DNA from: an alpha proteobacterium HIMB114
GTDB taxonomy: Bacteria; Pseudomonadota; Alphaproteobacteria; Pelagibacterales; Pelagibacteraceae
Assembly (NCBI GenBank): GCA_000163555.2
Contig: ADAC02000001.1
Location: 868,001 to 932,000, forward strand
Reading direction: 5' to 3'
DNA: 64,000 bases
In this document: piece by piece, positions 1-64,000 of the stretch
Layout of the letters: each line of letters starts with the position of its first letter
Numbering within the stretch: position 1 is the first letter of the stretch
The notes under the pieces: model-generated
What the model was told of the DNA's origin: nothing
The model's input: only the letters and a program-made list of their open reading frames with translations
Database searches by the model: none
Program-made: the position numbers and the translations under genes

Positions 1-1009
1 AATTATCTTTTATCTTTCTGTTACTGAAACCATCAAAAGAAACAATATCGGCTGGTAAATTATTACCAACATTTTTAAACTTCTCTGTTCTTTCATTCAT
101 AACTTCAATTGAAGATTTAGATTTGTAATATTGGATATGACTTAAAATTTCTTGTTTTATTTTACTAGACATTAAATCTGGATTTCTATGAGCTCCACCT
201 TTTGGTTCAATCAAAATACCATCAATAATTTCATATTTATAAAGATCTTGAGCAGTTAAATGCATTGCCTCGGCAGCGTCTTTGGATTTCGTCGCGTCTT
301 TCCATAATATGGATGCGCATCCTTCTGGAGAAATTACGGAATAAATAGAATGTTCTAACATTAAAACTTTGTTCGAAGTTGCCAAAGCTATAGCGCCTCC
401 TGAGCCTCCTTCGCCAATTACGATTGAAATAATTGGAACTTTCAAACCTAAACAACAATTAATTGATTGAGCTATTGCTTCCGCCTGCCCTCTTTCCTCA
501 GCACCCTTCCCTGGGTAAGCACCTGGTGTATCTATAAATGTAACAACAGGAACATTGTAATTTTCGGCCAATTTCATGAGTCTTATACATTTTCTATAAC
601 CCTCAGGTCTCATCATTCCAAAATTTCTCTTAATTCTTGACTGAGTGTCATTTCCTTTTTCCTGACCAATGACCAAAACTGACTCACCGTTTATTTTTGC
701 AAAACCAGTAATCGCGGCATCATCCTCTCCAAAATTTCTATCACCAGATACTTGCTGAAAGTTCTCAAAAATAGATGAAATGTAAAATTCAGCTTTAGGT
801 CTATTTTCATGCCTAGCAATTTTAGTTTTTTTCCAACCATCAAGATTAGAGTATATTTCATCAATTTTTACTTTGATCTTATTTTCTAATTCGTCGATTT
901 GAGAATTATTTACAGACGAAAGGCCTCCCTCTTCATTGAAAGGGTGTTTTAACTCTTCTAAGTTTTTATCAAGTTGTTCAAGATCTTTTTCAAATTCTAA
1001 ATATTGCAT
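1..1009 (-). CDS. accA: Acetyl-CoA carboxylase carboxyltransferase subunit alpha (C-terminus cut by window edge)
   Basis: Carboxyltransferase alpha subunit, which with AccD transfers the carboxyl group from carboxybiotin to acetyl-CoA in the first committed step of fatty acid synthesis in the cytoplasm. The reading frame starts with MQYLEFEKDL and stays open for 336 codons to the left edge. E. coli AccA has about 319 residues, so only a short C-terminal piece should be missing. Crotonase-fold family motifs are visible: FIDTPGAYPG near residue 156 and the glycine-rich GEGGSGGAIAL near residue 196. The gene follows the large secreted protein upstream with only 3 bases between, so they probably share a transcript. 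Confidence 0.96.
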   Translation of the reverse strand, partial: MQYLEFEKDLEQLDKNLEELKHPFNEEGGLSSVNNSQIDELENKIKVKIDEIYSNLDGWKKTKIARHENRPKAEFYISSIFENFQQVSGDRNFGEDDAAITGFAKINGESVLVIGQEKGNDTQSRIKRNFGMMRPEGYRKCIRLMKLAENYNVPVVTFIDTPGAYPGKGAEERGQAEAIAQSINCCLGLKVPIISIVIGEGGSGGAIALATSNKVLMLEHSIYSVISPEGCASILWKDATKSKDAAEAMHLTAQDLYKYEIIDGILIEPKGGAHRNPDLMSSKIKQEILSHIQYYKSKSSIEVMNERTEKFKNVGNNLPADIVSFDGFSNRKIKDN

Positions 1010-1012
1010 TTT

Positions 1013-2806
1013 TTATAAGCTAAATTCGCTGTTTATAAATGTAGTTTTCAAACTATCTAATTTTATATTATCAAAAATTTTTATTATAGCCAAAATATCT
1101 CTTGTATAATTATTCTTAGTTTGATCCAAATCTGCAATAAATAATAAAGTTTTAAGTATCGCCTCATCGTTTAATTTTTTTTCGATAGAATTAAATATTT
1201 CATTCGGTATATAAATTTCTTTATTATATATTACATCAGACATTGACTTGGGTAGATCGATTTTTTGTACATTTAAAATGTTGATTAAAGCGATATCTTT
1301 ATTAGTTAATTTATAACTTTTTTCTTTAATTTTTTTATCAAAATCTCCGAGAAGATTTAAGATTTTCTTTTTATCTTTTTTAGTTAATTTTTTATCAAGT
1401 AATTTTTTTATTTCTGAAGAAAAAAAATAACTATTATTAAAGCTTTTATCTTTATTTTCTTCAGATATTTTAAAATTTTTAATTTTTTCTACAATTTTTT
1501 GATCAATCAAATCAGGGTTTGTTGAATAAATCCCTTCTAGTTCTAAATAATAAACTGGTTCAGCAATCTTTTCTAAACCGTTAACCGTTAATTTATCTTT
1601 AAAATTATTTAAAATCTTTAATTTGATATCAGGTTTTTGAGCAAGTAACATTGCTTGATATAAAATTGCATGAGACTCGGGACGTCTCAAATTTTTTACA
1701 GCATCTTCAACTTGAAATAACTGGTTAAATGAAAAATTATATTTTTTATAAATATCTAAAATTTTTTCATAAGGATAAAGATCTTCATTAACTGAACGTT
1801 CTAAAAAAATTACTAAATCATTTAATTCCTTTTTTTTATCTGGGGATGTATCTTTCATTGCATCATCTAAAAGTTTATTAGCTAAATTACTTTTAAAAAA
1901 ATAATTTCTTAATTCTTTAGATTTTGAAAAATTATTATATTTTAATTCAAGACTATCGTTCGTGATTAGAGTAAGGTGTGTGTAGAAAACATTATCAAAA
2001 TTTATATCACTCTTTTGATCACTTATGCCTGTCAGAAAATTTATCTTTCCAACAAAAAAATTATCCAAAGAAGATGTTTCTCGCGTTAACTCAAGTTGAG
2101 ACTGGGCTTGTTTAATCTTTTTATTATTTATTAAACAAAAAATTTTATATTTTTCTAAATCAATACTCTGGACATCAACAGTCATTAGCTTGGTATAACT
2201 ACACGCTTTATCTATTTGGCCTAAAGATAAATAATGAGTAAACAAAAATTTTAGTAATTTAGCATTTTTATTAATGATTTTGTTCTGATCAATAACCTGA
2301 TCAATAAGTTTCATCTTTTGATTATTTATTAACCACTCAGCAATAAACCTTAGATGCCTCTCTCCTTTATCTTCAAAAACATTTATATTTGATTTTGAAA
2401 ACAATACTTTTTCTGAAACAGCAACTAAACTGTTTTTTTCTTTATTTAATAATGTCTCGAAAACTCTGCTATATAAATTATTATCAACATCAGACCAAAA
2501 ATTTAAGTTTATTTTCGTATCCTTAGGTTCGTATAATCCAAAAATAAGTTCCTGATCATTTATTTCTTCAGATTGACTAATTTCATTTACACTTAAATTT
2601 AATTTTTCTTTATCAAAAGTAGTTTGGGGTAAATCTTTGTTTAAATTATTTTCTGAATTTTCGATTTTTTTATTTTGATTTTCCTTAATAGTTATTTCTT
2701 GTGACTGTTTCCATATATCTTTAGGCTCACTCAAAACTAAAGATGATGAGGATACAAAAATAGATAAAATTAAAATTCTTTTACTTAACTTTAACAGCGA
2801 TATCAT
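1013..2806 (-). CDS. Secreted protein of unknown function, helical-repeat-like (597 aa)
   Basis: Not recognised by family. The N-terminus (residues 1-26) is a clear signal peptide: Lys/Arg followed by a hydrophobic stretch ending in SSSLVLS, so the protein should be periplasmic or outer-membrane associated. The rest is rich in Lys, Asn, Leu and Glu. Segments around residues 140-260 have the rhythm of tetratricopeptide-like helical pairs, for example a run reading LGQIDKACSYTKL, but no strict consensus repeat can be assigned by eye. A second possible helical region covers residues 330-560. The start overlaps a 49-residue single-pass membrane protein by 26 bases and the end abuts accA. That arrangement says little about function but suggests co-transcription. 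Confidence 0.8.
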   Translation of the reverse strand: MISLLKLSKRILILSIFVSSSSLVLSEPKDIWKQSQEITIKENQNKKIENSENNLNKDLPQTTFDKEKLNLSVNEISQSEEINDQELIFGLYEPKDTKINLNFWSDVDNNLYSRVFETLLNKEKNSLVAVSEKVLFSKSNINVFEDKGERHLRFIAEWLINNQKMKLIDQVIDQNKIINKNAKLLKFLFTHYLSLGQIDKACSYTKLMTVDVQSIDLEKYKIFCLINNKKIKQAQSQLELTRETSSLDNFFVGKINFLTGISDQKSDINFDNVFYTHLTLITNDSLELKYNNFSKSKELRNYFFKSNLANKLLDDAMKDTSPDKKKELNDLVIFLERSVNEDLYPYEKILDIYKKYNFSFNQLFQVEDAVKNLRRPESHAILYQAMLLAQKPDIKLKILNNFKDKLTVNGLEKIAEPVYYLELEGIYSTNPDLIDQKIVEKIKNFKISEENKDKSFNNSYFFSSEIKKLLDKKLTKKDKKKILNLLGDFDKKIKEKSYKLTNKDIALINILNVQKIDLPKSMSDVIYNKEIYIPNEIFNSIEKKLNDEAILKTLLFIADLDQTKNNYTRDILAIIKIFDNIKLDSLKTTFINSEFSL

Positions 2807-2930
2807 TAGGTAAGGTTTTCTTACTTGCTTTTGTTTCTGGTGATATATCTAAATAATTAACAAAGTACATTGCCCCATAAACAATTAATACGATAGGAAA
2901 TATTTTTTTAAGTATAAAATTTTTAATCAT
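2781..2930 (-). CDS. Small single-pass membrane protein (49 aa)
   Basis: A 49-codon frame beginning MIKNFILKKIFPIVLIVYG and ending VKVK. It has a basic N-terminus, one hydrophobic segment (about residues 10-27) and a polar tail, so it reads as an inner-membrane anchored peptide with its tail in the periplasm. Its last 26 bases overlap the start of the 597-residue secreted protein, suggesting translational coupling. It is the first gene of the leftward accA transcript, divergent from aroK with 66 bases between. No family is recognised. Support is the clean ATG frame, membrane-like composition and tight coupling; conservation could not be tested. Confidence 0.55.
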   Translation of the reverse strand: MIKNFILKKIFPIVLIVYGAMYFVNYLDISPETKASKKTLPNDIAVKVK

Positions 2931-2996
2931 TAAGAATTAGTTTTATAAACATTTTAGTCAAAAATATGTTATTAAATTAATATTATTCAGCACACA

Positions 2997-3500
2997 ATGT
3001 TAAAAACAATAGTTTTAGTCGGAATGATGGGCTCTGGTAAAACCTCTATTGGTAAAGAGCTTGCAAAATCACTAAATATTAACTTTATTGATAGTGACAA
3101 GGAAATTGAGCTTAAATGCAAAAAAACGATCCCTAAAATTTTTGAAACAAAAGGTGAAACATATTTTAGAAAAATTGAAGAAAAAATTTGTGTTAAACTT
3201 ATAGATGGTAATCCAAAAGTTTTGTCACTTGGGGGTGGTGCTTTTTTAAATAGCGCTATAAGAAAAAAAATCAATAAACTAGGTCTTTCAATATGGATTA
3301 GTCCCAGTTTAGAAACTATTTATGAAAGGCTTGGTAAATCAAAAAATAAAAGACCTTTGTTAAACTATAAGAATTTAAAAAGATCTATTAAAGTAATTTA
3401 TGACAGTAGAAAAGAACAATATAATAAAGCCAATTATACAATTAGAACAAAGTCTGATAACAAAAAAAATATCGTAAAAAAAATTATAGAAATATTATGA
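2997..3500 (+). CDS. aroK: Shikimate kinase
   Basis: Phosphorylates shikimate to shikimate 3-phosphate with ATP, the fifth step of chorismate synthesis, in the cytoplasm. The 167-residue length is normal for the family. Walker A is at residues 9-16 (GMMGSGKT), DSD at about 32-34 matches the shikimate/Mg-binding region, and LGGGAF near residue 78 is the glycine-rich shikimate-binding loop. RPLL near residue 119 fits the adenine/LID region. The stop codon overlaps the aroB start as ATGA, so the two consecutive pathway genes are translationally coupled. Confidence 0.96.
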   Translation: MLKTIVLVGMMGSGKTSIGKELAKSLNINFIDSDKEIELKCKKTIPKIFETKGETYFRKIEEKICVKLIDGNPKVLSLGGGAFLNSAIRKKINKLGLSIWISPSLETIYERLGKSKNKRPLLNYKNLKRSIKVIYDSRKEQYNKANYTIRTKSDNKKNIVKKIIEIL

Positions 3501-4609
3501 AAACACTAATTGTAAAAACTTCTTCAAAAAAATACCCAATTTATATTGGTCAAAATATATTATCAAAATTTAGTTTTTTTAAAAAAAAACACCTTAAAAA
3601 TACAAAAAATATTTTAATAGTATCCTCAAAAAAAATTCCAAAAAAATATATGTTAAGTTTAAAGAAAAATACAAAAGGAATAAAATATTACACTATAATT
3701 TTGCCAGATGGTGAAGTTATAAAACAGGATCAATTTTTAATCAAAATCATAAATTTATTATCTAAGTGTAATTTTGGTAGAAATGACTGTGTTATCGCAG
3801 TGGGCGGAGGAGTTATTGGTGACCTTGCAGGTTTTGCATCAAGTATATTTAAAAGAGGGATTAATTTTGTTCAAGTTCCCACAACTCTTCTTTCTCAAGT
3901 AGACTCATCTGTTGGAGGTAAAACTGGAATAAATAATAATTTTGGAAAAAATCTTGTTGGAACTTTTTTTCAACCTAATTTTGTTTTAATTGATATTGAT
4001 ACTCTTAATACCCTTCCAAGAAGAGAGATGATTGCAGGTTTCGCTGAGGTTTTAAAATATTCATTAATTTTAGATAAAAAATTTTTTAATTGGTTAAATA
4101 AAAATGGAAAAAAAATTATAAATAAAAAATCTAAAAATTTACTTACCGATGCTATTTACACTAGCTGCAAACATAAAGCTTATGTAGTAAAAAAAGACGA
4201 AAAAGAAAAAAATTTAAGAGCGATATTAAATTTTGGACATACGTTCGCACATGCAATTGAAACCGTGACTGGGTATTCTAAAAAGATAATTCATGGTGAG
4301 GCTGTTCTTATTGGAATGGCTGTGGCTTCAAGATTATCAAATCAAATGGGATACTTAAAAAGGCACGAACTTGAAAGTATTTTATCTTTATATCAAAAAT
4401 TAAAATTAAATTTCCAGTATAAGAAATTTGTGAACTCGAAAAATATCAAGAAAGTTTTTCAAATTATGAATAACGATAAAAAATCTGATGGAAAAAAAAT
4501 TAAAATAATTCTTTTAAAAAAAATTGGTTTATCTATAATTAAGGAAACAACATTGAAAAAAACATTTATTCCCTTAATTCAAAAAGATTTAAAAGATGGA
4601 ATTTACTAA
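3497..4609 (+). CDS. aroB: 3-dehydroquinate synthase
   Basis: Converts DAHP to 3-dehydroquinate in an NAD- and divalent-metal-dependent reaction, the second step of the shikimate pathway. The 370-residue length is typical. Visible motifs are DGEVIK near residue 71, the NAD-binding AVGGGVIGDLAGF near residue 100, PTTLLSQVDSSVGGKTGIN near residue 127, GFAEVLKYSLI near residue 181 and the metal-binding histidines in LNFGHTFAHAIE and IIHGEAV. It begins within the aroK stop codon and its last 14 bases overlap the next gene, so aroK-aroB-CBS protein is one rightward operon. Confidence 0.97.
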   Translation: MKTLIVKTSSKKYPIYIGQNILSKFSFFKKKHLKNTKNILIVSSKKIPKKYMLSLKKNTKGIKYYTIILPDGEVIKQDQFLIKIINLLSKCNFGRNDCVIAVGGGVIGDLAGFASSIFKRGINFVQVPTTLLSQVDSSVGGKTGINNNFGKNLVGTFFQPNFVLIDIDTLNTLPRREMIAGFAEVLKYSLILDKKFFNWLNKNGKKIINKKSKNLLTDAIYTSCKHKAYVVKKDEKEKNLRAILNFGHTFAHAIETVTGYSKKIIHGEAVLIGMAVASRLSNQMGYLKRHELESILSLYQKLKLNFQYKKFVNSKNIKKVFQIMNNDKKSDGKKIKIILLKKIGLSIIKETTLKKTFIPLIQKDLKDGIY

Positions 4610-5861
4610 TTATTTACCCGTTTTTTACATCGCAATACTCATCGTTATCTCAGGGATGTTTTCTGGTTCAGAAACATCAGTAACGTCGGTAAATAGAAGT
4701 AAGATTCATAAACTTGCGAATAAAGGTGATCGAAAAGCTAAAAAGCTCCTAAAACTAATAGATAACAGAAATGATCTTATTAGCTCTATTTTAGTTGGTA
4801 ATAATATAGTGAATATCCTTGCATCAGTTTTAGCAACAGCAGTTTTAATTGAATACTTTGGTAGTGATGGAATTTTTTATTCTACTCTTGTAATGACTTG
4901 CTTAATCGTAATTTTTGCAGAAGTTTTACCTAAAAATATTGCTTTGATAAAAGCAGACCGATTTGCTTTATTTTTTTCAACTCCATTAACAATTTTTGTA
5001 AAAATATTTTATCCAATAAGCTTGATTTTAAAATTTCTGAATCACACAACATACAAAATATTTGGAATTGATCATAAAAATTCTACGAATTCAGTGACCG
5101 AGGATATACGTAATATGATTGATATGCACGAAGATGAAGGAGACTTGCATAAAGATGAAAGTGAAATGATCAATGCAATTCTCGACTTAAAGGAAATTAC
5201 AGTTGAAAAAATTATGACTCACAGAAAAAATATATTTTCTCTAAATTTAAATGAAACAAAAAAAATATACTCAACTATTGCTTCCAGCTCGTTTAGTAGA
5301 ATACCTGTATGGAAAGATGACCCAAATAATATTTTGGGCATTATTCACGCCAAAAATATTTTAAGTAGTTTAGATGATGATGGTAAAATAAGCTTAGAAA
5401 AAGTTAAACAAGGTATTATTAAACCGTGGTTTATACCCGAAACCACAAAAGTAAAAGATCAACTTAATGAGTTTATTAAAAGAAAAGAAAAGATTGCATT
5501 TGTGGTAGATGAGTATGGAGAGCTAATGGGGCTAATATCATTAGAGGATATAATTGAAGAAATTGTTGGAAACATCTTTGATGAAAAGGACTTCTCTACA
5601 ATTGGAATAAGAAGAATAAATGAAAATCAATATAGAATAAGAGGAGATGTAAATATTAGAGACATTAATCGTGAGCTAGATTTAAATCTTCCAGAAAATG
5701 ATGCTTCAACACTAGCTGGTTATATTATTTTTAAAACAGAAGCTTTACCTGAAGTCGGCCAAACATTTAAATTCGATAACATTGTTTATGAAATTCTAAA
5801 TAAAAATAAAAATCAAATTACTCAAATCAAAATCATATTAGAAAAATCTACTAAGCATTAA
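4596..5861 (+). CDS. Hemolysin C/CorC-type membrane protein with CNNM and CBS domains
   Basis: Predicted inner-membrane protein of the CNNM/CorC family, associated with magnesium or cobalt transport. The N-terminal 140 residues form a DUF21/CNNM transmembrane domain with FSGSETSVTSV near residue 22 and ILVGNNIVNILASVLAT near residue 65. A paired CBS module follows (about 190-320; IMTHRKNIFSL, FVVDEYGELMGLISLEDIIEEIVG), then a C-terminal CorC_HlyC domain with the typical RIRGDVNIRDINRELDLNLP. It overlaps aroB by 14 bases and its 3' end overlaps the convergent bolA gene by 11 bases. The hemolysin name is historical; ion transport or its regulation is the likelier role. Confidence 0.9.
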   Translation: MEFTNYLPVFYIAILIVISGMFSGSETSVTSVNRSKIHKLANKGDRKAKKLLKLIDNRNDLISSILVGNNIVNILASVLATAVLIEYFGSDGIFYSTLVMTCLIVIFAEVLPKNIALIKADRFALFFSTPLTIFVKIFYPISLILKFLNHTTYKIFGIDHKNSTNSVTEDIRNMIDMHEDEGDLHKDESEMINAILDLKEITVEKIMTHRKNIFSLNLNETKKIYSTIASSSFSRIPVWKDDPNNILGIIHAKNILSSLDDDGKISLEKVKQGIIKPWFIPETTKVKDQLNEFIKRKEKIAFVVDEYGELMGLISLEDIIEEIVGNIFDEKDFSTIGIRRINENQYRIRGDVNIRDINRELDLNLPENDASTLAGYIIFKTEALPEVGQTFKFDNIVYEILNKNKNQITQIKIILEKSTKH

Positions 5862-6111
5862 TAATTTCAATTTCTAAAGCATGAATAAAGCTCTTCATTT
5901 CTTCTGAAAGACATGAATAAATCTTTTGATGTGATTTAACTTTCGGAAGTTCGCTTAGTTGCTTATCTTTAATAATTAATTTGAAATGACTTATGCCATT
6001 ATTTGGGGATTGTTGATGATTTTGATGTAAATGAGAATTGTTAACAACTTCAACCTCATTAATTCCTAAATTATTTAAAAGTTTTTTTTTAATTAATGTT
6101 TCGGCATTCAT
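5851..6111 (-). CDS. bolA: BolA family protein
   Basis: An 86-residue BolA/IbaG-type protein. BolA proteins partner monothiol glutaredoxins in iron-sulfur cluster trafficking and some affect transcription and cell shape. The family signature is present: an N-terminal helix, VEVVNNSHLHQNH with the conserved cluster-ligand His region (residues 21-33), the strand motif HFKLIIKD, and SHQKIYSCLSEEM with the invariant HR-type site read here as HQKIY. In alphaproteobacteria bolA commonly lies beside the J-domain protein and cobS-cobT genes, as here. The start is divergent from the J-domain gene, 25 bases away. Confidence 0.9.
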   Translation of the reverse strand: MNAETLIKKKLLNNLGINEVEVVNNSHLHQNHQQSPNNGISHFKLIIKDKQLSELPKVKSHQKIYSCLSEEMKSFIHALEIEIINA

Positions 6112-6136
6112 AATTATTTTATATTATATATTGTTT

Positions 6137-6787
6137 ATGAAAAAAAGTTGCGAAAAAATAAATTGTTTTGAACGTGGTTTTAAAGAAGTACTGATAAGAG
6201 ATAAAAAAAATAAAGAATACAAAGTATTATGTCATCATCACTTTGAACAATATACAAAAAACCAAGACTTAAATTGTAATTGGGATTCTTGTAAACAACT
6301 TGGCGAGTTCAAAGCTCCAACTAAAGGTGAAGGTGACTATCTATGGTTTTGCGAGGATCATATTAAAGAGTATAATAAAAAATGGGATTTCTTTGAAGGT
6401 ATGTCTCAAGCGCAAATAGAAGACTTTGTCTTTAAAGATATTATTGGACATAGAAAAACACAAAAATTTGGATCAATGGATACTTTTTTTCATGAATTAT
6501 GGAACAATGCTATTGAGGATGAATTGTTAAATCTTTCAAAATTTAAAAATACCTTAAATCAAGAGAACCAAAAATATACTGACAAACAAATTGCAGCTTT
6601 AAAAAAAATGGATCTTAAACCAAATATTACTTGGTTAGCGATAAAAGAACAGTTCAAAAAACTTGTTAAAAAATATCACCCTGATATGAATGCGGGCGAC
6701 AAAAAATACGAAGAAAAACTAAAAGAAATTACAATCGCATATTCGTATTTAAAAACATCGCTAAGCGATAAACAAAAGGTAGCTTAA
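6137..6787 (+). CDS. J-domain protein of the alphaproteobacterial cobS-adjacent family
   Basis: A 216-residue protein with a C-terminal J domain. The HPD tripeptide that stimulates the Hsp70 ATPase is at about residue 181, within KKYHPDMNAG, followed by helix IV (ITIAYSYLKTS). The N-terminal half carries several Cys/His clusters (CEKINC, LCHHHFEQ, CNWDSC, WFCEDH) that may bind zinc. The start is set at 6137 (MKKSCEKINC); an upstream in-frame ATG exists at 6038 but would run antisense into bolA and add an unrelated hydrophobic stretch. cobS begins 3 bases after the stop, so the J protein is probably co-expressed with cobS-cobT. Confidence 0.88.
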   Translation: MKKSCEKINCFERGFKEVLIRDKKNKEYKVLCHHHFEQYTKNQDLNCNWDSCKQLGEFKAPTKGEGDYLWFCEDHIKEYNKKWDFFEGMSQAQIEDFVFKDIIGHRKTQKFGSMDTFFHELWNNAIEDELLNLSKFKNTLNQENQKYTDKQIAALKKMDLKPNITWLAIKEQFKKLVKKYHPDMNAGDKKYEEKLKEITIAYSYLKTSLSDKQKVA

Positions 6788-6790
6788 TTA

Positions 6791-7765
6791 ATGTTTGCTG
6801 AACAACCAGATTTAAAGATTTCTGTTAAACAAACTTTTAATATTGATACAGATATAGAAGTCCCTGCTTTTTCTGACAAAAATGATTATGTCCCGGAAAT
6901 AGATAATAATTACATTTTTGATAAAGAAACTACTTTGGCAATTCTTGCCGGTTTTTCAAATAATAAAAGAGTAATGGTCCAAGGGTATCACGGTACAGGT
7001 AAATCAACACACATTGAGCAAGTTGCAGCAAGATTGAATTGGCCTTGTGTTAGAGTAAATTTAGACAGTCACGTAAGCCGTATCGATTTAATAGGTAAAG
7101 ATGCAATTGTGATTAAGGATGGAAAACAGATTACAGAATTTAAAGAAGGTATTTTGCCTTGGTCACTACAAAATCCAGTAGCGCTAGTTTTTGATGAGTA
7201 CGATGCTGGGAGACCAGATGTAATGTTTGTTATTCAAAGGGTTTTGGAAACCGAGGGTAAGTTTACACTTTTAGATAAAAATAAAGTCATAAAGCCAAAT
7301 AATTCTTTTAGATTGTTTGCAACGGCAAATACAATTGGGCTTGGAGATACAAGCGGACTTTATCACGGAACCCAACAAATTAATCAGGGCCAAATGGATA
7401 GATGGAATATTGTTACAACTCTAAACTATCTTGATCCCAAAAAAGAAGAGGCAATCATTCTAGCAAAGTGTGAGTTTTTAAACTCAAATGACGGTAAACA
7501 AATTATAAAAAATATGGTGCAAGTCGCGAATCTGACTCGAAATGGATTTGCGAATGGAGACATATCAACTGTAATGAGTCCTAGAACGGTTTTGACATGG
7601 GCCGATAATTATAAAATTTTTTCTGATTTAAAACATTCTTTCAAAGTATCATTTTTAAACAAGTGTGATGAACTAGAAAGACCTATCATTTCAGAATATT
7701 ATCAAAGATGCTTTGGAGAAGATGTTTTGTCAACAGAAGATAAAAATTCCAAACCTAATGGCTGA
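6791..7765 (+). CDS. cobS: CobS-like AAA+ ATPase (MoxR/cobaltochelatase type)
   Basis: AAA+ ATPase related to the cobaltochelatase subunit CobS, which with CobT drives cobalt insertion by CobN. The 324-residue length matches. Walker A is at residues 65-72 (GYHGTGKS), Walker B in LVFDEYD at about residues 136-142, with a sensor-1 region [11 protein letters not shown] near residue 178. The N-terminus has the CobS-type stretch with [15 protein letters not shown]. It overlaps cobT by 8 bases. No cobN or other cobalamin gene is in the window and SAR11 is generally regarded as a cobalamin non-producer, so the actual substrate is uncertain. Confidence 0.92.
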
Positions 7766-9542
7766 CCACCCAAATTTAGAAAAGTATAAAACTGCAATTC
7801 ACTCTACAGCAAAAGCAATTGCGAGAAGTAACCTAAAGGAAAAAAGAGAAAAATTTGAAAAAATTACTAAACCAAAAATTTTATCTTCCGAAAATAAAGA
7901 AGAAATTTTAGAGGCAAGAGTCTTGGCAGATAGCGAAGCTTTAAAAATAAAATATAGTGATGAAAATATATTAAATAAAAACCTTCCAACAGGAACAATT
8001 AGTAAAACTATTTATAATATTGCTGAGAAAATTAGATATGAAAAGATTGGCTCAGATCAATACAAAGGTATTAAAAGTAATTTAAATAATTTTTATCAAA
8101 AAAAAATTTCGGAAAGTAATGTGCATTCACAAAATTTTATTGCTGACGCATTTGAAGCATATCTACGTGGTAAAGTATTAGATTTTAAAATTCCAGAAAA
8201 TAAAAAAGAAGATTTTAAGAGATGGAATGAAATTTTTGACAACAAAGTTTCTGATAAAATATCATCATTAATTAAAAGCTTAAATGATCAGGAGACATAT
8301 GGCAAAAAAGTTCAATCAATTATTGATGATCTAGAAATTCAAGACCAAAATCAAAATCCACAGAACGCGCAAAATGAAGAGGATAATGAGGACAATAATA
8401 AGGAGCAAGATAGCGAAAAACAACAATTACAAGAACAAGAAAATCAACAATCTCAAAATCCAGAATTTGATATGGAAAATCTTGTTCCAGAAATAGATTT
8501 TGACCCAAGTTTAAATGATCAAGAGATTGCTTTAGAGGATAGTGATGATGAAGATATACAAACTACTAGATCTCAAAAGCAAGTATCAAATGATAATAAA
8601 AAATATAAAATTTTTACAAATCAATTCGACAAAGTATTAGAAGCAAATGAACTTATAACAGATGAAGAGATTTTTAAATTGAGAAACAATCTTGATATCC
8701 AACTATCATCTCTACAATCCTTCATTTCGAGATTGGCAAATAAATTGCAAAGAAAACTTTTAGCTAAACAAAATAGGTCATGGAATTTTGATCTTGAAGA
8801 GGGCTTATTAGATGCATCTAAGCTACCTAGAATTATTATGGATCCGTTTAATTCTCTCTCTTACAAAAAAGAAAAGGATATTGATTTTAAAGATACGGTT
8901 GTAACCTTACTGATTGATAACTCAGGATCAATGAGAGGGAGGCCAATTACTATAGCAGCGATTTGCGCAGATATATTATCTAGAACGTTAGAACGATGTT
9001 CAGTTAAAGTTGAAATTTTAGGTTTTACCACCATGAACTGGAAAGGTGGAAAAAGTAGAGAACTTTGGATGAAACATAAAAAAGAAAGTCCTGGTCGATT
9101 AAATGATCTTTGTCATATTATTTATAAGTCTGCAGATACACCGTGGAGAAGATCTAAAAATAATTTAGGGTTAATGTTAAAAGAAGGAATTTTAAAAGAA
9201 AATATTGATGGTGAAGCAATTCTTTGGGCTTACAATCGCCTAAAAAAAAGAAAAGAGGAAAGAAAAATTATTATGGTTATCTCTGATGGCGCTCCTGTTG
9301 ATGACTCTACGCTTTCAGTAAATTCTCCAAGTTATTTAGAACAACATTTAAAAAGAGTGGTACAATGGATCGAAAACAATTCTGATATAGAAATTAATGC
9401 AATCGGAATTGGGCATGATGTAACTAACTATTATGAAAAAGCTATCAAAATTGCAGATGTTCAAGAACTAGGTGACGCAATGGTAGATCAACTTGTAGAC
9501 TTGTTTATTAACTCACCTACTAGAAAAAGAACCTTGAATTAA
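7758..9542 (+). CDS. cobT: CobT-like von Willebrand/MIDAS protein (cobaltochelatase CobT family)
   Basis: Partner of the CobS-like ATPase, 594 residues, close to the usual CobT length. An N-terminal helical region is followed by a low-complexity acidic Gln/Glu/Asn/Asp stretch (about residues 195-275), then a C-terminal vWA domain with MIDAS motif DNSGSM near residue 387 and [10 protein letters not shown] further on. The start at 7758 ([10 protein letters not shown]) overlaps the cobS stop by 8 bases and fits the family better than the longer in-frame ATG at 7713 inside cobS. Its last 30 bases overlap the convergent transporter gene. Confidence 0.91.
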
Positions 9543-10088
9543 CTCTAAATTTTTGACCATCAATCTAAATGGTACAAGCATTAACATTGCAATTACAATC
9601 TTAACAATAAAATCACCTAACGCTAATGTTACCCATGGAACTTCGGTACCGTAAAATGCAATTGAGAAAAATAAAACTGTATCAATCGCAGATGAAATAA
9701 TTGATGATAAAAATGGAGGTATAAACCATAACTTATGATCTCTTAATTTATTGAAAATATTTGCATCCAGCAATTGAGCTATTAAAAAAGCTGTTCCTGA
9801 TCCAATAACAATTCTTAGTGAAATTAAATTAAGTTCACTGATTGAAAAAAATAAAGAAATTAAAATTCCCCAAACAAAACCTACGTGAATTACTCTTTTA
9901 GTGAAATTGATCCCATGAAGTCTATTTACTAAATCAGTAACTAAAAAAGCAACCGGATATGTGAAAGCCCCCCAAGTTAAAACATCATTAAGATTTAAAA
10001 AATTAAATGGAAATTGAACTAAATAGTTAGATGCCAAAACAATTAGCATCATTGATAGAATATAAGGTATTAGCTTTTTATTAATCAA
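9513..10088 (-). CDS. yhhQ: Queuosine precursor transporter family (VUT/YhhQ) membrane protein
   Basis: A 191-residue polytopic membrane protein with about six hydrophobic segments. Alphaproteobacterial VUT family features include [21 protein letters not shown] near residue 40, [18 protein letters not shown] near residue 100 and [10 protein letters not shown] near residue 132. YhhQ imports queuosine precursors such as preQ0 or preQ1 for tRNA modification. The frame opens at a TTG (10088) that overlaps the rpmB stop as TTGA, implying translational coupling. An ATG 12-13 codons in is a possible alternative but would clip the first membrane segment. The 3' end overlaps cobT by 30 bases. Confidence 0.82.
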
Positions 10089-10378
10089 TTAGCTTTGGCT
10101 TTTGTTTTAACCATTAGAGCTTTCTTCAATTTTTTTATTCTTGGTGCTAAATTTTTATTTTTTGCTCTAATTAAAAACTGATCAAGACCACCTCTAAAAT
10201 CAACAGCTTTTAAAGCTCTTGTTGAAATTTTCAAACTAACATTCTTTTTTAATAACTCGCTTTTAAGAGAAACTTTTTTTAGGTTGGGAAAAAACTTTCT
10301 TTTAGTTTTGTTATTAGCGTGAGACACCTTATGTCCACTCATCGGTCTTTTGCCAGTCAATTCACATATATTTGCCAT
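10085..10378 (-). CDS. rpmB: 50S ribosomal protein L28
   Basis: A 97-residue ribosomal protein beginning MANICELTGKRPMSGHKVSH, the diagnostic L28 N-terminus, with basic residues throughout and the alphaproteobacterial length. It is a large-subunit rRNA-binding protein needed for ribosome assembly. The stop overlaps the TTG start of the downstream transporter. A good sigma-70-like promoter ends just upstream and would give a very short leader. Confidence 0.97.
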   Translation of the reverse strand: MANICELTGKRPMSGHKVSHANNKTKRKFFPNLKKVSLKSELLKKNVSLKISTRALKAVDFRGGLDQFLIRAKNKNLAPRIKKLKKALMVKTKAKAN

Positions 10379-10389
10379 AGGTGGTCAGG

Positions 10390-10418
10390 ATATATTTCCT
10401 TAAAATGTTTTGGTCAAG
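10390..10418 (-). promoter_or_regulatory. Predicted sigma-70 promoter of rpmB
   Basis: On the minus strand, TTGACC (10418-10413) and TATATC (10395-10390) are separated by exactly 17 bases. Transcription would begin about 6-7 bases downstream, leaving only a few bases before the rpmB ATG at 10378, so the mRNA may be nearly leaderless. This is a sequence match only. Confidence 0.5.
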
Positions 10419-10452
10419 GTGTTTTTAGAGCCATTTTATGCGCTCTGTCCGT

Positions 10453-10481
10453 TTGACAATTAATAATTAGAGGCATAATTG
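10453..10481 (+). promoter_or_regulatory. Predicted sigma-70 promoter of the TSUP permease gene
   Basis: A perfect -35 hexamer TTGACA (10453-10458) is followed by a 17-base spacer and TAATTG (10476-10481). A start site near 10488 would leave a leader of roughly 18 bases before the ATG at 10506. It is back-to-back with the rpmB promoter in a 127-base divergent intergenic region. Confidence 0.6.
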
Positions 10482-10505
10482 TAATTAAATAATAAACAAT
10501 GTTAA

Positions 10506-11561
10506 ATGTTTGATTTTTACTTACCGATTGCAGAAGTAACAATTAATATTCCATTATTACTACTAATTAGTGCCGCCGTAGGTTTTTTAACAGGTTTACT
10601 AGGAATTGGAGGCGGATTCCTAATGACACCTATATTAATATTTTTAGGAATACCTCCTGTATATGCAGTTGCAAATGGAGCAAATAATATCTTGGCTGCA
10701 TCAGTATCTGGGTCATTAGCTCATTATTTTAAAAATCACATTGATGTAAAAATGGGAGTTTTAATTTTAGTCGGTGGTCTCATAGGATCAATCATAGGTG
10801 TTGAAATTTTTATTTTCTTTTTAAAAAAAGGGACAATTAACAGTCTGATATCTGTTTCATATTTCATATTACTAAGCTCTATAGGACTAATGATGTTTTA
10901 TGAAAGCTTGAGTGAAATGAGAAGAATTAGAAACAATAAATTCATTAAAAGAAGAATGCATCAACATTATTGGATACACAATTTACCCTTTAAAGTAAGA
11001 ATTCATGCTTCAAAGTTATATATTAGTGCTATTGGTCCAATATTTTTTGGAGTACTTATCGGTCTGATATCATCATTGCTTGGTGTAGGAGGAGGTTTTA
11101 TCCTCGTTCCAATCTTAATTTATATAATCGGTATGCCAGCTAAACTCGTTCCAGGTACATCACTTTTTGCAATGATATTTGTTATGATCATAGTAACTTT
11201 GCTTCATGCAATAGCAAACTATACTATCGATATTTATCTTGTATTCATATTAGCGCTTGGCTCTGTCGTTGGTGCGCAACTAGGTTCAATTATAAGCAGT
11301 AAACTTGCTGGTGAAGAATTAAGAGGTTTACTTTCAATTTTAATTTTAACTTTTGGTTTTAAATTTGGTTATGATTTATTCTTTTCTAAAATTTTACCAT
11401 CAATGAATATTGCCAGTACTATTCCTCCAGAATTTAATAGTTTTACAAATTTAATTATAAATGTGTCACAAAATTATCCGGTAATTTATGGAATAGCGTC
11501 TGTGAGTATAGCTATAATAGTAGGAATTGCAGTCGCATACTCATTTAAAAAAGTATTGTAA
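10506..11561 (+). CDS. Sulfite exporter TauE/SafE (TSUP) family permease
   Basis: A 351-residue inner-membrane protein with about eight hydrophobic segments and the twin TSUP repeats. GFLTGLLGIGGGFLMTP occurs near residue 26 and its internal copy ISSLLGVGGGFILVP near residue 190. A hydrophilic cytoplasmic loop rich in Arg and His (RRMHQHYWIHNLP) separates the halves. Family members export or import small anions such as sulfite or sulfoacetate; the substrate here is unknown. The stop overlaps the ATG of the next gene by one base (TAATG). Confidence 0.88.
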   Translation: MFDFYLPIAEVTINIPLLLLISAAVGFLTGLLGIGGGFLMTPILIFLGIPPVYAVANGANNILAASVSGSLAHYFKNHIDVKMGVLILVGGLIGSIIGVEIFIFFLKKGTINSLISVSYFILLSSIGLMMFYESLSEMRRIRNNKFIKRRMHQHYWIHNLPFKVRIHASKLYISAIGPIFFGVLIGLISSLLGVGGGFILVPILIYIIGMPAKLVPGTSLFAMIFVMIIVTLLHAIANYTIDIYLVFILALGSVVGAQLGSIISSKLAGEELRGLLSILILTFGFKFGYDLFFSKILPSMNIASTIPPEFNSFTNLIINVSQNYPVIYGIASVSIAIIVGIAVAYSFKKVL

Positions 11562-11989
11562 TGAGTCACCTAAGCTTTGTTAAGACATTATGCTACTCAG
11601 GAGCAATTCCCTTTTACATTCTTGCTATTATAAGTTTTCTTTACAAGAATTTTTTTATCTTTGATCTTTTCTCGATATATTCGTTAGTAATTTTAAGTTT
11701 TTTATTTGGCTCAAGTTGGTTAATGACTATTTTTTTTGAAAAAGGAAATGTTTCGAAAAAATTAATTTTTTTCATTGTAATCACACCTGTGTTACTAATT
11801 TTTGTAGAAATATTTATCCAAATACAAATTAAATTATTTATTTACTCATTGTGTTTTTTTGGGATCTATCTAATTGATAACAAATATCTTAAAAACTTAG
11901 ACTATTTAAAAATTCGAAAAAACTTGACAATACAAGTTATTTTTAATCACATGCTAATTTTAATTAGCATTTATACCGACAGCCTCTGA
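11561..11989 (+). CDS. DUF3429-like small membrane protein (142 aa)
   Basis: A 142-residue hydrophobic protein with about four to five membrane segments, resembling DUF3429 proteins; the SGAIPFYILAI start and GSSWLMTIFF segment fit that family. Function is unknown. It is coupled to the TSUP permease by a TAATG overlap, so it may be co-expressed with it. Its final 30 bases overlap the 3' end of pyrD on the other strand. Assignment to DUF3429 is by resemblance. Confidence 0.7.
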   Translation: MSHLSFVKTLCYSGAIPFYILAIISFLYKNFFIFDLFSIYSLVILSFLFGSSWLMTIFFEKGNVSKKLIFFIVITPVLLIFVEIFIQIQIKLFIYSLCFFGIYLIDNKYLKNLDYLKIRKNLTIQVIFNHMLILISIYTDSL

Positions 11990-13012
11990 AATATTTTTTA
12001 AACCATCTTGATTCAAAAGTTCAACTAATTCTTTATTAATATTAGAAGCTACATAAGGGCCTTTAAAAACCATAGAAGTATAAAGTTGTACTAAATTTGC
12101 CCCACATTTAATTTTTTCATAAGCTGTTTTTCCATCATTTACCCCGCCAACGCCAATAATAGGAATTTTGCCTCTTAATTTTTTGTAAAAATTCAAAATT
12201 ACTTTGTTTGAAACTAAGTTTATTGGGCTACCAGATAAGCCGCCAGATTCTCTTTTGTTTTCATCTAATAAATCTTCTTTTCCTTCAACAGAAGTATTTG
12301 TTAAAATTAAACCATCAATTTGTTTATCCAAAAAAATTTCAGATAAATTATTAATTTCTGAAATATCAATATTGGGTGATAGTTTAAATATAATAGGTTT
12401 TATTTTTTCTTTTTGATTTCTAAAATTTAGTATTGCATCAATTAGATTAATAATTTTTTCTTTATCATGCAATGACCTTAGGTTTGGTGTATTCGGAGAT
12501 GAAATATTAATGGCTATATAATCAGCTTGATCATAAAATTTTTCTAAACATGTGAGATAGTCATCATTTTTAGTGGCATTTTCTTTATTGGGTCCAATAT
12601 TAATACCTAGAATTCCATTGTGCAAATTATTAGCAATACGATTAAAAATTTTTTCCATACCTTCGTTTGGAAAGCCAAGTCGGTTAATAATAGCTTTGTC
12701 TTGATTTAATCTAAATACTCTTGGCTTTGAATTTCCCTCTTGAGGTTTTGGTGTAATTGTACCAACCTCTGCATAACCAAATCCTAATTTGTAGATAGAG
12801 TTATAAACTTCTGCATTTTTATCAAATCCAGCTGCTAGCCCTACAGGATTTTCAAACTCAATACCAAAAACTTTGGACCTCAATTTTTCATGAGGTTTAA
12901 ATTTGAATAAATCAAATGGAATTATATTTGTTTTTAAAAATTTTATTGCTAATTGATGTGCAACTTCTGGGTCTGTTTGTTTTAAAAATGAGTTAAAAAT
13001 ATCATAAAACAT
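11960..13012 (-). CDS. pyrD: Dihydroorotate dehydrogenase (quinone), class 2
   Basis: Oxidises dihydroorotate to orotate in pyrimidine synthesis, passing electrons through FMN to the membrane quinone pool. The 350-residue length and N-terminal extension with amphipathic helices (HQLAIKFLKTN) mark class 2. Visible motifs are NPVGLAAGFDKNAEV near residue 55, INISSPNTPNLRSLHD near residue 167 with the class 2 catalytic Ser, ILTNTSVEG near residue 236, SGGLSGSPI near residue 256 and IIGVGGVNDG near residue 285. It starts one base after the lysK stop, so both form a leftward pair. Confidence 0.96.
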   Translation of the reverse strand: MFYDIFNSFLKQTDPEVAHQLAIKFLKTNIIPFDLFKFKPHEKLRSKVFGIEFENPVGLAAGFDKNAEVYNSIYKLGFGYAEVGTITPKPQEGNSKPRVFRLNQDKAIINRLGFPNEGMEKIFNRIANNLHNGILGINIGPNKENATKNDDYLTCLEKFYDQADYIAINISSPNTPNLRSLHDKEKIINLIDAILNFRNQKEKIKPIIFKLSPNIDISEINNLSEIFLDKQIDGLILTNTSVEGKEDLLDENKRESGGLSGSPINLVSNKVILNFYKKLRGKIPIIGVGGVNDGKTAYEKIKCGANLVQLYTSMVFKGPYVASNINKELVELLNQDGLKNISEAVGINAN

Positions 13013-13013
13013 T

Positions 13014-14573
13014 CTATCTTTTTAAACTGTCCTCCAGCAATTTAATAGTTTCTTCACGTCCAAAAAAGCTGATAAACGAACCCATTCTTGGTCCTTGTTC
13101 ATCTCCAAATACAATTTCATAAATTGCTTTAAACCAATCTCTTAATTTTTCTTTTGGATAATAATTTTTTCCAACTGTAAAAACTTCAGTTTGTATCTCT
13201 GAGGGATCTTTCCCATCTGGCATTTTTTTTAAGACTTCAATTAAATCCATTATTGCTTTTTTCTCGTTTTCATTTGCAGGCCTATATTTTTTTGAAGGCT
13301 TTACAATGTCATTAAAATATTGAATTGCATTTTTAGTTAATTTTTGAAGTATAGGATGATCTTCTTTCACAATATGTGAACTATAGTTATTAATAAACTT
13401 CCATAAAACTTCTTCATTTTCAGCATTACTTGCGCTGACTAAATTCAAAAGCACACCAAAGGAAATTACATTCTTTTCTTTAGGGGGAGAACCATTGTGA
13501 ACGTGCCATACTGGATTACCTAATTGCTCTTTGATTTCTTGACCTTGAAATTTTTCTAAAAAAGTTAAATATTCATCTACTGCTTTTGGAATAACTTGAG
13601 GGTAAAGTTTTTTAGCCCTTTGTGGATTTTGATACATATATAATGCTAAGCTTTCTTGGGTCGCGTATTTTAACCACTCTTCAATAGCAATACCGTTACC
13701 TTTTGATTTTGAAATCTTCTCTCCTTTCTCATCTAAAAATAATTCATAAGCAAAACCATTTGGAGTTGGGCTTCCTAATGTTTTACAAATTTGACCTGAT
13801 AGTTCTGCACTTGGAATTAAATCTTTTCCATACATTTCAAAATCAACTTTAAGTGCTGACCATCGCATTGCCCAATCAACTTTCCATTGTAATTTACAAG
13901 CACCATCAGTAACTTTAGTTTTAAATTTCTTTCCATTGTTATCAAAAACTACCTCATTTTGTTTTTCATCAATCTCAACAATTGGTATTTCTAAAACTTT
14001 GCCAGTATCTAAACAGATAGGTAGAAAAGGGCTGTACGTTTTCTTTCTATCACTACCAAGTGTTGGTAAAATGATATTCATTATCTTTTCATAATTTTTT
14101 AAAACATTGATTAATTCATTATTAAATTCACCGGTCTTATACATTTGAGTTGAGCTCTTGAATTCATAATTGAAATTAAATTTATCTAAAAACGTTTTTA
14201 ACATTGCGTTGTTATGTTCACCAAAACTTGGAAATTTTTCAAAAGGATCTGGAACTGCAGTTAAAGGTTTGTTTAAATTTTTTTCTAATAAGTCGCTATT
14301 AGGAATGTTCTCTGGAACTTTTCTAAGTCCATCCATATCATCTGAAAAGGTAAATAATTTTACTGGAATATCAGAAATTTTTTTAAATGCCTGAATGACC
14401 ATAGTTGTTCTACAAACTTCTCCAAAAGTTCCAATATGAGGTAATCCGCTCGGGCCATACCCGGTTTGAAATAAGACATGACCTTTCTTTTCTAATGCTT
14501 TTCCTTTTCTTTTAAGAATTGCTCTTGCTTCAACAAATGGCCATGCATTGGAGTTTAAATATTCTGAACTCAT
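13014..14573 (-). CDS. lysK: Lysyl-tRNA synthetase, class I
   Basis: Charges tRNA-Lys. This is the class I Rossmann-fold enzyme found in archaea and most alphaproteobacteria, not the class II LysS. The 519-residue length is typical. The HIGH-type motif is GLPHIGTFGE (about residues 43-52), with KMSKS-type KISKSKGNG near residue 285. The start MSSEYLNSNAWPFVEAR is the usual family N-terminus. The gene is tightly followed by pyrD. Confidence 0.96.
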   Translation of the reverse strand: MSSEYLNSNAWPFVEARAILKRKGKALEKKGHVLFQTGYGPSGLPHIGTFGEVCRTTMVIQAFKKISDIPVKLFTFSDDMDGLRKVPENIPNSDLLEKNLNKPLTAVPDPFEKFPSFGEHNNAMLKTFLDKFNFNYEFKSSTQMYKTGEFNNELINVLKNYEKIMNIILPTLGSDRKKTYSPFLPICLDTGKVLEIPIVEIDEKQNEVVFDNNGKKFKTKVTDGACKLQWKVDWAMRWSALKVDFEMYGKDLIPSAELSGQICKTLGSPTPNGFAYELFLDEKGEKISKSKGNGIAIEEWLKYATQESLALYMYQNPQRAKKLYPQVIPKAVDEYLTFLEKFQGQEIKEQLGNPVWHVHNGSPPKEKNVISFGVLLNLVSASNAENEEVLWKFINNYSSHIVKEDHPILQKLTKNAIQYFNDIVKPSKKYRPANENEKKAIMDLIEVLKKMPDGKDPSEIQTEVFTVGKNYYPKEKLRDWFKAIYEIVFGDEQGPRMGSFISFFGREETIKLLEDSLKR

Positions 14574-14676
14574 AAGTATTTTGTTTATAGGCTAAAATTA
14601 GCTTTTTTCAAATTACAAACATTTCAAAAGTTGTCTAAAAAAAATATTAATATAATTTCATTCTAACTGCTTCGAA

Positions 14677-16122
14677 ATGAATTCTGGATTAAAAACTACT
14701 TTCCTAATTATCGGATATCTAATTATAATCTTATCTGGTTTCATGATTATTCCTCATATTGTTGAAATGACAATTGGTGATAAATCGCAACACTTTCTAG
14801 TAACTGGAATTTTGTCAGCATTTATTGGAACGCTATTAGTATTAATAAGCCAAACCAAAGATAGATCTTTGAATGTCCAACAAGCTTTTTTGATGACAAA
14901 TCTTGCCTGGTTATCTATTTGTTTTTTTGGAGCTATACCTCTATATTTTTCATCACTCGATTTAACTTTTACAGATGCATTTTTTGAGAGTGTTTCTGGT
15001 ATCACCACTACAGGATCTACAATACTGCCAGACATTGAAAGGGCTTCAAAGGGAATTTTGGTTTGGAGATCATTGCTTCAATGGCTTGGGGGGATTGGTA
15101 TTATCGTTATGGCAATTACTATTTTACCGTTGTTAAATATCGGTGGGATGCAGTTATTTAGATCTGAAGGTATGGAAGTTGAAAAAGTAGTTCCAAAAGT
15201 TACCGAAATTGCCTTATCAATCACAAAAATTTATATTTTCATCACCATCTTATGTTCTTTGGCTTATTGGCTTGCCGGCATGAATGTTTTTGATGCAATA
15301 AATCATGCTCTAACGACAGTATCAACTGGTGGTTACTCTACTCACAGTCAATCTATCGGTTACTTTAATAGTTCACTAATAGAGGTGGTTGCTATCATAT
15401 TTATTATTACAGGGAGTGTACCTTTTTTAGCTTACATAAAATTTATACGAGGAGATTTGTTTGTATTTTTTAAAGATAAACAAATAATAGGTTTTTTTTT
15501 AATTTTAGTTGGATCAATACTTATCATCACAATTCACTCATACGTAAATAGAAGTGATGCTTTAATTTTAGCACTAAGAGATGCAGCATTTAATGTAACA
15601 TCTATTATAACAGGAACTGGATATACAACAAAAGATTTTAGCGCATGGGGAAACTTTTCTGTTTTTTTCTTTTTAGTTTTAATGTTTGTGGGTGGTTGCT
15701 CTGCTTCAACAACTTGCGGGATAAAAGTTTTTAGATTTCAAATTATTTTATCTTTTATTGATCAACAGGTTAAAAAAATATTTTATCCTAATGGGGTGTT
15801 CCCAATAAAGTACAACAACCAAAATATTAATGATCAATTTTTAACTTCGGTTCTTGCTTTTGTTTGTCTGTACATATTTATATTCTTTATTTTAACACTT
15901 TTACTATCGCTTACTGGATTAGATTTAATTACTTCTGTTTCAGCGGCTGCAACCTCAATTTCAAACGTAGGTCCAGGACTTGGTCATGTTATTGGACCAG
16001 ATGGAAATTTTTTTATATTATCTGATAGTGCGAAGTGGCTTTTAAGTTTAGGAATGCTGCTTGGTAGACTAGAGTTACTTACTGTTTTAGTTTTATTTTT
16101 ACCTGCTTTTTGGAGAAATTAA
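14677..16122 (+). CDS. trkH: TrkH family potassium uptake protein
   Basis: Inner-membrane potassium (or sodium) translocating subunit of a Trk/Ktr system, 481 residues. Four pore-loop repeats are visible: SGITTTGSTILP near residue 105, LTTVSTGGYST near residue 214, IITGTGYTTKDF near residue 309 and SISNVGPGLG near residue 429, each with the selectivity-filter glycine. No TrkA regulatory gene lies next to it. The 3' end overlaps convergent argF by 4 bases. Confidence 0.93.
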   Translation: MNSGLKTTFLIIGYLIIILSGFMIIPHIVEMTIGDKSQHFLVTGILSAFIGTLLVLISQTKDRSLNVQQAFLMTNLAWLSICFFGAIPLYFSSLDLTFTDAFFESVSGITTTGSTILPDIERASKGILVWRSLLQWLGGIGIIVMAITILPLLNIGGMQLFRSEGMEVEKVVPKVTEIALSITKIYIFITILCSLAYWLAGMNVFDAINHALTTVSTGGYSTHSQSIGYFNSSLIEVVAIIFIITGSVPFLAYIKFIRGDLFVFFKDKQIIGFFLILVGSILIITIHSYVNRSDALILALRDAAFNVTSIITGTGYTTKDFSAWGNFSVFFFLVLMFVGGCSASTTCGIKVFRFQIILSFIDQQVKKIFYPNGVFPIKYNNQNINDQFLTSVLAFVCLYIFIFFILTLLLSLTGLDLITSVSAAATSISNVGPGLGHVIGPDGNFFILSDSAKWLLSLGMLLGRLELLTVLVLFLPAFWRN

Positions 16123-17045
16123 TCTGATAAGCACCAATCAATAATCGCCTTTTGTCCGTGCAATCTATTTTCTGCTTGCTGCCATACTAAAGATTGTTTC
16201 CCATCAATAACAGAAGAGGTAACCTCTTCTTCTCTTGCTGCTGGTAATACATGCAAGTAAATTGAATCTGGTTTTGCTAGACTCATTAATTCATCATTAA
16301 CTTGGAACTGTTTCAAATCACTCTTTTTCTTTTTAGTATCACCTTGATCACCCATCGAAACCCACTTGTCAGACATTATGCAATCAGCTCCAGCTACACC
16401 TTTTTTTGCATCATGAAAAAGGTTAATTTTTCCACCTTGATTTTCCGCCCAATCTAAAACTTTTTTTGATGGTAAGTAATTTTTTGAAACACAAATATTA
16501 AGTTCAAAATCAAATTGTACTGCTGCTTCTATTGCAGAATTCGTAACGTTATTTCCATCTCCAACCCAGGCAACTTTGGCCCCTTTAATTGAACCTTTTT
16601 GTTCTTCAAATGTCATCACATCGCTTAAAAGCTGACATGGATGACTTGAATTTGTTAACCCATTAATAAGAGGAACTGTTAAAAGTTTTGACAAATCAAT
16701 TAATGTCTGGTGCTCAAAAGTTCTAAACATTACAATATCAGAAAACCCTGAAATTACTTTTGCAGTATCTTGGACACTTTCCTCACCTTTTCCAAGATGC
16801 ATATCATTAGCGTTCATTACAATTGTCTCGCCACCTAACTGTCTCATTGCAAGATCAAAGGAAAGTCTTGTTCTAGTTGAAGGTTTTTCAAAAACCATTA
16901 GCAATAATTTATCTTTACCATTCGATGGTTCTGATACGACTACTTTACCCTCTTTGCTTTGTTTTGCTTTTCTTTTTTTTGCTTCAGAAAGAATATGATG
17001 CAAATCTGATTTTGGAATTAAAGATAAATCTAAAAAATGTTTCAT
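16119..17045 (-). CDS. argF: Ornithine carbamoyltransferase
   Basis: Condenses ornithine with carbamoyl phosphate to citrulline in arginine synthesis. The 308-residue length is normal. STRTRLSFDLAM near residue 56 is the carbamoyl-phosphate loop, followed by FRTFEHQTL, NSSHPCQLLSDVMTFEE near residue 131 and the ornithine-site region HVLPAAREEEVT near residue 263. It starts inside the argD stop as ATGA, coupling it to argD. Confidence 0.96.
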   Translation of the reverse strand: MKHFLDLSLIPKSDLHHILSEAKKRKAKQSKEGKVVVSEPSNGKDKLLLMVFEKPSTRTRLSFDLAMRQLGGETIVMNANDMHLGKGEESVQDTAKVISGFSDIVMFRTFEHQTLIDLSKLLTVPLINGLTNSSHPCQLLSDVMTFEEQKGSIKGAKVAWVGDGNNVTNSAIEAAVQFDFELNICVSKNYLPSKKVLDWAENQGGKINLFHDAKKGVAGADCIMSDKWVSMGDQGDTKKKKSDLKQFQVNDELMSLAKPDSIYLHVLPAAREEEVTSSVIDGKQSLVWQQAENRLHGQKAIIDWCLSD

Positions 17046-18208
17046 TTTAATTTTTCACACACTTTCTCAATAATTGAAATAGCTTCATCAATTTCTTTTT
17101 CTTTAACAATTAAAGGAGGCAATAATCTCACTACATTTTCAGATGCTTTTACAGCCAACATTTTATGCTCAAACAGCTTATTTAAAAATTTCGCATTATC
17201 TGATTTAAGTTTTATACCTCTTAATAATCCTTTGCCTCTCACTTCTTCAATAACGCTTGGGTATTTTTCTTTTAATTTTAATAGCTGAGCTTCAAAATAT
17301 TCTCCAATTTTAACAACGTTTTCTAAAAATCCTTTTTCTAAAATGATATCTAAAACTGCATTCCCTACACTCATTGCCAATGGGTTACCGCCAAAAGTAG
17401 AGCCATGATTTCCAGGTTTCATTCCACTTCCTGCTTTTTTATTAACAAGACAAGCGCCCACAGGAAAGCCCCCGCCAATTCCTTTGGCAATTGGAACTAT
17501 ATCAGGCTCAATTCCTGCCCAATCAAAAGCAAAAAATTTTCCTGATCTTCCAATACCACATTGAACCTCATCTAAAATTAATAAAAGATCATGTTCATCA
17601 CACAGTTTTCTTAGTCCTTGTAAACATTGATCTGGAATAATTTTTATTCCACCTTCACCCAAAATAGTCTCAACCATAATAGCTGCTGTATTTTTATTAA
17701 TTGCTTTTTTTAAAGCTTCATGATCTCCAAAATCAACTTGGTCAAAACCTTCAACCTTTGGCTCAAAACCTTTGATATGGTCAGGATTATTTGCAGCAAA
17801 TAAAGAAGCTAACGTTCTTCCATGAAAGGCCCCTTTAAAAGTTATAATTCTATTTTTTTCAGACTGACCTTTTTCAAAAAAATATTTTCTAGCAATTTTA
17901 ATACTTGCTTCAGTTGCTTCAGCTCCTGAATTCATAAATATAACGTAATCTGCAAAAGTATTTTCAACTAATCTTTGAGCAAGTCTTTCTTGTTCTGGAA
18001 TTTCAAAAGCATTTGAAACATGCCATAATTTTGCAGCTTGTTCTTGTACAGTTTTAACAAGGTGATCATGGCAATGACCCAATGCATTTACAGCAATACC
18101 AGATACAAAATCTAGGTATTTATCGTTAGACGTAGAAAACAAATAACAACCTTTTCCATGAGAAAAGGATACCGGTCTTCTTGCATATGTTCCAAGAATT
18201 GCACTCAT
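17042..18208 (-). CDS. argD: Acetylornithine/succinylornithine aminotransferase
   Basis: Class III PLP-dependent aminotransferase, 388 residues. It converts N-acetylglutamate semialdehyde to acetylornithine and often also acts in the lysine (DAP) branch. GAFHGRTLASL near residue 127, ILDEVQCGIGRSGKFFAFD near residue 212 and the PLP-lysine region DIVPIAKGIGGGFPVGA near residue 236 are visible. It lies between an ABC-2 permease gene (5-base gap) and argF (4-base overlap). The argD-argF pairing supports the biosynthetic role. Confidence 0.94.
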   Translation of the reverse strand: MSAILGTYARRPVSFSHGKGCYLFSTSNDKYLDFVSGIAVNALGHCHDHLVKTVQEQAAKLWHVSNAFEIPEQERLAQRLVENTFADYVIFMNSGAEATEASIKIARKYFFEKGQSEKNRIITFKGAFHGRTLASLFAANNPDHIKGFEPKVEGFDQVDFGDHEALKKAINKNTAAIMVETILGEGGIKIIPDQCLQGLRKLCDEHDLLLILDEVQCGIGRSGKFFAFDWAGIEPDIVPIAKGIGGGFPVGACLVNKKAGSGMKPGNHGSTFGGNPLAMSVGNAVLDIILEKGFLENVVKIGEYFEAQLLKLKEKYPSVIEEVRGKGLLRGIKLKSDNAKFLNKLFEHKMLAVKASENVVRLLPPLIVKEKEIDEAISIIEKVCEKLK

Positions 18209-18213
18209 AATTT

Positions 18214-19026
18214 TTAAGCTTTAATTTTATAACCCTTTTTAAAAAGAAGATAACATAAACCAATTAAAATCATGTTACAAACAAACAAAATTAGCATTCC
18301 AAAATAAACATCAGAATCTGATTGGCCTAAAAATCCGTATCTGAAACCATCAATAATATAAAAAAATGGATTAAATTGGCTTATCGTATGAATGGGACCT
18401 TCTAATCTATTTATTGAAAAAAATGTTCCAGATAAAAATGATAATGGGACAACAATAAAATTTGTAACAGCTGCCATATTATCAAATTTTTCAGCCCAAA
18501 GACCTGCAACAAAACCAAGTGCCGCAAGTAAGCAAGAACCTAGAATACCAAAAACTATCACATAAAAAATATGTGCAAATGGAATTTTAATAAAAAATAA
18601 TGATACTAATATTGAGAAAAAACCAACAACCAAGCCTCTAGTTACACCACCTAAAATTAATGAAAATGTTACTTCACCAGCTGATAATGGAGGGAATAAA
18701 ATATCGACGATATTTCCCTGAACCTTAGAAATCATTAAAGATGAAGATGTGTTTGCAAAAGCATTTTGCATAATTTGCATTGCGATTAATCCTGGGACTA
18801 AAAATACAGTAAACTTATGTCCAAGCACATCAGTTCTTTCAGAACCTATGGCCAAACTGAAGACGGTTAAAAATAATAATAAAGTAACAATAGGTGAAAC
18901 AATAGTTTGTACCCACACTTTAAAAAATCTTTGAACTTCTTTTAAATATAAAGTGTAAAAACCAACCCAGTTCACATAACCAAATCTTCTTACACCGATC
19001 TTATATTTGTATTGAATAGCGCTCAT
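18214..19026 (-). CDS. ABC-2 type transporter permease
   Basis: A 270-residue inner-membrane permease with an N-terminal cytoplasmic segment and about six membrane spans, of the ABC-2 (YadH-like) type. FFKVWVQTIVSPIVTLLLFLTVF near residue 35 and SFLSGTFFSINRLEGPIHTISQFNPFFYIIDGFRYGFLGQ near residue 196 are characteristic. Such permeases export lipids, polysaccharides or drugs together with a separate ATPase, and none is encoded nearby. It is the first gene of the permease-argD-argF leftward run, which looks like positional co-transcription, not a shared pathway. Confidence 0.87.
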   Translation of the reverse strand: MSAIQYKYKIGVRRFGYVNWVGFYTLYLKEVQRFFKVWVQTIVSPIVTLLLFLTVFSLAIGSERTDVLGHKFTVFLVPGLIAMQIMQNAFANTSSSLMISKVQGNIVDILFPPLSAGEVTFSLILGGVTRGLVVGFFSILVSLFFIKIPFAHIFYVIVFGILGSCLLAALGFVAGLWAEKFDNMAAVTNFIVVPLSFLSGTFFSINRLEGPIHTISQFNPFFYIIDGFRYGFLGQSDSDVYFGMLILFVCNMILIGLCYLLFKKGYKIKA

Positions 19027-19179
19027 GAATTCTCAATATCAGTTAATTTATAAAAAGGCTTAAAAAATGTGGATATATAAGGTTTTTTCAAAAAAAGGCC
19101 ATTTTTACTACATTTTTTCATCAACATCTTGTGTTCAATTAAATTGAGTATGCAAGATATGGTTAATATAACATTTGAC

Positions 19180-19689
19180 ATGGCTTGGACTGACGAAAAA
19201 ACAAAACAACTTAAAAAACTTTGGGCGGAAGGTCATACAGCTAGTCAAATCGCAAGAATGCTAGGTGATGATATTTCAAGAAACGCAGTGATTGGAAAAG
19301 CTCACCGTTTAAATCTTGCAGGTAGAACTCAATCGAGAATGATTTCATCTCCAAGAATTAATAACGCTCAGTTTCAACAAAAAAAAGATCCAGTTCAAAG
19401 AAGAACGAGAAGACCTAGGGGTCTAAGAGCCATAGTGATTGAAAAAGATTTTGAACCTGAAAATCCAGTGAGCCTAGAAAACTTAACTGATAAGACTTGT
19501 AGATGGCCAATTGGTCACCCTGATGAAAAAGATTTTTATTTCTGCGGAAGAACTCCTATGGATGAAAGAATTTACTGCAAGCTTCATGTGCTTCATGCGT
19601 ATCAACCTCGCGGACAAAGAACTGAAGAGGCTCAAAAAACAGTAGAAGAAGTTCCAAGCTTCATACAGAAAAAAGTAAAAAGCGCTTAA
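19180..19689 (+). CDS. gcrA: GcrA family cell-cycle regulator
   Basis: GcrA is the alphaproteobacterial sigma-70-associated transcription regulator that responds to CcrM (GANTC) DNA methylation in Caulobacter. The N-terminal helix-turn-helix is clear: MAWTDEKTKQLKKLWAEG, TASQIARMLG, ISRNAVIGKAHRLNL. A basic linker follows, then a C-terminal module, CRWPIGHP and FCGRT. The start is set at 19180 (169 aa) because the family begins at MxWT; in-frame ATGs lie at 19129, 19150 and 19159. No ccrM is in the window. Confidence 0.88.
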   Translation: MAWTDEKTKQLKKLWAEGHTASQIARMLGDDISRNAVIGKAHRLNLAGRTQSRMISSPRINNAQFQQKKDPVQRRTRRPRGLRAIVIEKDFEPENPVSLENLTDKTCRWPIGHPDEKDFYFCGRTPMDERIYCKLHVLHAYQPRGQRTEEAQKTVEEVPSFIQKKVKSA

Positions 19690-19701
19690 ATAAAGGCTTA
19701 T

Positions 19702-19747
19702 TTGGGTTCGTTTGTCCATTTAACCTTTAAATGGGTTTGTTTCCCAA
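19702..19747. terminator. Interrupted inverted repeat between convergent gcrA and SET genes (candidate bidirectional terminator)
   Basis: An outer TTGGG (19702-19706) pairs with CCCAA (19743-19747). An inner CCATTTA (19716-19722) pairs with TAAATGG (19728-19734), with a 5-base loop and two further G-U pairs outside it. Unpaired T-rich stretches lie between the arms. The position between two convergent 3' ends fits a two-way terminator. There is no long U tract directly after the stem, so this is only a candidate. Confidence 0.4.
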
Positions 19748-19748
19748 C

Positions 19749-20225
19749 TTATTTCTTCAATCGACCCTGTTTGGTTTTTGCAAATTTACGATTAATTCTC
19801 CATCGCTGATCATCTCTTACAATATAACCGCAACAATTTTTTGATCCACATTTGCAAGGAAATTGTCTAAAATCTTTATCATATCCAAACCCATAATCAT
19901 AAGAAAGCTCATCTCCCTTTTTAATATCTTGGGTGGCTATAATCCAAATTTTTCCTTTAATAATATCAACTTCACAATTTGGATCACACGTATGATTAAT
20001 GTATTTTGCCGTATTAGACTTAGTGTCACCATCAAGAACGGTTTTTTTATTTAGTGTAAATAAATAGATCGCTTTGGAATTATCAAACTGATCATCTTCC
20101 TCAACTTGTTTATGGGTGTATTTTTTACCCTTATATTCAATAACCTTATCACCCTTCTTAAAATCCTGTCCTGCAAAGAGGCCCCAGTTATTAATTCCTG
20201 ATTTTTTTCTTACAAATTTTGACAA
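19749..20225 (-). CDS. SET domain-containing protein (lysine methyltransferase family)
   Basis: A 158-residue protein consisting mainly of a SET domain with a post-SET cysteine motif. NWGLFAGQDFKKGDKVIEY near residue 13, the pseudoknot motif NHTCDPNC at residues 77-84, LSYDYGFGYD near residue 108 and CKCGSKNCCGYI near residue 124 are visible. SET enzymes methylate protein lysines using S-adenosylmethionine; the bacterial target is unknown. The frame opens with TTG at 20225, preceded by AAGG at suitable spacing; no in-frame ATG exists upstream. It is the last gene of the leftward phnA-phnY run, 21 bases after the EamA gene, and may be only positionally linked. Confidence 0.86.
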   Translation of the reverse strand: MSKFVRKKSGINNWGLFAGQDFKKGDKVIEYKGKKYTHKQVEEDDQFDNSKAIYLFTLNKKTVLDGDTKSNTAKYINHTCDPNCEVDIIKGKIWIIATQDIKKGDELSYDYGFGYDKDFRQFPCKCGSKNCCGYIVRDDQRWRINRKFAKTKQGRLKK

Positions 20226-20246
20226 AATATTATCTACCTTTTTAAT

Positions 20247-21092
20247 TTAAAAAAGTTTAATAACAACACAGCCGCATAAAATCAATAAAGCTGAAAAAAA
20301 AGCTAGATAACCACCTTTTTCTTTAAGTACAATTAAACCATATAAAGAAGCAAATAGAATACTTACTTCTCTTAGAGCAGCAACTACTGCAACTTTTCCA
20401 ACTGTAAATCCATATACTGCAGGAAAATAAGAATAAACACTACAAGCTGCAGCAATTGTAATCTTTTTGAAATTATTTCTAAAAAATTTAAAGGTTATTC
20501 TATTTTTTTTAAACAAAAATAAAGATATTGCGTTAAATAAAAAACCATCTAATGCAAAATAATAGAGCAAATAAATAAGTGCATTAGACAATCTTGCTCC
20601 TTTTGCGTCTATAATAGAATAAGATACAATAATTGATGCTACAATTAAGCTGTACAACAATCCTCTAAAATTAATTTTTTTAAATTTTCCCTCAGCAAAA
20701 ACTAATAATAAAATGCCTATAGAAATTACAATTACAGAAATTTGATTCAAAAAAGATAGGTCATCTTTAAAAAAAATTGGTGTTAGAATTAATATAATTA
20801 AAGACGGCAAACCTCTTGCAATTGGATACCCGTAAGAAATGCCTGCGTAATCATATACTTTGCAAAGAAAGATTTTATAAAAAACATGAATAATCATTGT
20901 CGCAATAAAGAATGGCCAGGCTTCTTTTGGTAATGGCTCAAAAAAAAACAAAAAAGGAAATAAAATTAAACTTCCTAATAGGGTAAAGGCTCTTGTAAAT
21001 TCAATTTTGTTGCTAGATTGTTTTAATAATATATTCCAAACTACATGACCAATAGCTCCAGATAAGATAAACAAAAACAGTAGGTTGTCCAA
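20247..21092 (-). CDS. EamA/DMT-superfamily transporter in the phosphonate catabolic operon
   Basis: A 281-residue membrane protein with about nine or ten hydrophobic segments in two halves, of the drug/metabolite transporter superfamily. PIARGLPSLIILILTP near residue 90 and the C-terminal GKVAVVAALREVSILFASLYGLIVLKEK near residue 229 are typical EamA segments. The frame starts with TTG one base after the alcohol dehydrogenase stop, so it belongs to the phnA-phnY-dehydrogenase operon. By context it could move a phosphonate substrate or a product such as acetate; that is inference only. Confidence 0.8.
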   Translation of the reverse strand: MDNLLFLFILSGAIGHVVWNILLKQSSNKIEFTRAFTLLGSLILFPFLFFFEPLPKEAWPFFIATMIIHVFYKIFLCKVYDYAGISYGYPIARGLPSLIILILTPIFFKDDLSFLNQISVIVISIGILLLVFAEGKFKKINFRGLLYSLIVASIIVSYSIIDAKGARLSNALIYLLYYFALDGFLFNAISLFLFKKNRITFKFFRNNFKKITIAAACSVYSYFPAVYGFTVGKVAVVAALREVSILFASLYGLIVLKEKGGYLAFFSALLILCGCVVIKLF

Positions 21093-21093
21093 A

Positions 21094-22209
21094 TTAGTAT
21101 CCTAGAGATTCTTGGGCTTGCAATACTCTTTTATAATTTCCAATAAAATTTTTGCCTCGTTCTCCAGAAAATGCTTCCTTAACTATCAAATCCCAGTCAT
21201 TTGCATTACCTATGTAATCTTTAAAATTTGTTGAAACATTAATTTTAGTAAAAAATTCCTTTAATTTATCAGGAGCATCATCAAAATCTGAAAATAACGC
21301 TTTAAAATTCTTATCACAAACCACATCTAATCCTTGAACTGATTTAAGTATAATAGGTAACGTAAATGAACAAGCAATCCCATGTGGGATTTTATATTTC
21401 AGTGTAATTGGATAAGAAATAGAGTGAGATATTGCTGTTTTTGTATTTGAGAATGCTAAGCCTGCATACATCGATGCTTTCATAATCTGTTCTCTTAATT
21501 GGATATTTTCTAGATCATTTATTAAATCAGGAAGATTGCTCATGATAATTTTTATAGCATTGATTGCATGAACATTTGAGACTGGATTAGAATTTATATT
21601 CCATATACTTTCAAATGCATGAGACATTGCATCTAATGAAGTTTCAATTGTGATTTTTTTCGGTAAGGACAAAGTTAAGTTGCTGTCAAATAAAGATAAT
21701 TTTGAGTACAAACTAGGATGAATCAATGAGTGTTTTCTTTGATTTTTTTCATCCCAAATTGTAGCCCAGCATGTTAGCTCGCTACCCGTTCCAGCCGTCG
21801 TTGGAATAGAGATTAAATCAACATCTGTTGGCTCAATAAAATCTTGTTTCTTTTCTAGATAGTTAACTGTTGTAGCAAAGTCACCTTTTCCTAAAACTAT
21901 AAATTTTGCAGTATCTATGACTGAACCACCACCTAAAGCTATAACTTTTTTGATTGATTTACATTTTTGACTATATTCTTGTGAAATAGTTTTAAGATTT
22001 TCATAATCAGGATTAGGTAAAATATTATTTATAACAAGTTTTGGCTCGCCAATAGCCTTTTTTATTTTGTCGCAATATTTTTTAAATACATCATCACTGT
22101 AAGTAAAAATACAGTAATCACCTTTGCCTATTAAATCACATAATTTTTCAGGATTATCTAATAAACCCGTTTGAAAAAAAATATTTGATGGATTGTGATA
22201 TTTAAACAT
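21094..22209 (-). CDS. Iron-type alcohol dehydrogenase, putative 2-hydroxyethylphosphonate/phosphonoacetaldehyde oxidoreductase
   Basis: Group III metal-dependent alcohol dehydrogenase, 371 residues from the ATG at 22209, which overlaps the phnY stop by one base (TAATG); a GTG three codons earlier is less likely. The NAD(P) motif ALGGGSVIDTAKF lies near residue 90 and TTAGTGSELTCWATIWD near residue 137. Metal ligands are visible in DAMSHAFE, AISHSISYP and IPHGIAC, giving the Asp-His-His-His set. The family includes phosphonoacetaldehyde reductases of phosphonate biosynthesis. Beside PhnY and PhnA, the expected direction is oxidation of 2-hydroxyethylphosphonate to phosphonoacetaldehyde. Family is certain; the substrate is inferred from neighbours. 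Confidence 0.82.
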   Translation of the reverse strand: MFKYHNPSNIFFQTGLLDNPEKLCDLIGKGDYCIFTYSDDVFKKYCDKIKKAIGEPKLVINNILPNPDYENLKTISQEYSQKCKSIKKVIALGGGSVIDTAKFIVLGKGDFATTVNYLEKKQDFIEPTDVDLISIPTTAGTGSELTCWATIWDEKNQRKHSLIHPSLYSKLSLFDSNLTLSLPKKITIETSLDAMSHAFESIWNINSNPVSNVHAINAIKIIMSNLPDLINDLENIQLREQIMKASMYAGLAFSNTKTAISHSISYPITLKYKIPHGIACSFTLPIILKSVQGLDVVCDKNFKALFSDFDDAPDKLKEFFTKINVSTNFKDYIGNANDWDLIVKEAFSGERGKNFIGNYKRVLQAQESLGY

Positions 22210-23651
22210 TAATTCCACTTCATATTAATATTCTTGAGTCTAGCGTAACCTTTCATCTCATCAAAACATTCCTCGACACCAATGCCGCTCAATTTCCAAC
22301 CTCCATAAGGTGCTCCGGAGTACCTTCCAGAAGTATTGACCCAAACATAACCAACCTCAACTTCTTCTGATGTTTTCATAGCATTTGACAACGACTCTGT
22401 GACAATCATAGTTGTTAAACCATACTGTGTTGAGTTGGCTATTTTGATCATCTCATCATGATCTTCCCAATCTATAACTGATATAACTGGACCGAAGATT
22501 TCTTCTTTGGCAATTTTCATATTTGGCTTTACGTCGCAAAAAATAGTTGGATTTACAAAAAAACCTTCTTTAAGATCATTTGAAAGGTTTTGGTCTCCAC
22601 CTAAAAGAAGTTTTGCTCCTTCATCTTTTCCAGATTGAATATAAGCCATAACGCTATCAAACTGTTTTTTTGATACAATTGGACCAATTTCGTTTTCTTC
22701 ATGATACGGTAATCCGATTGGAATAGTTTTTGCTTTTTCAACTAATGATTTGAGAAACTTATCTTTAACTTTTTTGTGAACTAAAACTCTCGACGTTGAG
22801 CTACAAGACTGACCTTGACGACTTAAATTCATACCTTTAATCGCTAAATTTGCAGCAAAATCAGGGTCTGCATCATCAAAAACTATAATTGGATTTTTGC
22901 CACCAAGTTCTAGAGTAACATTTTTAAGTTGGGGTGCTGCTGTTTTAGCAATAGCAATTCCAGTATTAACTGAGCCTATAACTGCAATTCTTTTAATGTC
23001 TGGATGCTCAACCAAAAATTTTCCATTTTCTGGACCACCAGTAACAACATTTATTAAACCCTTTGGAAATAAATCTTCTAATAATTCACAAAATCTTAAA
23101 GACGAAATTGGCGCTTGTTCAGAATTTTTAATTATCAACGAATTACCCATTAATAGTGGAGCGGCAATTTTCTCTACACAAAACCTAAATGGATGATTGA
23201 AAGGATTAATCTTTAAAACTACGCCGTAGGGCTGATAACGTGTGAAATTCAAATGATTTTTTTCCATTGAAAATGTCTCACCTTTAACTTCTCTAACCAA
23301 GCCACAGAAATAACGAATATTATTAACTGTTTCTTTAACATCTTTTCTCATTCCAGTTAGAGCATTTCCAGAGTCATATGAGTCAATTAAGGCAAATTCT
23401 TCCTCGTTTTTCTCTATTCTTTTCGCTAATTTTTCTAAAAGGTTTGCTCTTTCAATCAGTGAAGTTTTTTGCCAAACTTTTTGTGCTTGTTTTGCGCTTT
23501 CAACTGCTTTTTCAAGTTCCTTAATATCTGAAATAGGAACATCACTTAATTTTTTATTATTAGATGGGTTAATTATATCGTATCTATTTTTATTATTATG
23601 CCACTCTCCTGCAACATAAGTTCCTTTAACTTCGAAAATTTTATCATCCAT
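22209..23651 (-). CDS. phnY: Phosphonoacetaldehyde dehydrogenase
   Basis: NAD(P)-dependent aldehyde dehydrogenase, 480 residues, predicted to oxidise phosphonoacetaldehyde to phosphonoacetate. ALDH landmarks are INPFNHPF near residue 140, the cofactor loop IGSVNTGIAIAKTA near residue 224, the general-base Glu in LELGGKNP near residue 248 and the catalytic Cys in GQSCSSTSRV near residue 282. The C-terminus reads GVEECFDEMKGYARLKNINMKW. It overlaps phnA by 8 bases and the alcohol dehydrogenase by one base. The position directly after phnA is the main ground for the specific substrate. A close paralogue lies at 45428-46864. Confidence 0.86.
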   Translation of the reverse strand: MDDKIFEVKGTYVAGEWHNNKNRYDIINPSNNKKLSDVPISDIKELEKAVESAKQAQKVWQKTSLIERANLLEKLAKRIEKNEEEFALIDSYDSGNALTGMRKDVKETVNNIRYFCGLVREVKGETFSMEKNHLNFTRYQPYGVVLKINPFNHPFRFCVEKIAAPLLMGNSLIIKNSEQAPISSLRFCELLEDLFPKGLINVVTGGPENGKFLVEHPDIKRIAVIGSVNTGIAIAKTAAPQLKNVTLELGGKNPIIVFDDADPDFAANLAIKGMNLSRQGQSCSSTSRVLVHKKVKDKFLKSLVEKAKTIPIGLPYHEENEIGPIVSKKQFDSVMAYIQSGKDEGAKLLLGGDQNLSNDLKEGFFVNPTIFCDVKPNMKIAKEEIFGPVISVIDWEDHDEMIKIANSTQYGLTTMIVTESLSNAMKTSEEVEVGYVWVNTSGRYSGAPYGGWKLSGIGVEECFDEMKGYARLKNINMKWN

Positions 23652-24876
23652 AATTTAATGCCAAATCAAAAATGTCAAAATTTCTTAGAACCCCTTTGGA
23701 CTTGTAACTTTGATCAATTTTTTTTGATAAAAATATTGGGATATCACTTTCGCCCATGCCACCATGGGTACGAAGTGGTTCTTTCAGTTTTGTTAAATCA
23801 TGATCAGATTCTTTTTTACCAATTGCAAAGTTTTCATCTGAGGTAACAACTATATCGCCAATACGATCTTTGGGTTGATTGAATTTTTTAACACTTTCAT
23901 CATTGGATAATACAATATCAATACCTTTGATAGTTTTAATATATTTAACGACCTCAGATATTTTGTTTTTATCCTCTAAATAAATAGTCACAAAAGAACC
24001 AAATGAACCATGATGAACTACATAAGGATCTGTGATGGTGCAAATTACATTACAAAAATCTTTTCCAAATTTTTTATCTAATTCATCTTGCAAATAAATT
24101 AAATTTAACGATCCATCTTCATTAGTTTTACCTTTCATTCCGTGATCTGCCGTAAAACAAATTTCACACCCTTGGTCATATAGTTTTTGTAAATACCCAT
24201 CAATCATGTGGTAGAAATCATTGGCCATCTTACTTCCTGGAGCGCACTTGTGTTGAATATAGTCTGTGGTTGATAAATAGATTAAATCTAATTTTTGCTT
24301 TTTTACAATCTCTACAGCTGCAGCAAATATAAATTCGGAAAGATCAGAACTATAAACTTCAGGTAAAGGCTTTTTTGTTAACTCTAAGACATTTTCAATT
24401 CTATTATCTTTTAAATTAGCTTGATCTGCTTTTTCAGAAGAAAAACATATTGCTTCTTTCAAATTTTTTCCTAATAATTTTTTTAGTTTATCTTTGGCTG
24501 TTATAACGGCTATTTTTGCACCTGCTTTTTCAAATGCTTCAAAAATAGTAGATGCCCTTAGAAAAGAGTCATCGTTCATCAATGTTTCTTTGCCTAACTC
24601 TGGATCAAAGAAAAAATTACCGCAAATTCCATGTACATCAGGTGTCGTTCCAGTAACGATAGACATATTATTCACATTAGTAAAACTTGGCATAGCACAT
24701 TTGCCAATTTCATAAGTTGACTTTGAAATCATTGATTTCATGAAAGGCATTAAGCCCATTGAAATTGCTGTATCTATATAACCTTTTGGGCCAGGTTCGC
24801 TTCCATCTAAACAAATAACGATTGTTGTTTTAGTAGGCCAACTGTAAGTTTTTCCGTTAACATTTACTGATTTCAT
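23644..24876 (-). CDS. phnA: Phosphonoacetate hydrolase
   Basis: Alkaline-phosphatase-superfamily zinc enzyme that cleaves the C-P bond of phosphonoacetate to acetate and phosphate. The 410-residue frame carries the complete metal and nucleophile set: CLDGSEP (Asp24), the nucleophile Thr in AMPSFTNVNN near residue 66, TTDYIQH near residue 206, TADHGMK near residue 245 and the C-terminal LRTHGGMGESDIP near residue 370. The start is placed at 24876 because GGAG lies 9 bases upstream; a TTG at 24891 would consume that site. It is the first gene of the leftward operon and divergent from a LysR gene, like substrate-induced phnA systems known in pseudomonads. Confidence 0.92.
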   Translation of the reverse strand: MKSVNVNGKTYSWPTKTTIVICLDGSEPGPKGYIDTAISMGLMPFMKSMISKSTYEIGKCAMPSFTNVNNMSIVTGTTPDVHGICGNFFFDPELGKETLMNDDSFLRASTIFEAFEKAGAKIAVITAKDKLKKLLGKNLKEAICFSSEKADQANLKDNRIENVLELTKKPLPEVYSSDLSEFIFAAAVEIVKKQKLDLIYLSTTDYIQHKCAPGSKMANDFYHMIDGYLQKLYDQGCEICFTADHGMKGKTNEDGSLNLIYLQDELDKKFGKDFCNVICTITDPYVVHHGSFGSFVTIYLEDKNKISEVVKYIKTIKGIDIVLSNDESVKKFNQPKDRIGDIVVTSDENFAIGKKESDHDLTKLKEPLRTHGGMGESDIPIFLSKKIDQSYKSKGVLRNFDIFDLALNYG

Positions 24877-24930
24877 ACTTAAATACTCCAAATCCTATAT
24901 TACTTTAATTGTTAACTACAACCCATTATA

Positions 24931-24955
24931 TTTTATGTATATCTAGTATATAAAT
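24931..24955. promoter_or_regulatory. Candidate LysR operator between phnA and lysR-type gene
   Basis: The 84 bases between the two divergent starts contain an AT-rich partial dyad around GTATATCTAGTATAT, which is close to a TATA-N5-TATA inverted repeat with LysR-type T-N11-A spacing. LysR regulators usually bind such sites in divergent promoter regions, overlapping their own promoter. The match is weak in an AT-rich background. Confidence 0.3.
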
Positions 24956-24960
24956 TTCTT

Positions 24961-25836
24961 ATGAACTTTACCCAAATCAGAAGTTTTAATGCAGTAGCTG
25001 AGCTTGGAAGCTTTACTGCAGCAGCAAAAAAATTAAATGTATCACAATCAGCAATATCAGAACAAATACGAGAGGCAGAATCAAGATTTAAAATAAAACT
25101 ATTTTTAAGAAAAGCTAATGGAATAAGTCTGACAGAATATGGAAAAAAATTATTTGATATAACGAGCGGTATTAACGATATTCATGAACAGGCAATAAAT
25201 TTACTAGGTTCTGCAAAAAACTTGACTTCAGGAACCTTAAGAATTGGTACTGTTGCACCTGTACATTTGATGAGTCTTGTAAAAAGATTTTCATCAAAAT
25301 ATCCAAAAGTAAATTTATCAATTTTATTTGGAAATTCTGAAATAACTTTAAATAAATTAAAAAAAAAAGAAATTGACATAGGAATTCTTGCAGACATCTC
25401 AGATGAGGATGAGATTTATTCTAAACCACTTGTAAGAGATAAATTAATTGGATTTGTTTCAAAAAAAAATAAGTTAGCAAAAAAAAACTCAGTTAATTTT
25501 TCAGAAATTATAAACGAAACTTTTATAGTTCGTGAAAAAGGCTCGAAAACTCGAGCACTTGTTGAAAAAGAATTATTTCATTTAGGTGTAAAAAAGAAAC
25601 TATTTGAAATTGGAAGCAGAGAAGGGATTTATGAAGCTGTAAAAGAAAACTTAGGTATTGGATTTGTATATAGTAGTGAAAAAGTAGATATCCCTAATAT
25701 AAAATTTATAAATATCAAAAATACAAAGTTCTACGCTACTGAGTATGTATGTTGTCTTAAAAAAAGATATGATTTTAATGTCATCAAAGCCTTTTATGAT
25801 ATCATTCCAAAATTTACTGATTTATCAAAAAGTTAG
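24961..25836 (+). CDS. LysR family transcriptional regulator, probable activator of the phnA operon
   Basis: A 291-residue LysR-type regulator. The winged helix-turn-helix occupies residues 1-60 (FNAVAELGSFTAAAKKLNVSQSAISEQIREAE), followed by a linker helix and a periplasmic-binding-protein-like effector domain from about residue 90 (LRIGTVAPVHLMSLVKRF). It is transcribed divergently from phnA, the classical arrangement for a LysR protein controlling its neighbour. LysR-type PhnR proteins activate phosphonoacetate hydrolase genes in response to substrate and independently of phosphate status. The 3' end overlaps convergent pit by 12 bases. Confidence 0.88.
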   Translation: MNFTQIRSFNAVAELGSFTAAAKKLNVSQSAISEQIREAESRFKIKLFLRKANGISLTEYGKKLFDITSGINDIHEQAINLLGSAKNLTSGTLRIGTVAPVHLMSLVKRFSSKYPKVNLSILFGNSEITLNKLKKKEIDIGILADISDEDEIYSKPLVRDKLIGFVSKKNKLAKKNSVNFSEIINETFIVREKGSKTRALVEKELFHLGVKKKLFEIGSREGIYEAVKENLGIGFVYSSEKVDIPNIKFINIKNTKFYATEYVCCLKKRYDFNVIKAFYDIIPKFTDLSKS

Positions 25837-26832
25837 GGAAATAAAATAACTTAGAATAAAAACTGAACAAGGAATTAAAAACCAAGATACAATTATTTTC
25901 ATTGTATGTGTGGGTTGTACTTCTCTAAATTTATTAAAAGATGCTACACCAATAATTCCTGCGAAAGTAATATGCGATGCTGACAATGGCATAGCAAAAA
26001 TTTCAAAAGGAAGAATAATATTAATTTTTTGAATTAAATAATCTGATGAAAAACTTAATAAGATAATTATTTGTGTTAGTAATATTGCTAGCGCAGAAAC
26101 TGGCTTTATTGCAGAGATTTGTGAACCAACACTCTGAACAATTCGTTGGGAAAAAATTAAAGCTCCTAGTCCAATTAAAAACGATCCAAAAAAATATAAT
26201 TTATTTTCATTAATCAAAACTTGATTGTTAAAAAGATTTATGTCTAAATTCAAATAAGGGGAATAAATTCCAACAATTGAAGCGGTAAGGTTAGATCCTA
26301 ACGCAAAAGCTGCGATACATCCAAAAAAAATTAAGCTTAATCTAATTTGGTAATCGATTTGAAAAACATTAAATTTAAAAAAACTAATTATAAATTGAAT
26401 TAAATAACAAAAAAATATGGATAAAATAAAAGCAATTATCGGAGTAGCTAACCAAAAGTAAATTAATTTAAAAAATAAATTGTTATCAAAGCTAAAGCCT
26501 TTGGCTAATGCAAATCCAAATAAAGAAAAAATAATTGATTGTGAAATCGAGCTTGGTATTTTTAGTTTTAAAGAAATTAACGTTACTAATATTACAGGAA
26601 CTAATACTAAATAAACTTCACTAAAAAGTGGATAATTATTCAATAAATTTTGATAAACTCCTGAAGGATATTTAGCGTTAATTAGTGCTCCAATAATTAT
26701 AAAAATAAAGAAGAATATAATTGCAAAATTAAATTTTAGCATTTTAGATCCAACTGCAGACCCAAAAACATTAGCTGCATCATTAGTTCCAACAATGATA
26801 GCCAGTATGGCTATTAGTAATATTTCAAACAT
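25825..26832 (-). CDS. pit: Inorganic phosphate transporter, PiT family
   Basis: A 335-residue PiT-family permease with about ten membrane segments. Both signature repeats are present: AIIVGTNDAANVFGSAVGSKML at residues 11-32 and, in the C-terminal half, FAMPLSASHITFAGIIGVASFNKFREV. PiT proteins carry phosphate (as metal phosphate) with H+ or Na+. It follows the DUF47 gene by 2 bases in the phnD-phnC-phnE-phnE operon, not in the pst operon, suggesting a role together with phosphonate uptake or in balancing phosphate released from phosphonates. Confidence 0.9.
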   Translation of the reverse strand: MFEILLIAILAIIVGTNDAANVFGSAVGSKMLKFNFAIIFFFIFIIIGALINAKYPSGVYQNLLNNYPLFSEVYLVLVPVILVTLISLKLKIPSSISQSIIFSLFGFALAKGFSFDNNLFFKLIYFWLATPIIAFILSIFFCYLIQFIISFFKFNVFQIDYQIRLSLIFFGCIAAFALGSNLTASIVGIYSPYLNLDINLFNNQVLINENKLYFFGSFLIGLGALIFSQRIVQSVGSQISAIKPVSALAILLTQIIILLSFSSDYLIQKINIILPFEIFAMPLSASHITFAGIIGVASFNKFREVQPTHTMKIIVSWFLIPCSVFILSYFISLTF

Positions 26833-26834
26833 AA

Positions 26835-27443
26835 TTAATTTTTAGAAGATGATATAATTAGACGATCCGCAACATCTTCTGATAAATTTGCGACTTCATC
26901 CATAATTTCAACGAAATATCGCAAATGAACTTTCGTGGCTAACCCATTTTTTTCATTAGAAAAAATATTCTTTTTTAAAACTGTGCTGACTTTATCTGCC
27001 TTACTTTCTATTTTTGAAACTTGTAAACATTTTTCAATTGTTACTTTTTTATCAATAAAAAAGTTTCTAGAACCTTCTATCAATAAAGCTATACATTCTG
27101 AGGCATAATCACATAACTGTAAAAAATTTTTACTGAGTTCACTCTCAATGACTGGTTTTTCTGTATTAAAACTATGGGCATTGGCCTGAATTTGTCCTGG
27201 GATTTTATCTAAATTTTCCAACATGCCTAACACATCACCACGCATATCGGGTATTAGTGTTTCTTGGTATATCTTTCTTTCTACATCTCTTCTAATTTTA
27301 TCACATTGGCTTTCAAGATCAGAAATTTGGTTGGTAATATTTTCAACTTCATCGAAATTTTTTTTAAAATAACTTTCTAATAATTTTTTAAATAAATTAT
27401 TGATATTAAGAATATTATCTAAGAAATTATTTATTGAGTCCAT
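26835..27443 (-). CDS. DUF47/PhoU-like accessory protein of the PiT transporter
   Basis: A 202-residue all-helical DUF47 protein, related to PhoU and commonly encoded directly upstream of pit genes; it is thought to regulate the permease. The PhoU-like pattern SQCDKIRRDVERKIYQETLIPDMRGDVLGMLENLDKI spans about residues 38-74. The start is taken at 27443 (MDSINNFLDN): it is preceded by AAGGAG and lies 26 bases after the phnE stop. A GTG at 27470 would start within that stop codon. Confidence 0.85.
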   Translation of the reverse strand: MDSINNFLDNILNINNLFKKLLESYFKKNFDEVENITNQISDLESQCDKIRRDVERKIYQETLIPDMRGDVLGMLENLDKIPGQIQANAHSFNTEKPVIESELSKNFLQLCDYASECIALLIEGSRNFFIDKKVTIEKCLQVSKIESKADKVSTVLKKNIFSNEKNGLATKVHLRYFVEIMDEVANLSEDVADRLIISSSKN

Positions 27444-27469
27444 CAACTCCTTTTGGTGATTCTTCAACA

Positions 27470-28273
27470 CTACTGGGTTTCCTTATAAATTTTATCTCTC
27501 ATGTAGGCAGATAAAGCCTCTGAGAAAATAACTAAAACAATAATTGAGACAATAATTGCAGAAGTTCTAGCATACTCCAATTGCAAGACATTTCTTTTTA
27601 AATACCAACCCATGCCTCCTGCACCAAAAAAACCAATGATTGTTGATGCTCTAAAACAAACATCCCACGTATAAATTAAAATACCTGTAAATGCTGTCTT
27701 TACTTGAGGCCAAACACCAAAAGCAAAAACCTGCATTTCATTGGCTCCATTAGATCTCATTGTTTCTACAAGTTTCATATCAACATTTTCTAATTCTTCA
27801 GAAAATAGTTTTCCAAAAAATCCAATACAGTACATGGTCAAAGCCATTGTTCCGGCTAACATTCCAAAACCAACTATTGTTACAAATAATATTGTCCAGA
27901 TAGTTTCATGAATAGATCTTGAGAAAATTATAAAAAACTTTCCAATCCAATATCCAATTCTTTTGCTTGGTGTAATATTTGATGCAGCAAAGTAAGCTAA
28001 TATTGATGCTATTATAACTCCAATAACTAAACCAAGATAACCCATTTGGATACTATCTAATATTGATCCTAGATAACCAGGCTCTAATACATATGGAATC
28101 TCAACAGGATAATATCGGTTTGCTATTAAACTTCCAAATCTACCTAAGGCAGAAAAGAATCTTTCAAAATCAATACCAAGATAAAGAAAGCAAAGATAAA
28201 TGACGAAGAAAAATAAACTTACATTAATAAAGTTTCTTGCATTATTTCTTTTATAAATTTCTTTATTATTCAT
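27470..28273 (-). CDS. phnE: Phosphonate ABC transporter permease PhnE (second copy)
   Basis: A 267-residue inner-membrane permease of the PhnE family with an N-terminal membrane segment, then five or six spans and the coupling motif region (ETMRSNGANEMQVFAFGVWPQVKTAFTG near residue 168) that contacts the PhnC ATPase. The RASTIIGFFGAGGMGWYL segment is typical. It forms a heterodimer-type pair with the upstream permease, 3 bases away. Confidence 0.9.
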   Translation of the reverse strand: MNNKEIYKRNNARNFINVSLFFFVIYLCFLYLGIDFERFFSALGRFGSLIANRYYPVEIPYVLEPGYLGSILDSIQMGYLGLVIGVIIASILAYFAASNITPSKRIGYWIGKFFIIFSRSIHETIWTILFVTIVGFGMLAGTMALTMYCIGFFGKLFSEELENVDMKLVETMRSNGANEMQVFAFGVWPQVKTAFTGILIYTWDVCFRASTIIGFFGAGGMGWYLKRNVLQLEYARTSAIIVSIIVLVIFSEALSAYMRDKIYKETQ

Positions 28274-28276
28274 ATT

Positions 28277-29089
28277 TTAAATTATCTTCTTTCTTAAATA
28301 GTGAGATAAAATTTCTCCAATCACAATTAAACCAACAATAAATAAGATCACTGTAGTCACGCCTGGATAATTAGACATGTGCATCTGCCTGAAGAAAGCA
28401 AGTCCTAGTCCGCCTGCTCCAACTAAGCCCATGACAGCTGATCTTCTAATATTAATGTCCCATTCAAAAATAATTGTTCCAATTACAGTAGGTAGTATTT
28501 GAGGTATAATTCCATAATACATTACATCAAACCCTGAACCGCCAGCGGCTTTAATAGCCTCGATTGGTTTTTTATCTGCGCCTTCAATATTTTCTGCAAT
28601 GATTTTTGAAATAAAGCCTACAGATCTAAATGCCAAAGCTAATATACCTGGTAAAGCGCCAAGACCAACCGCACCAACAAATATTAACGCCCAAATAATC
28701 TCGTGAACAGATCGACTAATTGTCATTAACATTCTAGCAAAACCAAAGCTAAGGCTTCCTAATGGTGTAACATTTTTAGCTCCGAGCCAAGCTACCGGTA
28801 ATGATAATAATAAGCCCAACATTGTACCAAGACATGCCATTAAAAATGTTTCAAAAGCTGGAAGTATAAGAAGGGGCATAATCTTTACATCTAAGCCAAT
28901 GAAATAAGACAATTGTTTTAATATTGATGCACCTGAACCAATTCGATGCCAATCAGTATCTAATATAATTATGAAATATACACTAAGAAATATAACAGCA
29001 ATTAACAAAACATAAAAAATTAATTTTTTTAATATTTTGGATGAATTTTGTTTCGAATAATCATCTATAGTTAACTGATATCCGCTCAT
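28277..29089 (-). CDS. phnE: Phosphonate ABC transporter permease PhnE (first copy)
   Basis: A 270-residue permease homologous to the following gene. It has a cytoplasmic N-terminus, membrane segments from about residue 23, and a coupling helix in IEAIKAAGGSGFDVMYYGIIPQILPTVIG near residue 177, followed by RRSAVMGLVGAGGLGL. Two tandem phnE genes are common in phnCDEE phosphonate/phosphite importers. It lies 2 bases after phnC. Confidence 0.91.
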   Translation of the reverse strand: MSGYQLTIDDYSKQNSSKILKKLIFYVLLIAVIFLSVYFIIILDTDWHRIGSGASILKQLSYFIGLDVKIMPLLILPAFETFLMACLGTMLGLLLSLPVAWLGAKNVTPLGSLSFGFARMLMTISRSVHEIIWALIFVGAVGLGALPGILALAFRSVGFISKIIAENIEGADKKPIEAIKAAGGSGFDVMYYGIIPQILPTVIGTIIFEWDINIRRSAVMGLVGAGGLGLAFFRQMHMSNYPGVTTVILFIVGLIVIGEILSHYLRKKII

Positions 29090-29091
29090 TT

Positions 29092-29850
29092 TTAAAGAAC
29101 CTCGAATTTATATAGATCCTGTAAAACATCATTAGTTAATTTTTCAGTAACATCATCAAATTTCTTTTTACCATCTTGTAAACCTAAAATTTTATTTGCA
29201 AATTGTTTTGCAAGTTCAATATTATGAATATTACATAAAACTGGAATTTTTAATTCATCAGCTATTTGTTTTATTAATTCCATCATTTCGACAGCAATTT
29301 TTGGGTCCAAACTCGATGTTGGCTCATCAACTAAAAGCATTTCCGGCTCTTGCATTAAAGCTCTTGCAATACCTACTCTTTGTCTCTGTCCTCCACTCAA
29401 CTGGTCTACTCTTTTATTTGCAAAATCCTTCAAACCTACTTTTTCAATAAATTGAATTGCGCGACCCACATCTTTTTTACTAAACATACGAAACAGGCTA
29501 GAAAAAGTATTCATATAACCTAATCTACCCGTCAAAACGTTGTCTATAACTGACATTCGATCAATCAAATTAAATTCTTGAAAAATCATACCAATTCTTC
29601 TTCTAACGTTTCTCAATTTTTGACCACCAAGGCTTAATAACTGTTCTCCCTTAAAATTTACTTCTCCATTATTTGGATTTGCTAGCTTGTTAATACATCT
29701 AATTAATGATGATTTTCCAGCACCACTTGGTCCAATAATTGCATAAAAATCATTTTGCATAACTTCAAAAGAAATATCAAACAACACTTGGGGTCCACCT
29801 TTGGTGTATGTTAAATTCAAATTTTTAACTTCTAAAACTTTTTCACTCAT
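29092..29850 (-). CDS. phnC: Phosphonate ABC transporter ATP-binding protein
   Basis: Cytoplasmic ATPase of the phosphonate importer, 252 residues. Walker A GPSGAGKSS lies near residue 36, the Q-loop in MIFQEFNLIDR, signature LSGGQRQR near residue 147 and Walker B MLLVDEPTSSLD near residue 168. The start is set at 29850 (MSEKVLEVKN), with GGGAG 9 bases upstream. The upstream in-frame ATG at 29865 touches the base of a 14-bp hairpin and would overlap that ribosome-binding site. Confidence 0.93.
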   Translation of the reverse strand: MSEKVLEVKNLNLTYTKGGPQVLFDISFEVMQNDFYAIIGPSGAGKSSLIRCINKLANPNNGEVNFKGEQLLSLGGQKLRNVRRRIGMIFQEFNLIDRMSVIDNVLTGRLGYMNTFSSLFRMFSKKDVGRAIQFIEKVGLKDFANKRVDQLSGGQRQRVGIARALMQEPEMLLVDEPTSSLDPKIAVEMMELIKQIADELKIPVLCNIHNIELAKQFANKILGLQDGKKKFDDVTEKLTNDVLQDLYKFEVL

Positions 29851-29865
29851 AATATTTTCTCCCAT

Positions 29866-29897
29866 ATCACGCGTTTATAAAATTATAAACGCGTGAT
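29866..29897 (-). repeat. 14-bp perfect hairpin between phnD and phnC
   Basis: ATCACGCGTTTATA (29866-29879) and its exact reverse complement (29884-29897) flank a 4-base loop. It begins 19 bases after the phnD stop and ends 15 bases before the phnC ATG, immediately next to the GGGAG ribosome-binding site. No U tract follows, so it is more likely an RNA-stability or translation-damping element than a terminator. Confidence 0.85.
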
Positions 29898-29916
29898 TAA
29901 TTAACTTTTCAGGGAA

Positions 29917-30822
29917 TTACTTCTTTTTCTTTTTCTTAAACTCAGCTTTAGCTTTAGCTAAAGTTCTAATCACATCATAGTCTTTGTCAGACATTGCAAC
30001 AAATTTTGATGATTTTAGGTTGTCTAAGAATTTTTTAGCTCCTGGATCATTTCCAAGTTCTAAGAAAGTTGATCTGATCGCTTTTTTTATAGGATCGCAT
30101 AATTTTCCACTATAGACAAAAGGGTCTTGTGGAACTGGAGGTGATCTCCATAAAATATTAAAGTCAGATAACTTTACTTTACCTTTAGATACAACGTTAT
30201 CAAATCGGTGACTAGCTACAAAGCCAGCATCAATTTTTCCACTATGTACTGCTAAAGTTGTTAAGTCATGACCACCTGTGTAGACAATTCTTTTCCAGAA
30301 CTTATCTGCATCAGTATTCATACTTGGAGCCCATACGACTCTTGGTATTAAGTCACCAGATGTACTTCCAGGGTCAGCATGCCCAACTGTTGCACCTTTT
30401 AAAGATTTTTGAGTTGTAAATTTAGACCCTTTCTTTGAAATCAATACTGATTCATATCCAGGACCTTCTTTTTGCATGTACCCTTTTTTCTTTGCATAAG
30501 TTGCAAACACTTCAATTGACTTATCTTTCTTTTTCGCAGTGATGTATCCGTAAGGACCTAATACTGCTACGTCAACGAAGCCTCCGATTAACGCTTCAGC
30601 AACTGATGCGTATGAAGTAGGCATATAGAACTCGATTTTCTTTCCAGTATTTGCTTTTAATTTCTTTAATACTGGTCTGTATAGATCAAGCTCAAATGAT
30701 GACTCTTCGGTAGGTATTATTGAAAACCTTAATTGCTTAGGATCTTTACATTTCGAATATGCAAAGTTAGTTCCTAGCAAAAGGGCTGTAAATAATACCA
30801 GTGTCTTTTTTATTAACTGCAT
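29917..30822 (-). CDS. phnD: Phosphonate/phosphite/phosphate ABC transporter substrate-binding protein
   Basis: Periplasmic binding protein, 301 residues, with a signal peptide at residues 1-23 (MQLIKKTLVLFTALLLGTNFAYS). PhnD family features include LRFSIIPTEESSFELDLYRPVLKKL near residue 31, VAVLGPYGYITAKK near residue 78, VGHADPGSTSGDLIPR near residue 146 and IDAGFVASHRFD near residue 197. The C-terminus is Lys-rich. A strong GGGGGAG ribosome-binding site precedes the ATG. It heads the phnD-phnC-phnE-phnE-DUF47-pit operon. Phosphonate as ligand is inferred from family and from the neighbouring phnA operon. Confidence 0.92.
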   Translation of the reverse strand: MQLIKKTLVLFTALLLGTNFAYSKCKDPKQLRFSIIPTEESSFELDLYRPVLKKLKANTGKKIEFYMPTSYASVAEALIGGFVDVAVLGPYGYITAKKKDKSIEVFATYAKKKGYMQKEGPGYESVLISKKGSKFTTQKSLKGATVGHADPGSTSGDLIPRVVWAPSMNTDADKFWKRIVYTGGHDLTTLAVHSGKIDAGFVASHRFDNVVSKGKVKLSDFNILWRSPPVPQDPFVYSGKLCDPIKKAIRSTFLELGNDPGAKKFLDNLKSSKFVAMSDKDYDVIRTLAKAKAEFKKKKKK

Positions 30823-30844
30823 ATTTCTCCCCCTATTTGAGTTG

Positions 30845-30890
30845 CACTTAAGTGTACTAATAACTTAATAATATGGATCATTTGTTACAA
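30845..30890 (-). promoter_or_regulatory. phnD leader: 10-bp palindrome and lone Pho half-site
   Basis: The perfect palindrome CACTTAAGTG (30845-30854) lies 23 bases upstream of the phnD ATG, and a single TTGTAAC (minus strand, 30890-30884) resembles one half of the Pho boxes seen before pstS and arsC. No second half is found at 11-base spacing. PhoB control of phnD is therefore possible but not shown; the palindrome could be another operator. Confidence 0.3.
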
Positions 30891-30957
30891 TAAAGAAAAA
30901 ACGATAAGGGCTATCGGATTACAGATTATTTAGTAATATAAACCAAGGGTTGAAAAA

Positions 30958-31722
30958 TTGACAAAAAACTTCATAAAAATCTTAGGTTGTGGAAGCTCTC
31001 AGGGTGTTCCAAAAATAGATGGTGATTGGGGGCAATGCAAAAAAAACATAAAAAATATAAGAACAAGATGCTCAATATTTGTCCAAATAAAAAATATAAA
31101 ATTTATTATCGATACCTCTCCAGATATCAGATTTCAATTACTAAAAAATAAAATAGATAATATTGATTTTGCTCTTTTTACCCACGCTCATGCTGATCAT
31201 ATATTGGGAATAAATGAATTAAGAACATTTTATATTAAACAAAAAAAGAAATTTAATATTTACTTAACTAAATTTACTGAAAAAAGTTTAAAAAAGATGT
31301 TTAAGTATCTTTTTATTAACCAAAAAAATTATCCAGCAGTATTAAAAAGCAATATCATTTTAAATAAGAAAAAGGTCAGAAATTTAAATATCCAAGCTAT
31401 AAATGTTATTCACGGAACAATGAAAACTATAGGATACAGAATTAATAATTTTGCTTATATTCCTGATTTTAAAAAAATAAATAATTCTGAACTTAAAAAA
31501 TTGCAAAATTTAGATGTTTTAATCATCGATTGTTTTAGATACAAAGAGCATAATACACATGTTAACCTAACAGAATGTCTTCATTATATTAAAAATATTA
31601 ATCCAAAAAAAGCTTATTTAACTAATTTAAATCAAGACTTAGATTACTTTAAATTAAAAAAGAAAATCAAAAAAAATAATATAAATCCTTCTTATGATGG
31701 TTTGAAAATTAAATTAAATTAG
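30958..31722 (+). CDS. Metallo-beta-lactamase-fold hydrolase
   Basis: A 254-residue MBL-fold protein of the phosphoribosyl cyclic phosphodiesterase-like family (GCGSSQGVPKIDGDWGQC at the N-terminus). Metal motifs are THAHADH at residues 75-81, His152 in IHGT, and Asp170 in YIPDF. The motif that usually reads TNLHxDLDY reads TNLNQDLDY here (Asn225), so a usual His is missing. The frame opens with TTG at 30958, preceded by AAGGG 8 bases upstream. Family resemblance to PhnP is general; without C-P lyase genes a PhnP role is unlikely. Confidence 0.78.
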   Translation: MTKNFIKILGCGSSQGVPKIDGDWGQCKKNIKNIRTRCSIFVQIKNIKFIIDTSPDIRFQLLKNKIDNIDFALFTHAHADHILGINELRTFYIKQKKKFNIYLTKFTEKSLKKMFKYLFINQKNYPAVLKSNIILNKKKVRNLNIQAINVIHGTMKTIGYRINNFAYIPDFKKINNSELKKLQNLDVLIIDCFRYKEHNTHVNLTECLHYIKNINPKKAYLTNLNQDLDYFKLKKKIKKNNINPSYDGLKIKLN

Positions 31723-31752
31723 TCTCTAAAATTATTAAATTATATTTTAAAT

Positions 31753-31770
31753 ATTTAACAAAACTGTAAC
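31753..31770 (+). promoter_or_regulatory. Pho box (PhoB binding site) upstream of arsC-aqp-phoR
   Basis: ATTTAAC-AAAA-CTGTAAC is a 7-4-7 direct repeat matching the PhoB consensus (CTGTAAC-like halves at 11-base period). It lies 22 bases upstream of the arsC ATG, with a -10-like CATAAT at 31776-31781. The near-identical element upstream of pstS in this window supports the call. Confidence 0.72.
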
Positions 31771-31792
31771 AAATCCATAATACATTGAGGCT

Positions 31793-32209
31793 ATGAAAAA
31801 AGTATTATTTCTTTGTACAGGAAACTCGGTACGATCTATAATATCAGAGTGTCTATTAAATCAATTAGGTCATAATAACTTTCAAGCATACAGTGCAGGG
31901 TCAAAACCAACAGGTAAAGTAAACCCCTATACAATCAAAGTTTTAGAAAAAAATAATATTAATTATAAAAATACTTTAAGTAAAAGTTGGGATACTTTCA
32001 TAGATACTAAATTTGATACTGTTGTTACGGTTTGTAATCGTGCAGCAAATGAAACATGCCCTGTTTATCCTGGATCGCCAAAAAAATTGCATTGGGAATT
32101 GGAAGACCCTGCTGCTTTTAATGGAAATGATGAAGAAAAATTAAACGAATTTCAAAGAATATTTGATCAAATTCATGAACGTATTAAAAAGGAATTCATA
32201 GATCAATGA
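31793..32209 (+). CDS. arsC: Arsenate reductase, thioredoxin-coupled low-molecular-weight phosphatase type
   Basis: Reduces arsenate to arsenite in the cytoplasm; 138 residues. The P-loop CTGNSVRS (Cys8 to Arg14) and the redox pair Cys81 and Cys89 in CNRAANETCP match thioredoxin-dependent ArsC, with the DP loop in WELEDPAAF near residue 106. A plain protein tyrosine phosphatase would lack the extra cysteines. It overlaps the aquaporin gene as ATGA and sits behind a Pho box, fitting detoxification of arsenate that enters through phosphate transporters. Confidence 0.9.
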   Translation: MKKVLFLCTGNSVRSIISECLLNQLGHNNFQAYSAGSKPTGKVNPYTIKVLEKNNINYKNTLSKSWDTFIDTKFDTVVTVCNRAANETCPVYPGSPKKLHWELEDPAAFNGNDEEKLNEFQRIFDQIHERIKKEFIDQ

Positions 32210-32856
32210 ACAAAAATATAAAAAAATATTTTTTAGAATTTCTAGGAACTTTTATTTTACTACTAACTATTGTTGGCTCAGGAATTATGGGAACTAATCT
32301 TTCAAGTAATGAAAGTGTTACTTTAATTGCTAATGCAATTTCCATTGGTCTAATTCTTTTTGTATTAATTTCATCTTTTAGATCAATATCAGGTGCTCAC
32401 TTTAATCCGGCGGTAAGCATAATGTTAGTACTTATGAAAAAAATGAAATCCGAAGATGCGATTATTTATATTTTTTTACAAATAACTGGTGCTTGCTTAG
32501 GAGTAATTTTTGCAAATTATCTTTTTGGTCTAGATGCGGTCCAACAGGCAGCTAAAGTTCGAGGTGGAGAAAGCATATTTGTATCAGAAATTTTTGCGAC
32601 ATTTGGTTTATTGTTTCTTATACTTTTGAACGGAAGAAAAAGTGACTTAGCCATTGGTTCAATTATTGGTTCATATATTACATCTGCAATTTGGTTTACT
32701 TCCTCTACCTCTTTTGCCAACCCAGCTGTTTCAATAGCTAGAAGTCTTACAGATACTTTTACTGGTATACATTTTTCTAATGTACCAATGTTTATTATCG
32801 CACAATTAATATCGATTGTTTTAGTTCTTATTGTATTTAAAAAAATTTTTAAATAA
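32206..32856 (+). CDS. MIP-family aquaglyceroporin, probable arsenite channel (AqpS-like)
   Basis: A 216-residue channel protein with six membrane segments and two NPA loops: HFNPAVS (Asn67-Pro68-Ala69) and FANPAVSIARS (Asn172-Pro173-Ala174, Arg179). Coupled directly to arsC, it resembles the Sinorhizobium AqpS arrangement, in which arsenate is reduced and arsenite leaves by downhill flow through the channel. Glycerol or water permeation is the alternative if it acts separately. Confidence 0.86.
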   Translation: MNKNIKKYFLEFLGTFILLLTIVGSGIMGTNLSSNESVTLIANAISIGLILFVLISSFRSISGAHFNPAVSIMLVLMKKMKSEDAIIYIFLQITGACLGVIFANYLFGLDAVQQAAKVRGGESIFVSEIFATFGLLFLILLNGRKSDLAIGSIIGSYITSAIWFTSSTSFANPAVSIARSLTDTFTGIHFSNVPMFIIAQLISIVLVLIVFKKIFK

Positions 32857-32870
32857 CCTACAAAGCGATT

Positions 32871-34013
32871 ATGGAGTTTTTATATTTATTAGCGGGTTTT
32901 ATAATTGCCTACGTAATTATAAAAATTTTTTCTAAGAAAAAAAATACTAAATCATTTATAAAAATTCAAGAAAGTGAAGATGGAAGCAAATATATAACCT
33001 GGACTAAAGCCTTAAATTTAATTGAGGATCAAATTTTTGTTATAAACAAAAATAAGACTGTTATTTTTGCAAATACATCTGCTAAAAATCAATTTGGTTC
33101 AAAAATAGTTGCAAATCATTATGCCTCAATTATCAGGGATGCTAATTTTATAGAAGCAATTAATAATATTTTTGAAAATAAAAAAAACTCTTCTGTTAAC
33201 TCTGAAATTAATTTTCCAACTTATCAATTTTTAAAAGCTAACTTATATTATATTGAAGAAAATCTTTTTGATGAAAACTTTACAATCATGGTTGTGCTTC
33301 AAGACCTAACTGACCTTCTAAAAATTGAAAAATTAAAGTCTGACTTTGTTGCAAACGTATCACACGAACTTAGAACTCCGCTACAAAGTATTAAACTTGG
33401 TTTAGAAACAATTACAGATGGACCTGCAAAATCTGACAATGCTGCAAAACAGAAATTTTTAAATATTATGAAAAATGAAACCAATCGAATGGATCAATTA
33501 ATTACGGATTTACTAACACTTTCTAAAATTGAACAAGAAGAACATAAAAGGCCAAATGATAAAGTAAATGTCAAAGATATAATTAATATCGTGATTTCAA
33601 ATTTAGAAACCTTATCTCAAAATAAAAAAATTAAAATCTCAAATCTTATTTCAAGCGATAAGATTGTTTTAGGTGATCATAATAAATTAATAGAAGTTTT
33701 TTATAATATTATTGAAAATGCAATTAAATATAGTGATGAAAATAAAGAAATATCAGTACACGCTGAAATAAAAGATGATTTTGTTGAAATCAAAATTATT
33801 GATCAAGGATATGGTATACCCAAAACTTCTCTGGGGCGTGTGACAGAAAGATTTTTTAGAGTTGATCCAGAAAAAAGTAAAAAAATTGGTGGTACAGGAC
33901 TAGGTTTAGCAATTGTAAAACATTTAATTAATCAGCATCGTGGCCAGCTTAATATCAGAAGTGAATTGGATAAAGGAAGTGAATTTGAGATCAAATTGCC
34001 AACCGCAAATTAG
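32871..34013 (+). CDS. phoR: Phosphate regulon sensor histidine kinase
   Basis: A 380-residue kinase. One membrane segment (residues 1-20) is followed by a PAS-like domain (about 45-150), HisKA with phospho-acceptor His165 in NVSHELRTPL, and HATPase_c with NAIKYSDE, DQGYGIP and GGTGLGLAIVKHL. It phosphorylates PhoB under phosphate limitation. The gene is 14 bases after the aquaporin in an arsC-led operon, and converges on phoB with 4 overlapping bases. The short membrane region without a periplasmic domain matches PhoR, which senses through the Pst-PhoU complex. Confidence 0.9.
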   Translation: MEFLYLLAGFIIAYVIIKIFSKKKNTKSFIKIQESEDGSKYITWTKALNLIEDQIFVINKNKTVIFANTSAKNQFGSKIVANHYASIIRDANFIEAINNIFENKKNSSVNSEINFPTYQFLKANLYYIEENLFDENFTIMVVLQDLTDLLKIEKLKSDFVANVSHELRTPLQSIKLGLETITDGPAKSDNAAKQKFLNIMKNETNRMDQLITDLLTLSKIEQEEHKRPNDKVNVKDIINIVISNLETLSQNKKIKISNLISSDKIVLGDHNKLIEVFYNIIENAIKYSDENKEISVHAEIKDDFVEIKIIDQGYGIPKTSLGRVTERFFRVDPEKSKKIGGTGLGLAIVKHLINQHRGQLNIRSELDKGSEFEIKLPTAN

Positions 34014-34690
34014 TCTAAAGAGTACCCTGCAGACCTTACAGTTCTAATTAATTCTTTTGTACCATCTAAATTAATTGCTTTTCTTAATCTTCTTATATGA
34101 ACATCTACTGTTCGATTTTCTACGTTTATATTATCAGGCCAAATATTTGTGAGCAGTTGGTCTCTAGAATAAACTCGTTTTGGATTTTTAATGAAAAAAT
34201 CTAACATACGATACTCCGTGGGCCCAAGATCAATCTGAGTTTCATTTCTAAAAACTTTTCTTTGTATTCGATCTATAACTAAATCCTCATAAACAGCTTT
34301 ATCCTCTGCAACCCTTGGCTTACTTCTGCGTAGTAATGCATTAATCCTTGCAACTAGTTCAGCATGACCAAAAGGTTTCGTAATATAATCATCAGCACCA
34401 GCATTAAGTGCAGCAACTTTATCTTCCTCTTGACCTTTGGCAGTTAGCATAATGATTGGAAGATCTTGAAACTTTTTATCTTTTTTTAAGGATCTGCAAA
34501 TATCAATACCAGAAAGGTCCGGTAGCATCCAGTCTAGTAAAACTAGATCAGGTTCTTGCTCCTTAATTTCATGAAGAGCCTCTTCGCCATTACTAGAAAC
34601 TGAAAACTTAAAACCTTCTTTTTTTAAATTATATTCGACTAAAGTTATAATTGACTGTTCGTCTTCAACTAAAAAGACTTTGGCATCCAT
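34010..34690 (-). CDS. phoB: Phosphate regulon response regulator
   Basis: An OmpR/PhoB-type response regulator, 226 residues. The receiver domain has Asp10-Glu11, phospho-acceptor Asp53 (LLDWMLPD) and Lys in TAKGQ. The DNA-binding winged helix covers about residues 130-226, with LGPTEYRMLDFFIKNPKRVYSRDQLL and VDVHIRRLRKAI. It is the last gene of the pstSCAB-phoU-phoB run, 3 bases after phoU. It is predicted to bind the two Pho boxes in this window. Confidence 0.94.
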   Translation of the reverse strand: MDAKVFLVEDEQSIITLVEYNLKKEGFKFSVSSNGEEALHEIKEQEPDLVLLDWMLPDLSGIDICRSLKKDKKFQDLPIIMLTAKGQEEDKVAALNAGADDYITKPFGHAELVARINALLRRSKPRVAEDKAVYEDLVIDRIQRKVFRNETQIDLGPTEYRMLDFFIKNPKRVYSRDQLLTNIWPDNINVENRTVDVHIRRLRKAINLDGTKELIRTVRSAGYSLD

Positions 34691-34693
34691 AAA

Positions 34694-35356
34694 TTATTTT
34701 TGCGGATAATCACCTTCTATGAGGTAATGAACATTTTGGCATATACGCGAAAGGTGATCACCAGCTCGCTCTAAATTTTTACAAACAAAAAGTAAATTTG
34801 TTGCAAAATCTAAATTCTTCTTATCTTTTGATAAAAACTCTAACACTTCTTTTATAGAAGCAGTTGCTAAGTCATTAACTTGTTCATCGCTCTTAATTGT
34901 ATCTAAACTCTTTTGAACAGATTTTTCGATAAAACAATCTAAAGTAGACTTTAATTGTTTTTGTACCATTTCTCCCAAACTCTCAATTCTTTTCAACATT
35001 TCTGGTGGTAAATCATCTGGTAAAGGTAAAATTTTCTTTGCATTTCCTTTTGCCAAATCTCCAATTCTCTCAAGGTCTTGTGAAATTTTTAAAGTTGAAA
35101 TGGCATATCTAAGATCTATTGCTACAGGTGATCTTTTTACCAATATAGTCATTATATGTTGATCAATTGACGATCTAAACTTGTTGATTTTTGCATCGCT
35201 CTCTACAATTTTACTGACAGCATCTTTATCTACTGTGGTTATTGCGTTCATAGAGTCGTAAAGTAACTTTTCAGTCAAACTCCCCATCTGAACCAAGCTA
35301 TCATTTAAATGTTGAAGCTCTTCGTCGTATGATTTTACAATATGTTCATCGCTCAT
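34694..35356 (-). CDS. phoU: Phosphate transport regulator PhoU
   Basis: A 220-residue all-helical protein with two PhoU repeats; the metal-binding ERIGDLAKGNAK near residue 96 and ERAGDHLSRICQ near residue 195 are visible. PhoU links Pst transporter state to PhoR and represses the regulon in phosphate-rich conditions. It lies 2 bases after pstB and 3 before phoB. Confidence 0.95.
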   Translation of the reverse strand: MSDEHIVKSYDEELQHLNDSLVQMGSLTEKLLYDSMNAITTVDKDAVSKIVESDAKINKFRSSIDQHIMTILVKRSPVAIDLRYAISTLKISQDLERIGDLAKGNAKKILPLPDDLPPEMLKRIESLGEMVQKQLKSTLDCFIEKSVQKSLDTIKSDEQVNDLATASIKEVLEFLSKDKKNLDFATNLLFVCKNLERAGDHLSRICQNVHYLIEGDYPQK

Positions 35357-35358
35357 AA

Positions 35359-36135
35359 TTATCCAAATCTACCAGTTATATAATCTTGAGTCATGGTATT
35401 ATTAGGGTTCTTAAATATTTTTTCAGTTTCTCCCATTTCAATTAGTTTGCCTAAATGAAAAAAACCTGTTCTTTGAGAAACTCTTGCAGCTTGTGACATT
35501 GAGTGTGTTACAATTACAATGGTGAATGATCTTTTAAGAGAATCTATGAGTTCTTCAATTTTTGCAGTCGCAATCGGATCCAAGGCACTACAAGGCTCAT
35601 CCATTAAAATAATTTCAGGGTTAATAGATATTGCTCTGGCAATACATAATCTTTGCTGCTGTCCACCTGACAAACCTGTTCCTGGTTCATGCAATCGATC
35701 TTTTACCTCATTCCATAAAGCCGCTTTTTGCAAACTTGTTTCTACGATATGATCCATTTCATTTTTATCCTTAGCAATTCCATGAATACTCGGTCCGTAT
35801 GCAATATTATCATAAATACTTTTGGGAAAAGGATTTGGTTTTTGAAAAACCATTCCAACCTTTTCTCTTAAACGAACTACATCAACGTCAGGTTTATAAA
35901 TATTAAAATTATCTATTTCTATCTCACCTGTAATTTTACAAATATCAATCACATCGTTCATTCGATTAATACATCTTAAAAAGGTAGATTTTCCGCAACC
36001 CGATGGGCCAATTAAAGCTGTAACTTCATTTTTATAAATCTCTAAATCAATTCCAAATAAAGCCTGTTTATCGCCGTAGAAAACATCGATATTTTTACTT
36101 ATAACTTTTGATTCTCTTTTATTTTCTAGTTCCAT
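35359..36135 (-). CDS. pstB: Phosphate ABC transporter ATP-binding protein
   Basis: A 258-residue ATPase of the high-affinity phosphate importer. Walker [10 protein letters not shown] lies near residue 43, signature [16 protein letters not shown] near residue 155 and Walker [17 protein letters not shown] near residue 175. The PstB-specific region CINRMND near residue 55 is present. It overlaps pstA by 10 bases. Confidence 0.96.
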
Positions 36136-37388
36136 TTTTTCTCAAATTTTTGTCTTGCATACACAGCAAGCGAGTTCATAACAATTAAAAAACCAAGCAA
36201 CATCATAATTGTTGCGGATGTTTTTTCCACAAAGCCTCTTTCTGCAGATTCTGACCATAAGTAAACTTGAACAGGCAGTGAAGCTGATGGATCCATTGGA
36301 CTACCTGGCAATTCAACTACAAAAGCTACCATTCCAATTAATAATAAAGGTGCTGTTTCACCTAATGCTTGTGCAAGACCAATAATCGTTCCGGATAAGG
36401 TTCCTGGCATAGCTAATGGTACGACATGGTGAAAAACAGTTTGTACTTTTGATGCCCCCATAGCTAAAGCCCCCTCGCGAATTGACGGAGGAACTGCTTT
36501 TAAAGATGCACGTGCTGGGATTATAATTCTAGGCAAAGTCATAAGCGATAATGCAATTCCACCAACTAATGGAGTAGACCTTGGTAATTCAAAAACATTT
36601 AATAAAATTCCCAACCCTAATAATCCAAAAACTATAGACGGAACTGCTGCTAAATTATTGATATTGATTTCTATTAAATCGGTCAGCTTATTTTTTGGAG
36701 CAAATTCTTCAAGGTATACTGCTGCTGCTAAAGCTATTGGAAATGAAATTAATAAACAAATCAAAATAGTAAATAATGATCCTAGTATAGCGCCTCCAAA
36801 ACCTGCTAATTCTGGATCACGACTATCTCCTTTTGAAAATAAGTAGTTGTTAAATATTTTTTCTACTTTTCCATCCTTCAAAAACTGATCATAAATTTTT
36901 AGTTGATAATTAGATAATCTTCTTCGATCTTCTGGAATATCTCTTGGAAAGTTACCTTTATGTAACTGATCAAAATCATCTGATGCTGTAAGCAAAAGTG
37001 TTACTGTTTTGTTTAATTGATCTTTATTTTTTAAAAAATAATTTTTTGCTTCAAATTCGTAATCAGGACTTAGTAATTTAATTATTTGTTTTTCCTCTTC
37101 GCGGTTTGAGAAAGGATAACTTTTAATAAATTCCTCATAAATTAGAGTGTAGTAATCTGCATTATCAACTTCGTCTTTATCATTAACATTTGTGATCCCT
37201 AATTTATTTGCATCAAATGTAACATCTAGTTTTATCATTGTTCTTGAAAAAGCACTTGTTCCATCTGAAAAAACTTTAAAAACTAATAACCCTACAAAAA
37301 ATAATGCTAATGAAATTGCAATAATTCCATAAAGTTGAAATCTTTTTTCTGCTTGATACCTTTTTTTTCTTCTTAGTTCTTTATTCAT
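36126..37388 (-). CDS. pstA: Phosphate ABC transporter permease PstA
   Basis: A 420-residue permease, longer than E. coli PstA because of an N-terminal DUF3333-type region: one membrane segment (about residues 18-42) and a roughly 140-residue periplasmic loop, usual in alphaproteobacteria. The core transporter domain follows from about residue 200, with the coupling motif [25 protein letters not shown] near residue 306. It overlaps pstC by 8 bases and pstB by 10. Confidence 0.94.
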
Positions 37389-38787
37389 ATTGTTCTCTAT
37401 ATTTTTTGACTACCCTTAAAGCGATAAAATTTAAAACTAAAGTGGCTGCAAATAATGTTAAACCTAAAGCAAATGCTGCTTGCGTTTTTGCGCTTGTAAA
37501 CTCTTGATCGCCTACCAAGATCATTACAATTTGTGTTGTGACTGTGGTTGTTGATTCTAATGGGTTGATTGTTAAATTTGCAGCTAAACCAGCGGCCATC
37601 ACGACAATCATAGTTTCTCCAATTGCTCTTGAGACAGCCAATAAGATTGATCCAACAATTCCTGGTAACGCAGCAGGAAATACAACTTTTTTGATTGTTT
37701 CTGATTTTGTGGCGCCAACTGCATACGATCCATCTCTTAATGATTGTGGTACAGCATTGACTACGTCATCAGTTAATGAGGAAACAAATGGGATGATCAT
37801 AACACCCATGACTAAACCTGCGGCTAACGCACTTTCGGATGAAACTTCTAATCCCAAGGACTCTCCTAATATTCTAAAAAAAGGACCAACTGTTAGTGCT
37901 GCAAAAAACCCGTAAACAACAGTGGGTACTCCTGCTAATATTTCTATTATAGGCTTTCCAAATTTTCTAACATTTGTACTGGCGTATTCAGCAAAATATA
38001 TTCCTGAAAATAATCCAATAGGAACTGCAACGCACATCGCGATAAAAGCAATAAATGCAGTTCCGGCAAATAATGGAATTGCACCAAATGCTTCACTTAG
38101 TTCTTTAAGTTGAGCAGTTGTTAGTTCTGCAGAAGCATCACTCACAAAAGCCTTTTGAGGACTCCATGATGTACCAAAAATAAAATCAAAAAAATTAATA
38201 GTAGTAAAAAATTTAATACTTTCAAATAAGAGTGAAAATATAATACCCACAGTAGTTAGAATTGCTGCAACAGAACTTGTAAACAAAATTATTCTTATTA
38301 TTTTTTCAACACCCTCTCTTGCATGAACATTGTTTGAAATATTCCTCAAGGCAAGTCCTGAAAACAAAATAATTGCTGATAAAAAAACAACTACCTTAGA
38401 GCTCGCGGCAACTGAGAGGAGACGTTTATATTGTTCAGCTCCTAATTTGATACTTTCATCTAATTGGCCGCTAAAATTTCCAGTATAGTAAGCTTTAATT
38501 TTTTGATAAATTAAATTAAGCTCATCTTTTGATATTGCTTTTAAACTATCAGTTTGAATTTTGGAAAAAATTAAATTTTTTATAATAGCTGGCTCTAATA
38601 TATTCCATGATACCAAAATTATAAGTGCGGGTAACGCACACCACAATGATAAGTAATAAGCATAATACTTTGGTAATGCTTTTAATTTAAATTGTTTGCT
38701 ACTAGCAAAATATCCAATTCTTGATTTAGAAAAAAAATATAAAGAAACTGAAAAAAGAAGAATGAATAAAAACAATACTAAGTTCAT
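37381..38787 (-). CDS. pstC: Phosphate ABC transporter permease PstC
   Basis: A 468-residue inner-membrane permease, extended at the N-terminus relative to E. coli by extra membrane segments and a periplasmic loop (residues 1-160). The core domain carries SGIYFAEYAS, EILAGVPTVVYGFFA and the coupling motif DGSYAVGATKSETIKKVVFPAALPG near residue 351. It follows pstS after a 67-base spacer that holds two overlapping hairpins. Confidence 0.94.
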   Translation of the reverse strand: MNLVLFLFILLFSVSLYFFSKSRIGYFASSKQFKLKALPKYYAYYLSLWCALPALIILVSWNILEPAIIKNLIFSKIQTDSLKAISKDELNLIYQKIKAYYTGNFSGQLDESIKLGAEQYKRLLSVAASSKVVVFLSAIILFSGLALRNISNNVHAREGVEKIIRIILFTSSVAAILTTVGIIFSLLFESIKFFTTINFFDFIFGTSWSPQKAFVSDASAELTTAQLKELSEAFGAIPLFAGTAFIAFIAMCVAVPIGLFSGIYFAEYASTNVRKFGKPIIEILAGVPTVVYGFFAALTVGPFFRILGESLGLEVSSESALAAGLVMGVMIIPFVSSLTDDVVNAVPQSLRDGSYAVGATKSETIKKVVFPAALPGIVGSILLAVSRAIGETMIVVMAAGLAANLTINPLESTTTVTTQIVMILVGDQEFTSAKTQAAFALGLTLFAATLVLNFIALRVVKKYREQYE

Positions 38788-38790
38788 TTA

Positions 38791-38828
38791 GCCCTTTATG
38801 TTTAAAGGGCCAGAATAATCCGGCCCTT
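38791..38828 (-). promoter_or_regulatory. Overlapping alternative hairpins between pstS and pstC
   Basis: Minus-strand RNA can form hairpin A: AAGGGCCGG (38828-38820) with CTGGCCCTT (38813-38805), 9 bp with one G-U and a 6-base loop. It can instead form hairpin B: GCCCTTTA (38810-38803) with TAAAGGGC (38798-38791), 8 bp with a 4-base loop. They share GCCCTT and exclude each other. Hairpin A starts 26 bases after the pstS stop; hairpin B ends 3 bases before the pstC ATG. Confidence 0.7.
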
Positions 38829-38854
38829 AGAAACTTTAGCACTAAATAACTAAT

Positions 38855-39874
38855 TTATTGAATTGTAGTTAATTTGAGTGCCGAATTTCTTGTTAAATTA
38901 TATTTATCTGGACTTAGAGGGACTAACCCAACATCAGTTAAATAACCTCTGGGCCCAGTTGCTTTTTTTGCAGTAAAGTCTTTTAAAAATTCATGAATAC
39001 CCGGAACAACTCCAATATGAGCTTTTTTTACATAAAAGAATAATGGTCTTGCAATTGGATATGAGTAATTTTGAATTCCCTCAAGTGATGGAACCACTCC
39101 ATTCACTTTCGCTGCTTTAATTTTGTCTTTGTTAGCTACTAAGTAACTAAAACCAAATAAACCAAAAAGTTCTGGATCTGCGGAAAGTTTATTTACAATC
39201 AATGTATCATTCTCTCCTGCTTCAATAGCAAATCCATCTTCTCTAAGTTTAACGCATGCTTTTTTTGCTTTTTTACCTACAGCTTCATATGCAGCTTTTG
39301 CAGTTTTTGAACAACCTTTTGCCATCACTAATGAATTCCAAGCATCTCTTGTGCCTGATGTTGGAGGAGGTACCAAAATTTTTATTCCATAGTTTGGTAA
39401 AGATTTGTCAATGTCACTCCATTTTTTATATGGATTAACTACAAGCTTACCATCTACATCAACATCATGAGCCAATGCTCTCCATAAATGTTCTTTGGTA
39501 AAATTAGCATCTTTTGCTTTTACGGAATGTGCAAAAGATATGCCATCGTTACCAACGACTATTTCAATTATATCTTTAACACCATTTTTTGAGCAAAGCT
39601 CTTTTTCTGAAGATTTGATTGCTCTTGACGCGTTTGTAATATCTGGATGGTTAGTTCCAACACCTGCGCAGAATAATTTCATTCCTCCACCAGTTCCTGT
39701 GCTTTCAATAACTGGTGTTTTAAATTTTCCTGATTTACCAAATCTCTCAGCAACTACGGTCGCGTAAGGGTAAACTGTCGAAGAGCCTACAATTTTGATT
39801 TGATCTCTAGCAATTGCATTGGATACGAAAACAAATGATAGGATCAAAAAAAATAATGTTTTTAGTTGTTTCAT
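38855..39874 (-). CDS. pstS: Phosphate ABC transporter substrate-binding protein
   Basis: A 339-residue periplasmic phosphate-binding protein with signal peptide (residues 1-22, ending SNAIA). PstS motifs are KIVGSSTVYPYATVVAERF near residue 28, ESTGTGGGMKLFC near residue 57 and PPTSGTRDAWNSLVM near residue 169, including Ser/Thr residues typical of the phosphate pocket. It leads the pstSCAB-phoU-phoB operon and is preceded by a Pho box. Confidence 0.95.
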   Translation of the reverse strand: MKQLKTLFFLILSFVFVSNAIARDQIKIVGSSTVYPYATVVAERFGKSGKFKTPVIESTGTGGGMKLFCAGVGTNHPDITNASRAIKSSEKELCSKNGVKDIIEIVVGNDGISFAHSVKAKDANFTKEHLWRALAHDVDVDGKLVVNPYKKWSDIDKSLPNYGIKILVPPPTSGTRDAWNSLVMAKGCSKTAKAAYEAVGKKAKKACVKLREDGFAIEAGENDTLIVNKLSADPELFGLFGFSYLVANKDKIKAAKVNGVVPSLEGIQNYSYPIARPLFFYVKKAHIGVVPGIHEFLKDFTAKKATGPRGYLTDVGLVPLSPDKYNLTRNSALKLTTIQ

Positions 39875-39944
39875 TTTTTTTCCTTAGGTTATTAATTTTG
39901 GCTCTTTAATTAATTAATAATGATGAAACTAATATTTAACTAAT

Positions 39945-39962
39945 GTTAAAGTTTTGTTACAA
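39945..39962 (-). promoter_or_regulatory. Pho box (PhoB binding site) upstream of pstS
   Basis: On the minus strand, TTGTAAC-AAAA-CTTTAAC is a 7-4-7 direct repeat fitting the PhoB consensus. It lies 70 bases before the pstS ATG, with an AT-rich -10 candidate (TTAAAT) about 6 bases downstream of the box. It shares the AAAA spacer and half-site pattern with the box before arsC. Confidence 0.75.
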
Positions 39963-40017
39963 TTTTTATCTTAATGGTTGTAATTGAGTTTTTTGAAAGG
40001 TTAATAATTTAGGGTTT

Positions 40018-40110
40018 TTAAACAATTAAAGTAATTGCCAATAACACCATACCAACAATTATAAGCAAAACAGGGACTGCTTTATTAAGGGGTAAATTTG
40101 AAAGACTCAT
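40018..40110 (-). CDS. 30-residue membrane peptide coupled to the DoxX gene
   Basis: The frame reads MSLSNLPLNKAVPVLLIIVG followed by MVLLAITLIV and a stop. It is a short polar N-terminus plus one hydrophobic helix of about 18 residues. Its ATG overlaps the DoxX stop by one base (TAATG), the same coupling seen between real genes here. No family is recognised. Length alone gives weak coding support; the position and membrane character are the evidence. Confidence 0.45.
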   Translation of the reverse strand: MSLSNLPLNKAVPVLLIIVGMVLLAITLIV

Positions 40111-40571
40111 TAAAATTCTTTTGGTAATTGATTATCAATTGAAAGCGTACTACCACCTCTAAAAGTGATTGCAATCATAATGAGCATCCACATCAATGGA
40201 TATTCATATCCACCTTTAACCCATAAAAATCCATTTTGAAAATGCACAACAAAAGTTGCTACGAACAAAACTCCAACTAACTGTGCTGAAAAAATTCTTG
40301 TTAAAAAACCAATTGCTACACAAATTCCACCAACAAATTCTATGATACCAACGTACCATGCAAAAAAGACAGATGGTTCTATGGAAATGGATGAAAAAAA
40401 CTTTGCAGTTCTTTCTATGCCACCATCATTAAACAATTTTCCATAACCATGAGGAATCATCATGACACCAACTGCTATTCTTATAATTGGGTAAGCTAGT
40501 GGTCCAAGTAATTCATAAAATGGATCGAGTTTTCGGATGATATATCGTGATGTTCTGCTAACTGGTATCAT
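40110..40571 (-). CDS. DoxX family membrane protein
   Basis: A 153-residue DoxX-type protein with four membrane segments. RIAVGVMMIPHGYGKLFNDGG near residue 31 and GIIEFVGGICVAIGFLTRIFSAQLVGVLF near residue 75 are characteristic. The family is broadly tied to oxidative stress or respiratory-chain-associated complexes, without a firm function. Its start codon lies only 10 bases from that of the divergent ion-channel gene. Confidence 0.85.
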   Translation of the reverse strand: MIPVSRTSRYIIRKLDPFYELLGPLAYPIIRIAVGVMMIPHGYGKLFNDGGIERTAKFFSSISIEPSVFFAWYVGIIEFVGGICVAIGFLTRIFSAQLVGVLFVATFVVHFQNGFLWVKGGYEYPLMWMLIMIAITFRGGSTLSIDNQLPKEF

Positions 40572-40581
40572 TTGTTAATCA

Positions 40582-41013
40582 ATGTATATTACAAAAATGA
40601 TTTGGTCGATCATTTTTACAGCCATTTTGGTAGCTTTAAGTTTAAAAATTCATGGTTTAACACTGAATTATCTCAGTCAAAACACGGCAAAAAAGTTTAT
40701 TTATAAAGACTTTGTAAAAATCTCTACGTGTTTAATTGGGTCTCATTTAATCCAAATTATCTTATTCGCTTTCTACTATTACATGTCTTATCAGACTAAT
40801 CCTGATCAAAATCTTTTTGGTGGAAATTTATCAGGTAACTTTTTAGACTTTTTTTATTACTCCATAAATTGTTACACAACACTTGGAACAGGAGATATTT
40901 TTGCAAATGGACCAATGCGTATTGCAACAGGTTTAGAGGCATTAATTGGACTAGTGCTTATCGCATGGACGGCAACATTTAAACTGAGTTATTTATTTAA
41001 AAATAAAAACTAA
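40582..41013 (+). CDS. Small ion-channel family protein with one pore loop
   Basis: A 143-residue membrane protein. The C-terminal part has a channel-type pore: FFYYSINCYTTLGTGDI (about residues 90-106), then a final membrane segment (LEALIGLVLIAWTATFKLSYLF). The filter TLGTGD (residues 100-105) resembles the potassium-channel TVGYGD but has Thr in place of Tyr/Phe, so selectivity may differ. The N-terminal half has two more membrane segments. No cytoplasmic regulatory domain is present. It ends 2 bases from convergent msrB. Confidence 0.8.
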   Translation: MYITKMIWSIIFTAILVALSLKIHGLTLNYLSQNTAKKFIYKDFVKISTCLIGSHLIQIILFAFYYYMSYQTNPDQNLFGGNLSGNFLDFFYYSINCYTTLGTGDIFANGPMRIATGLEALIGLVLIAWTATFKLSYLFKNKN

Positions 41014-41015
41014 AT

Positions 41016-41489
41016 TTAAGACTTTGGAATAAATTTTAAAGCAACACCGTTATTACAATATCGTTTGAAAGTAGGTCTTGGTCCATCGTTAAAAACGTGA
41101 CCATGGTGACCTTTGCACGTTGCACAGTGGTATTCAGTTCTTGGATACAAAAGCTTAAAGTCGGTTTTTGTTTTTAAATTTCCTTTATAAAAATCAAAAA
41201 AAGATGGCCATCCTGTACCAGAGTCATATTTCATAGATGAATGAAAAAGCTTTGTATTACATGCAACACAAACATACTCACCTTCACGCTTTTCGTTATT
41301 TAATGGACTTGTAAAAGGTCTTTCGGTGCCCTCTTTTCTTAAAATTTTAAATTGTTCAGGCGTTAAAATTTTTTCCCATTCTTCATCTGTTTTTATAATT
41401 TCTTTTAAAGCTGAAAATACAGATGTTTGGCTCAAACCTATAAGCAGCAGGGATTGTGCAATAATTTTTAAAAATGTTCTTTTGTTCAT
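41016..41489 (-). CDS. msrB: Peptide-methionine (R)-S-oxide reductase, exported
   Basis: Reduces methionine-R-sulfoxide in proteins. A 157-residue MsrB domain follows an N-terminal signal sequence (residues 1-26), pointing to the periplasm. Zinc ligands are Cys74, Cys77, Cys122 and Cys125; the catalytic Cys145 is in RYCNNG, preceded by GHHGHVF. SGTGWPSFF near residue 90 is the substrate-site motif. Its ATG directly follows the stop of the glycosyltransferase gene. Confidence 0.94.
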   Translation of the reverse strand: MNKRTFLKIIAQSLLLIGLSQTSVFSALKEIIKTDEEWEKILTPEQFKILRKEGTERPFTSPLNNEKREGEYVCVACNTKLFHSSMKYDSGTGWPSFFDFYKGNLKTKTDFKLLYPRTEYHCATCKGHHGHVFNDGPRPTFKRYCNNGVALKFIPKS

Positions 41490-42815
41490 TTATGAATATT
41501 TTCTTTTATCAATAAATCCAATTAAATCACTTTGTTCTTTGGTCATTTTAGCATTTTTTAAAGCTGCATACATAGATTGTAAATCATCTAAAGTATCTAC
41601 GTCGACAAGTAAAAAATCGCTTTTCTTTAAATTATATAAATGTTTTGTAAAATCATTTAAAACTGTACTTGAAGAATAATTCACTCTTGTAAATTCAGCT
41701 TCTAAATTTTTTAATTTAGTAGAAAAACAACAATACCCGCCATCCTTTGTACCAATGATGTAACTGTCAAATTTGGAAAGGTAATTTACAGAGTCACTTA
41801 AATGTTTTGATGTGAGTTCTGGTATATCTGATCCAGATAAAACTATTCTATCTGCAAATGGTGCACAAATTTCATAAACTTCGTGCATCGACTTACCAAT
41901 GTTTTCTTCATTAATATCTAGAATACTAAATTTAGATAAACCTAATTCTTCAATATAATCTCTATTTGGACTGTTATTAATAATAACAATTTTATTTCCA
42001 TCTTTATCTAGAGATAAAATGTTTGATTTTACAATGTTTAGACAATGAAGATTAAACTGATCAACTAGCCCTTGGTCTTTTAAAGTCTCTCTAAGTCTTG
42101 TTTTAGAATCTTTTGATTTTGGATCTTTCATAAAAAAACAAAAAATATTCTCAATTTTATTTTGTTTAAATTTTCTGGCTTGAGTTATAGTTTTAAATAA
42201 TGTCTTTGTTGTTTGCCAAAATGAACTTTCTTCATATTTTCTGGCTGAGGTAATAATTTCTCTGGTAATTTCTTTAATTTCAATACCTAAAGCTTTAGCA
42301 TCCCACACAAATTTATGGTCTTCACCTTCTTTTAAACTTTCATCAAATCTACCAATTAAATTAAATAAATTTTTATGAATTAAAAAAGACTGGTCTCCAA
42401 AGGGTAAATCAAAGTTTTTAGATCTAAAATTTGCACCAGATGCATTAATAGTATTTTTTTTATTATCAAATGCGAGTTTAAAATAATTTAACTGTTTTTT
42501 TTGAACACGATCTAGGTCTTCTCTTTGAATTTTATCAATCCGACTATCAATATGTAAAAACCATAAATAATTATTCTCAGCTTTTAAAGCTCCAGCGTTT
42601 AGTGATTTTCCTCGAGTTGAATTTGGAACTTTGACTAATTTATTAATATTTAAATTTATATCATTTAACGCATCAATAGATAATTCGTTATCAGCATCAA
42701 TGGCTAAAATGATTTCATGGCCTGAAAATTTATCTTTTAATTTTTTTAATAATGAAAAATCTTTTTCATCTTTAGAGGCTATAACAATAATTGAAAATGT
42801 TTTATGTAGCGCCAC
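41490..42815 (-). CDS. Two-domain glycosyltransferase: GT2 (TIGR04283-like) fused to DUF2064 (TIGR04282-like)
   Basis: A 441-residue fusion. The N-terminal half is a GT2-type domain: FSIIVIASKDE near residue 7, STRGKSLNAGALKAENNYLWFLHIDSRID near residue 66. The C-terminal half (about 265-425) is a DUF2064 nucleotidyl/glycosyltransferase-like domain: FADRIVLSGSDIPELTSKHL, IIGTKDGGYCCFS and LLVDVDTLDDL. These two families usually occur as neighbouring genes and carry names linked to arsenosugar biosynthesis, though that role is unproven for most members. The frame starts with GTG directly after the HupE stop. Cytoplasmic. Confidence 0.78.
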   Translation of the reverse strand: MALHKTFSIIVIASKDEKDFSLLKKLKDKFSGHEIILAIDADNELSIDALNDINLNINKLVKVPNSTRGKSLNAGALKAENNYLWFLHIDSRIDKIQREDLDRVQKKQLNYFKLAFDNKKNTINASGANFRSKNFDLPFGDQSFLIHKNLFNLIGRFDESLKEGEDHKFVWDAKALGIEIKEITREIITSARKYEESSFWQTTKTLFKTITQARKFKQNKIENIFCFFMKDPKSKDSKTRLRETLKDQGLVDQFNLHCLNIVKSNILSLDKDGNKIVIINNSPNRDYIEELGLSKFSILDINEENIGKSMHEVYEICAPFADRIVLSGSDIPELTSKHLSDSVNYLSKFDSYIIGTKDGGYCCFSTKLKNLEAEFTRVNYSSSTVLNDFTKHLYNLKKSDFLLVDVDTLDDLQSMYAALKNAKMTKEQSDLIGFIDKRKYS

Positions 42816-43928
42816 TTAAATCACTCTTTCAATAAACCAATATATACCCGCTAAGGCTATTAATATTGATAATGTGTTTGTAAAATATTTTTTATACCAA
42901 GGTTTTTCTTTTATCCAGTATGCAAAACCAAAATAGCAACCCACAATGACAAATAGCTGTCCTATCTCAACCCCAACATTAAATGAAATTAAACTGGTGA
43001 CAAAATGAGCTTGTGACAAACCAATCTCACTTATAACACCTGCAAAACCAAGTCCGTGAAGTAGTCCAAAAACGAATACAACCATTGGTCTCCAAAGTGA
43101 GATATTTTTTAAAAAAATATTCTCAATTGCAACGTATGCAATGGATAAGGCAATAATAGGTTCAACAATCTGAGGTGAAATAGAGAGTATGTTTAAAACT
43201 CCTAAAAAAATTGTAATTGTATGAGCGAGCGTAAAAGCAGAGACCTGGATTAATAACGGTTTAAATTTTGGCGAAAATAAAAATAAACCAATGACAAATA
43301 GAATGTGATCAAGACCTTTTGGAACAATATGAAGAAATCCAATAGTTAAATAATTATATATTTCTGCAAACAAGTTTTGATCTTTGTTTTTTGTTATTGA
43401 AAAATTTTTTGAGACTGAATTTATTTTTAAATATTCAGTATAAATAATTTCTTTTTGAGGATTTGAAACTCTAAGAATAACCGGACCATAATCTTTTATC
43501 CAACCAAACTGTAAGTTATTTTTATCTATATTTGATCCAGAAATTTGAATTAAAGTCTCTCGTGAAAGATTTAAATCTCCAATTTTTTCTATTTGAACAT
43601 CATCAATTTCAAACGGTATTTTTAACTTGTTTTGATTTAGAGAAATATTGTCTTTAAAATTAATTAAAGATTTCTTAAACATTGCTAACAATTGTTCAGC
43701 AGGCAACTTTCTTAAACTGTTATAATAATCAGAATTTTTAGATTCATCGGTATCTGAATGTGATGGGTCAATATTAGCTAAAATAGCTTCTAAATTAAGT
43801 TGAATACTTAATTTAAAATTTAACTTATTATCTTTTTCAATGAATTGAAAATTTGCAATAGATGGTTTTAATTCATGAGAAAAAACTATAGAGGGAATAA
43901 ATAGAAGAATAAATAATAAACGCGCCAT
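42816..43928 (-). CDS. HupE/UreJ-family membrane protein with periplasmic N-terminal domain
   Basis: A 370-residue protein: signal peptide (residues 1-17, MARLLFILLFIPSIVFS), a periplasmic beta-rich domain to about residue 185, then six or seven membrane segments of HupE/UreJ type, including HIVPKGLDHILFVIGLFLF near residue 197 and FGLLHGLGFAGVISEIGL near residue 288, whose histidines suit metal transport. HupE/UreJ proteins are nickel or cobalt permeases; larger versions like this one are less characterised. Its ATG directly abuts the ATG of the divergent DUF4198 gene. Confidence 0.83.
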   Translation of the reverse strand: MARLLFILLFIPSIVFSHELKPSIANFQFIEKDNKLNFKLSIQLNLEAILANIDPSHSDTDESKNSDYYNSLRKLPAEQLLAMFKKSLINFKDNISLNQNKLKIPFEIDDVQIEKIGDLNLSRETLIQISGSNIDKNNLQFGWIKDYGPVILRVSNPQKEIIYTEYLKINSVSKNFSITKNKDQNLFAEIYNYLTIGFLHIVPKGLDHILFVIGLFLFSPKFKPLLIQVSAFTLAHTITIFLGVLNILSISPQIVEPIIALSIAYVAIENIFLKNISLWRPMVVFVFGLLHGLGFAGVISEIGLSQAHFVTSLISFNVGVEIGQLFVIVGCYFGFAYWIKEKPWYKKYFTNTLSILIALAGIYWFIERVI

Positions 43929-44702
43929 ATGAAAATTTGTTTAGCAGTAATATTATATTTTTTAATTAATTCAAATTCATTGAATGCACATGAGCTTTGG
44001 TTAGAAGCTGATCAATATCAATTAAAGGATAGTGAAAAGCTCATTGCAAATATCAAAGTCGGACAAGATTTAGTAGGTGAAAGTTACCCATATTTATCAA
44101 AAGAAACTGAGAAGCTTTTTTTAGTATCAAAAAAAGGTTTTAAAAAACTAAATCAAATTGATGGCGATTACCCTGCAATACAACAATCTGCGAATTATAG
44201 TGGGACTCAATATTTGTACTATCAGTCAAATAAAGAGTTTCTCAAATATCAAGATTATAAAACCTTTATCGAATTTATAGATGAATATGATTTGAATCAT
44301 GATTTAAAAAATAAAAATATTCCAAATGAGATCTATCAAAGATTTGCGAAAATAATTTTTAATGGTGAACCAAATAGTTTTTTTAAAACCAAACAAAATT
44401 TAGAATTTGAAATAGTTAATCAAAATGATCCTTATCGAAATCATTTTTCAGAAATACAAATCTTTCTTAAAAAAAAACCATTTAAAGATAAAAAATTTAT
44501 TGTTTTTTTTAAAAATGAAAATGCATTTGAAAGGAAAATATATCAAACAGATACAAATGGGTTTGCAAAAATAGATAGCTCTAAAAAAGGATTATATTTA
44601 ATAAGTGCTGTTCACTTAGAAACGCTAAATTTAATAGACCAAATTAAGTATAAAGCAGATTATTATAGCCGCTGGGCAAGCTTAACTTTTAGAAAAAACT
44701 AA
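43929..44702 (+). CDS. DUF4198-type periplasmic protein
   Basis: A 257-residue secreted protein with signal peptide (residues 1-20, ending SLNA) followed by HELWLEADQYQL, the histidine-led N-terminus typical of DUF4198 proteins associated with nickel or cobalt uptake. A carboxypeptidase-regulatory-like beta domain (TDTNGFAKIDSSKKGLYLISAVH near residue 208) closes the protein. Pairing with a HupE-type permease on the other strand supports metal handling, by inference. The 3' end overlaps the DUF3047 gene by 4 bases. Confidence 0.75.
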   Translation: MKICLAVILYFLINSNSLNAHELWLEADQYQLKDSEKLIANIKVGQDLVGESYPYLSKETEKLFLVSKKGFKKLNQIDGDYPAIQQSANYSGTQYLYYQSNKEFLKYQDYKTFIEFIDEYDLNHDLKNKNIPNEIYQRFAKIIFNGEPNSFFKTKQNLEFEIVNQNDPYRNHFSEIQIFLKKKPFKDKKFIVFFKNENAFERKIYQTDTNGFAKIDSSKKGLYLISAVHLETLNLIDQIKYKADYYSRWASLTFRKN

Positions 44703-45427
44703 TTAGAAAAATAAATATTTTTATAATACGAAACGGCTTTTTGTTTGGTGTTATCAGTATCCGTCATAATCGCAACGCCATCAATTTCTCCAAGTTCAAG
44801 ATCTAAAAACTTTTTAAAATGCTCTTTAACGTTAAGTTTAACTGTAACCCATGAATTTACTTTTGTATCAACTAGTGATGAAGCCACATAATCAATAATT
44901 TGTTTTCGGTAAGGACCCGTCCAATGGCTATTTGTTTTTTCATTGCTAGAAAAAACATAGTTCATTACTTTTTTTTGCCAAGGTAAAGAGCCTGTTTCTT
45001 TTATTACTGATACTCGAGCCGCAAAATCATGTCCCTTTTTGCTGTTTTCTTTTATACCAGGAATTCCCTGTTCAACCTTCCAGGTTATATTTAAAAAGGG
45101 TGTTTTGTTTAAATCCACTTTGATTTCTCGTCCAAGACCTGATGCTTGTCCTTCAGCCTCTGCCTTTAGGCAGCCATTGCTTTCTATTTTTAAGTTAGCA
45201 TCTGAACTATTTTTACTTTTAAGTTTAAATAAATCAGAATTTTCTGAAGCAACACATGTACCGTTTTGATCTATTAGAATACTGTAGTCAGTCTTCTTTT
45301 TTATACTGTGAGATTTAAGTTTTGATAGCTCTTCTTGTGTAAATTCGAAAATTACAACTTTTTCATTTGAATATGACTTGGAAGATAAAAAAATTAATAA
45401 TACAAAAAAAGATAAGATATTTCTCAT
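44699..45427 (-). CDS. DUF3047 domain-containing secreted protein
   Basis: A 242-residue protein with signal peptide (residues 1-20) and a DUF3047-type beta-sandwich. TPFLNITWKVEQ near residue 108, KGHDFAARVSVI near residue 130 and GEIDGVAIMTDTDNTKQKAVSYYKNIYF at the C-terminus are family-like. Function is unknown; it is probably periplasmic. It starts directly after the stop of the upstream aldehyde dehydrogenase gene. Confidence 0.78.
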   Translation of the reverse strand: MRNILSFFVLLIFLSSKSYSNEKVVIFEFTQEELSKLKSHSIKKKTDYSILIDQNGTCVASENSDLFKLKSKNSSDANLKIESNGCLKAEAEGQASGLGREIKVDLNKTPFLNITWKVEQGIPGIKENSKKGHDFAARVSVIKETGSLPWQKKVMNYVFSSNEKTNSHWTGPYRKQIIDYVASSLVDTKVNSWVTVKLNVKEHFKKFLDLELGEIDGVAIMTDTDNTKQKAVSYYKNIYFSN

Positions 45428-46864
45428 TTACCACTCCATATTAATATTTTTTATTCTTCCATAACTTTTCATCTCATCAAGGCATTCTTCAACACCAATT
45501 CCACTTAATTTCCAACCACCAAAGGGAGCGCCAGGGTATCTTCCTGCAGCATTAACCCATATATAACCAGACTCTATTTGATCAGCTACATTTTTAGCTT
45601 TATCCATATCATTAGTTACAATGTAACCCGTTAAGCCGTATTTCACAGAATTTGCCATTTTAATAACTTCCTCTTCATCATCCCACTCTAAAACTGAAAC
45701 TACTGGACCAAAAATCTCTTCATTTGCAACGGTCATGTTTTGAGTCACATTATTTAAAACTGTTGGTTTAATAAAAAATCCGTCTTTTAATTTTTGATCT
45801 TTGATATCATAACCACCTATATACAGTTCAGCTCCTTCTTGAATTGCACCATCGATGTAAGATTTTATTCTGTCGTATTGTTTTTTTGATACCACAGGCC
45901 CTACATCTGTATCTTCTTCCCAAGGTAAACCTATTTTTAACTTTTCAATTTTTTCTTTGAGAATTTCTAAGTATTTTTTTTTCAAAGATTTGTGAATGAA
46001 AACTCTAGTAGGCGATGTACAAGATTCTCCCTTGGCATCAAAACGCATTCCCTTTAATGTAACCTCAACAATTTTTTCTGGATCAGCATCACTAAATGCA
46101 ATTAAAGGATTTTTTCCACCAAGTTCTAAACTTACTTTTTTTAATAAACTTGATGCAGCCTCATTAATTTTAATTCCAGTCTCAACAGAACAAATGCCTG
46201 CTATCCTTCCAATATCAGGATGTCTGACTAAATAATCTCCAACTTCATGATCTCCACAAATAATACTGACTAACCCGTCAGGCAAAACATCTTTGATAAC
46301 TTCTGAAAATTTTAAAGCAGATAATGGAGCTTGTTCAGAATTTTTTATAATAATGGCGTTACCCATCAAAAGAGGTGCGGCTAATTTTTCTAAACACCAT
46401 CTAAAAGGTCGATTAAATGCATTAATTTTTAATACAATTCCATAAGGTTGGTATTTGGTAATATTTGAATGATTAATTTTATTTGAAAAAGTCTCATCTT
46501 TAATTTCATCTACCTGGTCACAAAAATACTTAACATTTTTTATAGCGGACTTAATATCATTACGAGCAAATCTGATCGTATTACCAACATTATAACAATC
46601 TATTTTTGCATACGTTTCTAAGTTTTTTTCTGCAATATCACAAAGTTGTAATATTTTTTTTGCTCTGTCTTTAATGTTAATTTTAGCCCATTCCTTTTGA
46701 GCTTTTTTTGCACCAGCAATTGCTTGGTCTAAAATATTTTTTGGAACAATTTTTACTTCAGATAATACTTGACCAGTTGCAGGATTAATAATTGATAAAC
46801 TTTTTCCTTCATCAAACCATTTTCCATCAACAAAGGAGCCTTTTAAATTTAATTCGTTTTCCAT
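45428..46864 (-). CDS. Aldehyde dehydrogenase, paralogue of PhnY
   Basis: A 478-residue NAD(P)-dependent aldehyde dehydrogenase with catalytic Cys in GESCTSPTRV near residue 280 and general base Glu in LELGGKNP near residue 246. It aligns over its full length with the PhnY at 22209-23651: both share KINAFNRPF/KINPFNHPF-type segments, NSEQAP, and the closing GVEEC-DEMK and KNINM motifs. The substrate is unknown; phosphonoacetaldehyde or another small aldehyde is possible. It lies between a DUF3047 gene and tRNA-Arg, away from any phosphonate gene. Confidence 0.85.
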   Translation of the reverse strand: MENELNLKGSFVDGKWFDEGKSLSIINPATGQVLSEVKIVPKNILDQAIAGAKKAQKEWAKINIKDRAKKILQLCDIAEKNLETYAKIDCYNVGNTIRFARNDIKSAIKNVKYFCDQVDEIKDETFSNKINHSNITKYQPYGIVLKINAFNRPFRWCLEKLAAPLLMGNAIIIKNSEQAPLSALKFSEVIKDVLPDGLVSIICGDHEVGDYLVRHPDIGRIAGICSVETGIKINEAASSLLKKVSLELGGKNPLIAFSDADPEKIVEVTLKGMRFDAKGESCTSPTRVFIHKSLKKKYLEILKEKIEKLKIGLPWEEDTDVGPVVSKKQYDRIKSYIDGAIQEGAELYIGGYDIKDQKLKDGFFIKPTVLNNVTQNMTVANEEIFGPVVSVLEWDDEEEVIKMANSVKYGLTGYIVTNDMDKAKNVADQIESGYIWVNAAGRYPGAPFGGWKLSGIGVEECLDEMKSYGRIKNINMEW

Positions 46865-46874
46865 ATTTTCCTAT

Positions 46875-46951
46875 TGGCGCGCCCGGGAAGATTCGAACTC
46901 CCAACCTTCTGATCCGTAGTCAGACGATCTATCCAGTTGATCTACGGGCGC
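46875..46951 (-). tRNA. tRNA-Arg (anticodon ACG)
   Basis: A 77-base cloverleaf on the minus strand. The acceptor GCGCCCG pairs with CGGGCGC, followed by discriminator G and an encoded CCA. The anticodon arm TCTGA-CTACGGA-TCAGA gives anticodon ACG (read as ICG after deamination), for CGN arginine codons. The T arm has GGGAG-TTCGAAT-CTTCC with one G-U pair. It sits 10 bases upstream of the aldehyde dehydrogenase start. Confidence 0.96.
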
Positions 46952-47042
46952 AATTAATCGTTGTAATATCATTGTTTTGCCTCAATTAAATTAAAAAATA
47001 TTTATTGTTAATTTTGAAGATAAGAGTAATTACCGAAAAAAA

Positions 47043-48278
47043 ATGAGTTTGATTAAAGAGAATATTAAGGATCTTTTACCATCCTCTACACTTTTGATTA
47101 ATGAAATGTGTAAAGAGATGTCTAAAGCTGGTAAGACAATTTATCAGTTTGGATTTGGGCAATCTCCATTTCCAGTACCTGAAAAAATTGTTGAAGCTTT
47201 AAAAGTAAACGCACATCAAAAAGATTATCTTCCATCTAAAGGATTATTTGAACTTAGAAAATCAATAGCCGGATTTTTAACAAGAAAAGGTTACAAAAAT
47301 TTAAATCATGAAAATATAATTATAGGTCCTGGTTCAAAAGAATTAATGTTCTTACTTCAAGTTGCGTTTGACGGGGAAGTTATTTTACCTGTTCCAAGCT
47401 GGGTTTCATACGCACCACAAGCAATTATCGCGAAAAATAAATATCATTGGATTCAAACCGAAAAGGAAACTAATTGGCATATTTCCCCTGAGCATATTGA
47501 TCAAATTGCATCAAAAATCGAAAGCAAAAACAAACTCATTATTTTAAACTCTCCAAATAATCCTTCTGGAACAAACATTCATTTATTAAAAGAGTTGGGC
47601 GAAGTATTTACTAAACACAATATTACTGTCTTATCAGATGAAATTTATTCTGAACTTTATTTTAAAGATAACTATAAATCTATTTCACACTTTCACGAAA
47701 ATACGATTGTAAGCAGTAGTTTAAGTAAATGGGCTGGAGCTGGTGGCTGGAGAGTAGGATATTTTGCTGTACCAAATAATTTAATTGAGATTTTTGAAAA
47801 ACTTGCTGTACTTGGAACTGAAACATTTAGCGCCGTATCTGCGCCTACACAATTTGCAGCAATTACTGCTTATGAAGAAGATCACTCTGAATACTTAAAT
47901 AAATCTAAAAAAATTCTTCACGTCATTGCTCATTATGTTTATGAGCAATTGAAACAGCTTGATGTTGATATGATTGAACCAGAGGGTGGTTTTTATTTAA
48001 TGCCAGATTTTACAAGAATGCTTCATAAAAAATTTAAAAATTCAAAAGATTTTTGTAAAACTTTATTAGATGAAGCAGGTGTTGCGGTGCTACCTGGATC
48101 TGATTTTGGCTTCCCAATTGAAAAATTAATATTTAGACTGAGTTATGTTGACTTTAATGGTGCAGAATTTTTAAAAGTTAAAGACACGGATATTACTGAA
48201 GAAAATTTACCAAAATACGCTCCAAAAATTGTTGGTGGTGTTCAACAAATTATCAACTTTGCAAAAAAATACGCATAA
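47043..48278 (+). CDS. PLP-dependent aminotransferase, class I/II
   Basis: A 411-residue fold-type I aminotransferase. Visible are the substrate region FGFGQSPFPVPE near residue 36, GPGSKELMFLLQ near residue 98, NSPNNPSGTN near residue 177 (PLP phenol-contact Asn), SDEIYSELYF near residue 203 and the Schiff-base Lys in SSSLSKWAGAGGWRVGYF near residue 234. Aspartate, aromatic or alanine donors are all possible. It stands 71 bases before a TAXI/TRAP operon on the same strand, so its product or substrate may be the transported amino or keto acid; that link is inference. Confidence 0.86.
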   Translation: MSLIKENIKDLLPSSTLLINEMCKEMSKAGKTIYQFGFGQSPFPVPEKIVEALKVNAHQKDYLPSKGLFELRKSIAGFLTRKGYKNLNHENIIIGPGSKELMFLLQVAFDGEVILPVPSWVSYAPQAIIAKNKYHWIQTEKETNWHISPEHIDQIASKIESKNKLIILNSPNNPSGTNIHLLKELGEVFTKHNITVLSDEIYSELYFKDNYKSISHFHENTIVSSSLSKWAGAGGWRVGYFAVPNNLIEIFEKLAVLGTETFSAVSAPTQFAAITAYEEDHSEYLNKSKKILHVIAHYVYEQLKQLDVDMIEPEGGFYLMPDFTRMLHKKFKNSKDFCKTLLDEAGVAVLPGSDFGFPIEKLIFRLSYVDFNGAEFLKVKDTDITEENLPKYAPKIVGGVQQIINFAKKYA

Positions 48279-48349
48279 CTCAACGGTTGATATCATTGCT
48301 CGGCTATAGTATTTTTTCCTCAAACTTTAATTAATTAAGGGGGACAATA

Positions 48350-49348
48350 ATGAAAAAGCTATTTGCTTCTTTCACGTCAGCTTTAGCAATTTTTGCTTTT
48401 AGTTTACCTTTCAGTACTTCTGTAAAATCTGCAGAATTCTTTACAATTGGTACTGGTGGTGCAACTGGAGTTTATTTCCAAGTTGGTAACGCTATTTGTA
48501 AAATGGTCGCAAAGCTACAATCTGCCGAGCACGGTAGAAAAAAAGGAACTGACAAAGCGTACAGATGTGCGGCTCCATCTTCGGGTGGATCAACATATAA
48601 TATTGGTCAAATCCAACAAGGCGAGTTTCAATTTGGTGTAGCTCAGTCTGACTGGCAATATCATGCATATAATGCATCTAAGCCAGATAAAGTAAAACCA
48701 TTCAAAGATCTAAGAGCTGTATTTTCTGCTCACCCAGAGCCTTTTCAAATTATCGCAAGAAAAGGATCTAAGATCAAAGATTGGAAATCTTTAAAAGGAA
48801 AAAAAGTTAACATTGGTAACCCAGGTTCTGGTCAAAGAGGAACTTTTGAAGTGCTAATGGAATCTCACGGTGTAAACAAAAGTTATTTTGGTTCTACAAC
48901 TGAGCTAACTTCATCTGAGCAATCAGGTGCACTTTGTGATAAAAAAATCGATGCTTTTGGTTATACTGTAGGTGTGCCTAATGCTGGTGTTGCTCAATCA
49001 ACAGATGGCTGTGGTGCTTACATTATTAACCTAACAACTCCACAAGTTAAAAAACTAGTTGCGGATAATCCGTTCTATGCTTTTGCAACTATTCCAAAAG
49101 GAACTTACAAAACTTCAAAAAAAGATGTAACAACTTTTGGTGTGATGGCGTCTGTTGTTACAAGCGCAAGTGTTTCTGAAGAAATGGTATACAATGTAGT
49201 GAAAGCTGTTTTTGAAAATCTTGATGATTTCAAAAAACAACACCCTGCATTTGCAAACCTTGATCCTAAGAAAATGATCAAAGATGGTTTGTCTGCACCA
49301 TTACACCCAGGAGCAGTTAAGTATTATAAAGAAAAAGGCTTAATGTAG
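48350..49348 (+). CDS. TRAP transporter substrate-binding protein, TAXI family
   Basis: A 332-residue periplasmic binding protein with signal peptide (residues 1-28, ending KSA). TAXI features are FFTIGTGGATGVYFQVGNAIC near residue 30, CAAPSSGGSTYNIGQIQQGEFQFGVAQSDW near residue 73 and VNIGNPGSGQRGTFE near residue 151. An AAGGGGGA ribosome-binding site lies 7 bases before the ATG. It feeds the fused TRAP permease downstream; ligands of this family include glutamate and other organic acids. Confidence 0.93.
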   Translation: MKKLFASFTSALAIFAFSLPFSTSVKSAEFFTIGTGGATGVYFQVGNAICKMVAKLQSAEHGRKKGTDKAYRCAAPSSGGSTYNIGQIQQGEFQFGVAQSDWQYHAYNASKPDKVKPFKDLRAVFSAHPEPFQIIARKGSKIKDWKSLKGKKVNIGNPGSGQRGTFEVLMESHGVNKSYFGSTTELTSSEQSGALCDKKIDAFGYTVGVPNAGVAQSTDGCGAYIINLTTPQVKKLVADNPFYAFATIPKGTYKTSKKDVTTFGVMASVVTSASVSEEMVYNVVKAVFENLDDFKKQHPAFANLDPKKMIKDGLSAPLHPGAVKYYKEKGLM

Positions 49349-49360
49349 TCTTTTGATATT

Positions 49361-49395
49361 AAAAGGCCCAGTTAAGAAACTGGGCCTTTTTTTTT
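49361..49395 (+). terminator. Rho-independent terminator after the TAXI binding-protein gene
   Basis: AAAAGGCCCAGT (49361-49372) pairs perfectly with ACTGGGCCTTTT (49379-49390), with a 6-base loop and a run of T continuing to 49395. It starts 12 bases after the stop codon and lies 38 bases upstream of the TRAP permease start, so it should reduce permease expression relative to the binding protein. Confidence 0.93.
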
Positions 49396-49432
49396 ATACT
49401 CCTTTAAAAAACAAAAGTTTATAATTCTCATC

Positions 49433-51793
49433 ATGTCAAAAGAAGGAATTAAAACCGCATCAGACCAATTTAAAAATATTGATGATGAAGGTGGAGTAAA
49501 AAGAAACCTTAAAGGTTTTAATCTAAAACTTGTTGCAGGTATTGCAATTTGCTGGACATTGTTTCAGTTGTGGTATGCAAGTCCGTTTCCATTTCTTTTA
49601 AGCTTTGGAATTTTTATTGATTTACCTGCAAGAGCTATACATTTAGCTTTTGCATTAATTTTATGTTTTTTAATTTACCCCTCTAAAAAATCAAATTCTA
49701 ACCAACCTATAAAGTATTATGATTATTTATTTGTAGGGCTTTCTATTATTACAACTTTTTATATTGTCTTTGACTACGAAGGTTTGGTTAACCGTCAAGG
49801 TGTTCTTGCAAATATTAATCTATTTGGAATTAAAATTCCATATGAAATGATATTAGGTGCTGTTGGTATGGTTTTGTTGCTTGAAGCAACCAGAAGAGCA
49901 ATTGGATTGCCTTTAGTTTTTATCGCTGTCATATTTATAATTTTTTCAATTTTTGGTCAGCAAATGCCAGATCTTATTGCTCATGCAGGTTTATCGATTA
50001 CTAGATTAGTTGGATATCACTGGCTTGGAGGGGAAGCTATTTTTGGTATTCCCATAAGTGTTTCTGTTGGTTTTATTTTCTTATTTGTTTTATTTGGATC
50101 TATTTTAGATGCAGCAGGTGGTGGTAAATATTTTTTAAATTTAGCATTTGCTCTAGTAGGTAAAATGAGAGGCGGTCCTGCAAAAGCTGCTATTTTAGCT
50201 TCTGGGTTAACTGGTATGATTTCAGGATCATCAGTTGCAAATACAGTTACAACTGGGACATTCACAATTCCTATTATGAAAAAAACAGGATTGCCCGCAG
50301 TTAAAGCTGGAGCTGTTGAGGTTGCAGCATCTGTTAATGGACAAATCATGCCGCCAATTATGGGAGCTGCTGCGTTTGTAATGGCGGAACTACTTGGTAT
50401 TCCTTATCTAACTGTTGTTACTCATGCCTTTTTACCAGCTGTTATTTCATACATTGCTCTTTTTTATATTTCTCACTTAGAGGCATTAAAGCTAGATATT
50501 AAAGGTTTGCCTGAAAAAGATATTCCTCCTTTAAAAGAAACATTTTTAAGTGGTATTCATTACTTAATTCCAATTGGTGTTTTGATTTATTTACTCTTAG
50601 TGATGAATTGGACTGCCGCATCATCAATATTTTATTCAATCATTTCATTAATCATTATCATTATTATTAAAGAATTAATTACCTCTAAAAAAGAAAATCA
50701 AACTTCAAAAGTTGGTTTTATTAATGCTTTTAACAAAATTATTACGGGTTTTGAAAAAGGTGCAGTTAATATGGTAAGTGTTGGTATCGCAATTGCAACT
50801 GCAGGAATTATTGTTGGTGCTGTTTCGTCAACGGGTCTAAGTAACAATCTTGTTATTATTGTTGAGGCCATATCTGGTGGAAATATTATTTATCTTTTAG
50901 GTCTTACTGCTTTTCTTTGTATTATTTTAGGAATGGGATTACCTACGACTGCAAACTATCTAGTTGTTGCAGCTCTTATGGCTAATGTTGTAGTTGAGGT
51001 TGGCAGTGCATCAGGTTATGTATTCCCGCTTATCGCAATTCATTTATATGTTTTTTATTATGGTTTAATGGCAGACGTCACACCACCTGTTGGACTTGCT
51101 TCCTATGCAGCTGCAGCGATATCAAGGGCAGATCCAATAAAAACAGGTGTTCAGGCATTTTGGTATAGTCTGAGAACAGGTATTTTGCCAATTGTATTTA
51201 TTTTTAACAACGAACTTTTGCTTATTGGTATCGAAAACTGGTTCCATGGTATTGTTGTCATGATCACATCTTTAATTGCAATATTAGTATTTACTGCAGC
51301 AACACAAGGTTGGTTTGTTAATAAATTAAAATGGTATGAAATTATTGTATTTTTACTTATTTCTTTAGCGTTATTTAGACCAGGATTAATTATGGACCAA
51401 TTTTACCCAGAGTTTAATCAAGTAAAACTCAATACAAAAATAATTAATGAAACTAAATTTCAATCTGATCAAAAAGTTCAAATTAAAGTTACAAGGCAAA
51501 CAGCCTATGGACCGAGATATAAAATGTTTGAAATACCCAAGGATTCTTTTGACCAATCTTATTCATTAGAAGAGTACGGTATTAATCTAGTCACAAAAAA
51601 AGATAGTATCATTATTGATACACTTAAATGGAATGGTATTGCAAAAAAATCAGGTTTTGAAACTGATGATATTTTAACTGAAATTAAAATTGAGAATAAA
51701 AATCGTCCAGATAAAGATATTGTTTATCCGTTTGCTTTATTGGTCTTGGGGTTATTTGGATATTTAAACTATAGGAAACAAAGTATCAGATAG
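49433..51793 (+). CDS. TRAP transporter fused permease (small plus large subunit, DUF3394 tail)
   Basis: A 786-residue inner-membrane protein: an N-terminal DctQ-like part of about four spans (residues 30-150), a DctM-like part of about 12 spans, and a C-terminal DUF3394 region with PDZ-like character (GIAKKSGFETDDILTEI near residue 740). Large-subunit motifs are ASGLTGMISGSSVANTVTTGTFTIPIMKK near residue 259, NGQIMPPIMGAAAFVM near residue 302, GMGLPTTANYLVVAALM near residue 501 and DVTPPVGLASYAAA near residue 544. It works with the TAXI protein by ion-coupled uptake. Confidence 0.93.
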   Translation: MSKEGIKTASDQFKNIDDEGGVKRNLKGFNLKLVAGIAICWTLFQLWYASPFPFLLSFGIFIDLPARAIHLAFALILCFLIYPSKKSNSNQPIKYYDYLFVGLSIITTFYIVFDYEGLVNRQGVLANINLFGIKIPYEMILGAVGMVLLLEATRRAIGLPLVFIAVIFIIFSIFGQQMPDLIAHAGLSITRLVGYHWLGGEAIFGIPISVSVGFIFLFVLFGSILDAAGGGKYFLNLAFALVGKMRGGPAKAAILASGLTGMISGSSVANTVTTGTFTIPIMKKTGLPAVKAGAVEVAASVNGQIMPPIMGAAAFVMAELLGIPYLTVVTHAFLPAVISYIALFYISHLEALKLDIKGLPEKDIPPLKETFLSGIHYLIPIGVLIYLLLVMNWTAASSIFYSIISLIIIIIIKELITSKKENQTSKVGFINAFNKIITGFEKGAVNMVSVGIAIATAGIIVGAVSSTGLSNNLVIIVEAISGGNIIYLLGLTAFLCIILGMGLPTTANYLVVAALMANVVVEVGSASGYVFPLIAIHLYVFYYGLMADVTPPVGLASYAAAAISRADPIKTGVQAFWYSLRTGILPIVFIFNNELLLIGIENWFHGIVVMITSLIAILVFTAATQGWFVNKLKWYEIIVFLLISLALFRPGLIMDQFYPEFNQVKLNTKIINETKFQSDQKVQIKVTRQTAYGPRYKMFEIPKDSFDQSYSLEEYGINLVTKKDSIIIDTLKWNGIAKKSGFETDDILTEIKIENKNRPDKDIVYPFALLVLGLFGYLNYRKQSIR

Positions 51794-51898
51794 TTTACAA
51801 GACTCACAAATCATAAAGCCATAAAGTAAATAATTTGCGTAAACGGTCTCATTTTCTTGACCACACTTTTCACATTTTTTGATAATTTTTTTATTCAA
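51764..51898 (-). CDS. 44-residue zinc-ribbon-like protein
   Basis: The frame [19 protein letters not shown]...[16 protein letters not shown] has two CxxC knuckles (Cys9/Cys12 and about Cys32/Cys35), the pattern of a small rubredoxin-like or zinc-ribbon protein. It opens with TTG at 51898, overlapping the end of the enolase-superfamily gene by 8 bases, and its last 30 bases overlap the TRAP permease gene antisense. No family is recognised. Conserved cysteine spacing and tight coupling support it; the TTG start and small size lower confidence. Confidence 0.5.
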
Positions 51899-53066
51899 TA
51901 ATTTGGAAGTCTTTTTCATATTTATTTGAAAGATTAATTCCTAAACCAGGAATATTTTCATCTAAATCGATAAAACCATTTTTTGGCTCCGGATCACCTT
52001 CAAATATATAATAGAAAAGTTCATTACCTATCTCAACATCATGAACAGGAAAAAACTCTGAGAATGGACAATTTAAATTAGCCATTGTTAAATGATAATT
52101 ATGCATTTGACCTGCATGAGGAATAACAGGCACTTGATAAGCTTCTGCTAAAGCATTAATTTTTTGTGCTGCTGTAATTCCACCAACTCTATTTGTGTCA
52201 TATTGAATATAACTCACAGCCTTAAGATCTAACAGTTGTCTAAAGCCAAATAATGAGAATTCGTGCTCTCCACCTGAAATTGGTATCATATTCATATTAT
52301 TGAGTTCAGCATACCCATGAATATCATCTGCGATCACTGGCTCTTCTAACCACTTTGGTTGGAACTTCATTAACTTGGGCAGCATATGTTTTGTATATTC
52401 TAAATTCCATCCCATATAACATTCCAACATTAGGTCTGTGTCATATCCAACAACCTCTCTTACAGCTTCAACTAACTCTAAATTTTTCTTAACTCCATCA
52501 GGGCCATCTTTTGGTCCCCAGCCAAAACGCATCTTGAACATTTTAAAACCTTGATCAACATAACTTTGGGCTTCTTTTTTTAAATCTTCAATTGGCTGGC
52601 TATATAATTTTGAAGCATAAACAGGAATTTTTTCCTTAGTTCTTCCGCCTAATAACTTAAACACAGGTTTATTAGTTAATTTTCCTAGTAAGTCCCATAT
52701 AGCAATATCAACTGCAGATATGGCAGTTATTCCCACACCTTTTCGTCCCCATGCTAATGTTCTTCTGTACATTTTTTCCCAGAGATAAGCATAATCAAAA
52801 GGGTCTTCATTTAATATTAAAGGCGTTAGATAATGATCAATCGTTTTCTTTACAACTTGTGGAGCTAAAGCAGCATTACCAAGTCCAACTAAACCATCGT
52901 CTGTTTCAATTTCACAAGTTAGCCATTCATGAAATCTAAATGAACCCATGTTATCACCTTTTTCATACAAAAGGTCAGACGCATTGGTACAAAAATTACT
53001 TTGTGGAGGTACTGTTTTGCCTTTCCATTGATAGACTTTTGTTTTTACCGATTTGATTTTTGTCAT
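51891..53066 (-). CDS. Enolase-superfamily sugar-acid dehydratase (L-rhamnonate dehydratase-like)
   Basis: A 391-residue mandelate-racemase-subgroup enzyme. Such enzymes dehydrate acid sugars to 2-keto-3-deoxy acids using Mg. A capping domain (1-120) and TIM barrel follow, with KMR (Lys178-x-Arg180), metal ligands at Glu215, Glu241/242 and Glu267 (SGGEHE), and the Asp290-His317 dyad ([17 protein letters not shown]). The PFSEF and closing PGLGINL segments resemble rhamnonate dehydratase. The first metal ligand, normally Asp, is Glu here. It overlaps pdxA by one base. The sugar-acid substrate cannot be read from sequence. Confidence 0.85.
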
Positions 53067-54055
53067 TAATTAATTTGAGTTCCTGAATTCATTTTTACTG
53101 CTAATTTAAATGAATTAATCGTAGGTTCTAGATTAGCAGTATTAGTTCCAACAATATCAAAAGCAGTTCCATGAGCTGGAGTTGTTACAGGAACAGTTAA
53201 TCCACCTGACACTGTTACCCCTCTATCAAAACCAAATGCTTTCAATCCACATTGTAAAGCATCATGATACATTCCTACTATGCAATCATGATTCTTGTTT
53301 TTAAACGCAGTTATAAAAGATGTATCGCACGGCAAAGGTCCGTCAGCATTAATTCCCATTTTTTTAGCTTCTTCAATGGCAGGTATAATTTCATCTTTTT
53401 CTTCAGTGCCAAATTCAGCATGAGGATTAAGTGCTTGGACAGCTATTCTAGGATTTTTAATTCCACTCATTTTTAAAGTTTGGTCTAACAACTTAATTGG
53501 TTTTAAAATGTTTTCTTTTGTAATATTCTCTGGAACTTCTTTGATTGGGATATGTGATGTTACACGAGCAGTCCAAAAATTATCTACAACATTAAATTCA
53601 CAACAAAATTCTTTCATTTCAAGTTTATTCTGCATGAAATCATGCTCGTCATTATACTGACAACCACCCATCATTAAACTTGTTTTGTTCATAGGACCAA
53701 AGTTGATTGCATCAATTTTCTTTTCTTTTGCGAGATCTAAAGCATAATCCATAGCCTCAAGAACACTTTTTCCAGACTCGGCAGAAACTTCGCCTCTTTT
53801 GTAAGTTCTATTTGTTCCCTTTGAAATATCTAAAAAGAATTTTGTTTTATCATTAAATTTAACTTCGTTAAAATCAGTAACAAATTTAAAATCAACTTTT
53901 TTTCCTGATATATTTTCACCATCTTCTAATATTTTTTTTTCACCAATTACAACTACATTGGCTTCATTAGAAATATCTTCATTTAATAATCTAACAACTA
54001 ATTCTGGACCAATGCCTGAAGGGTCTCCTAATAAAACTGCTACTTTTTTTTTCAT
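53066..54055 (-). CDS. pdxA: PdxA-family dehydrogenase (4-hydroxythreonine-4-phosphate dehydrogenase-like)
   Basis: A 329-residue NAD- and metal-dependent oxidative decarboxylase. [17 protein letters not shown] near residue 8 and the three metal-binding His regions are present: [13 protein letters not shown] near residue 167, [14 protein letters not shown] near residue 210 and GMYHDALQ near residue 262, followed by [24 protein letters not shown]. Housekeeping PdxA acts in pyridoxal phosphate synthesis. Placement between a sugar-acid dehydratase and TctA suggests the PdxA2-type catabolic role, but no DUF1537 kinase, the usual PdxA2 partner, is present. Confidence 0.88.
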
Positions 54056-54100
54056 AATCTTAACTCCCTGGTTAATAATTCTTAATTATTCTTAATTCAA

Positions 54101-55570
54101 TCATTTATTCTTTTTCCTTATATTAGGAAATATTAAAGCAACAACCGATAAAATAAAGAAAGTTACAACAATTGGTCTGGTTAAAAATAAAGTCCAATCA
54201 CCGTCAAAAATCACTAAAGATTGTCTTAATGTTAGTTCGACTAATTGCCCAAGGATCAAACCAATAATTACCGGTACAACAGAGAAACCAAATTTTCTCA
54301 TTACATATCCAATAATTCCAAAACTAATCATTAAGAAAACATCAGTAAAAGATTGATTTAAAGAATAAGTTCCACAAACAGACAATGTAAATATCATTGG
54401 CCATAATAACCGATTAGGAATTAATGTTATTCTTGCAAAAATTTTTGCGCCAAAAAACCCAAAAATAAAAAATAGAATATTTGCAAAAAACATTGCCCCA
54501 AATATTCCATACAAAAATTCAGGTTGTTCTTTAAATAAATCTGGTCCTGGTCTTAAACCATGAATGATTAAACCTGTTAAAATAACTGCAGTTGTAGCGC
54601 TGCCTGGAATTCCAAGTGCCAATGTTGGAACCATGGCTCCACCTGTTGCTGCATTATTTGCAGTCTCAGCTCCTGCTATTCCATCAATTGCGCCTTTACC
54701 AAACTCTTCAGGTTTTTTTGACCATCTTTTTGCTTCTGAGTATCCTATCAAAGAAGCAACGGTTCCTCCTTCAGCAGGAAGAATTCCAATAAAAGAACCA
54801 ATTCCTGATGATCTTAAAATCGTTTTAAAACAATATTTAAAATCATCTTTGGATGGAAGTCTCACAGCTTTCATCGCTATTCTTTCAAAAATTTGATTTG
54901 TTAAATTAGATTGTACTAATAATTCACTCATAGCGAACATTCCAACCACAACTGGTATAAACCCAATCCCCTCTGTCAACTCGTTTACACCAAAAGTAAA
55001 TCGATCGATTGATGCCATCACATCTTTTCCAACAGTTGATAATAAAATACCAAATGCTCCAGCGATTAAGTTTTTAGTTGGACTTCCTTCGCCTATTGAG
55101 GCAAGCATTGTTAATCCAAATATAGCTAGAGCAAAATATTCGGGCTGACCAAACTCATATGCAATATTTGCTAAAATAGGTGCAAAAAATACAAGCACAA
55201 TAACACTAAATAAACCACCAAATGCACTTCCAAAAGTTGCCATGCCTAACGCTCGACCCGCCTCTCCTTTTTGTGCCAAAGGATAACCGTCTAAACAAGT
55301 TGCAGCTGCAGCAGGTGTACCGGGAGTATTAATAAGTATTGCTGTAATTGCTCCACCATAAGTTCCTGCGCAATAAATTGCAGTTAACAAAACAATTGCC
55401 GACAAAGGGTCTAGGGTAATTGTGAATGGGAGAATTAATGCCCCTCCTGTTGTTGGACCAAGTCCAGGTAAAACTCCTAAAATCAATCCAAACAAAGTTC
55501 CCAAAAAAAGAATAATTAAAAGCTTGCTGCTCAAAATTGGTGCAACCATGTAGGATAAATTTTCAATCAT
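54101..55570 (-). CDS. tctA: Tripartite tricarboxylate transporter large permease TctA
   Basis: A 489-residue inner-membrane protein with about 12 hydrophobic segments. TctA signatures are GLILGVLPGLGPTTGGALILP near residue 24, YGGAITAILINTPGTPAAAATCLDGYPLA near residue 71 and GMFAMSELL. It couples ion gradient to uptake of the acid delivered by TctC. It starts 2 bases after tctB. Confidence 0.94.
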   Translation of the reverse strand: MIENLSYMVAPILSSKLLIILFLGTLFGLILGVLPGLGPTTGGALILPFTITLDPLSAIVLLTAIYCAGTYGGAITAILINTPGTPAAAATCLDGYPLAQKGEAGRALGMATFGSAFGGLFSVIVLVFFAPILANIAYEFGQPEYFALAIFGLTMLASIGEGSPTKNLIAGAFGILLSTVGKDVMASIDRFTFGVNELTEGIGFIPVVVGMFAMSELLVQSNLTNQIFERIAMKAVRLPSKDDFKYCFKTILRSSGIGSFIGILPAEGGTVASLIGYSEAKRWSKKPEEFGKGAIDGIAGAETANNAATGGAMVPTLALGIPGSATTAVILTGLIIHGLRPGPDLFKEQPEFLYGIFGAMFFANILFFIFGFFGAKIFARITLIPNRLLWPMIFTLSVCGTYSLNQSFTDVFLMISFGIIGYVMRKFGFSVVPVIIGLILGQLVELTLRQSLVIFDGDWTLFLTRPIVVTFFILSVVALIFPNIRKKNK

Positions 55571-55572
55571 TA

Positions 55573-56076
55573 CTAATTATAATAAAGATTAGTTAATATA
55601 CCTGGCGGAAATCTTAATCCAAGCACACCTTCAAATAATAAAAAAACTAAAATTGGAAATACAATTGATAAAAAAAGATTTAATAATAAATTTTTTTCAC
55701 CCCAAAAATAAGTTATTGCAATTGAACTTAGCATTAATGCCAATATCAAATCAACTTTTAGAGCTATTAGTGGAAATATAATAAATATGCCTACAGTTTT
55801 ATAAAAAATTCTGCTTTGCTTTTCATAATCTTTTTTAGGCCGGCTAAAATAAAAATAAACTAATAGTAAATTGAGTGAAAAAATTAGCCCAAGTAGAATT
55901 TTAGGAAAAGTCGCTGGCTGAATTCCTCTTACCAAAATTGGCGGAACTTCATCAAAATAAAAAGTTGTTACAAACAAAAAAATTGAAAAGCAGAAAATAA
56001 AAAATAATAAAATTAGTTCAGAACTAAAAAGGGCGGATAAAAATCCGCCCTTTTTTTCAAATGAATTACTATTCAT
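55573..56076 (-). CDS. tctB: Tripartite tricarboxylate transporter small subunit TctB
   Basis: A 167-residue membrane protein with four hydrophobic segments, of the length and layout of TctB. It is positioned between tctC and tctA and starts 11 bases after tctC. Sequence conservation in this family is low, so neighbours carry much of the call. Its first codons (about 8-17) contain a complete intrinsic-terminator-like hairpin. No alternative downstream ATG would remove the hairpin from the coding region. Confidence 0.85.
   Translation of the reverse strand: MNSNSFEKKGGFLSALFSSELILLFFIFCFSIFLFVTTFYFDEVPPILVRGIQPATFPKILLGLIFSLNLLLVYFYFSRPKKDYEKQSRIFYKTVGIFIIFPLIALKVDLILALMLSSIAITYFWGEKNLLLNLFLSIVFPILVFLLFEGVLGLRFPPGILTNLYYN
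56026..56055 (-). terminator. Terminator-like hairpin inside the 5' end of tctB
   Basis: On the minus strand, AAAAAGGGCGGAT (56055-56043) pairs perfectly with ATCCGCCCTTTTT (56038-56026): 13 bp, 4-base loop, then a U run. It starts 32 bases downstream of the tctC stop and 21 bases into tctB, so it would act as an attenuator separating binding-protein from permease expression. Confidence 0.8.
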
Positions 56077-56087
56077 TCGTTATAGTA

Positions 56088-57068
56088 TTACTTAATGTAA
56101 CCTAAAGCTTTTAACTGAGCAGTCATTTCTTTAAGCATTTCGTCCATCTGCTTGCCCCACTCATCAGCTCCAACTACACTTGACTGATCTAGTCCAATTT
56201 CAGTCAAGAAATTTTTGTAGTAGTTGTGGCTCATCCCTTTTAACATACCTGCTTCAAGTCTTTTTACTTGATCTGCTGGAGTTCCTTTTTTAGTTACGAA
56301 ACCTCTTACAGTAGATAAAGAAACTGGAATCCCAAGTTCTTTAGCAGTTGGTACATCTTTAAGTTTAGCCATTCTTTTATTTGCTAGAACAACTGAAACA
56401 CAAAGTTTACCTTCGTTAATTTCTGTTAGTGCTTCACCTAAGTTTAAAACACCTACATCAATATCGCCTTTGATTAAGTTTGTTTTAATAGGTCCAACAC
56501 CTTTATAAGCAACGATTTTAGGATCTTTTAATTTACCCTTCTTAGTAAATGCAACTGCACTCACATCATCGATACCACCAGTATGTGTTGTTCCATAAGA
56601 GAAAGATTTTTTCTTTTGTTGGCTTACAAATTTCTTTGCATCCTTAAAGCTACTCTTACAGTTCACAACAAATAATTGTGGATCATCAGTTCCTCTTGCT
56701 AAAGGAACCATGTCGCTTAATTTAACTTTTGTTTTACCAAGTGCCATAGAAACAGCATGACCTGTTGTCCAAGTCAAAATAGAGTTACCATCTGCCGGTT
56801 GTGACATTAAGTAATCCATTGATGCAGCTCCACCGCCACCTTTTTTATTCACTAGTTGCATGTCTTGCTTAAGAACTCTTCTTGTTCTTAAAAGCATCAT
56901 TCTAGTAGTAACGTCTGTACCACCACCAAAACCAGCGTGAGTGATTGATTGAATAGCTTTTTTACTATGCGATCCAGCTTCAGCTTTGTTTAGGTTGATA
57001 TCTAAAAATGGTACGTCAAAGACTAATACTAAAGCTAAGAAAGCTTGAAGTATTCTTGATTTTTTCAT
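56088..57068 (-). CDS. tctC: Tripartite tricarboxylate transporter substrate-binding protein TctC
   Basis: A 326-residue periplasmic binding protein of the TctC/Bug family with signal peptide (residues 1-31). HAGFGGGTDVTTRMMLL near residue 45, LVNKKGGGGAASMDYLMSQPADG near residue 76 and VPTAKELGIPVSLSTVRGFVTKKGTP near residue 235 are family-typical. The ligand is a carboxylic acid; here a sugar acid is likely from the neighbouring enzymes. A GGGGAG ribosome-binding site and a sigma-70-like promoter lie upstream. Confidence 0.92.
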   Translation of the reverse strand: MKKSRILQAFLALVLVFDVPFLDINLNKAEAGSHSKKAIQSITHAGFGGGTDVTTRMMLLRTRRVLKQDMQLVNKKGGGGAASMDYLMSQPADGNSILTWTTGHAVSMALGKTKVKLSDMVPLARGTDDPQLFVVNCKSSFKDAKKFVSQQKKKSFSYGTTHTGGIDDVSAVAFTKKGKLKDPKIVAYKGVGPIKTNLIKGDIDVGVLNLGEALTEINEGKLCVSVVLANKRMAKLKDVPTAKELGIPVSLSTVRGFVTKKGTPADQVKRLEAGMLKGMSHNYYKNFLTEIGLDQSSVVGADEWGKQMDEMLKEMTAQLKALGYIK

Positions 57069-57093
57069 TTTTTCTCCCCGTTAAGTTTTGTAG

Positions 57094-57122
57094 AGATAAG
57101 CAAAACTGAGAATTATTATCAA
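57094..57122 (-). promoter_or_regulatory. Predicted sigma-70 promoter of the tctCBA-pdxA-dehydratase operon
   Basis: On the minus strand, TTGATA (57122-57117) and TTATCT (57099-57094) are 17 bases apart. A start near 57087 would leave about 19 bases before the tctC ATG, containing the GGGGAG ribosome-binding site at 57079-57074. Confidence 0.45.
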
Positions 57123-57162
57123 GTAAATAAGTTGTCGCCTTATTTAATTGTTGCAATGCAAA

Positions 57163-58152
57163 TTAATTTAAATTGATTAAATTTTTAAATGTTATGTTAT
57201 CTTTTGCTTTTATTTTTAATTTATTCTTTAAAGGCATAACAAAACTATCTGAACTAATTTCAAAAATATCACCATCCTGTGCTTTGATGCCATCAGAAAA
57301 ACTTAGCGTTGCTGTTCCAAAGTAATGGATATGTAAATCACCAGGTTTTCTAAAAATCTCATATTTGAAATGATGATGCTCAAGATTTTCTATAGAGTGA
57401 GACATATTTTTTTCACCACTTAGAAAATCTTTTTCCCAAATGACTTTATTATCTCTAATAATTTTTGATTTACCCTTTACTTCGCTAGGGATGCTACCTA
57501 GGTTAATTTCGGGTCCAAAAGAACATTGGCGCAATTTTGAATGAGCTAAATATAAATAGTTTTGTTTTTCCATAACGTGGTCGGAAAATTCATTACCAAT
57601 TGAATAACCTATTTTTACAACTTCTTCTTTTTCGTTAATCATATAAATACCAACTACTTCAGGCTCTTCTGATCCATCTAAAGAAAATTCAGGGATATAA
57701 ATCGTTTCCGTAGGCGCAGAGATATTGTCTCCATTACCCTTGTAAAACCATTCAGGTTGGGCTCCAATATTACCTTTTTCTGGCTTTCCACCTTCAATTC
57801 CAATTTTAAACATTTTCATTGAATCTGTCATTTCCTCTTCTTTTGTAGCATGCATTTTGTTTCTAGAATCTGCACTACCAAGATGAGTAAGTCCTGTGCC
57901 CGTTACATAAAAATGTGATGGATCTTTATGAGTAATAGGTGGCAAAAGTGAGTTTGAATTATAGATTTCTTTGTAATCTAAAATTTCATTTGACTTATTG
58001 CTTTCAATTAAATTTTCAATTTTTTCACCGCTGTTAATTGCTTCATTAAATAAATCATATGATAAATTAAAATTTTTTATAATATTAACTTTGTCATTTT
58101 CTACGTAACCAACATTACATTTATTATCTTTTAGGAATTGAATTATTTTCAT
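57163..58152 (-). CDS. GguC/AraD1 family FAH-fold protein, putative 2-keto-3-deoxy sugar acid dehydratase
   Basis: A 329-residue protein matching the AraD1/GguC group of the fumarylacetoacetate-hydrolase fold: LLPPITHKDPSHFYVTGTGLTHLGSADSR near residue 69, EPEVVGIYMIN near residue 174 and GYSIGNEFSDHVMEKQNYLYLAHSKLRQCSFGPEI near residue 193, with acidic metal-binding residues. FAH-fold dehydratases in pentose oxidation convert 2-keto-3-deoxy-pentonate to 2-ketoglutarate semialdehyde. That fits the adjacent semialdehyde dehydrogenase, whose divergent start is 28 bases away. Confidence 0.8.
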   Translation of the reverse strand: MKIIQFLKDNKCNVGYVENDKVNIIKNFNLSYDLFNEAINSGEKIENLIESNKSNEILDYKEIYNSNSLLPPITHKDPSHFYVTGTGLTHLGSADSRNKMHATKEEEMTDSMKMFKIGIEGGKPEKGNIGAQPEWFYKGNGDNISAPTETIYIPEFSLDGSEEPEVVGIYMINEKEEVVKIGYSIGNEFSDHVMEKQNYLYLAHSKLRQCSFGPEINLGSIPSEVKGKSKIIRDNKVIWEKDFLSGEKNMSHSIENLEHHHFKYEIFRKPGDLHIHYFGTATLSFSDGIKAQDGDIFEISSDSFVMPLKNKLKIKAKDNITFKNLINLN

Positions 58153-58180
58153 AATTAGTTAGAACCTATATCAATTAATT

Positions 58181-59701
58181 ATGAATTTAAATGGAAATTT
58201 AATTATTGGTTTAAAAGAAGAGGCTGGAAGTGAGAAAGAAGTCTCTGCTAAAAATCCATCTACAAATGATACATTATCTCCCGGATATAAAGGGGCAACT
58301 GCAAAACAATTAGAGCATGCTTGTGATTTAGCGAATAATGCATTTTACAAGTATAAAAATACTAGTTTTGAAGATAGAGCAAAATTTTTAGATACGATTG
58401 CAGAAGAAATAGAAGCTGTTAAAGAAACTTTGTTAAAAATTACTCCTGAAGAAACAGGTTTACCAGAGGCAAGAATTACAGGCGAAACAGGAAGAACGGT
58501 TGGTCAATTAAGAATGTTTGCTGAATTTATTAGAAATTCTAAACATACTGACGCTACTATTGATGAAGCATTACCTGACAGGCAACCTCTTCCCAGGCCA
58601 GATCTAAGATTAAGAAATGTTGCTATAGGTCCAGTTGCAGTGTTTGGAGCAAGCAACTTTCCTTTGGCTTTTTCTGTGGCAGGAGGTGATACAGCTTCAG
58701 CACTAGCGGCCGGCTGTCCAGTCATCGTAAAAGCACATAGTTCTCATCCTAGAACTTCTGAAATTATTGGAAGATGTATTCAAAATGCTGTTAAAAAAAA
58801 TAATTTACCTGATGGAACTTTTTCACTGTTATTCGGTTCAGGTAATATTGTTGGACAAGGTTTAGTTAAAAATAAATATATCAAAGCGGTAGGTTTCACA
58901 GGATCAAGAAATGGTGGATTGCAAATCGTTAAAACAGCTCAAAGTAGAAACGAGCCAATTCCGGTTTATGCTGAAATGAGCAGTATCAATCCAGTATTTG
59001 TATTTAATTCTGTTTTAGAAAATCCAGATAAATTTATTGAAGGTTTTTTAGTTTCTTTACAAATGGGTGCTGGTCAATTCTGTACAAATCCTGGTTTAAT
59101 TATTACAAAAAATTCAAAGAATTATGAAAATTTCAAATTTAAACTTGCAGAAAAAATAAAAGAACAAAACAGCCAGACTATGCTTAGCAATGTAATTGCA
59201 AAAGCATATGAGGAAGGTGTCTCAAAGTTTAAAAGTAAAAATAATATAACACTAGTTGGCGAAGGTAAAAAAAATGGTAACGCTAACCAATGTATCCCTC
59301 ACTTATTTGAAACAAGTGCTAATGAATTCAAAAAAGATCAAGATTTATCGGATGAAATATTTGGTTCTACTTCATTAATTATAAAATGTGAAAATGATCA
59401 AGATTTCAACGAAATTGCAAAAAAAATAGAAGGCCAGTTGACTATTTCATTTCATTCTAACAATGTTGAAGAAGTGTCCGAAGAGTTTGTTAGTTTAATA
59501 GAAGATAGAGCCGGTAGAATTATTTATAACCAATTTCCAACAGGAGTTGAGGTTTGTCATGCCATGGTGCACGGAGGACCTTTCCCTGCAACGTCTGATA
59601 CAAGAAGTACATCGGTGGGATCTAAAGCTATTTTTAGATTTTTGAGACCGGTATCGTATCAAAATATTCCTAAAGAATTGTTACCTAAAGAACTGGTTTA
59701 A
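58181..59701 (+). CDS. 2-ketoglutarate semialdehyde (2,5-dioxovalerate) dehydrogenase
   Basis: A 506-residue aldehyde dehydrogenase. The subfamily that oxidises 2,5-dioxopentanoate to 2-oxoglutarate is recognised by FGASNFPLAFSVAGGDTASALAAGCPVIVKAHSSHP-type sequence near residue 150, general base Glu in PVYAEMSSINPVF near residue 264 and catalytic Cys in GAGQFCTNPGLI near residue 298. The C-terminal PTGVEVCHAMVHGGPFPATSD is also typical. It would be the last step of oxidative sugar-acid catabolism, feeding the TCA cycle. Its 3' end overlaps the convergent lyase gene by 4 bases. Confidence 0.9.
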   Translation: MNLNGNLIIGLKEEAGSEKEVSAKNPSTNDTLSPGYKGATAKQLEHACDLANNAFYKYKNTSFEDRAKFLDTIAEEIEAVKETLLKITPEETGLPEARITGETGRTVGQLRMFAEFIRNSKHTDATIDEALPDRQPLPRPDLRLRNVAIGPVAVFGASNFPLAFSVAGGDTASALAAGCPVIVKAHSSHPRTSEIIGRCIQNAVKKNNLPDGTFSLLFGSGNIVGQGLVKNKYIKAVGFTGSRNGGLQIVKTAQSRNEPIPVYAEMSSINPVFVFNSVLENPDKFIEGFLVSLQMGAGQFCTNPGLIITKNSKNYENFKFKLAEKIKEQNSQTMLSNVIAKAYEEGVSKFKSKNNITLVGEGKKNGNANQCIPHLFETSANEFKKDQDLSDEIFGSTSLIIKCENDQDFNEIAKKIEGQLTISFHSNNVEEVSEEFVSLIEDRAGRIIYNQFPTGVEVCHAMVHGGPFPATSDTRSTSVGSKAIFRFLRPVSYQNIPKELLPKELV

Positions 59702-60585
59702 CTTTTGTATTGATCTTCGATTTTATAATAATCATTAAATCCTACAACATCACGTAATTCTTCAAACTTTGAAACATTAGTGTTGTATTTTCGGTTTTTT
59801 ATATTTTCTAAACTTTCTTTCATTGTTTTAACCGTAGCGCTCATGAGTGTTAATGGTAATACAGCAATTTTAAATCCAATATCTTCCAATTCATTAATTT
59901 CTAATAACGGAGTTTCTCCATCTTCAATTAAATTAACCATGTGATAACCTGGAACTTCCTTAATTACCGTTTTCATATCTTCTTTAGATTTTATCGCTTC
60001 TACAAACAACAGATCAGCTCCTAATTCTTTAAAAGTATTCATTCGATCAATTGCATCTTTAAGACCTCTTGTTGCAATTGCATCTGTTCTCGCCATGATT
60101 AAAATATCTTTCTCACCATTTAATTTGCTCGCATCAGCAGCGGCTTTAATTCTTGCCTTTGCTTCATCAAGTTCAACAACGTCTTTTCCTTTTGTGTGAC
60201 CACATTTTTTTGGCCATTTTTGATCTTCAATCATAATTGCAGCTGCACCGGCATCTGCATAACCTCTTACGGTTCTATAAACATTTCCCGCATTTCCCCA
60301 TCCAGTATCTCCGTCAAATAAAATTGGAATGGAGGTAATGTTACAAATGTTTCTCACTTGATCTTGCATCTCTGTATAAGAAATCAAACCCGTATCAGGC
60401 ATTCCAAGTCTAGTGGAAGAAACACAAAAACCAGACATGAACCCTGCTTTAATTCCAGCTTTTTCAATTAGCTTTGCAGAAAGAGCATCATAACAACCTG
60501 GTAGCATTACCAATTTTTCAGAATCTAAAAAGTTTTTAAGCTGTTGAGATCTTTTTTTAGAGTTTAATGGATTAAAAAGTGTCAT
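59698..60585 (-). CDS. Isocitrate lyase/PEP mutase superfamily enzyme
   Basis: A 295-residue TIM-barrel enzyme. PGCYDALSAKLIEKAGIKAGFMSGFCVSS near residue 29, LFDGDTGWGN near residue 89 (metal-binding DGD), IEDQKWPKKCGHTKGK near residue 119 and IMARTDAIATRGL near residue 163 are visible. KKCGH marks a lyase with catalytic Cys (2-methylisocitrate or dimethylmalate lyase type), not PEP mutase, which has a different loop. Oxaloacetate decarboxylase activity also occurs in the family. It overlaps dctM as ATGA, so it likely processes a dicarboxylic or substituted malic acid imported by DctPQM. Confidence 0.88.
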   Translation of the reverse strand: MTLFNPLNSKKRSQQLKNFLDSEKLVMLPGCYDALSAKLIEKAGIKAGFMSGFCVSSTRLGMPDTGLISYTEMQDQVRNICNITSIPILFDGDTGWGNAGNVYRTVRGYADAGAAAIMIEDQKWPKKCGHTKGKDVVELDEAKARIKAAADASKLNGEKDILIMARTDAIATRGLKDAIDRMNTFKELGADLLFVEAIKSKEDMKTVIKEVPGYHMVNLIEDGETPLLEINELEDIGFKIAVLPLTLMSATVKTMKESLENIKNRKYNTNVSKFEELRDVVGFNDYYKIEDQYKS

Positions 60586-61853
60586 AATTTAAATGGTATA
60601 TATAAAGCGATATCTGGAAAAAAGTAAATCACAAAAACTGTGAAAAGCATAATTAAAACAAATGGAGCAACACCTCTCCCAATTTCTCCCATTTTTGCAT
60701 TACCAATGGCCTGAAGGACATAAATATTAAGTCCTACTGGTGGAGTGATTAAAGCGCACTCAATCATTAGTGTGAAAATAATTCCAAACCAAATAATATC
60801 GATATTCATCGCCGCGATTGAAATTGAGAAAATTGGCATCATAATCAAAATTAGTGACAAAGTTTCCATGATAAAACCTAAAATTAATAAAGTGATACAA
60901 ACTACCAAGATAAAAACACCTTGTTCATTAATATTGTTTACTATTAACGAAGAAATATCTTGTGGAATTCTATAAAGAGAAATTGCTTTACCAAATATCT
61001 TTGCGCCAGCAATGATTACAAATATTGTTACTGTTGTTTTCATTGTTTCAATACCAGAGTCAATGAAACCTTGAAATGTTATTCTTTTCTTAACAAGAAC
61101 ATAAATAAATGAAATTAAAAAACCAATACCACCAGCTTCTGTTGGGGTATAAATGCCAGCATATATTCCTCCAAGCATTATAAATGCCATTAACAAAATG
61201 GGTAAACCTTTTTTGGTATTTTCAATTTTTTCCTGTCTAGTACTTGAAACGTTTTGAACTTCTTTGTTAAAAATCTTTACATAAAAAACCGAAAATATAA
61301 TGAAGAATAGTGCGAGTAATATTCCTGGTCCAATTCCAGCAAGAAACATCGTTAAGACTGACTCTTCAACAACAAATGCATACACAATCATTGGAATAGA
61401 AGGGGGGATTAAAATTCCTAAGGTTCCACCAGCTGCTAAAATTCCTAAAGTAAAATTTCTATGATAACCTCGTTTGATCATTGCGGGGAAAGCTACCGTG
61501 GATATTGTAGCTGCAGTTGCTACTGATGAACCTGATATTGCAGCAAAAATACTACAAGATATAATTGTTGCTATCGCTAATCCTCCAGGAAAATTTCCAA
61601 CCCAACTTTGTGCAAAATTAAATAAATCTTCTCCAACGCCAGCTTTGAGTAAAATATTTGACATCATTAAAAACATTGGAACCGCAAGTAAAATAAAGTT
61701 ATCTCCAACGCTATAAAATGTTTGAGGGAGCATCATTGGAGAAATATCTCCTAAAACCATTAGTGATAATCCTAACGAACCTAATGCAAAAGCAATGGGT
61801 ACTCCTAAAAATAAAATAAAAAATAAAAAGAAAAGAATTAACGTTACAGTCAT
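60582..61853 (-). CDS. dctM: TRAP transporter large permease DctM
   Basis: A 423-residue membrane protein with about 12 spans. DctM motifs are FFLFFILFLGVPIAFALGSLGL near residue 8, CSIFAAISGSSVATAATISTVAFPAMIKRGY near residue 100, GGTLGILIPPSIPMIVYAFV near residue 142 and LITPPVGLNIYVLQ near residue 373. It overlaps dctQ by 4 bases and the lyase gene by 4. Confidence 0.95.
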   Translation of the reverse strand: MTVTLILFFLFFILFLGVPIAFALGSLGLSLMVLGDISPMMLPQTFYSVGDNFILLAVPMFLMMSNILLKAGVGEDLFNFAQSWVGNFPGGLAIATIISCSIFAAISGSSVATAATISTVAFPAMIKRGYHRNFTLGILAAGGTLGILIPPSIPMIVYAFVVEESVLTMFLAGIGPGILLALFFIIFSVFYVKIFNKEVQNVSSTRQEKIENTKKGLPILLMAFIMLGGIYAGIYTPTEAGGIGFLISFIYVLVKKRITFQGFIDSGIETMKTTVTIFVIIAGAKIFGKAISLYRIPQDISSLIVNNINEQGVFILVVCITLLILGFIMETLSLILIMMPIFSISIAAMNIDIIWFGIIFTLMIECALITPPVGLNIYVLQAIGNAKMGEIGRGVAPFVLIMLFTVFVIYFFPDIALYIPFKL

Positions 61854-62326
61854 GGTTTAACAAAATCTCTGATGTATCTTAAAATTTCTAAAAAAACTCT
61901 AATTAGTAATAATGCGAATGAAATAGGTATTGCAATTTCCGTAATGACTGCAGGTAAATCTAAAATAGTAGAACTTGTTCTACCAACCTCAAAAGAGTCA
62001 TAGGCGATTAACCAACCGTAGTAGGTAACAAAAGATGAAAAATAAATAATAAAAATGAATGAAATAAAATCTAAAACTTTTTTTGTCTTATCGTTTGCCT
62101 TATCATAAAAAACTGTAATTCTAATAAATTCTTTATTATGAAAGGTATATGTGAGCGCTAAATATGTAGCCCATATTTGTAATAACCTTGAAATTTCATT
62201 AACCCAAATTGTTGGTGCATTAAAAATATATCTAGAGATAACTTCAAAAGATACGATAAAGCCAATCAAAACATATAGTCCAGCGGCAGTATAACCAGAG
62301 TATTTTATTGCTTTTTCTAAATTCAT
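61850..62326 (-). CDS. dctQ: TRAP transporter small permease DctQ
   Basis: A 158-residue protein with four membrane segments, of DctQ length. FEVISRYIFNAPTIWVNEISRLLQIWATYLALTYTFHNKEFIRITVF (about residues 28-74) is the characteristic R-Y-x-F-x-x-P / W-x-x-E region. It follows dctP after a 45-base spacer containing a hairpin. Confidence 0.93.
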   Translation of the reverse strand: MNLEKAIKYSGYTAAGLYVLIGFIVSFEVISRYIFNAPTIWVNEISRLLQIWATYLALTYTFHNKEFIRITVFYDKANDKTKKVLDFISFIFIIYFSSFVTYYGWLIAYDSFEVGRTSSTILDLPAVITEIAIPISFALLLIRVFLEILRYIRDFVKP

Positions 62327-62333
62327 AAAATTA

Positions 62334-62358
62334 GCCCACCCTCTAATTGAGGGCGGGC
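62334..62358 (-). repeat. GC-rich hairpin between dctP and dctQ
   Basis: In minus-strand RNA, GCCCGCCCTC (62358-62349) pairs with GAGGGTGGGC (62343-62334): 10 bp including one G-U, 5-base loop, followed by TAATTTT and the dctQ ATG. It begins 13 bases after the dctP stop. The U tract is weak, so it may attenuate only partly or protect the dctP mRNA 3' end. Confidence 0.8.
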
Positions 62359-62371
62359 AAATTAATTTAGA

Positions 62372-63361
62372 TTAAAGCTTCTTTGCTTCTTTAACTAGTT
62401 TGTCGCCAACGCCACCTGTTCCACCAGTTCTCTTGATATAATCATCAATTACTGATGCAGATGCTTTTTTCAATGCGCTTAACTCTGAACTAGAAAGCTT
62501 AACAACTTTCATACCATTTTCTTTGGCAATTTTATAAGCCCCTGCCTCAATGTTGGCCATATCATCTCTGACCGCCTTTTCAGCGATTTTAGATGCAGAC
62601 TGTATTGCGCTCTTTTGCTTAGCGTTAAGTTTATTGTACCATTTTTGGTTCACTACAACCACAAACTCAATATCTCCGTGGTTTGTTACTGTAAGAGTAT
62701 CCATTACTTGGTAAAGTTTTCTAGATTTAACTCCAGATACTCCAGTCATTCCAGCATCAACTGTACCTCTTTGATAAGCTAAGTACTGTTCAGAACCAGA
62801 AATTAAAGCTGGCTTTCCTCCCAATGAAGAAACAAACGCTCCAAGAGTTTTACCAAAAACTCTGACCTTTTTATCTTTAAAGTCAGCTGGTGTTTTCATT
62901 GGTCCGCCATTTGAAAGCATTACTGCACTACCATATGCTTGATAATAAAGTGGCATAGCTCCAGTTTTTGAAATTGCCGGATCTAAGATTGATCTAATTT
63001 TAGAACCTTGTGCTGTAGCTTTTCTAACTTTTTTTTCTGAGTCGAATAAGAATGGTAGATAAAATACATCTACTTCAGGATTTGTTCCAGCAAAACGAGT
63101 GATAGATGCAACGCCTGCTTCAATTGCTCCTGATCCTACAGCTTGTGGCACTTCTTTATCTTTATAAAGTTGAGCTGAGTCATAAATTTCAACTTTAATG
63201 TCAGACCTTTTTTCAACTTCTTTTTTGAACACAAGTAGATTTTGACCTAAATGTGCTTTTAGTGGAAGTTGAAGAGTTATTCTCATTTTAGTCTCAGCAA
63301 AAGATGCTGTTGCAAATGAAGCTAAAATGATGGTTATAAATATTTTTTTTAATATTTTCAT
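62372..63361 (-). CDS. dctP: TRAP transporter substrate-binding protein DctP
   Basis: A 329-residue periplasmic binding protein with signal peptide (residues 1-22, ending ASFA). DctP features are ITLQLPLKAHLGQNLLVFKKEVEKRS near residue 27, the binding-site Arg region DFKDKKVRVFGKTLGAFVSSLGGKP near residue 157, and GTVDAGMTGVSG near residue 195. The start at 63361 (MKILKKIFIT) has GGGGGAG 7 bases upstream; a longer frame from 63415 would put an extra segment before the signal peptide. It leads the dctP-dctQ-dctM-lyase operon. Confidence 0.93.
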   Translation of the reverse strand: MKILKKIFITIILASFATASFAETKMRITLQLPLKAHLGQNLLVFKKEVEKRSDIKVEIYDSAQLYKDKEVPQAVGSGAIEAGVASITRFAGTNPEVDVFYLPFLFDSEKKVRKATAQGSKIRSILDPAISKTGAMPLYYQAYGSAVMLSNGGPMKTPADFKDKKVRVFGKTLGAFVSSLGGKPALISGSEQYLAYQRGTVDAGMTGVSGVKSRKLYQVMDTLTVTNHGDIEFVVVVNQKWYNKLNAKQKSAIQSASKIAEKAVRDDMANIEAGAYKIAKENGMKVVKLSSSELSALKKASASVIDDYIKRTGGTGGVGDKLVKEAKKL

Positions 63362-63529
63362 TATTTCTCCCCCTTTTTTTTTCTCTATTAAATCTCTTAA
63401 AAAACAAAAATTCAAGTAATTATCTTTTTTAATATGATCTATTTGTCATAACTAATTTTGAAGTTTACTAAGGTTTATTGCGGCAAATCAGCAATTTTAA
63501 GTATATAACAAACATTAAAACTTCGCTTT

Positions 63530-64000
63530 ATGAATTGGATAGTTGTTACAGTCATTGCTGCTTTTGTACAAAACCTCAGATTTACTTTACAAAAAAATAT
63601 TAACAAAAAAGTCTCTACCTTTGCTTCATCTTATGTAAGGTTTGCATTTGCATGTCCTTTTGCAATAGCTTTGTTTTTTATTTATTTTCAAGATACTACA
63701 ATTATTGCTCAAGCATTATCGAACGACAAATTCATTATCTATTTTATATCGGCATCAATATCACAAATAATTTTTACATTTATTATGCTGTACTTATTTC
63801 AATTCTCAAATTTTATAATTGGAACATCATTGAGTAAGACAGAAGTAATACAAATCGTAGCTTTAGAACTTGTATTATTTGGTGATACTTTAAGTTTTTT
63901 AGCAACAACTGGTGTAATAATTTCAACAATAGGAATTATTATTTTTTCAGTTAAAAATTTAAATCTTTTCATTAAAAATTTATTTTCAAAAACAACAATT
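63530..64000 (+). CDS. EamA/DMT-family transporter (C-terminus cut by window edge)
   Basis: The open frame from MNWIVVTVIAAFVQNLRFTL runs 157 codons to the window end. It shows four to five hydrophobic segments and a DMT-like pattern: an N-terminal half with RFTLQKNI, then LSKTEVIQIVALELVLFGDTLSFLATTGVIISTIGIIIF, which resembles the EamA segment just before the central loop. The substrate cannot be inferred. It is divergent from dctP with 168 bases between, in which no confident promoter was assigned. Confidence 0.75.
   Translation, partial: MNWIVVTVIAAFVQNLRFTLQKNINKKVSTFASSYVRFAFACPFAIALFFIYFQDTTIIAQALSNDKFIIYFISASISQIIFTFIMLYLFQFSNFIIGTSLSKTEVIQIVALELVLFGDTLSFLATTGVIISTIGIIIFSVKNLNLFIKNLFSKTTI

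Follow-up and report, generated by a model that had tools for sequence, protein, structure and literature searches.

A predicted hydrolytic pathway for 2-hydroxyethylphosphonate encoded by a phnA gene cluster of the SAR11-type alphaproteobacterium HIMB114

Introduction

In high-molecular-weight organic matter of the sea, 2-hydroxyethylphosphonate (HEP) and methylphosphonate are major phosphonates (PMC8931226, PMC9381506). The HEP catabolism that we found demonstrated in the open literature proceeds by C-P lyase, which releases ethylene from HEP, while methane stems from methylphosphonate (PMC5649143). In the PhnW-PhnY-PhnA pathway of Sinorhizobium meliloti (pSymB), an aldehyde dehydrogenase (ALDH) and PhnA lead to acetate and phosphate. 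The first-pass annotation of the DNA analysed here described such pathways as entered through PhnW; this entry is indeed known, but PbfA, PbfC and PbfD also make phosphonoacetaldehyde (PAA), on which both PhnX and PhnY act (PMC12366243). A link between phosphonates and one family of iron-type alcohol dehydrogenases (ADHs) is likewise already known: it is built into the name of TIGR03405 ('Phn_Fe-ADH'), and the operon association was seen in PMC9381506, where phpC genes were noted in catabolic operons and PhnW and PhpC were proposed to make HEP from 2-aminoethylphosphonate.

We analysed a stretch of 64,000 nucleotides of the HIMB114 genome (hereafter, the window), which is part of a single contig of 1,237,371 bp; the genome is 99.96% complete. 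Loci of relatives are denoted by L numbers.

Results

Organisation of the phnA locus

Four genes on the minus strand formed the operon that had been annotated previously, with ORFs, strands and overlaps as described (20247-24891): phnA (23644-24891), an ALDH gene in the phnY position (22209-23651), an iron-type ADH gene (21094-22218) and a gene for a DMT/EamA-type membrane transporter (20247-21092). According to the ORF coordinates, phnA and the ALDH gene overlapped by 8 bp and the ALDH and ADH genes by 10 bp, and the ADH and DMT genes were separated by 1 bp. A 69-bp A+T-rich gap (24892-24960), the divergent promoter region, separated phnA from a lysR gene on the plus strand (24961-25836). The DMT protein matched Pfam EamA and had TIGR03340 ('phn_DUF6') as its best family, with 120 bits below the cut-off of 288; the best family of the LysR protein was TIGR03339 ('phn_lysR'), with 255 bits below the cut-off of 341.

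The interval annotated previously, 20247-24960, gave the gene positions correctly but omitted the adjoining minus-strand genes at 25825-30822. These encode a PiT-type phosphate transporter (PHO4; 25825-26832), its PhoU_div/DUF47 partner (PF01865; 26835-27470), two PhnE permeases (27470-28273 and 28277-29089; 229 and 237 bits to TIGR01097, both over the cut-off), the ATPase PhnC (29092-29865) and the binding protein PhnD (29917-30822). PhnC was identified as an ORF and showed 55-62% identity to PhnC proteins from many relatives whose importers are linked to the ADH. PhnD scored over the cut-off of TIGR01098 (193 bits) and under that of TIGR03431 (216 bits; cut-off 261), and 30 loci encoded a PhnD with at least 50% identity to it close to the ADH. 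Beyond phnD, upstream, phoR/phoB/phoU- and pst-like genes were recognised by eye.

In L032, L033 and L036, three relatives that lack the intervening lysR gene, phnD-phnC-phnE-phnE-DUF47-PiT-phnA-ALDH-ADH-DMT lay on one strand. Because of this colinearity, the importer and the enzymes constitute one gene set, and the phnDCEE importer is thus part of the same system as phnA-ALDH-ADH-DMT. The DMT gene was the final gene of the cassette in the SAR11 relatives L032, L033, L035 and L036, and the same cassette was present in the public Pelagibacteraceae relatives L104 and L105. The cassette is conserved across genera and families, so that a chance arrangement is ruled out.

PhnA and the aldehyde dehydrogenase

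The identification of phnA as a phosphonoacetate hydrolase gene was borne out. In the profile search, PhnA scored 493.7 bits against TIGR02335 (curated equivalog cut-off, 407.55), it matched the solved S. meliloti PhnA (3szy) over its length (phmmer, 3e-132), and it was 50% identical to the S. meliloti protein. The predicted cleavage of phosphonoacetate to acetate and phosphate is thus well supported by homology.

The ALDH, in contrast, could not be assigned to PhnY as had been claimed. It matched Pfam Aldedh but scored 256.4 bits against TIGR03250 (PhnY), below the curated equivalog cut-off of 635.65, and was 27% identical to S. meliloti PhnY, which places it in a separate ALDH subfamily; its top-scoring models were those of betaine-aldehyde dehydrogenase. 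The locus resembles the S. meliloti pathway in PhnA and in having an ALDH, and differs from it in this ALDH subfamily and in an ADH that stands in place of PhnW.

In the class sample, the closest non-SAR11 homologues of the ALDH (54%) were found at three loci (L192, L193 and L194), beside phnA. Each of these loci carried LysR|phnA and a zinc-type ADH, and one also carried phnD-E-C-E. The zinc/MDR ADH was unrelated to the iron-type ADH of the window and had TIGR03366 ('HpnZ_proposed') as its best family, with 284-310 bits below the cut-off of 328. These loci thus combine an ALDH of the window type with phnA, LysR and an alcohol dehydrogenase of another kind. A plasmid search for relatives of the zinc ADH returned none.

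Alignment showed that the catalytic C283 and the upstream R278 were both invariant in the PhnA-linked relatives, and the motif R278-Q-G-Q-S-C283 was common to the SAR11 ALDHs and the ALDHs of the three phnA-adjoining non-SAR11 loci. Among five plasmid ALDH homologues away from phnA, four had other residues at the place of the motif, and the motif was not found in the fifth. R278 may be a phosphonate contact. The PhnA-linked ALDHs were not resolved as a single clade in the ALDH tree. A paralogue of the window ALDH (51% identity), encoded at 45428-46864 away from phosphonate genes, was placed near the SAR11 ALDHs on a long branch.

The iron-type alcohol dehydrogenase

The ADH had been described as iron-type, and its best family by far was the phosphonate-associated iron ADH family TIGR03405, though its score of 377.1 bits was just under the curated cut-off of 423.7. 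The metal ligands D196, H200, H265 and H279 were invariant in the alignment, FucO included. With a view to NAD or NADP preference, the residue taken as Asp39 of FucO was also compared; it was not conserved.

The ADH of L088, encoded in a pepM-ppd-ADH operon, represents a true biosynthesis context, and the profile search of class genomes found no PhnA in the L088 genome. In the tree, this ADH was split from 40 other ADHs with 98/96 support, though on a long branch. An R-G-x-N-F motif at the C-terminus occurred in all rows (40/40) of the group holding the window ADH, and the GERGxNF C-terminal signature was missing from the L088 enzyme. The window ADH is a member of the catabolic, phn-linked group.

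Genome-wide searches

Family profile searches of the whole genome, which the first-pass annotation had called for, favoured its reading: no PhnW scored over the cut-off, and PhnJ (C-P lyase) had no match. The best match in the PhnW search, a class V aminotransferase at 309311, was rejected as PhnW since it was closest to the aspartate-glyoxylate aminotransferase BhcA (469 bits, versus 146 bits to PhnW-AepZ, TIGR03301). No PEP mutase (PepM) scored over the cut-off in the genome (best, 141 bits; cut-off, 320), and a biosynthetic reading of the operon was rejected on this ground. Since PepM, C-P lyase and PhnW were all lacking at these thresholds, any PAA in this cell is most likely derived from a compound that is imported.

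The ADH in other bacteria

Eight of the 197 genomes of the family (Pelagibacteraceae) had PhnA over the cut-off. Six genomes, all of them among these eight, held an ADH homologue with 62% identity or more; the other two PhnA genomes gave no ADH match, and in them the phnA contig stopped before the ADH position. The co-occurrence was significant (Fisher p 4e-10), a value that is optimistic because kinship was ignored. At class level, PhnA was present in 9/11 TIGR03405 genomes and in 43/385 genomes overall (p 6e-8, optimistic for the same reason).

The 80 ADH loci nearest to that of the window in a public genome collection were then taken as a sample of relatives. At 63 of them the ADH gene lay in a same-strand run with phnDCE (46 loci), phnA and phnY (20) or phnX (3), and at 60 of the 80 a divergent lysR gene adjoined it. 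PhnW was never found inside the ADH run (0/80) and occurred elsewhere in the locus in four cases. Runs without any phn gene numbered 17, several of them near contig ends. Annotated plasmids carried LysR|ADH-phnD-C-E-E-phnA-phnY (Leisingera), LysR|ADH-phnA-phnY (Ensifer), phnA-ADH-phnY (Variovorax), phnD-C-E-ADH-phnX (Comamonas), phnX LysR|ADH (Agrobacterium) and LysR|ADH-phnD-C-E (Vibrio). At two Marinobacterium loci (L121 and L166), phnW-phnX was accompanied by a separate ADH-phnDCEE-phnX run that holds another copy of phnX; such an arrangement would be expected of an ADH that is an entry to PAA in its own right. PhnW was present elsewhere in the genome in seven sampled alphaproteobacteria with larger genomes that carry the ADH.

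Discussion

Proposed pathway and its alternatives

Based on these results, we propose that HEP would be imported by PhnCDEE, oxidised to PAA by the iron-type ADH as a putative HEP dehydrogenase, further oxidised to phosphonoacetate by the ALDH as a putative PAA dehydrogenase, and cleaved by PhnA to acetate and phosphate; the LysR regulator probably senses a phosphonate of the pathway. We give this reading, which is drawn from sequence and gene context, a probability of ca. 0.75. The alcohol that yields PAA by oxidation is HEP. Since PhnX and PhnYA have only PAA in common, the ADH has to either supply PAA or remove it, and supply from HEP is likeliest because PhnW and PepM are lacking here and a phosphonate importer lies alongside. 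The same order of steps had been put forward in the first-pass annotation, and both the genome searches and the module LysR|ADH-phnDCE(E)-(phnA-phnY or phnX) that recurs in other proteobacteria favour it, with oxidation of HEP as the predicted activity of the ADH. The score of the ADH under the TIGR03405 cut-off and the distance of the ALDH from PhnY count against the pathway, as do the 17 ADH runs without a phn gene, the PhnW of the seven larger genomes and the reductive direction proposed for phpC (PMC9381506). The contrast with methane release by C-P lyase that had been drawn earlier does not apply; since HEP yields ethylene by that route (PMC5649143), the relevant contrast is between acetate and ethylene. 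The C-P lyase route has the proposed substrate and the phosphate product in common with that of the window, but this genome has no PhnJ, and its route would give acetate.

The ADH might oxidise another hydroxy-phosphonate, or an ester or relative of HEP, still ending in PAA or phosphonoacetate. Substrates vary among iron-type ADHs, and marine HEP occurs largely as polysaccharide esters (PMC9381506; PMC5649143). However, PhnX and PhnYA overlap only at PAA, to which simple alcohol oxidation leads from HEP, and an ester would require prior hydrolysis, for which the cassette has no esterase; this alternative is unlikely. It is quite unlikely that the ADH acts like PhpC and reduces PAA to HEP, either to remove PAA or to make HEP-containing products. 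PhpC-type reductases of pepM-ppd operons belong to the same iron-ADH superfamily branch and handle the same two compounds, the window ADH is homologous to the biosynthetic ADH of L088, and PhnW with PhpC was the route to HEP proposed for catabolic operons (PMC9381506). That proposal does not fit this genome, in which neither PhnW nor PepM scored over the cut-off as a supply of PAA. Besides, the ADH gene lies inside a phnA operon with a phosphonate importer adjoining and no pepM or ppd, and the biosynthetic ADH stands on a separate tree branch, outside the catabolic group, with another C-terminal signature. The window ADH would thus be expected to run in the opposite direction. This direction is less certain for the seven alphaproteobacteria with both ADH and PhnW, where the ADH could drain PAA.

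We consider it very unlikely that 2-aminoethylphosphonate is the real substrate, converted to PAA by some aminotransferase or amine oxidase that escaped recognition elsewhere, with the ADH as an accessory. PbfA-D provide examples of different entry enzymes (PMC12366243), an FAD oxidoreductase lies beside the cassette in one SAR11 relative (L035), and the class V aminotransferase does score against TIGR03301; its far better match to BhcA, its distance from the cassette and the lack of any aminotransferase or amine oxidase gene within the window cassette argue against this. That the ADH and ALDH serve a non-phosphonate alcohol and adjoin phnA by chance is scarcely credible: the betaine-aldehyde dehydrogenase models and the ALDH paralogue would agree with it, whereas the strict co-occurrence with PhnA, and the fact that both genes recur independently next to phnA in other lineages, would not.

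Novelty and implications

Neither a description nor a test of a catabolic HEP dehydrogenase was found in the open literature, and nothing was found in the open-access literature on 'PbfE' or the origin of the name PsrA. Such a role was considered and then excluded for an unrelated enzyme (PMC12366243). The racemase PbfF, for which the same study excluded HEP activity, was rejected as a relative of the ADH, to which it is not homologous (pfam02826). What appears to be new is an alcohol-entry version of the hydrolytic phosphonate pathway, not found in the open literature, with HEP as the putative substrate and oxidation as the predicted direction. It also seems reasonably probable that the operon represents a widespread, unreported hydrolytic HEP pathway of Proteobacteria. 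This pathway would comprise an HEP-specific PhnDCE importer, ADHs of two unrelated kinds, one iron-type and the other an HpnZ-like zinc enzyme, ALDHs of two families, and cleavage by either PhnYA or PhnX; its SAR11 version would consume HEP without releasing ethylene.

If the pathway operates as proposed, cells that lack C-P lyase, among them members of SAR11, could draw phosphorus and acetate from HEP, hydrolytic HEP use would escape ethylene assays, and phnA would not be a marker of 2-aminoethylphosphonate use alone. The TIGR03405 ADHs would gain a testable function, in the direction opposite to the published proposal.

Among the TIGR03405 'PsrA' loci, that of Leisingera (L095; LysR|ADH-phnDCEE-phnA-phnY) has the same gene set, with homologous ADH (44%), PhnC, PhnE, PhnA and LysR. 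The SAR11 locus differs from it in gene order, in an ALDH of a different family and in an ADH that scores below the TIGR03405 cut-off, and it has PiT and DUF47 in place of the Na/Pi cotransporter of Leisingera.

Variation in gene content around the phn cassette

In the SAR11 relative G040, the cassette was adjoined by a FAD enzyme resembling D-amino-acid dehydrogenase and by a second DMT gene, and a PhnT2-like ABC transporter gene was found past phnD (L035, 3345-5477 and 17045-19800, both on the minus strand). These extra genes possibly provide a further entry for 2-aminoethylphosphonate, plain or N-methylated. The ALDH gene of G040 (L035, 7562-8999, minus strand) appeared to be split in two by a frameshift at approximately codon 55, which may reflect either decay or a sequencing error.

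The three loci with the nearest non-SAR11 ALDHs in the class sample (L192, L193, and L194) had the gene set LysR|phnA-zinc ADH-ALDH, in which an HpnZ-like alcohol dehydrogenase, not homologous to the iron-type ADH, occupies the same place. Two Marinobacterium loci (L121 and L166) carried two copies of phnX, one with phnW and the other with ADH-phnDCEE. The GERGxNF motif was also present in ADHs of the operon ADH's family from marine Gammaproteobacteria of the SUP05 type (L174 and L180); no phn genes were seen near either ADH, and urease genes adjoined that of L180.

Other genes in the window

A second ALDH gene (45428-46864, minus strand), whose product shares 51% identity with the operon ALDH, was not adjoined by phosphonate genes. 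Within the phosphate-uptake region, an arsenate-reductase-like gene, whose product would have a low-molecular-weight phosphatase fold, is followed by an aquaporin-like gene (31793-32856, plus strand), both judged by eye; this pair looks like an arsenate detoxification system.

Follow-up and report, generated by a model that had tools for sequence, protein, structure and literature searches.

The window analysed here is a 64,000-nucleotide stretch of the complete, 1.24 Mb genome of the alphaproteobacterium HIMB114 (contig ADAC02000001.1, positions 868,001 to 932,000), in which an arsenate reductase gene shares an apparent operon with a phosphate sensor kinase gene, and it raises the question of which signal switches arsenic detoxification on. 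By its size, composition and gene content the genome belongs to the SAR11 order. The first-pass annotation described arsC as overlapping an AqpS-type channel gene followed by phoR, and phoR as separated from phoB in the facing pst operon. The coordinates were right (a 4-bp arsC/aqp overlap and 14 bp from the aqp stop to the phoR start), and gene order and the convergent phoB confirm the separation (Table 1). The end of phoB, the last gene of pstSCAB-phoU-phoB, falls within the phoR stop region, and the two gene sets lie tail to tail. Genes for a PiT-like transporter, the phn transporter and a phosphonoacetate hydrolase lie to the left of arsC-aqp-phoR. A palindrome, CACTTAAGTG, lies at 30848-30857, a short distance upstream of phnD, and ACTTAAGTG is seen again upstream of phnD in genomes G001 and G004; the palindrome is possibly the site of another regulator, given the lack of a strong Pho box at phnD in this genome.

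Table 1. Positions within the window of the arsC-aqp-phoR genes, the facing pst operon and the predicted Pho boxes.
Feature	Position	Strand	Description
Predicted Pho box array, arsC	31753..31781	+	ATTTAAC AAAA CTGTAAC AAAT CCATAAT; three 7-mers, 11-bp period
arsC	31793..32209	+	LMW-phosphatase-type (thioredoxin-coupled) arsenate reductase
aqp	32206..32856	+	MIP-family channel, AqpS type (Val, not Arg, after second NPA)
phoR	32871..34013	+	phosphate-regulon sensor kinase, final gene of arsC-aqp-phoR
phoB	34010..34690	-	response regulator; TIGR02154 317 bits vs cut-off 296
phoU	34694..35356	-	operon position and matches in relatives' pst operons
pstB, pstA, pstC, pstS	35359..39874	-	PstS TIGR02136 9.5e-39; operon order same in relatives
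Pho box array, pstS	39934..39962	-	TTGTAAC AAAA CTTTAAC ATTA GTTAAAT; window's top site, 30.2 bits

A candidate for the signal is suggested by the repeats in front of arsC. The 7-4-7 Pho box originally called at 31753-31770 is exact in its coordinates for the two-repeat part, ATTTAAC-AAAA-CTGTAAC, and one more repeat, CCATAAT at 31775-31781, extends it to the right. A 29-bp matrix was trained on 13 pstS promoters from SAR11 genomes, with the window's own genome left out. It gives the array 24.0 bits, a score that only pstS (30.2 bits) exceeds among the 127,944 positions of the window, the next site having 13.8 bits; 20 million positions of a third-order Markov null gave a maximum of 19.9 and none at 20. 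In the pstS promoters of other SAR11 genomes three 7-mers likewise stand at 11-bp spacing, near TTGTAAC-AAAA-CTTTAAC-ATTC-CTGTAAT, and the arsC promoter carries the mark by which we recognised Pho-regulon members, direct 7-mer repeats at an 11-bp period that resemble the genome's own pstS promoter. AT-richness was ruled out as the source of the match by the Markov null, by random windows and by neighbouring promoters: those of the phn, PiT and MBL genes score below 5 bits, so the arsC box is not simply AT-rich background. A box at every nearby phosphorus gene is ruled out as well, phnD, the PiT gene and the phosphonoacetate hydrolase gene all being under 5.

Exact copies of the 17-base core TKTAACAAAAYTKTAAC occur three times in the genome (arsC, pstS and one other), with zero one-mismatch matches in the whole genome and two-mismatch counts at control level. 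The third exact match, at L123:1489-1517 (C1 near 1214290 in the window's own genome; 19.0 bits), is flanked by a divergent ion-channel gene (PF00520) on one side and by a glucose/sorbosone dehydrogenase-like gene (PF07995) on the other, and this locus is a possible further Pho-regulon member. The E. coli consensus CTGTCAT-4-CTGTCAT, tried as the motif, gave genome counts close to control; the local form is TTGTAAC/CTTTAAC, and a SAR11-specific Pho box of this kind could be used for mapping the regulon.

The box recurs in relatives. Of the 42 non-redundant SAR11-family arsC operons, 34 have a forward match that scores at least 10 bits and lies no more than about 220 bp upstream, against 2.1% of random windows drawn from the same loci; at that threshold it is absent from eight loci, two of which have a reversed one. 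At L075/L229, presumed to be HTCC7211, the box that can be recognised ahead of arsC is weaker, at 10 bits, and in reverse orientation. The left neighbour of the box varies, being the MBL gene in the window genome and G001 and gcrA in G027, while in G006, G005 and G003 the start codon of a divergent gene abuts the box (G002 is similar), and in the alignment similarity fades near the box, with different left-hand contexts. In genome G004, which has no arsC match, phoR occupies the equivalent position and there is no box, which argues that the box goes with the arsenic genes. Across the order, phoB, phoU or pst genes share the stretch with arsC at 60 of 77 loci, several of the remainder stopping at contig ends; many have ppx-ppk between (ppk, ppx and gcrA in relatives being assigned by Pfam), and in the sister family arsC-aqp directly follows phoB inside the pst operon. 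Independent acquisitions of arsC-aqp within the order are unsupported, since in the tree a single branch (99/99) sets apart the 35 rows from the order, and the arsC-Pho link may therefore be old. In much of the SAR11 family a gene for a small DUF6552 membrane protein (about 75 aa) lies upstream of arsC, and where it is present the Pho box precedes it (for example L060:9375-9602 and L064:10085-10309); this protein is a candidate for a third component of the operon.

The product of the third gene has HisKA and HATPase_c domains and was classed as PhoR: its best models are PnpS/PhoR (1.6e-91, 5e-91), its partner phoB faces it, and the genome's other kinases are at most 34% identical to it, with a TIGR02966 score (5e-91, 305 bits) below the equivalog cut-off of 334. 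Among the relatives compared, an intact phoR follows aqp in the window genome and G006 only, with a remnant in G001; many others have phoR elsewhere, often before pstS. This scattered placement would suit a box that controls arsC-aqp only, with phoR expressed constitutively or from a promoter of its own, brought here by an accident of rearrangement and giving no feedback, and G004, where phoR stands in place with neither arsC nor box, indicates that phoR can be read without one. We nevertheless regard that reading as unlikely, given the short gap after aqp and an aqp-phoR interval in which we found no Pho box, terminator or promoter-like excess. If phoR is instead transcribed with arsC and aqp, as we prefer, PhoR would regulate itself through the operon box, with feedback of either sign. 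PhoR-type kinases are usually also phosphatases, as this one probably is, and more PhoR therefore need not give more output. As judged from the loci compared, the arsC-Pho link is order-wide, and the phoR placement special to this small lineage.

Two further observations concern phoR in relatives. In G001 (L051:10119-10600) phoR is cut short at about 81 codons and leads directly into a Pho box of the pstS type (28.6 bits), with doxX next. The remainder of phoR is missing as if deleted, together with phoB, phoU and pst, and arsC-aqp is left with an orphan Pho box; since this draft is 76% complete, an assembly fault is possible. Upstream of phoR in other family members (L047, L048 and L058), repeats of the CTGTCAT and CTGAAAC type stand in reverse orientation at an 11-bp period and suggest that phoR may be Pho-linked there too.

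The two proteins encoded ahead of phoR have the features of an arsenate reductase and an AqpS-type channel. ArsC meets the Pfam cut-off for LMWPc (3.8e-20), matches the solved ArsC structures 1jl3 and 1jf8, and has the P-loop CX5R and two further redox cysteines of the thioredoxin-type enzymes, with Cys8, Arg14, Cys81, Cys89 and Asp105 invariant across 12 aligned sequences; because its TIGR02691 score (9.3e-32, 110 bits) is below the curated equivalog cut-off of 174, we classify it from its fold and residues and do not call it a certified equivalog. With both ArsC and PhoR under such cut-offs, the two are named from their best match, key residues and position, and the low scores may fit the divergence of SAR11 proteins. 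Aqp (Pfam MIP, 1.4e-23) has the NPA motifs NPAVSIM and NPAVSIAR, the usual Arg after the second being absent; this NPAV signature recurs in nearly all of the SAR11 relatives, as it does in most of the aquaporins linked to arsC in rhizobia and other groups, and the two NPA motifs, the non-Arg residue and the arsC linkage together place the protein in the AqpS type, through which arsenite probably leaves the cell. A channel without the filter arginine might also pass larger arsenicals, and SAR11 demethylates DMA (PMC6426599), which would fit another role for the pair in phosphorus starvation (on organic arsenic, on another LMW phosphatase substrate or as a general solute channel). Such a role is very unlikely: ArsC is invariant in its P-loop and in all three cysteines, and other proteobacteria commonly have arsC beside an aqpS-type gene, in most cases together with ArsR.

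The start of arsC lies 11 bp downstream of the box end, with a Shine-Dalgarno-like GAGG between the box and the ATG; with E. coli spacing, this distance would imply a leaderless or nearly leaderless arsC mRNA, an unusual but possible form. That PhoB represses at a box so close to the start codon, or that the box acts on something else, seems most improbable, as the repeats are laid out as in pstS promoters (notably TTTTAAC-ATAT-CTGTAAC-AAAT-TCTTAAT in L117), the sister family has arsC within the pst operon itself, and phosphorus starvation raises, not lowers, arsC in HTCC7211 (2.3-fold, with no induction by DMA; PMC6426599).

The usual arsenic regulator and pumps are missing. A search of the whole window genome, with positive controls, found no ArsR-type regulator, ACR3 or ArsB, and HTH_5 had zero matches in it (control positive in 14 of 14). 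The operon therefore departs from the canonical ars arrangement, in which an ArsR-family repressor lies in or near it. An ArsR-type regulator was found within 3 kb at none of 77 SAR11-order arsC loci versus 68 of 80 from a broad scan of named genomes, whose records, mostly from outside SAR11, formed the outgroup, one of the 80 being itself a Pelagibacteraceae record; the profile was built from one seed, and weak members could be missed. Because the genome has no ArsR-family regulator, ACR3 or ArsB, phosphate scarcity would replace arsenic as the inducing signal; with no arsenic sensor of the ArsR type found, the cell seems to take phosphate scarcity as its arsenate warning.

Gene order, box, conservation and the missing regulator and pumps are observed; from them we consider it likely that arsC-aqp-phoR is a PhoB-activated arsenate-detoxification operon with phosphate scarcity as its inducing signal. 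On phosphate shortage PhoR would phosphorylate PhoB, and PhoB~P would bind the repeats at 31753-31781 and switch on transcription of a presumed arsC-aqp-phoR message, likewise driving pstSCAB-phoU-phoB from that operon's own box. Starvation would be the time of greatest arsenate entry, via phosphate uptake; ArsC is predicted to reduce the incoming arsenate, and arsenite would exit passively down its gradient through the AqpS-type channel. Phosphate scarcity in place of arsenic as inducer would amount to feed-forward control, and with phoR at the operon end the sensor gene and the regulator gene would each lie behind a Pho box. The original proposal that detoxification is an output of the phosphate-starvation response is thus well supported by a box kept across contexts, the lack of a detectable ArsR and the HTCC7211 induction. 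On balance we favour a history in which detoxification in the SAR11 order lost its arsenic sensor and came to be run predictively by the phosphate-starvation regulator, phoR joining the operon in this lineage so that detoxification and phosphate sensing would rise together.

SAR11 cells are among the most abundant marine cell types, and in waters like the Sargasso the ratio of arsenate to phosphate can top 50 (PMC6426599). If the proposal is true, switching by phosphate scarcity fits the tracking of low phosphate by arsC in ocean surveys, arsenite release is predicted whenever SAR11 is phosphorus-limited, and the operon would be a clear, naturally occurring example of how a streamlined genome uses feed-forward control. 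The SAR11 LMWPc_ArsC and aquaporin pair, the same two genes in the same order as here, has already been published, with an abundance inverse to phosphate (Giovannoni 2019, PMC6426599); the available text of that paper makes no mention of a Pho box, phoR, a sensor-kinase operon or regulator loss. Our literature search, which covered few subscription papers, turned up no account that places a Pho box ahead of SAR11 arsC, shows such a box conserved where ArsR is missing or has phoR within an arsenic operon. The arsC-AqpS operon of Sinorhizobium meliloti is controlled by ArsR. As described in the available source (Yang 2005, in PMC4435449), it likewise joins arsC to an AqpS-type channel replacing ArsB; the operon here differs in having a PhoB box and no ArsR. 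The accessible accounts of the Agrobacterium and Halomonas arsenic islands (PMC3834237, PMC4563254) also describe PhoB acting on arsenic genes and arsenic genes beside phosphate genes, but there PhoBR controls aioBA, for arsenite oxidation, and the islands include ars operons such as arsRCB. The Prochlorococcus Pho cluster (PMC3686209) places arsenic efflux within a low-phosphate gene set with phoBR, as here, but it is cyanobacterial, uses an ACR3 pump and has other genes in another arrangement.
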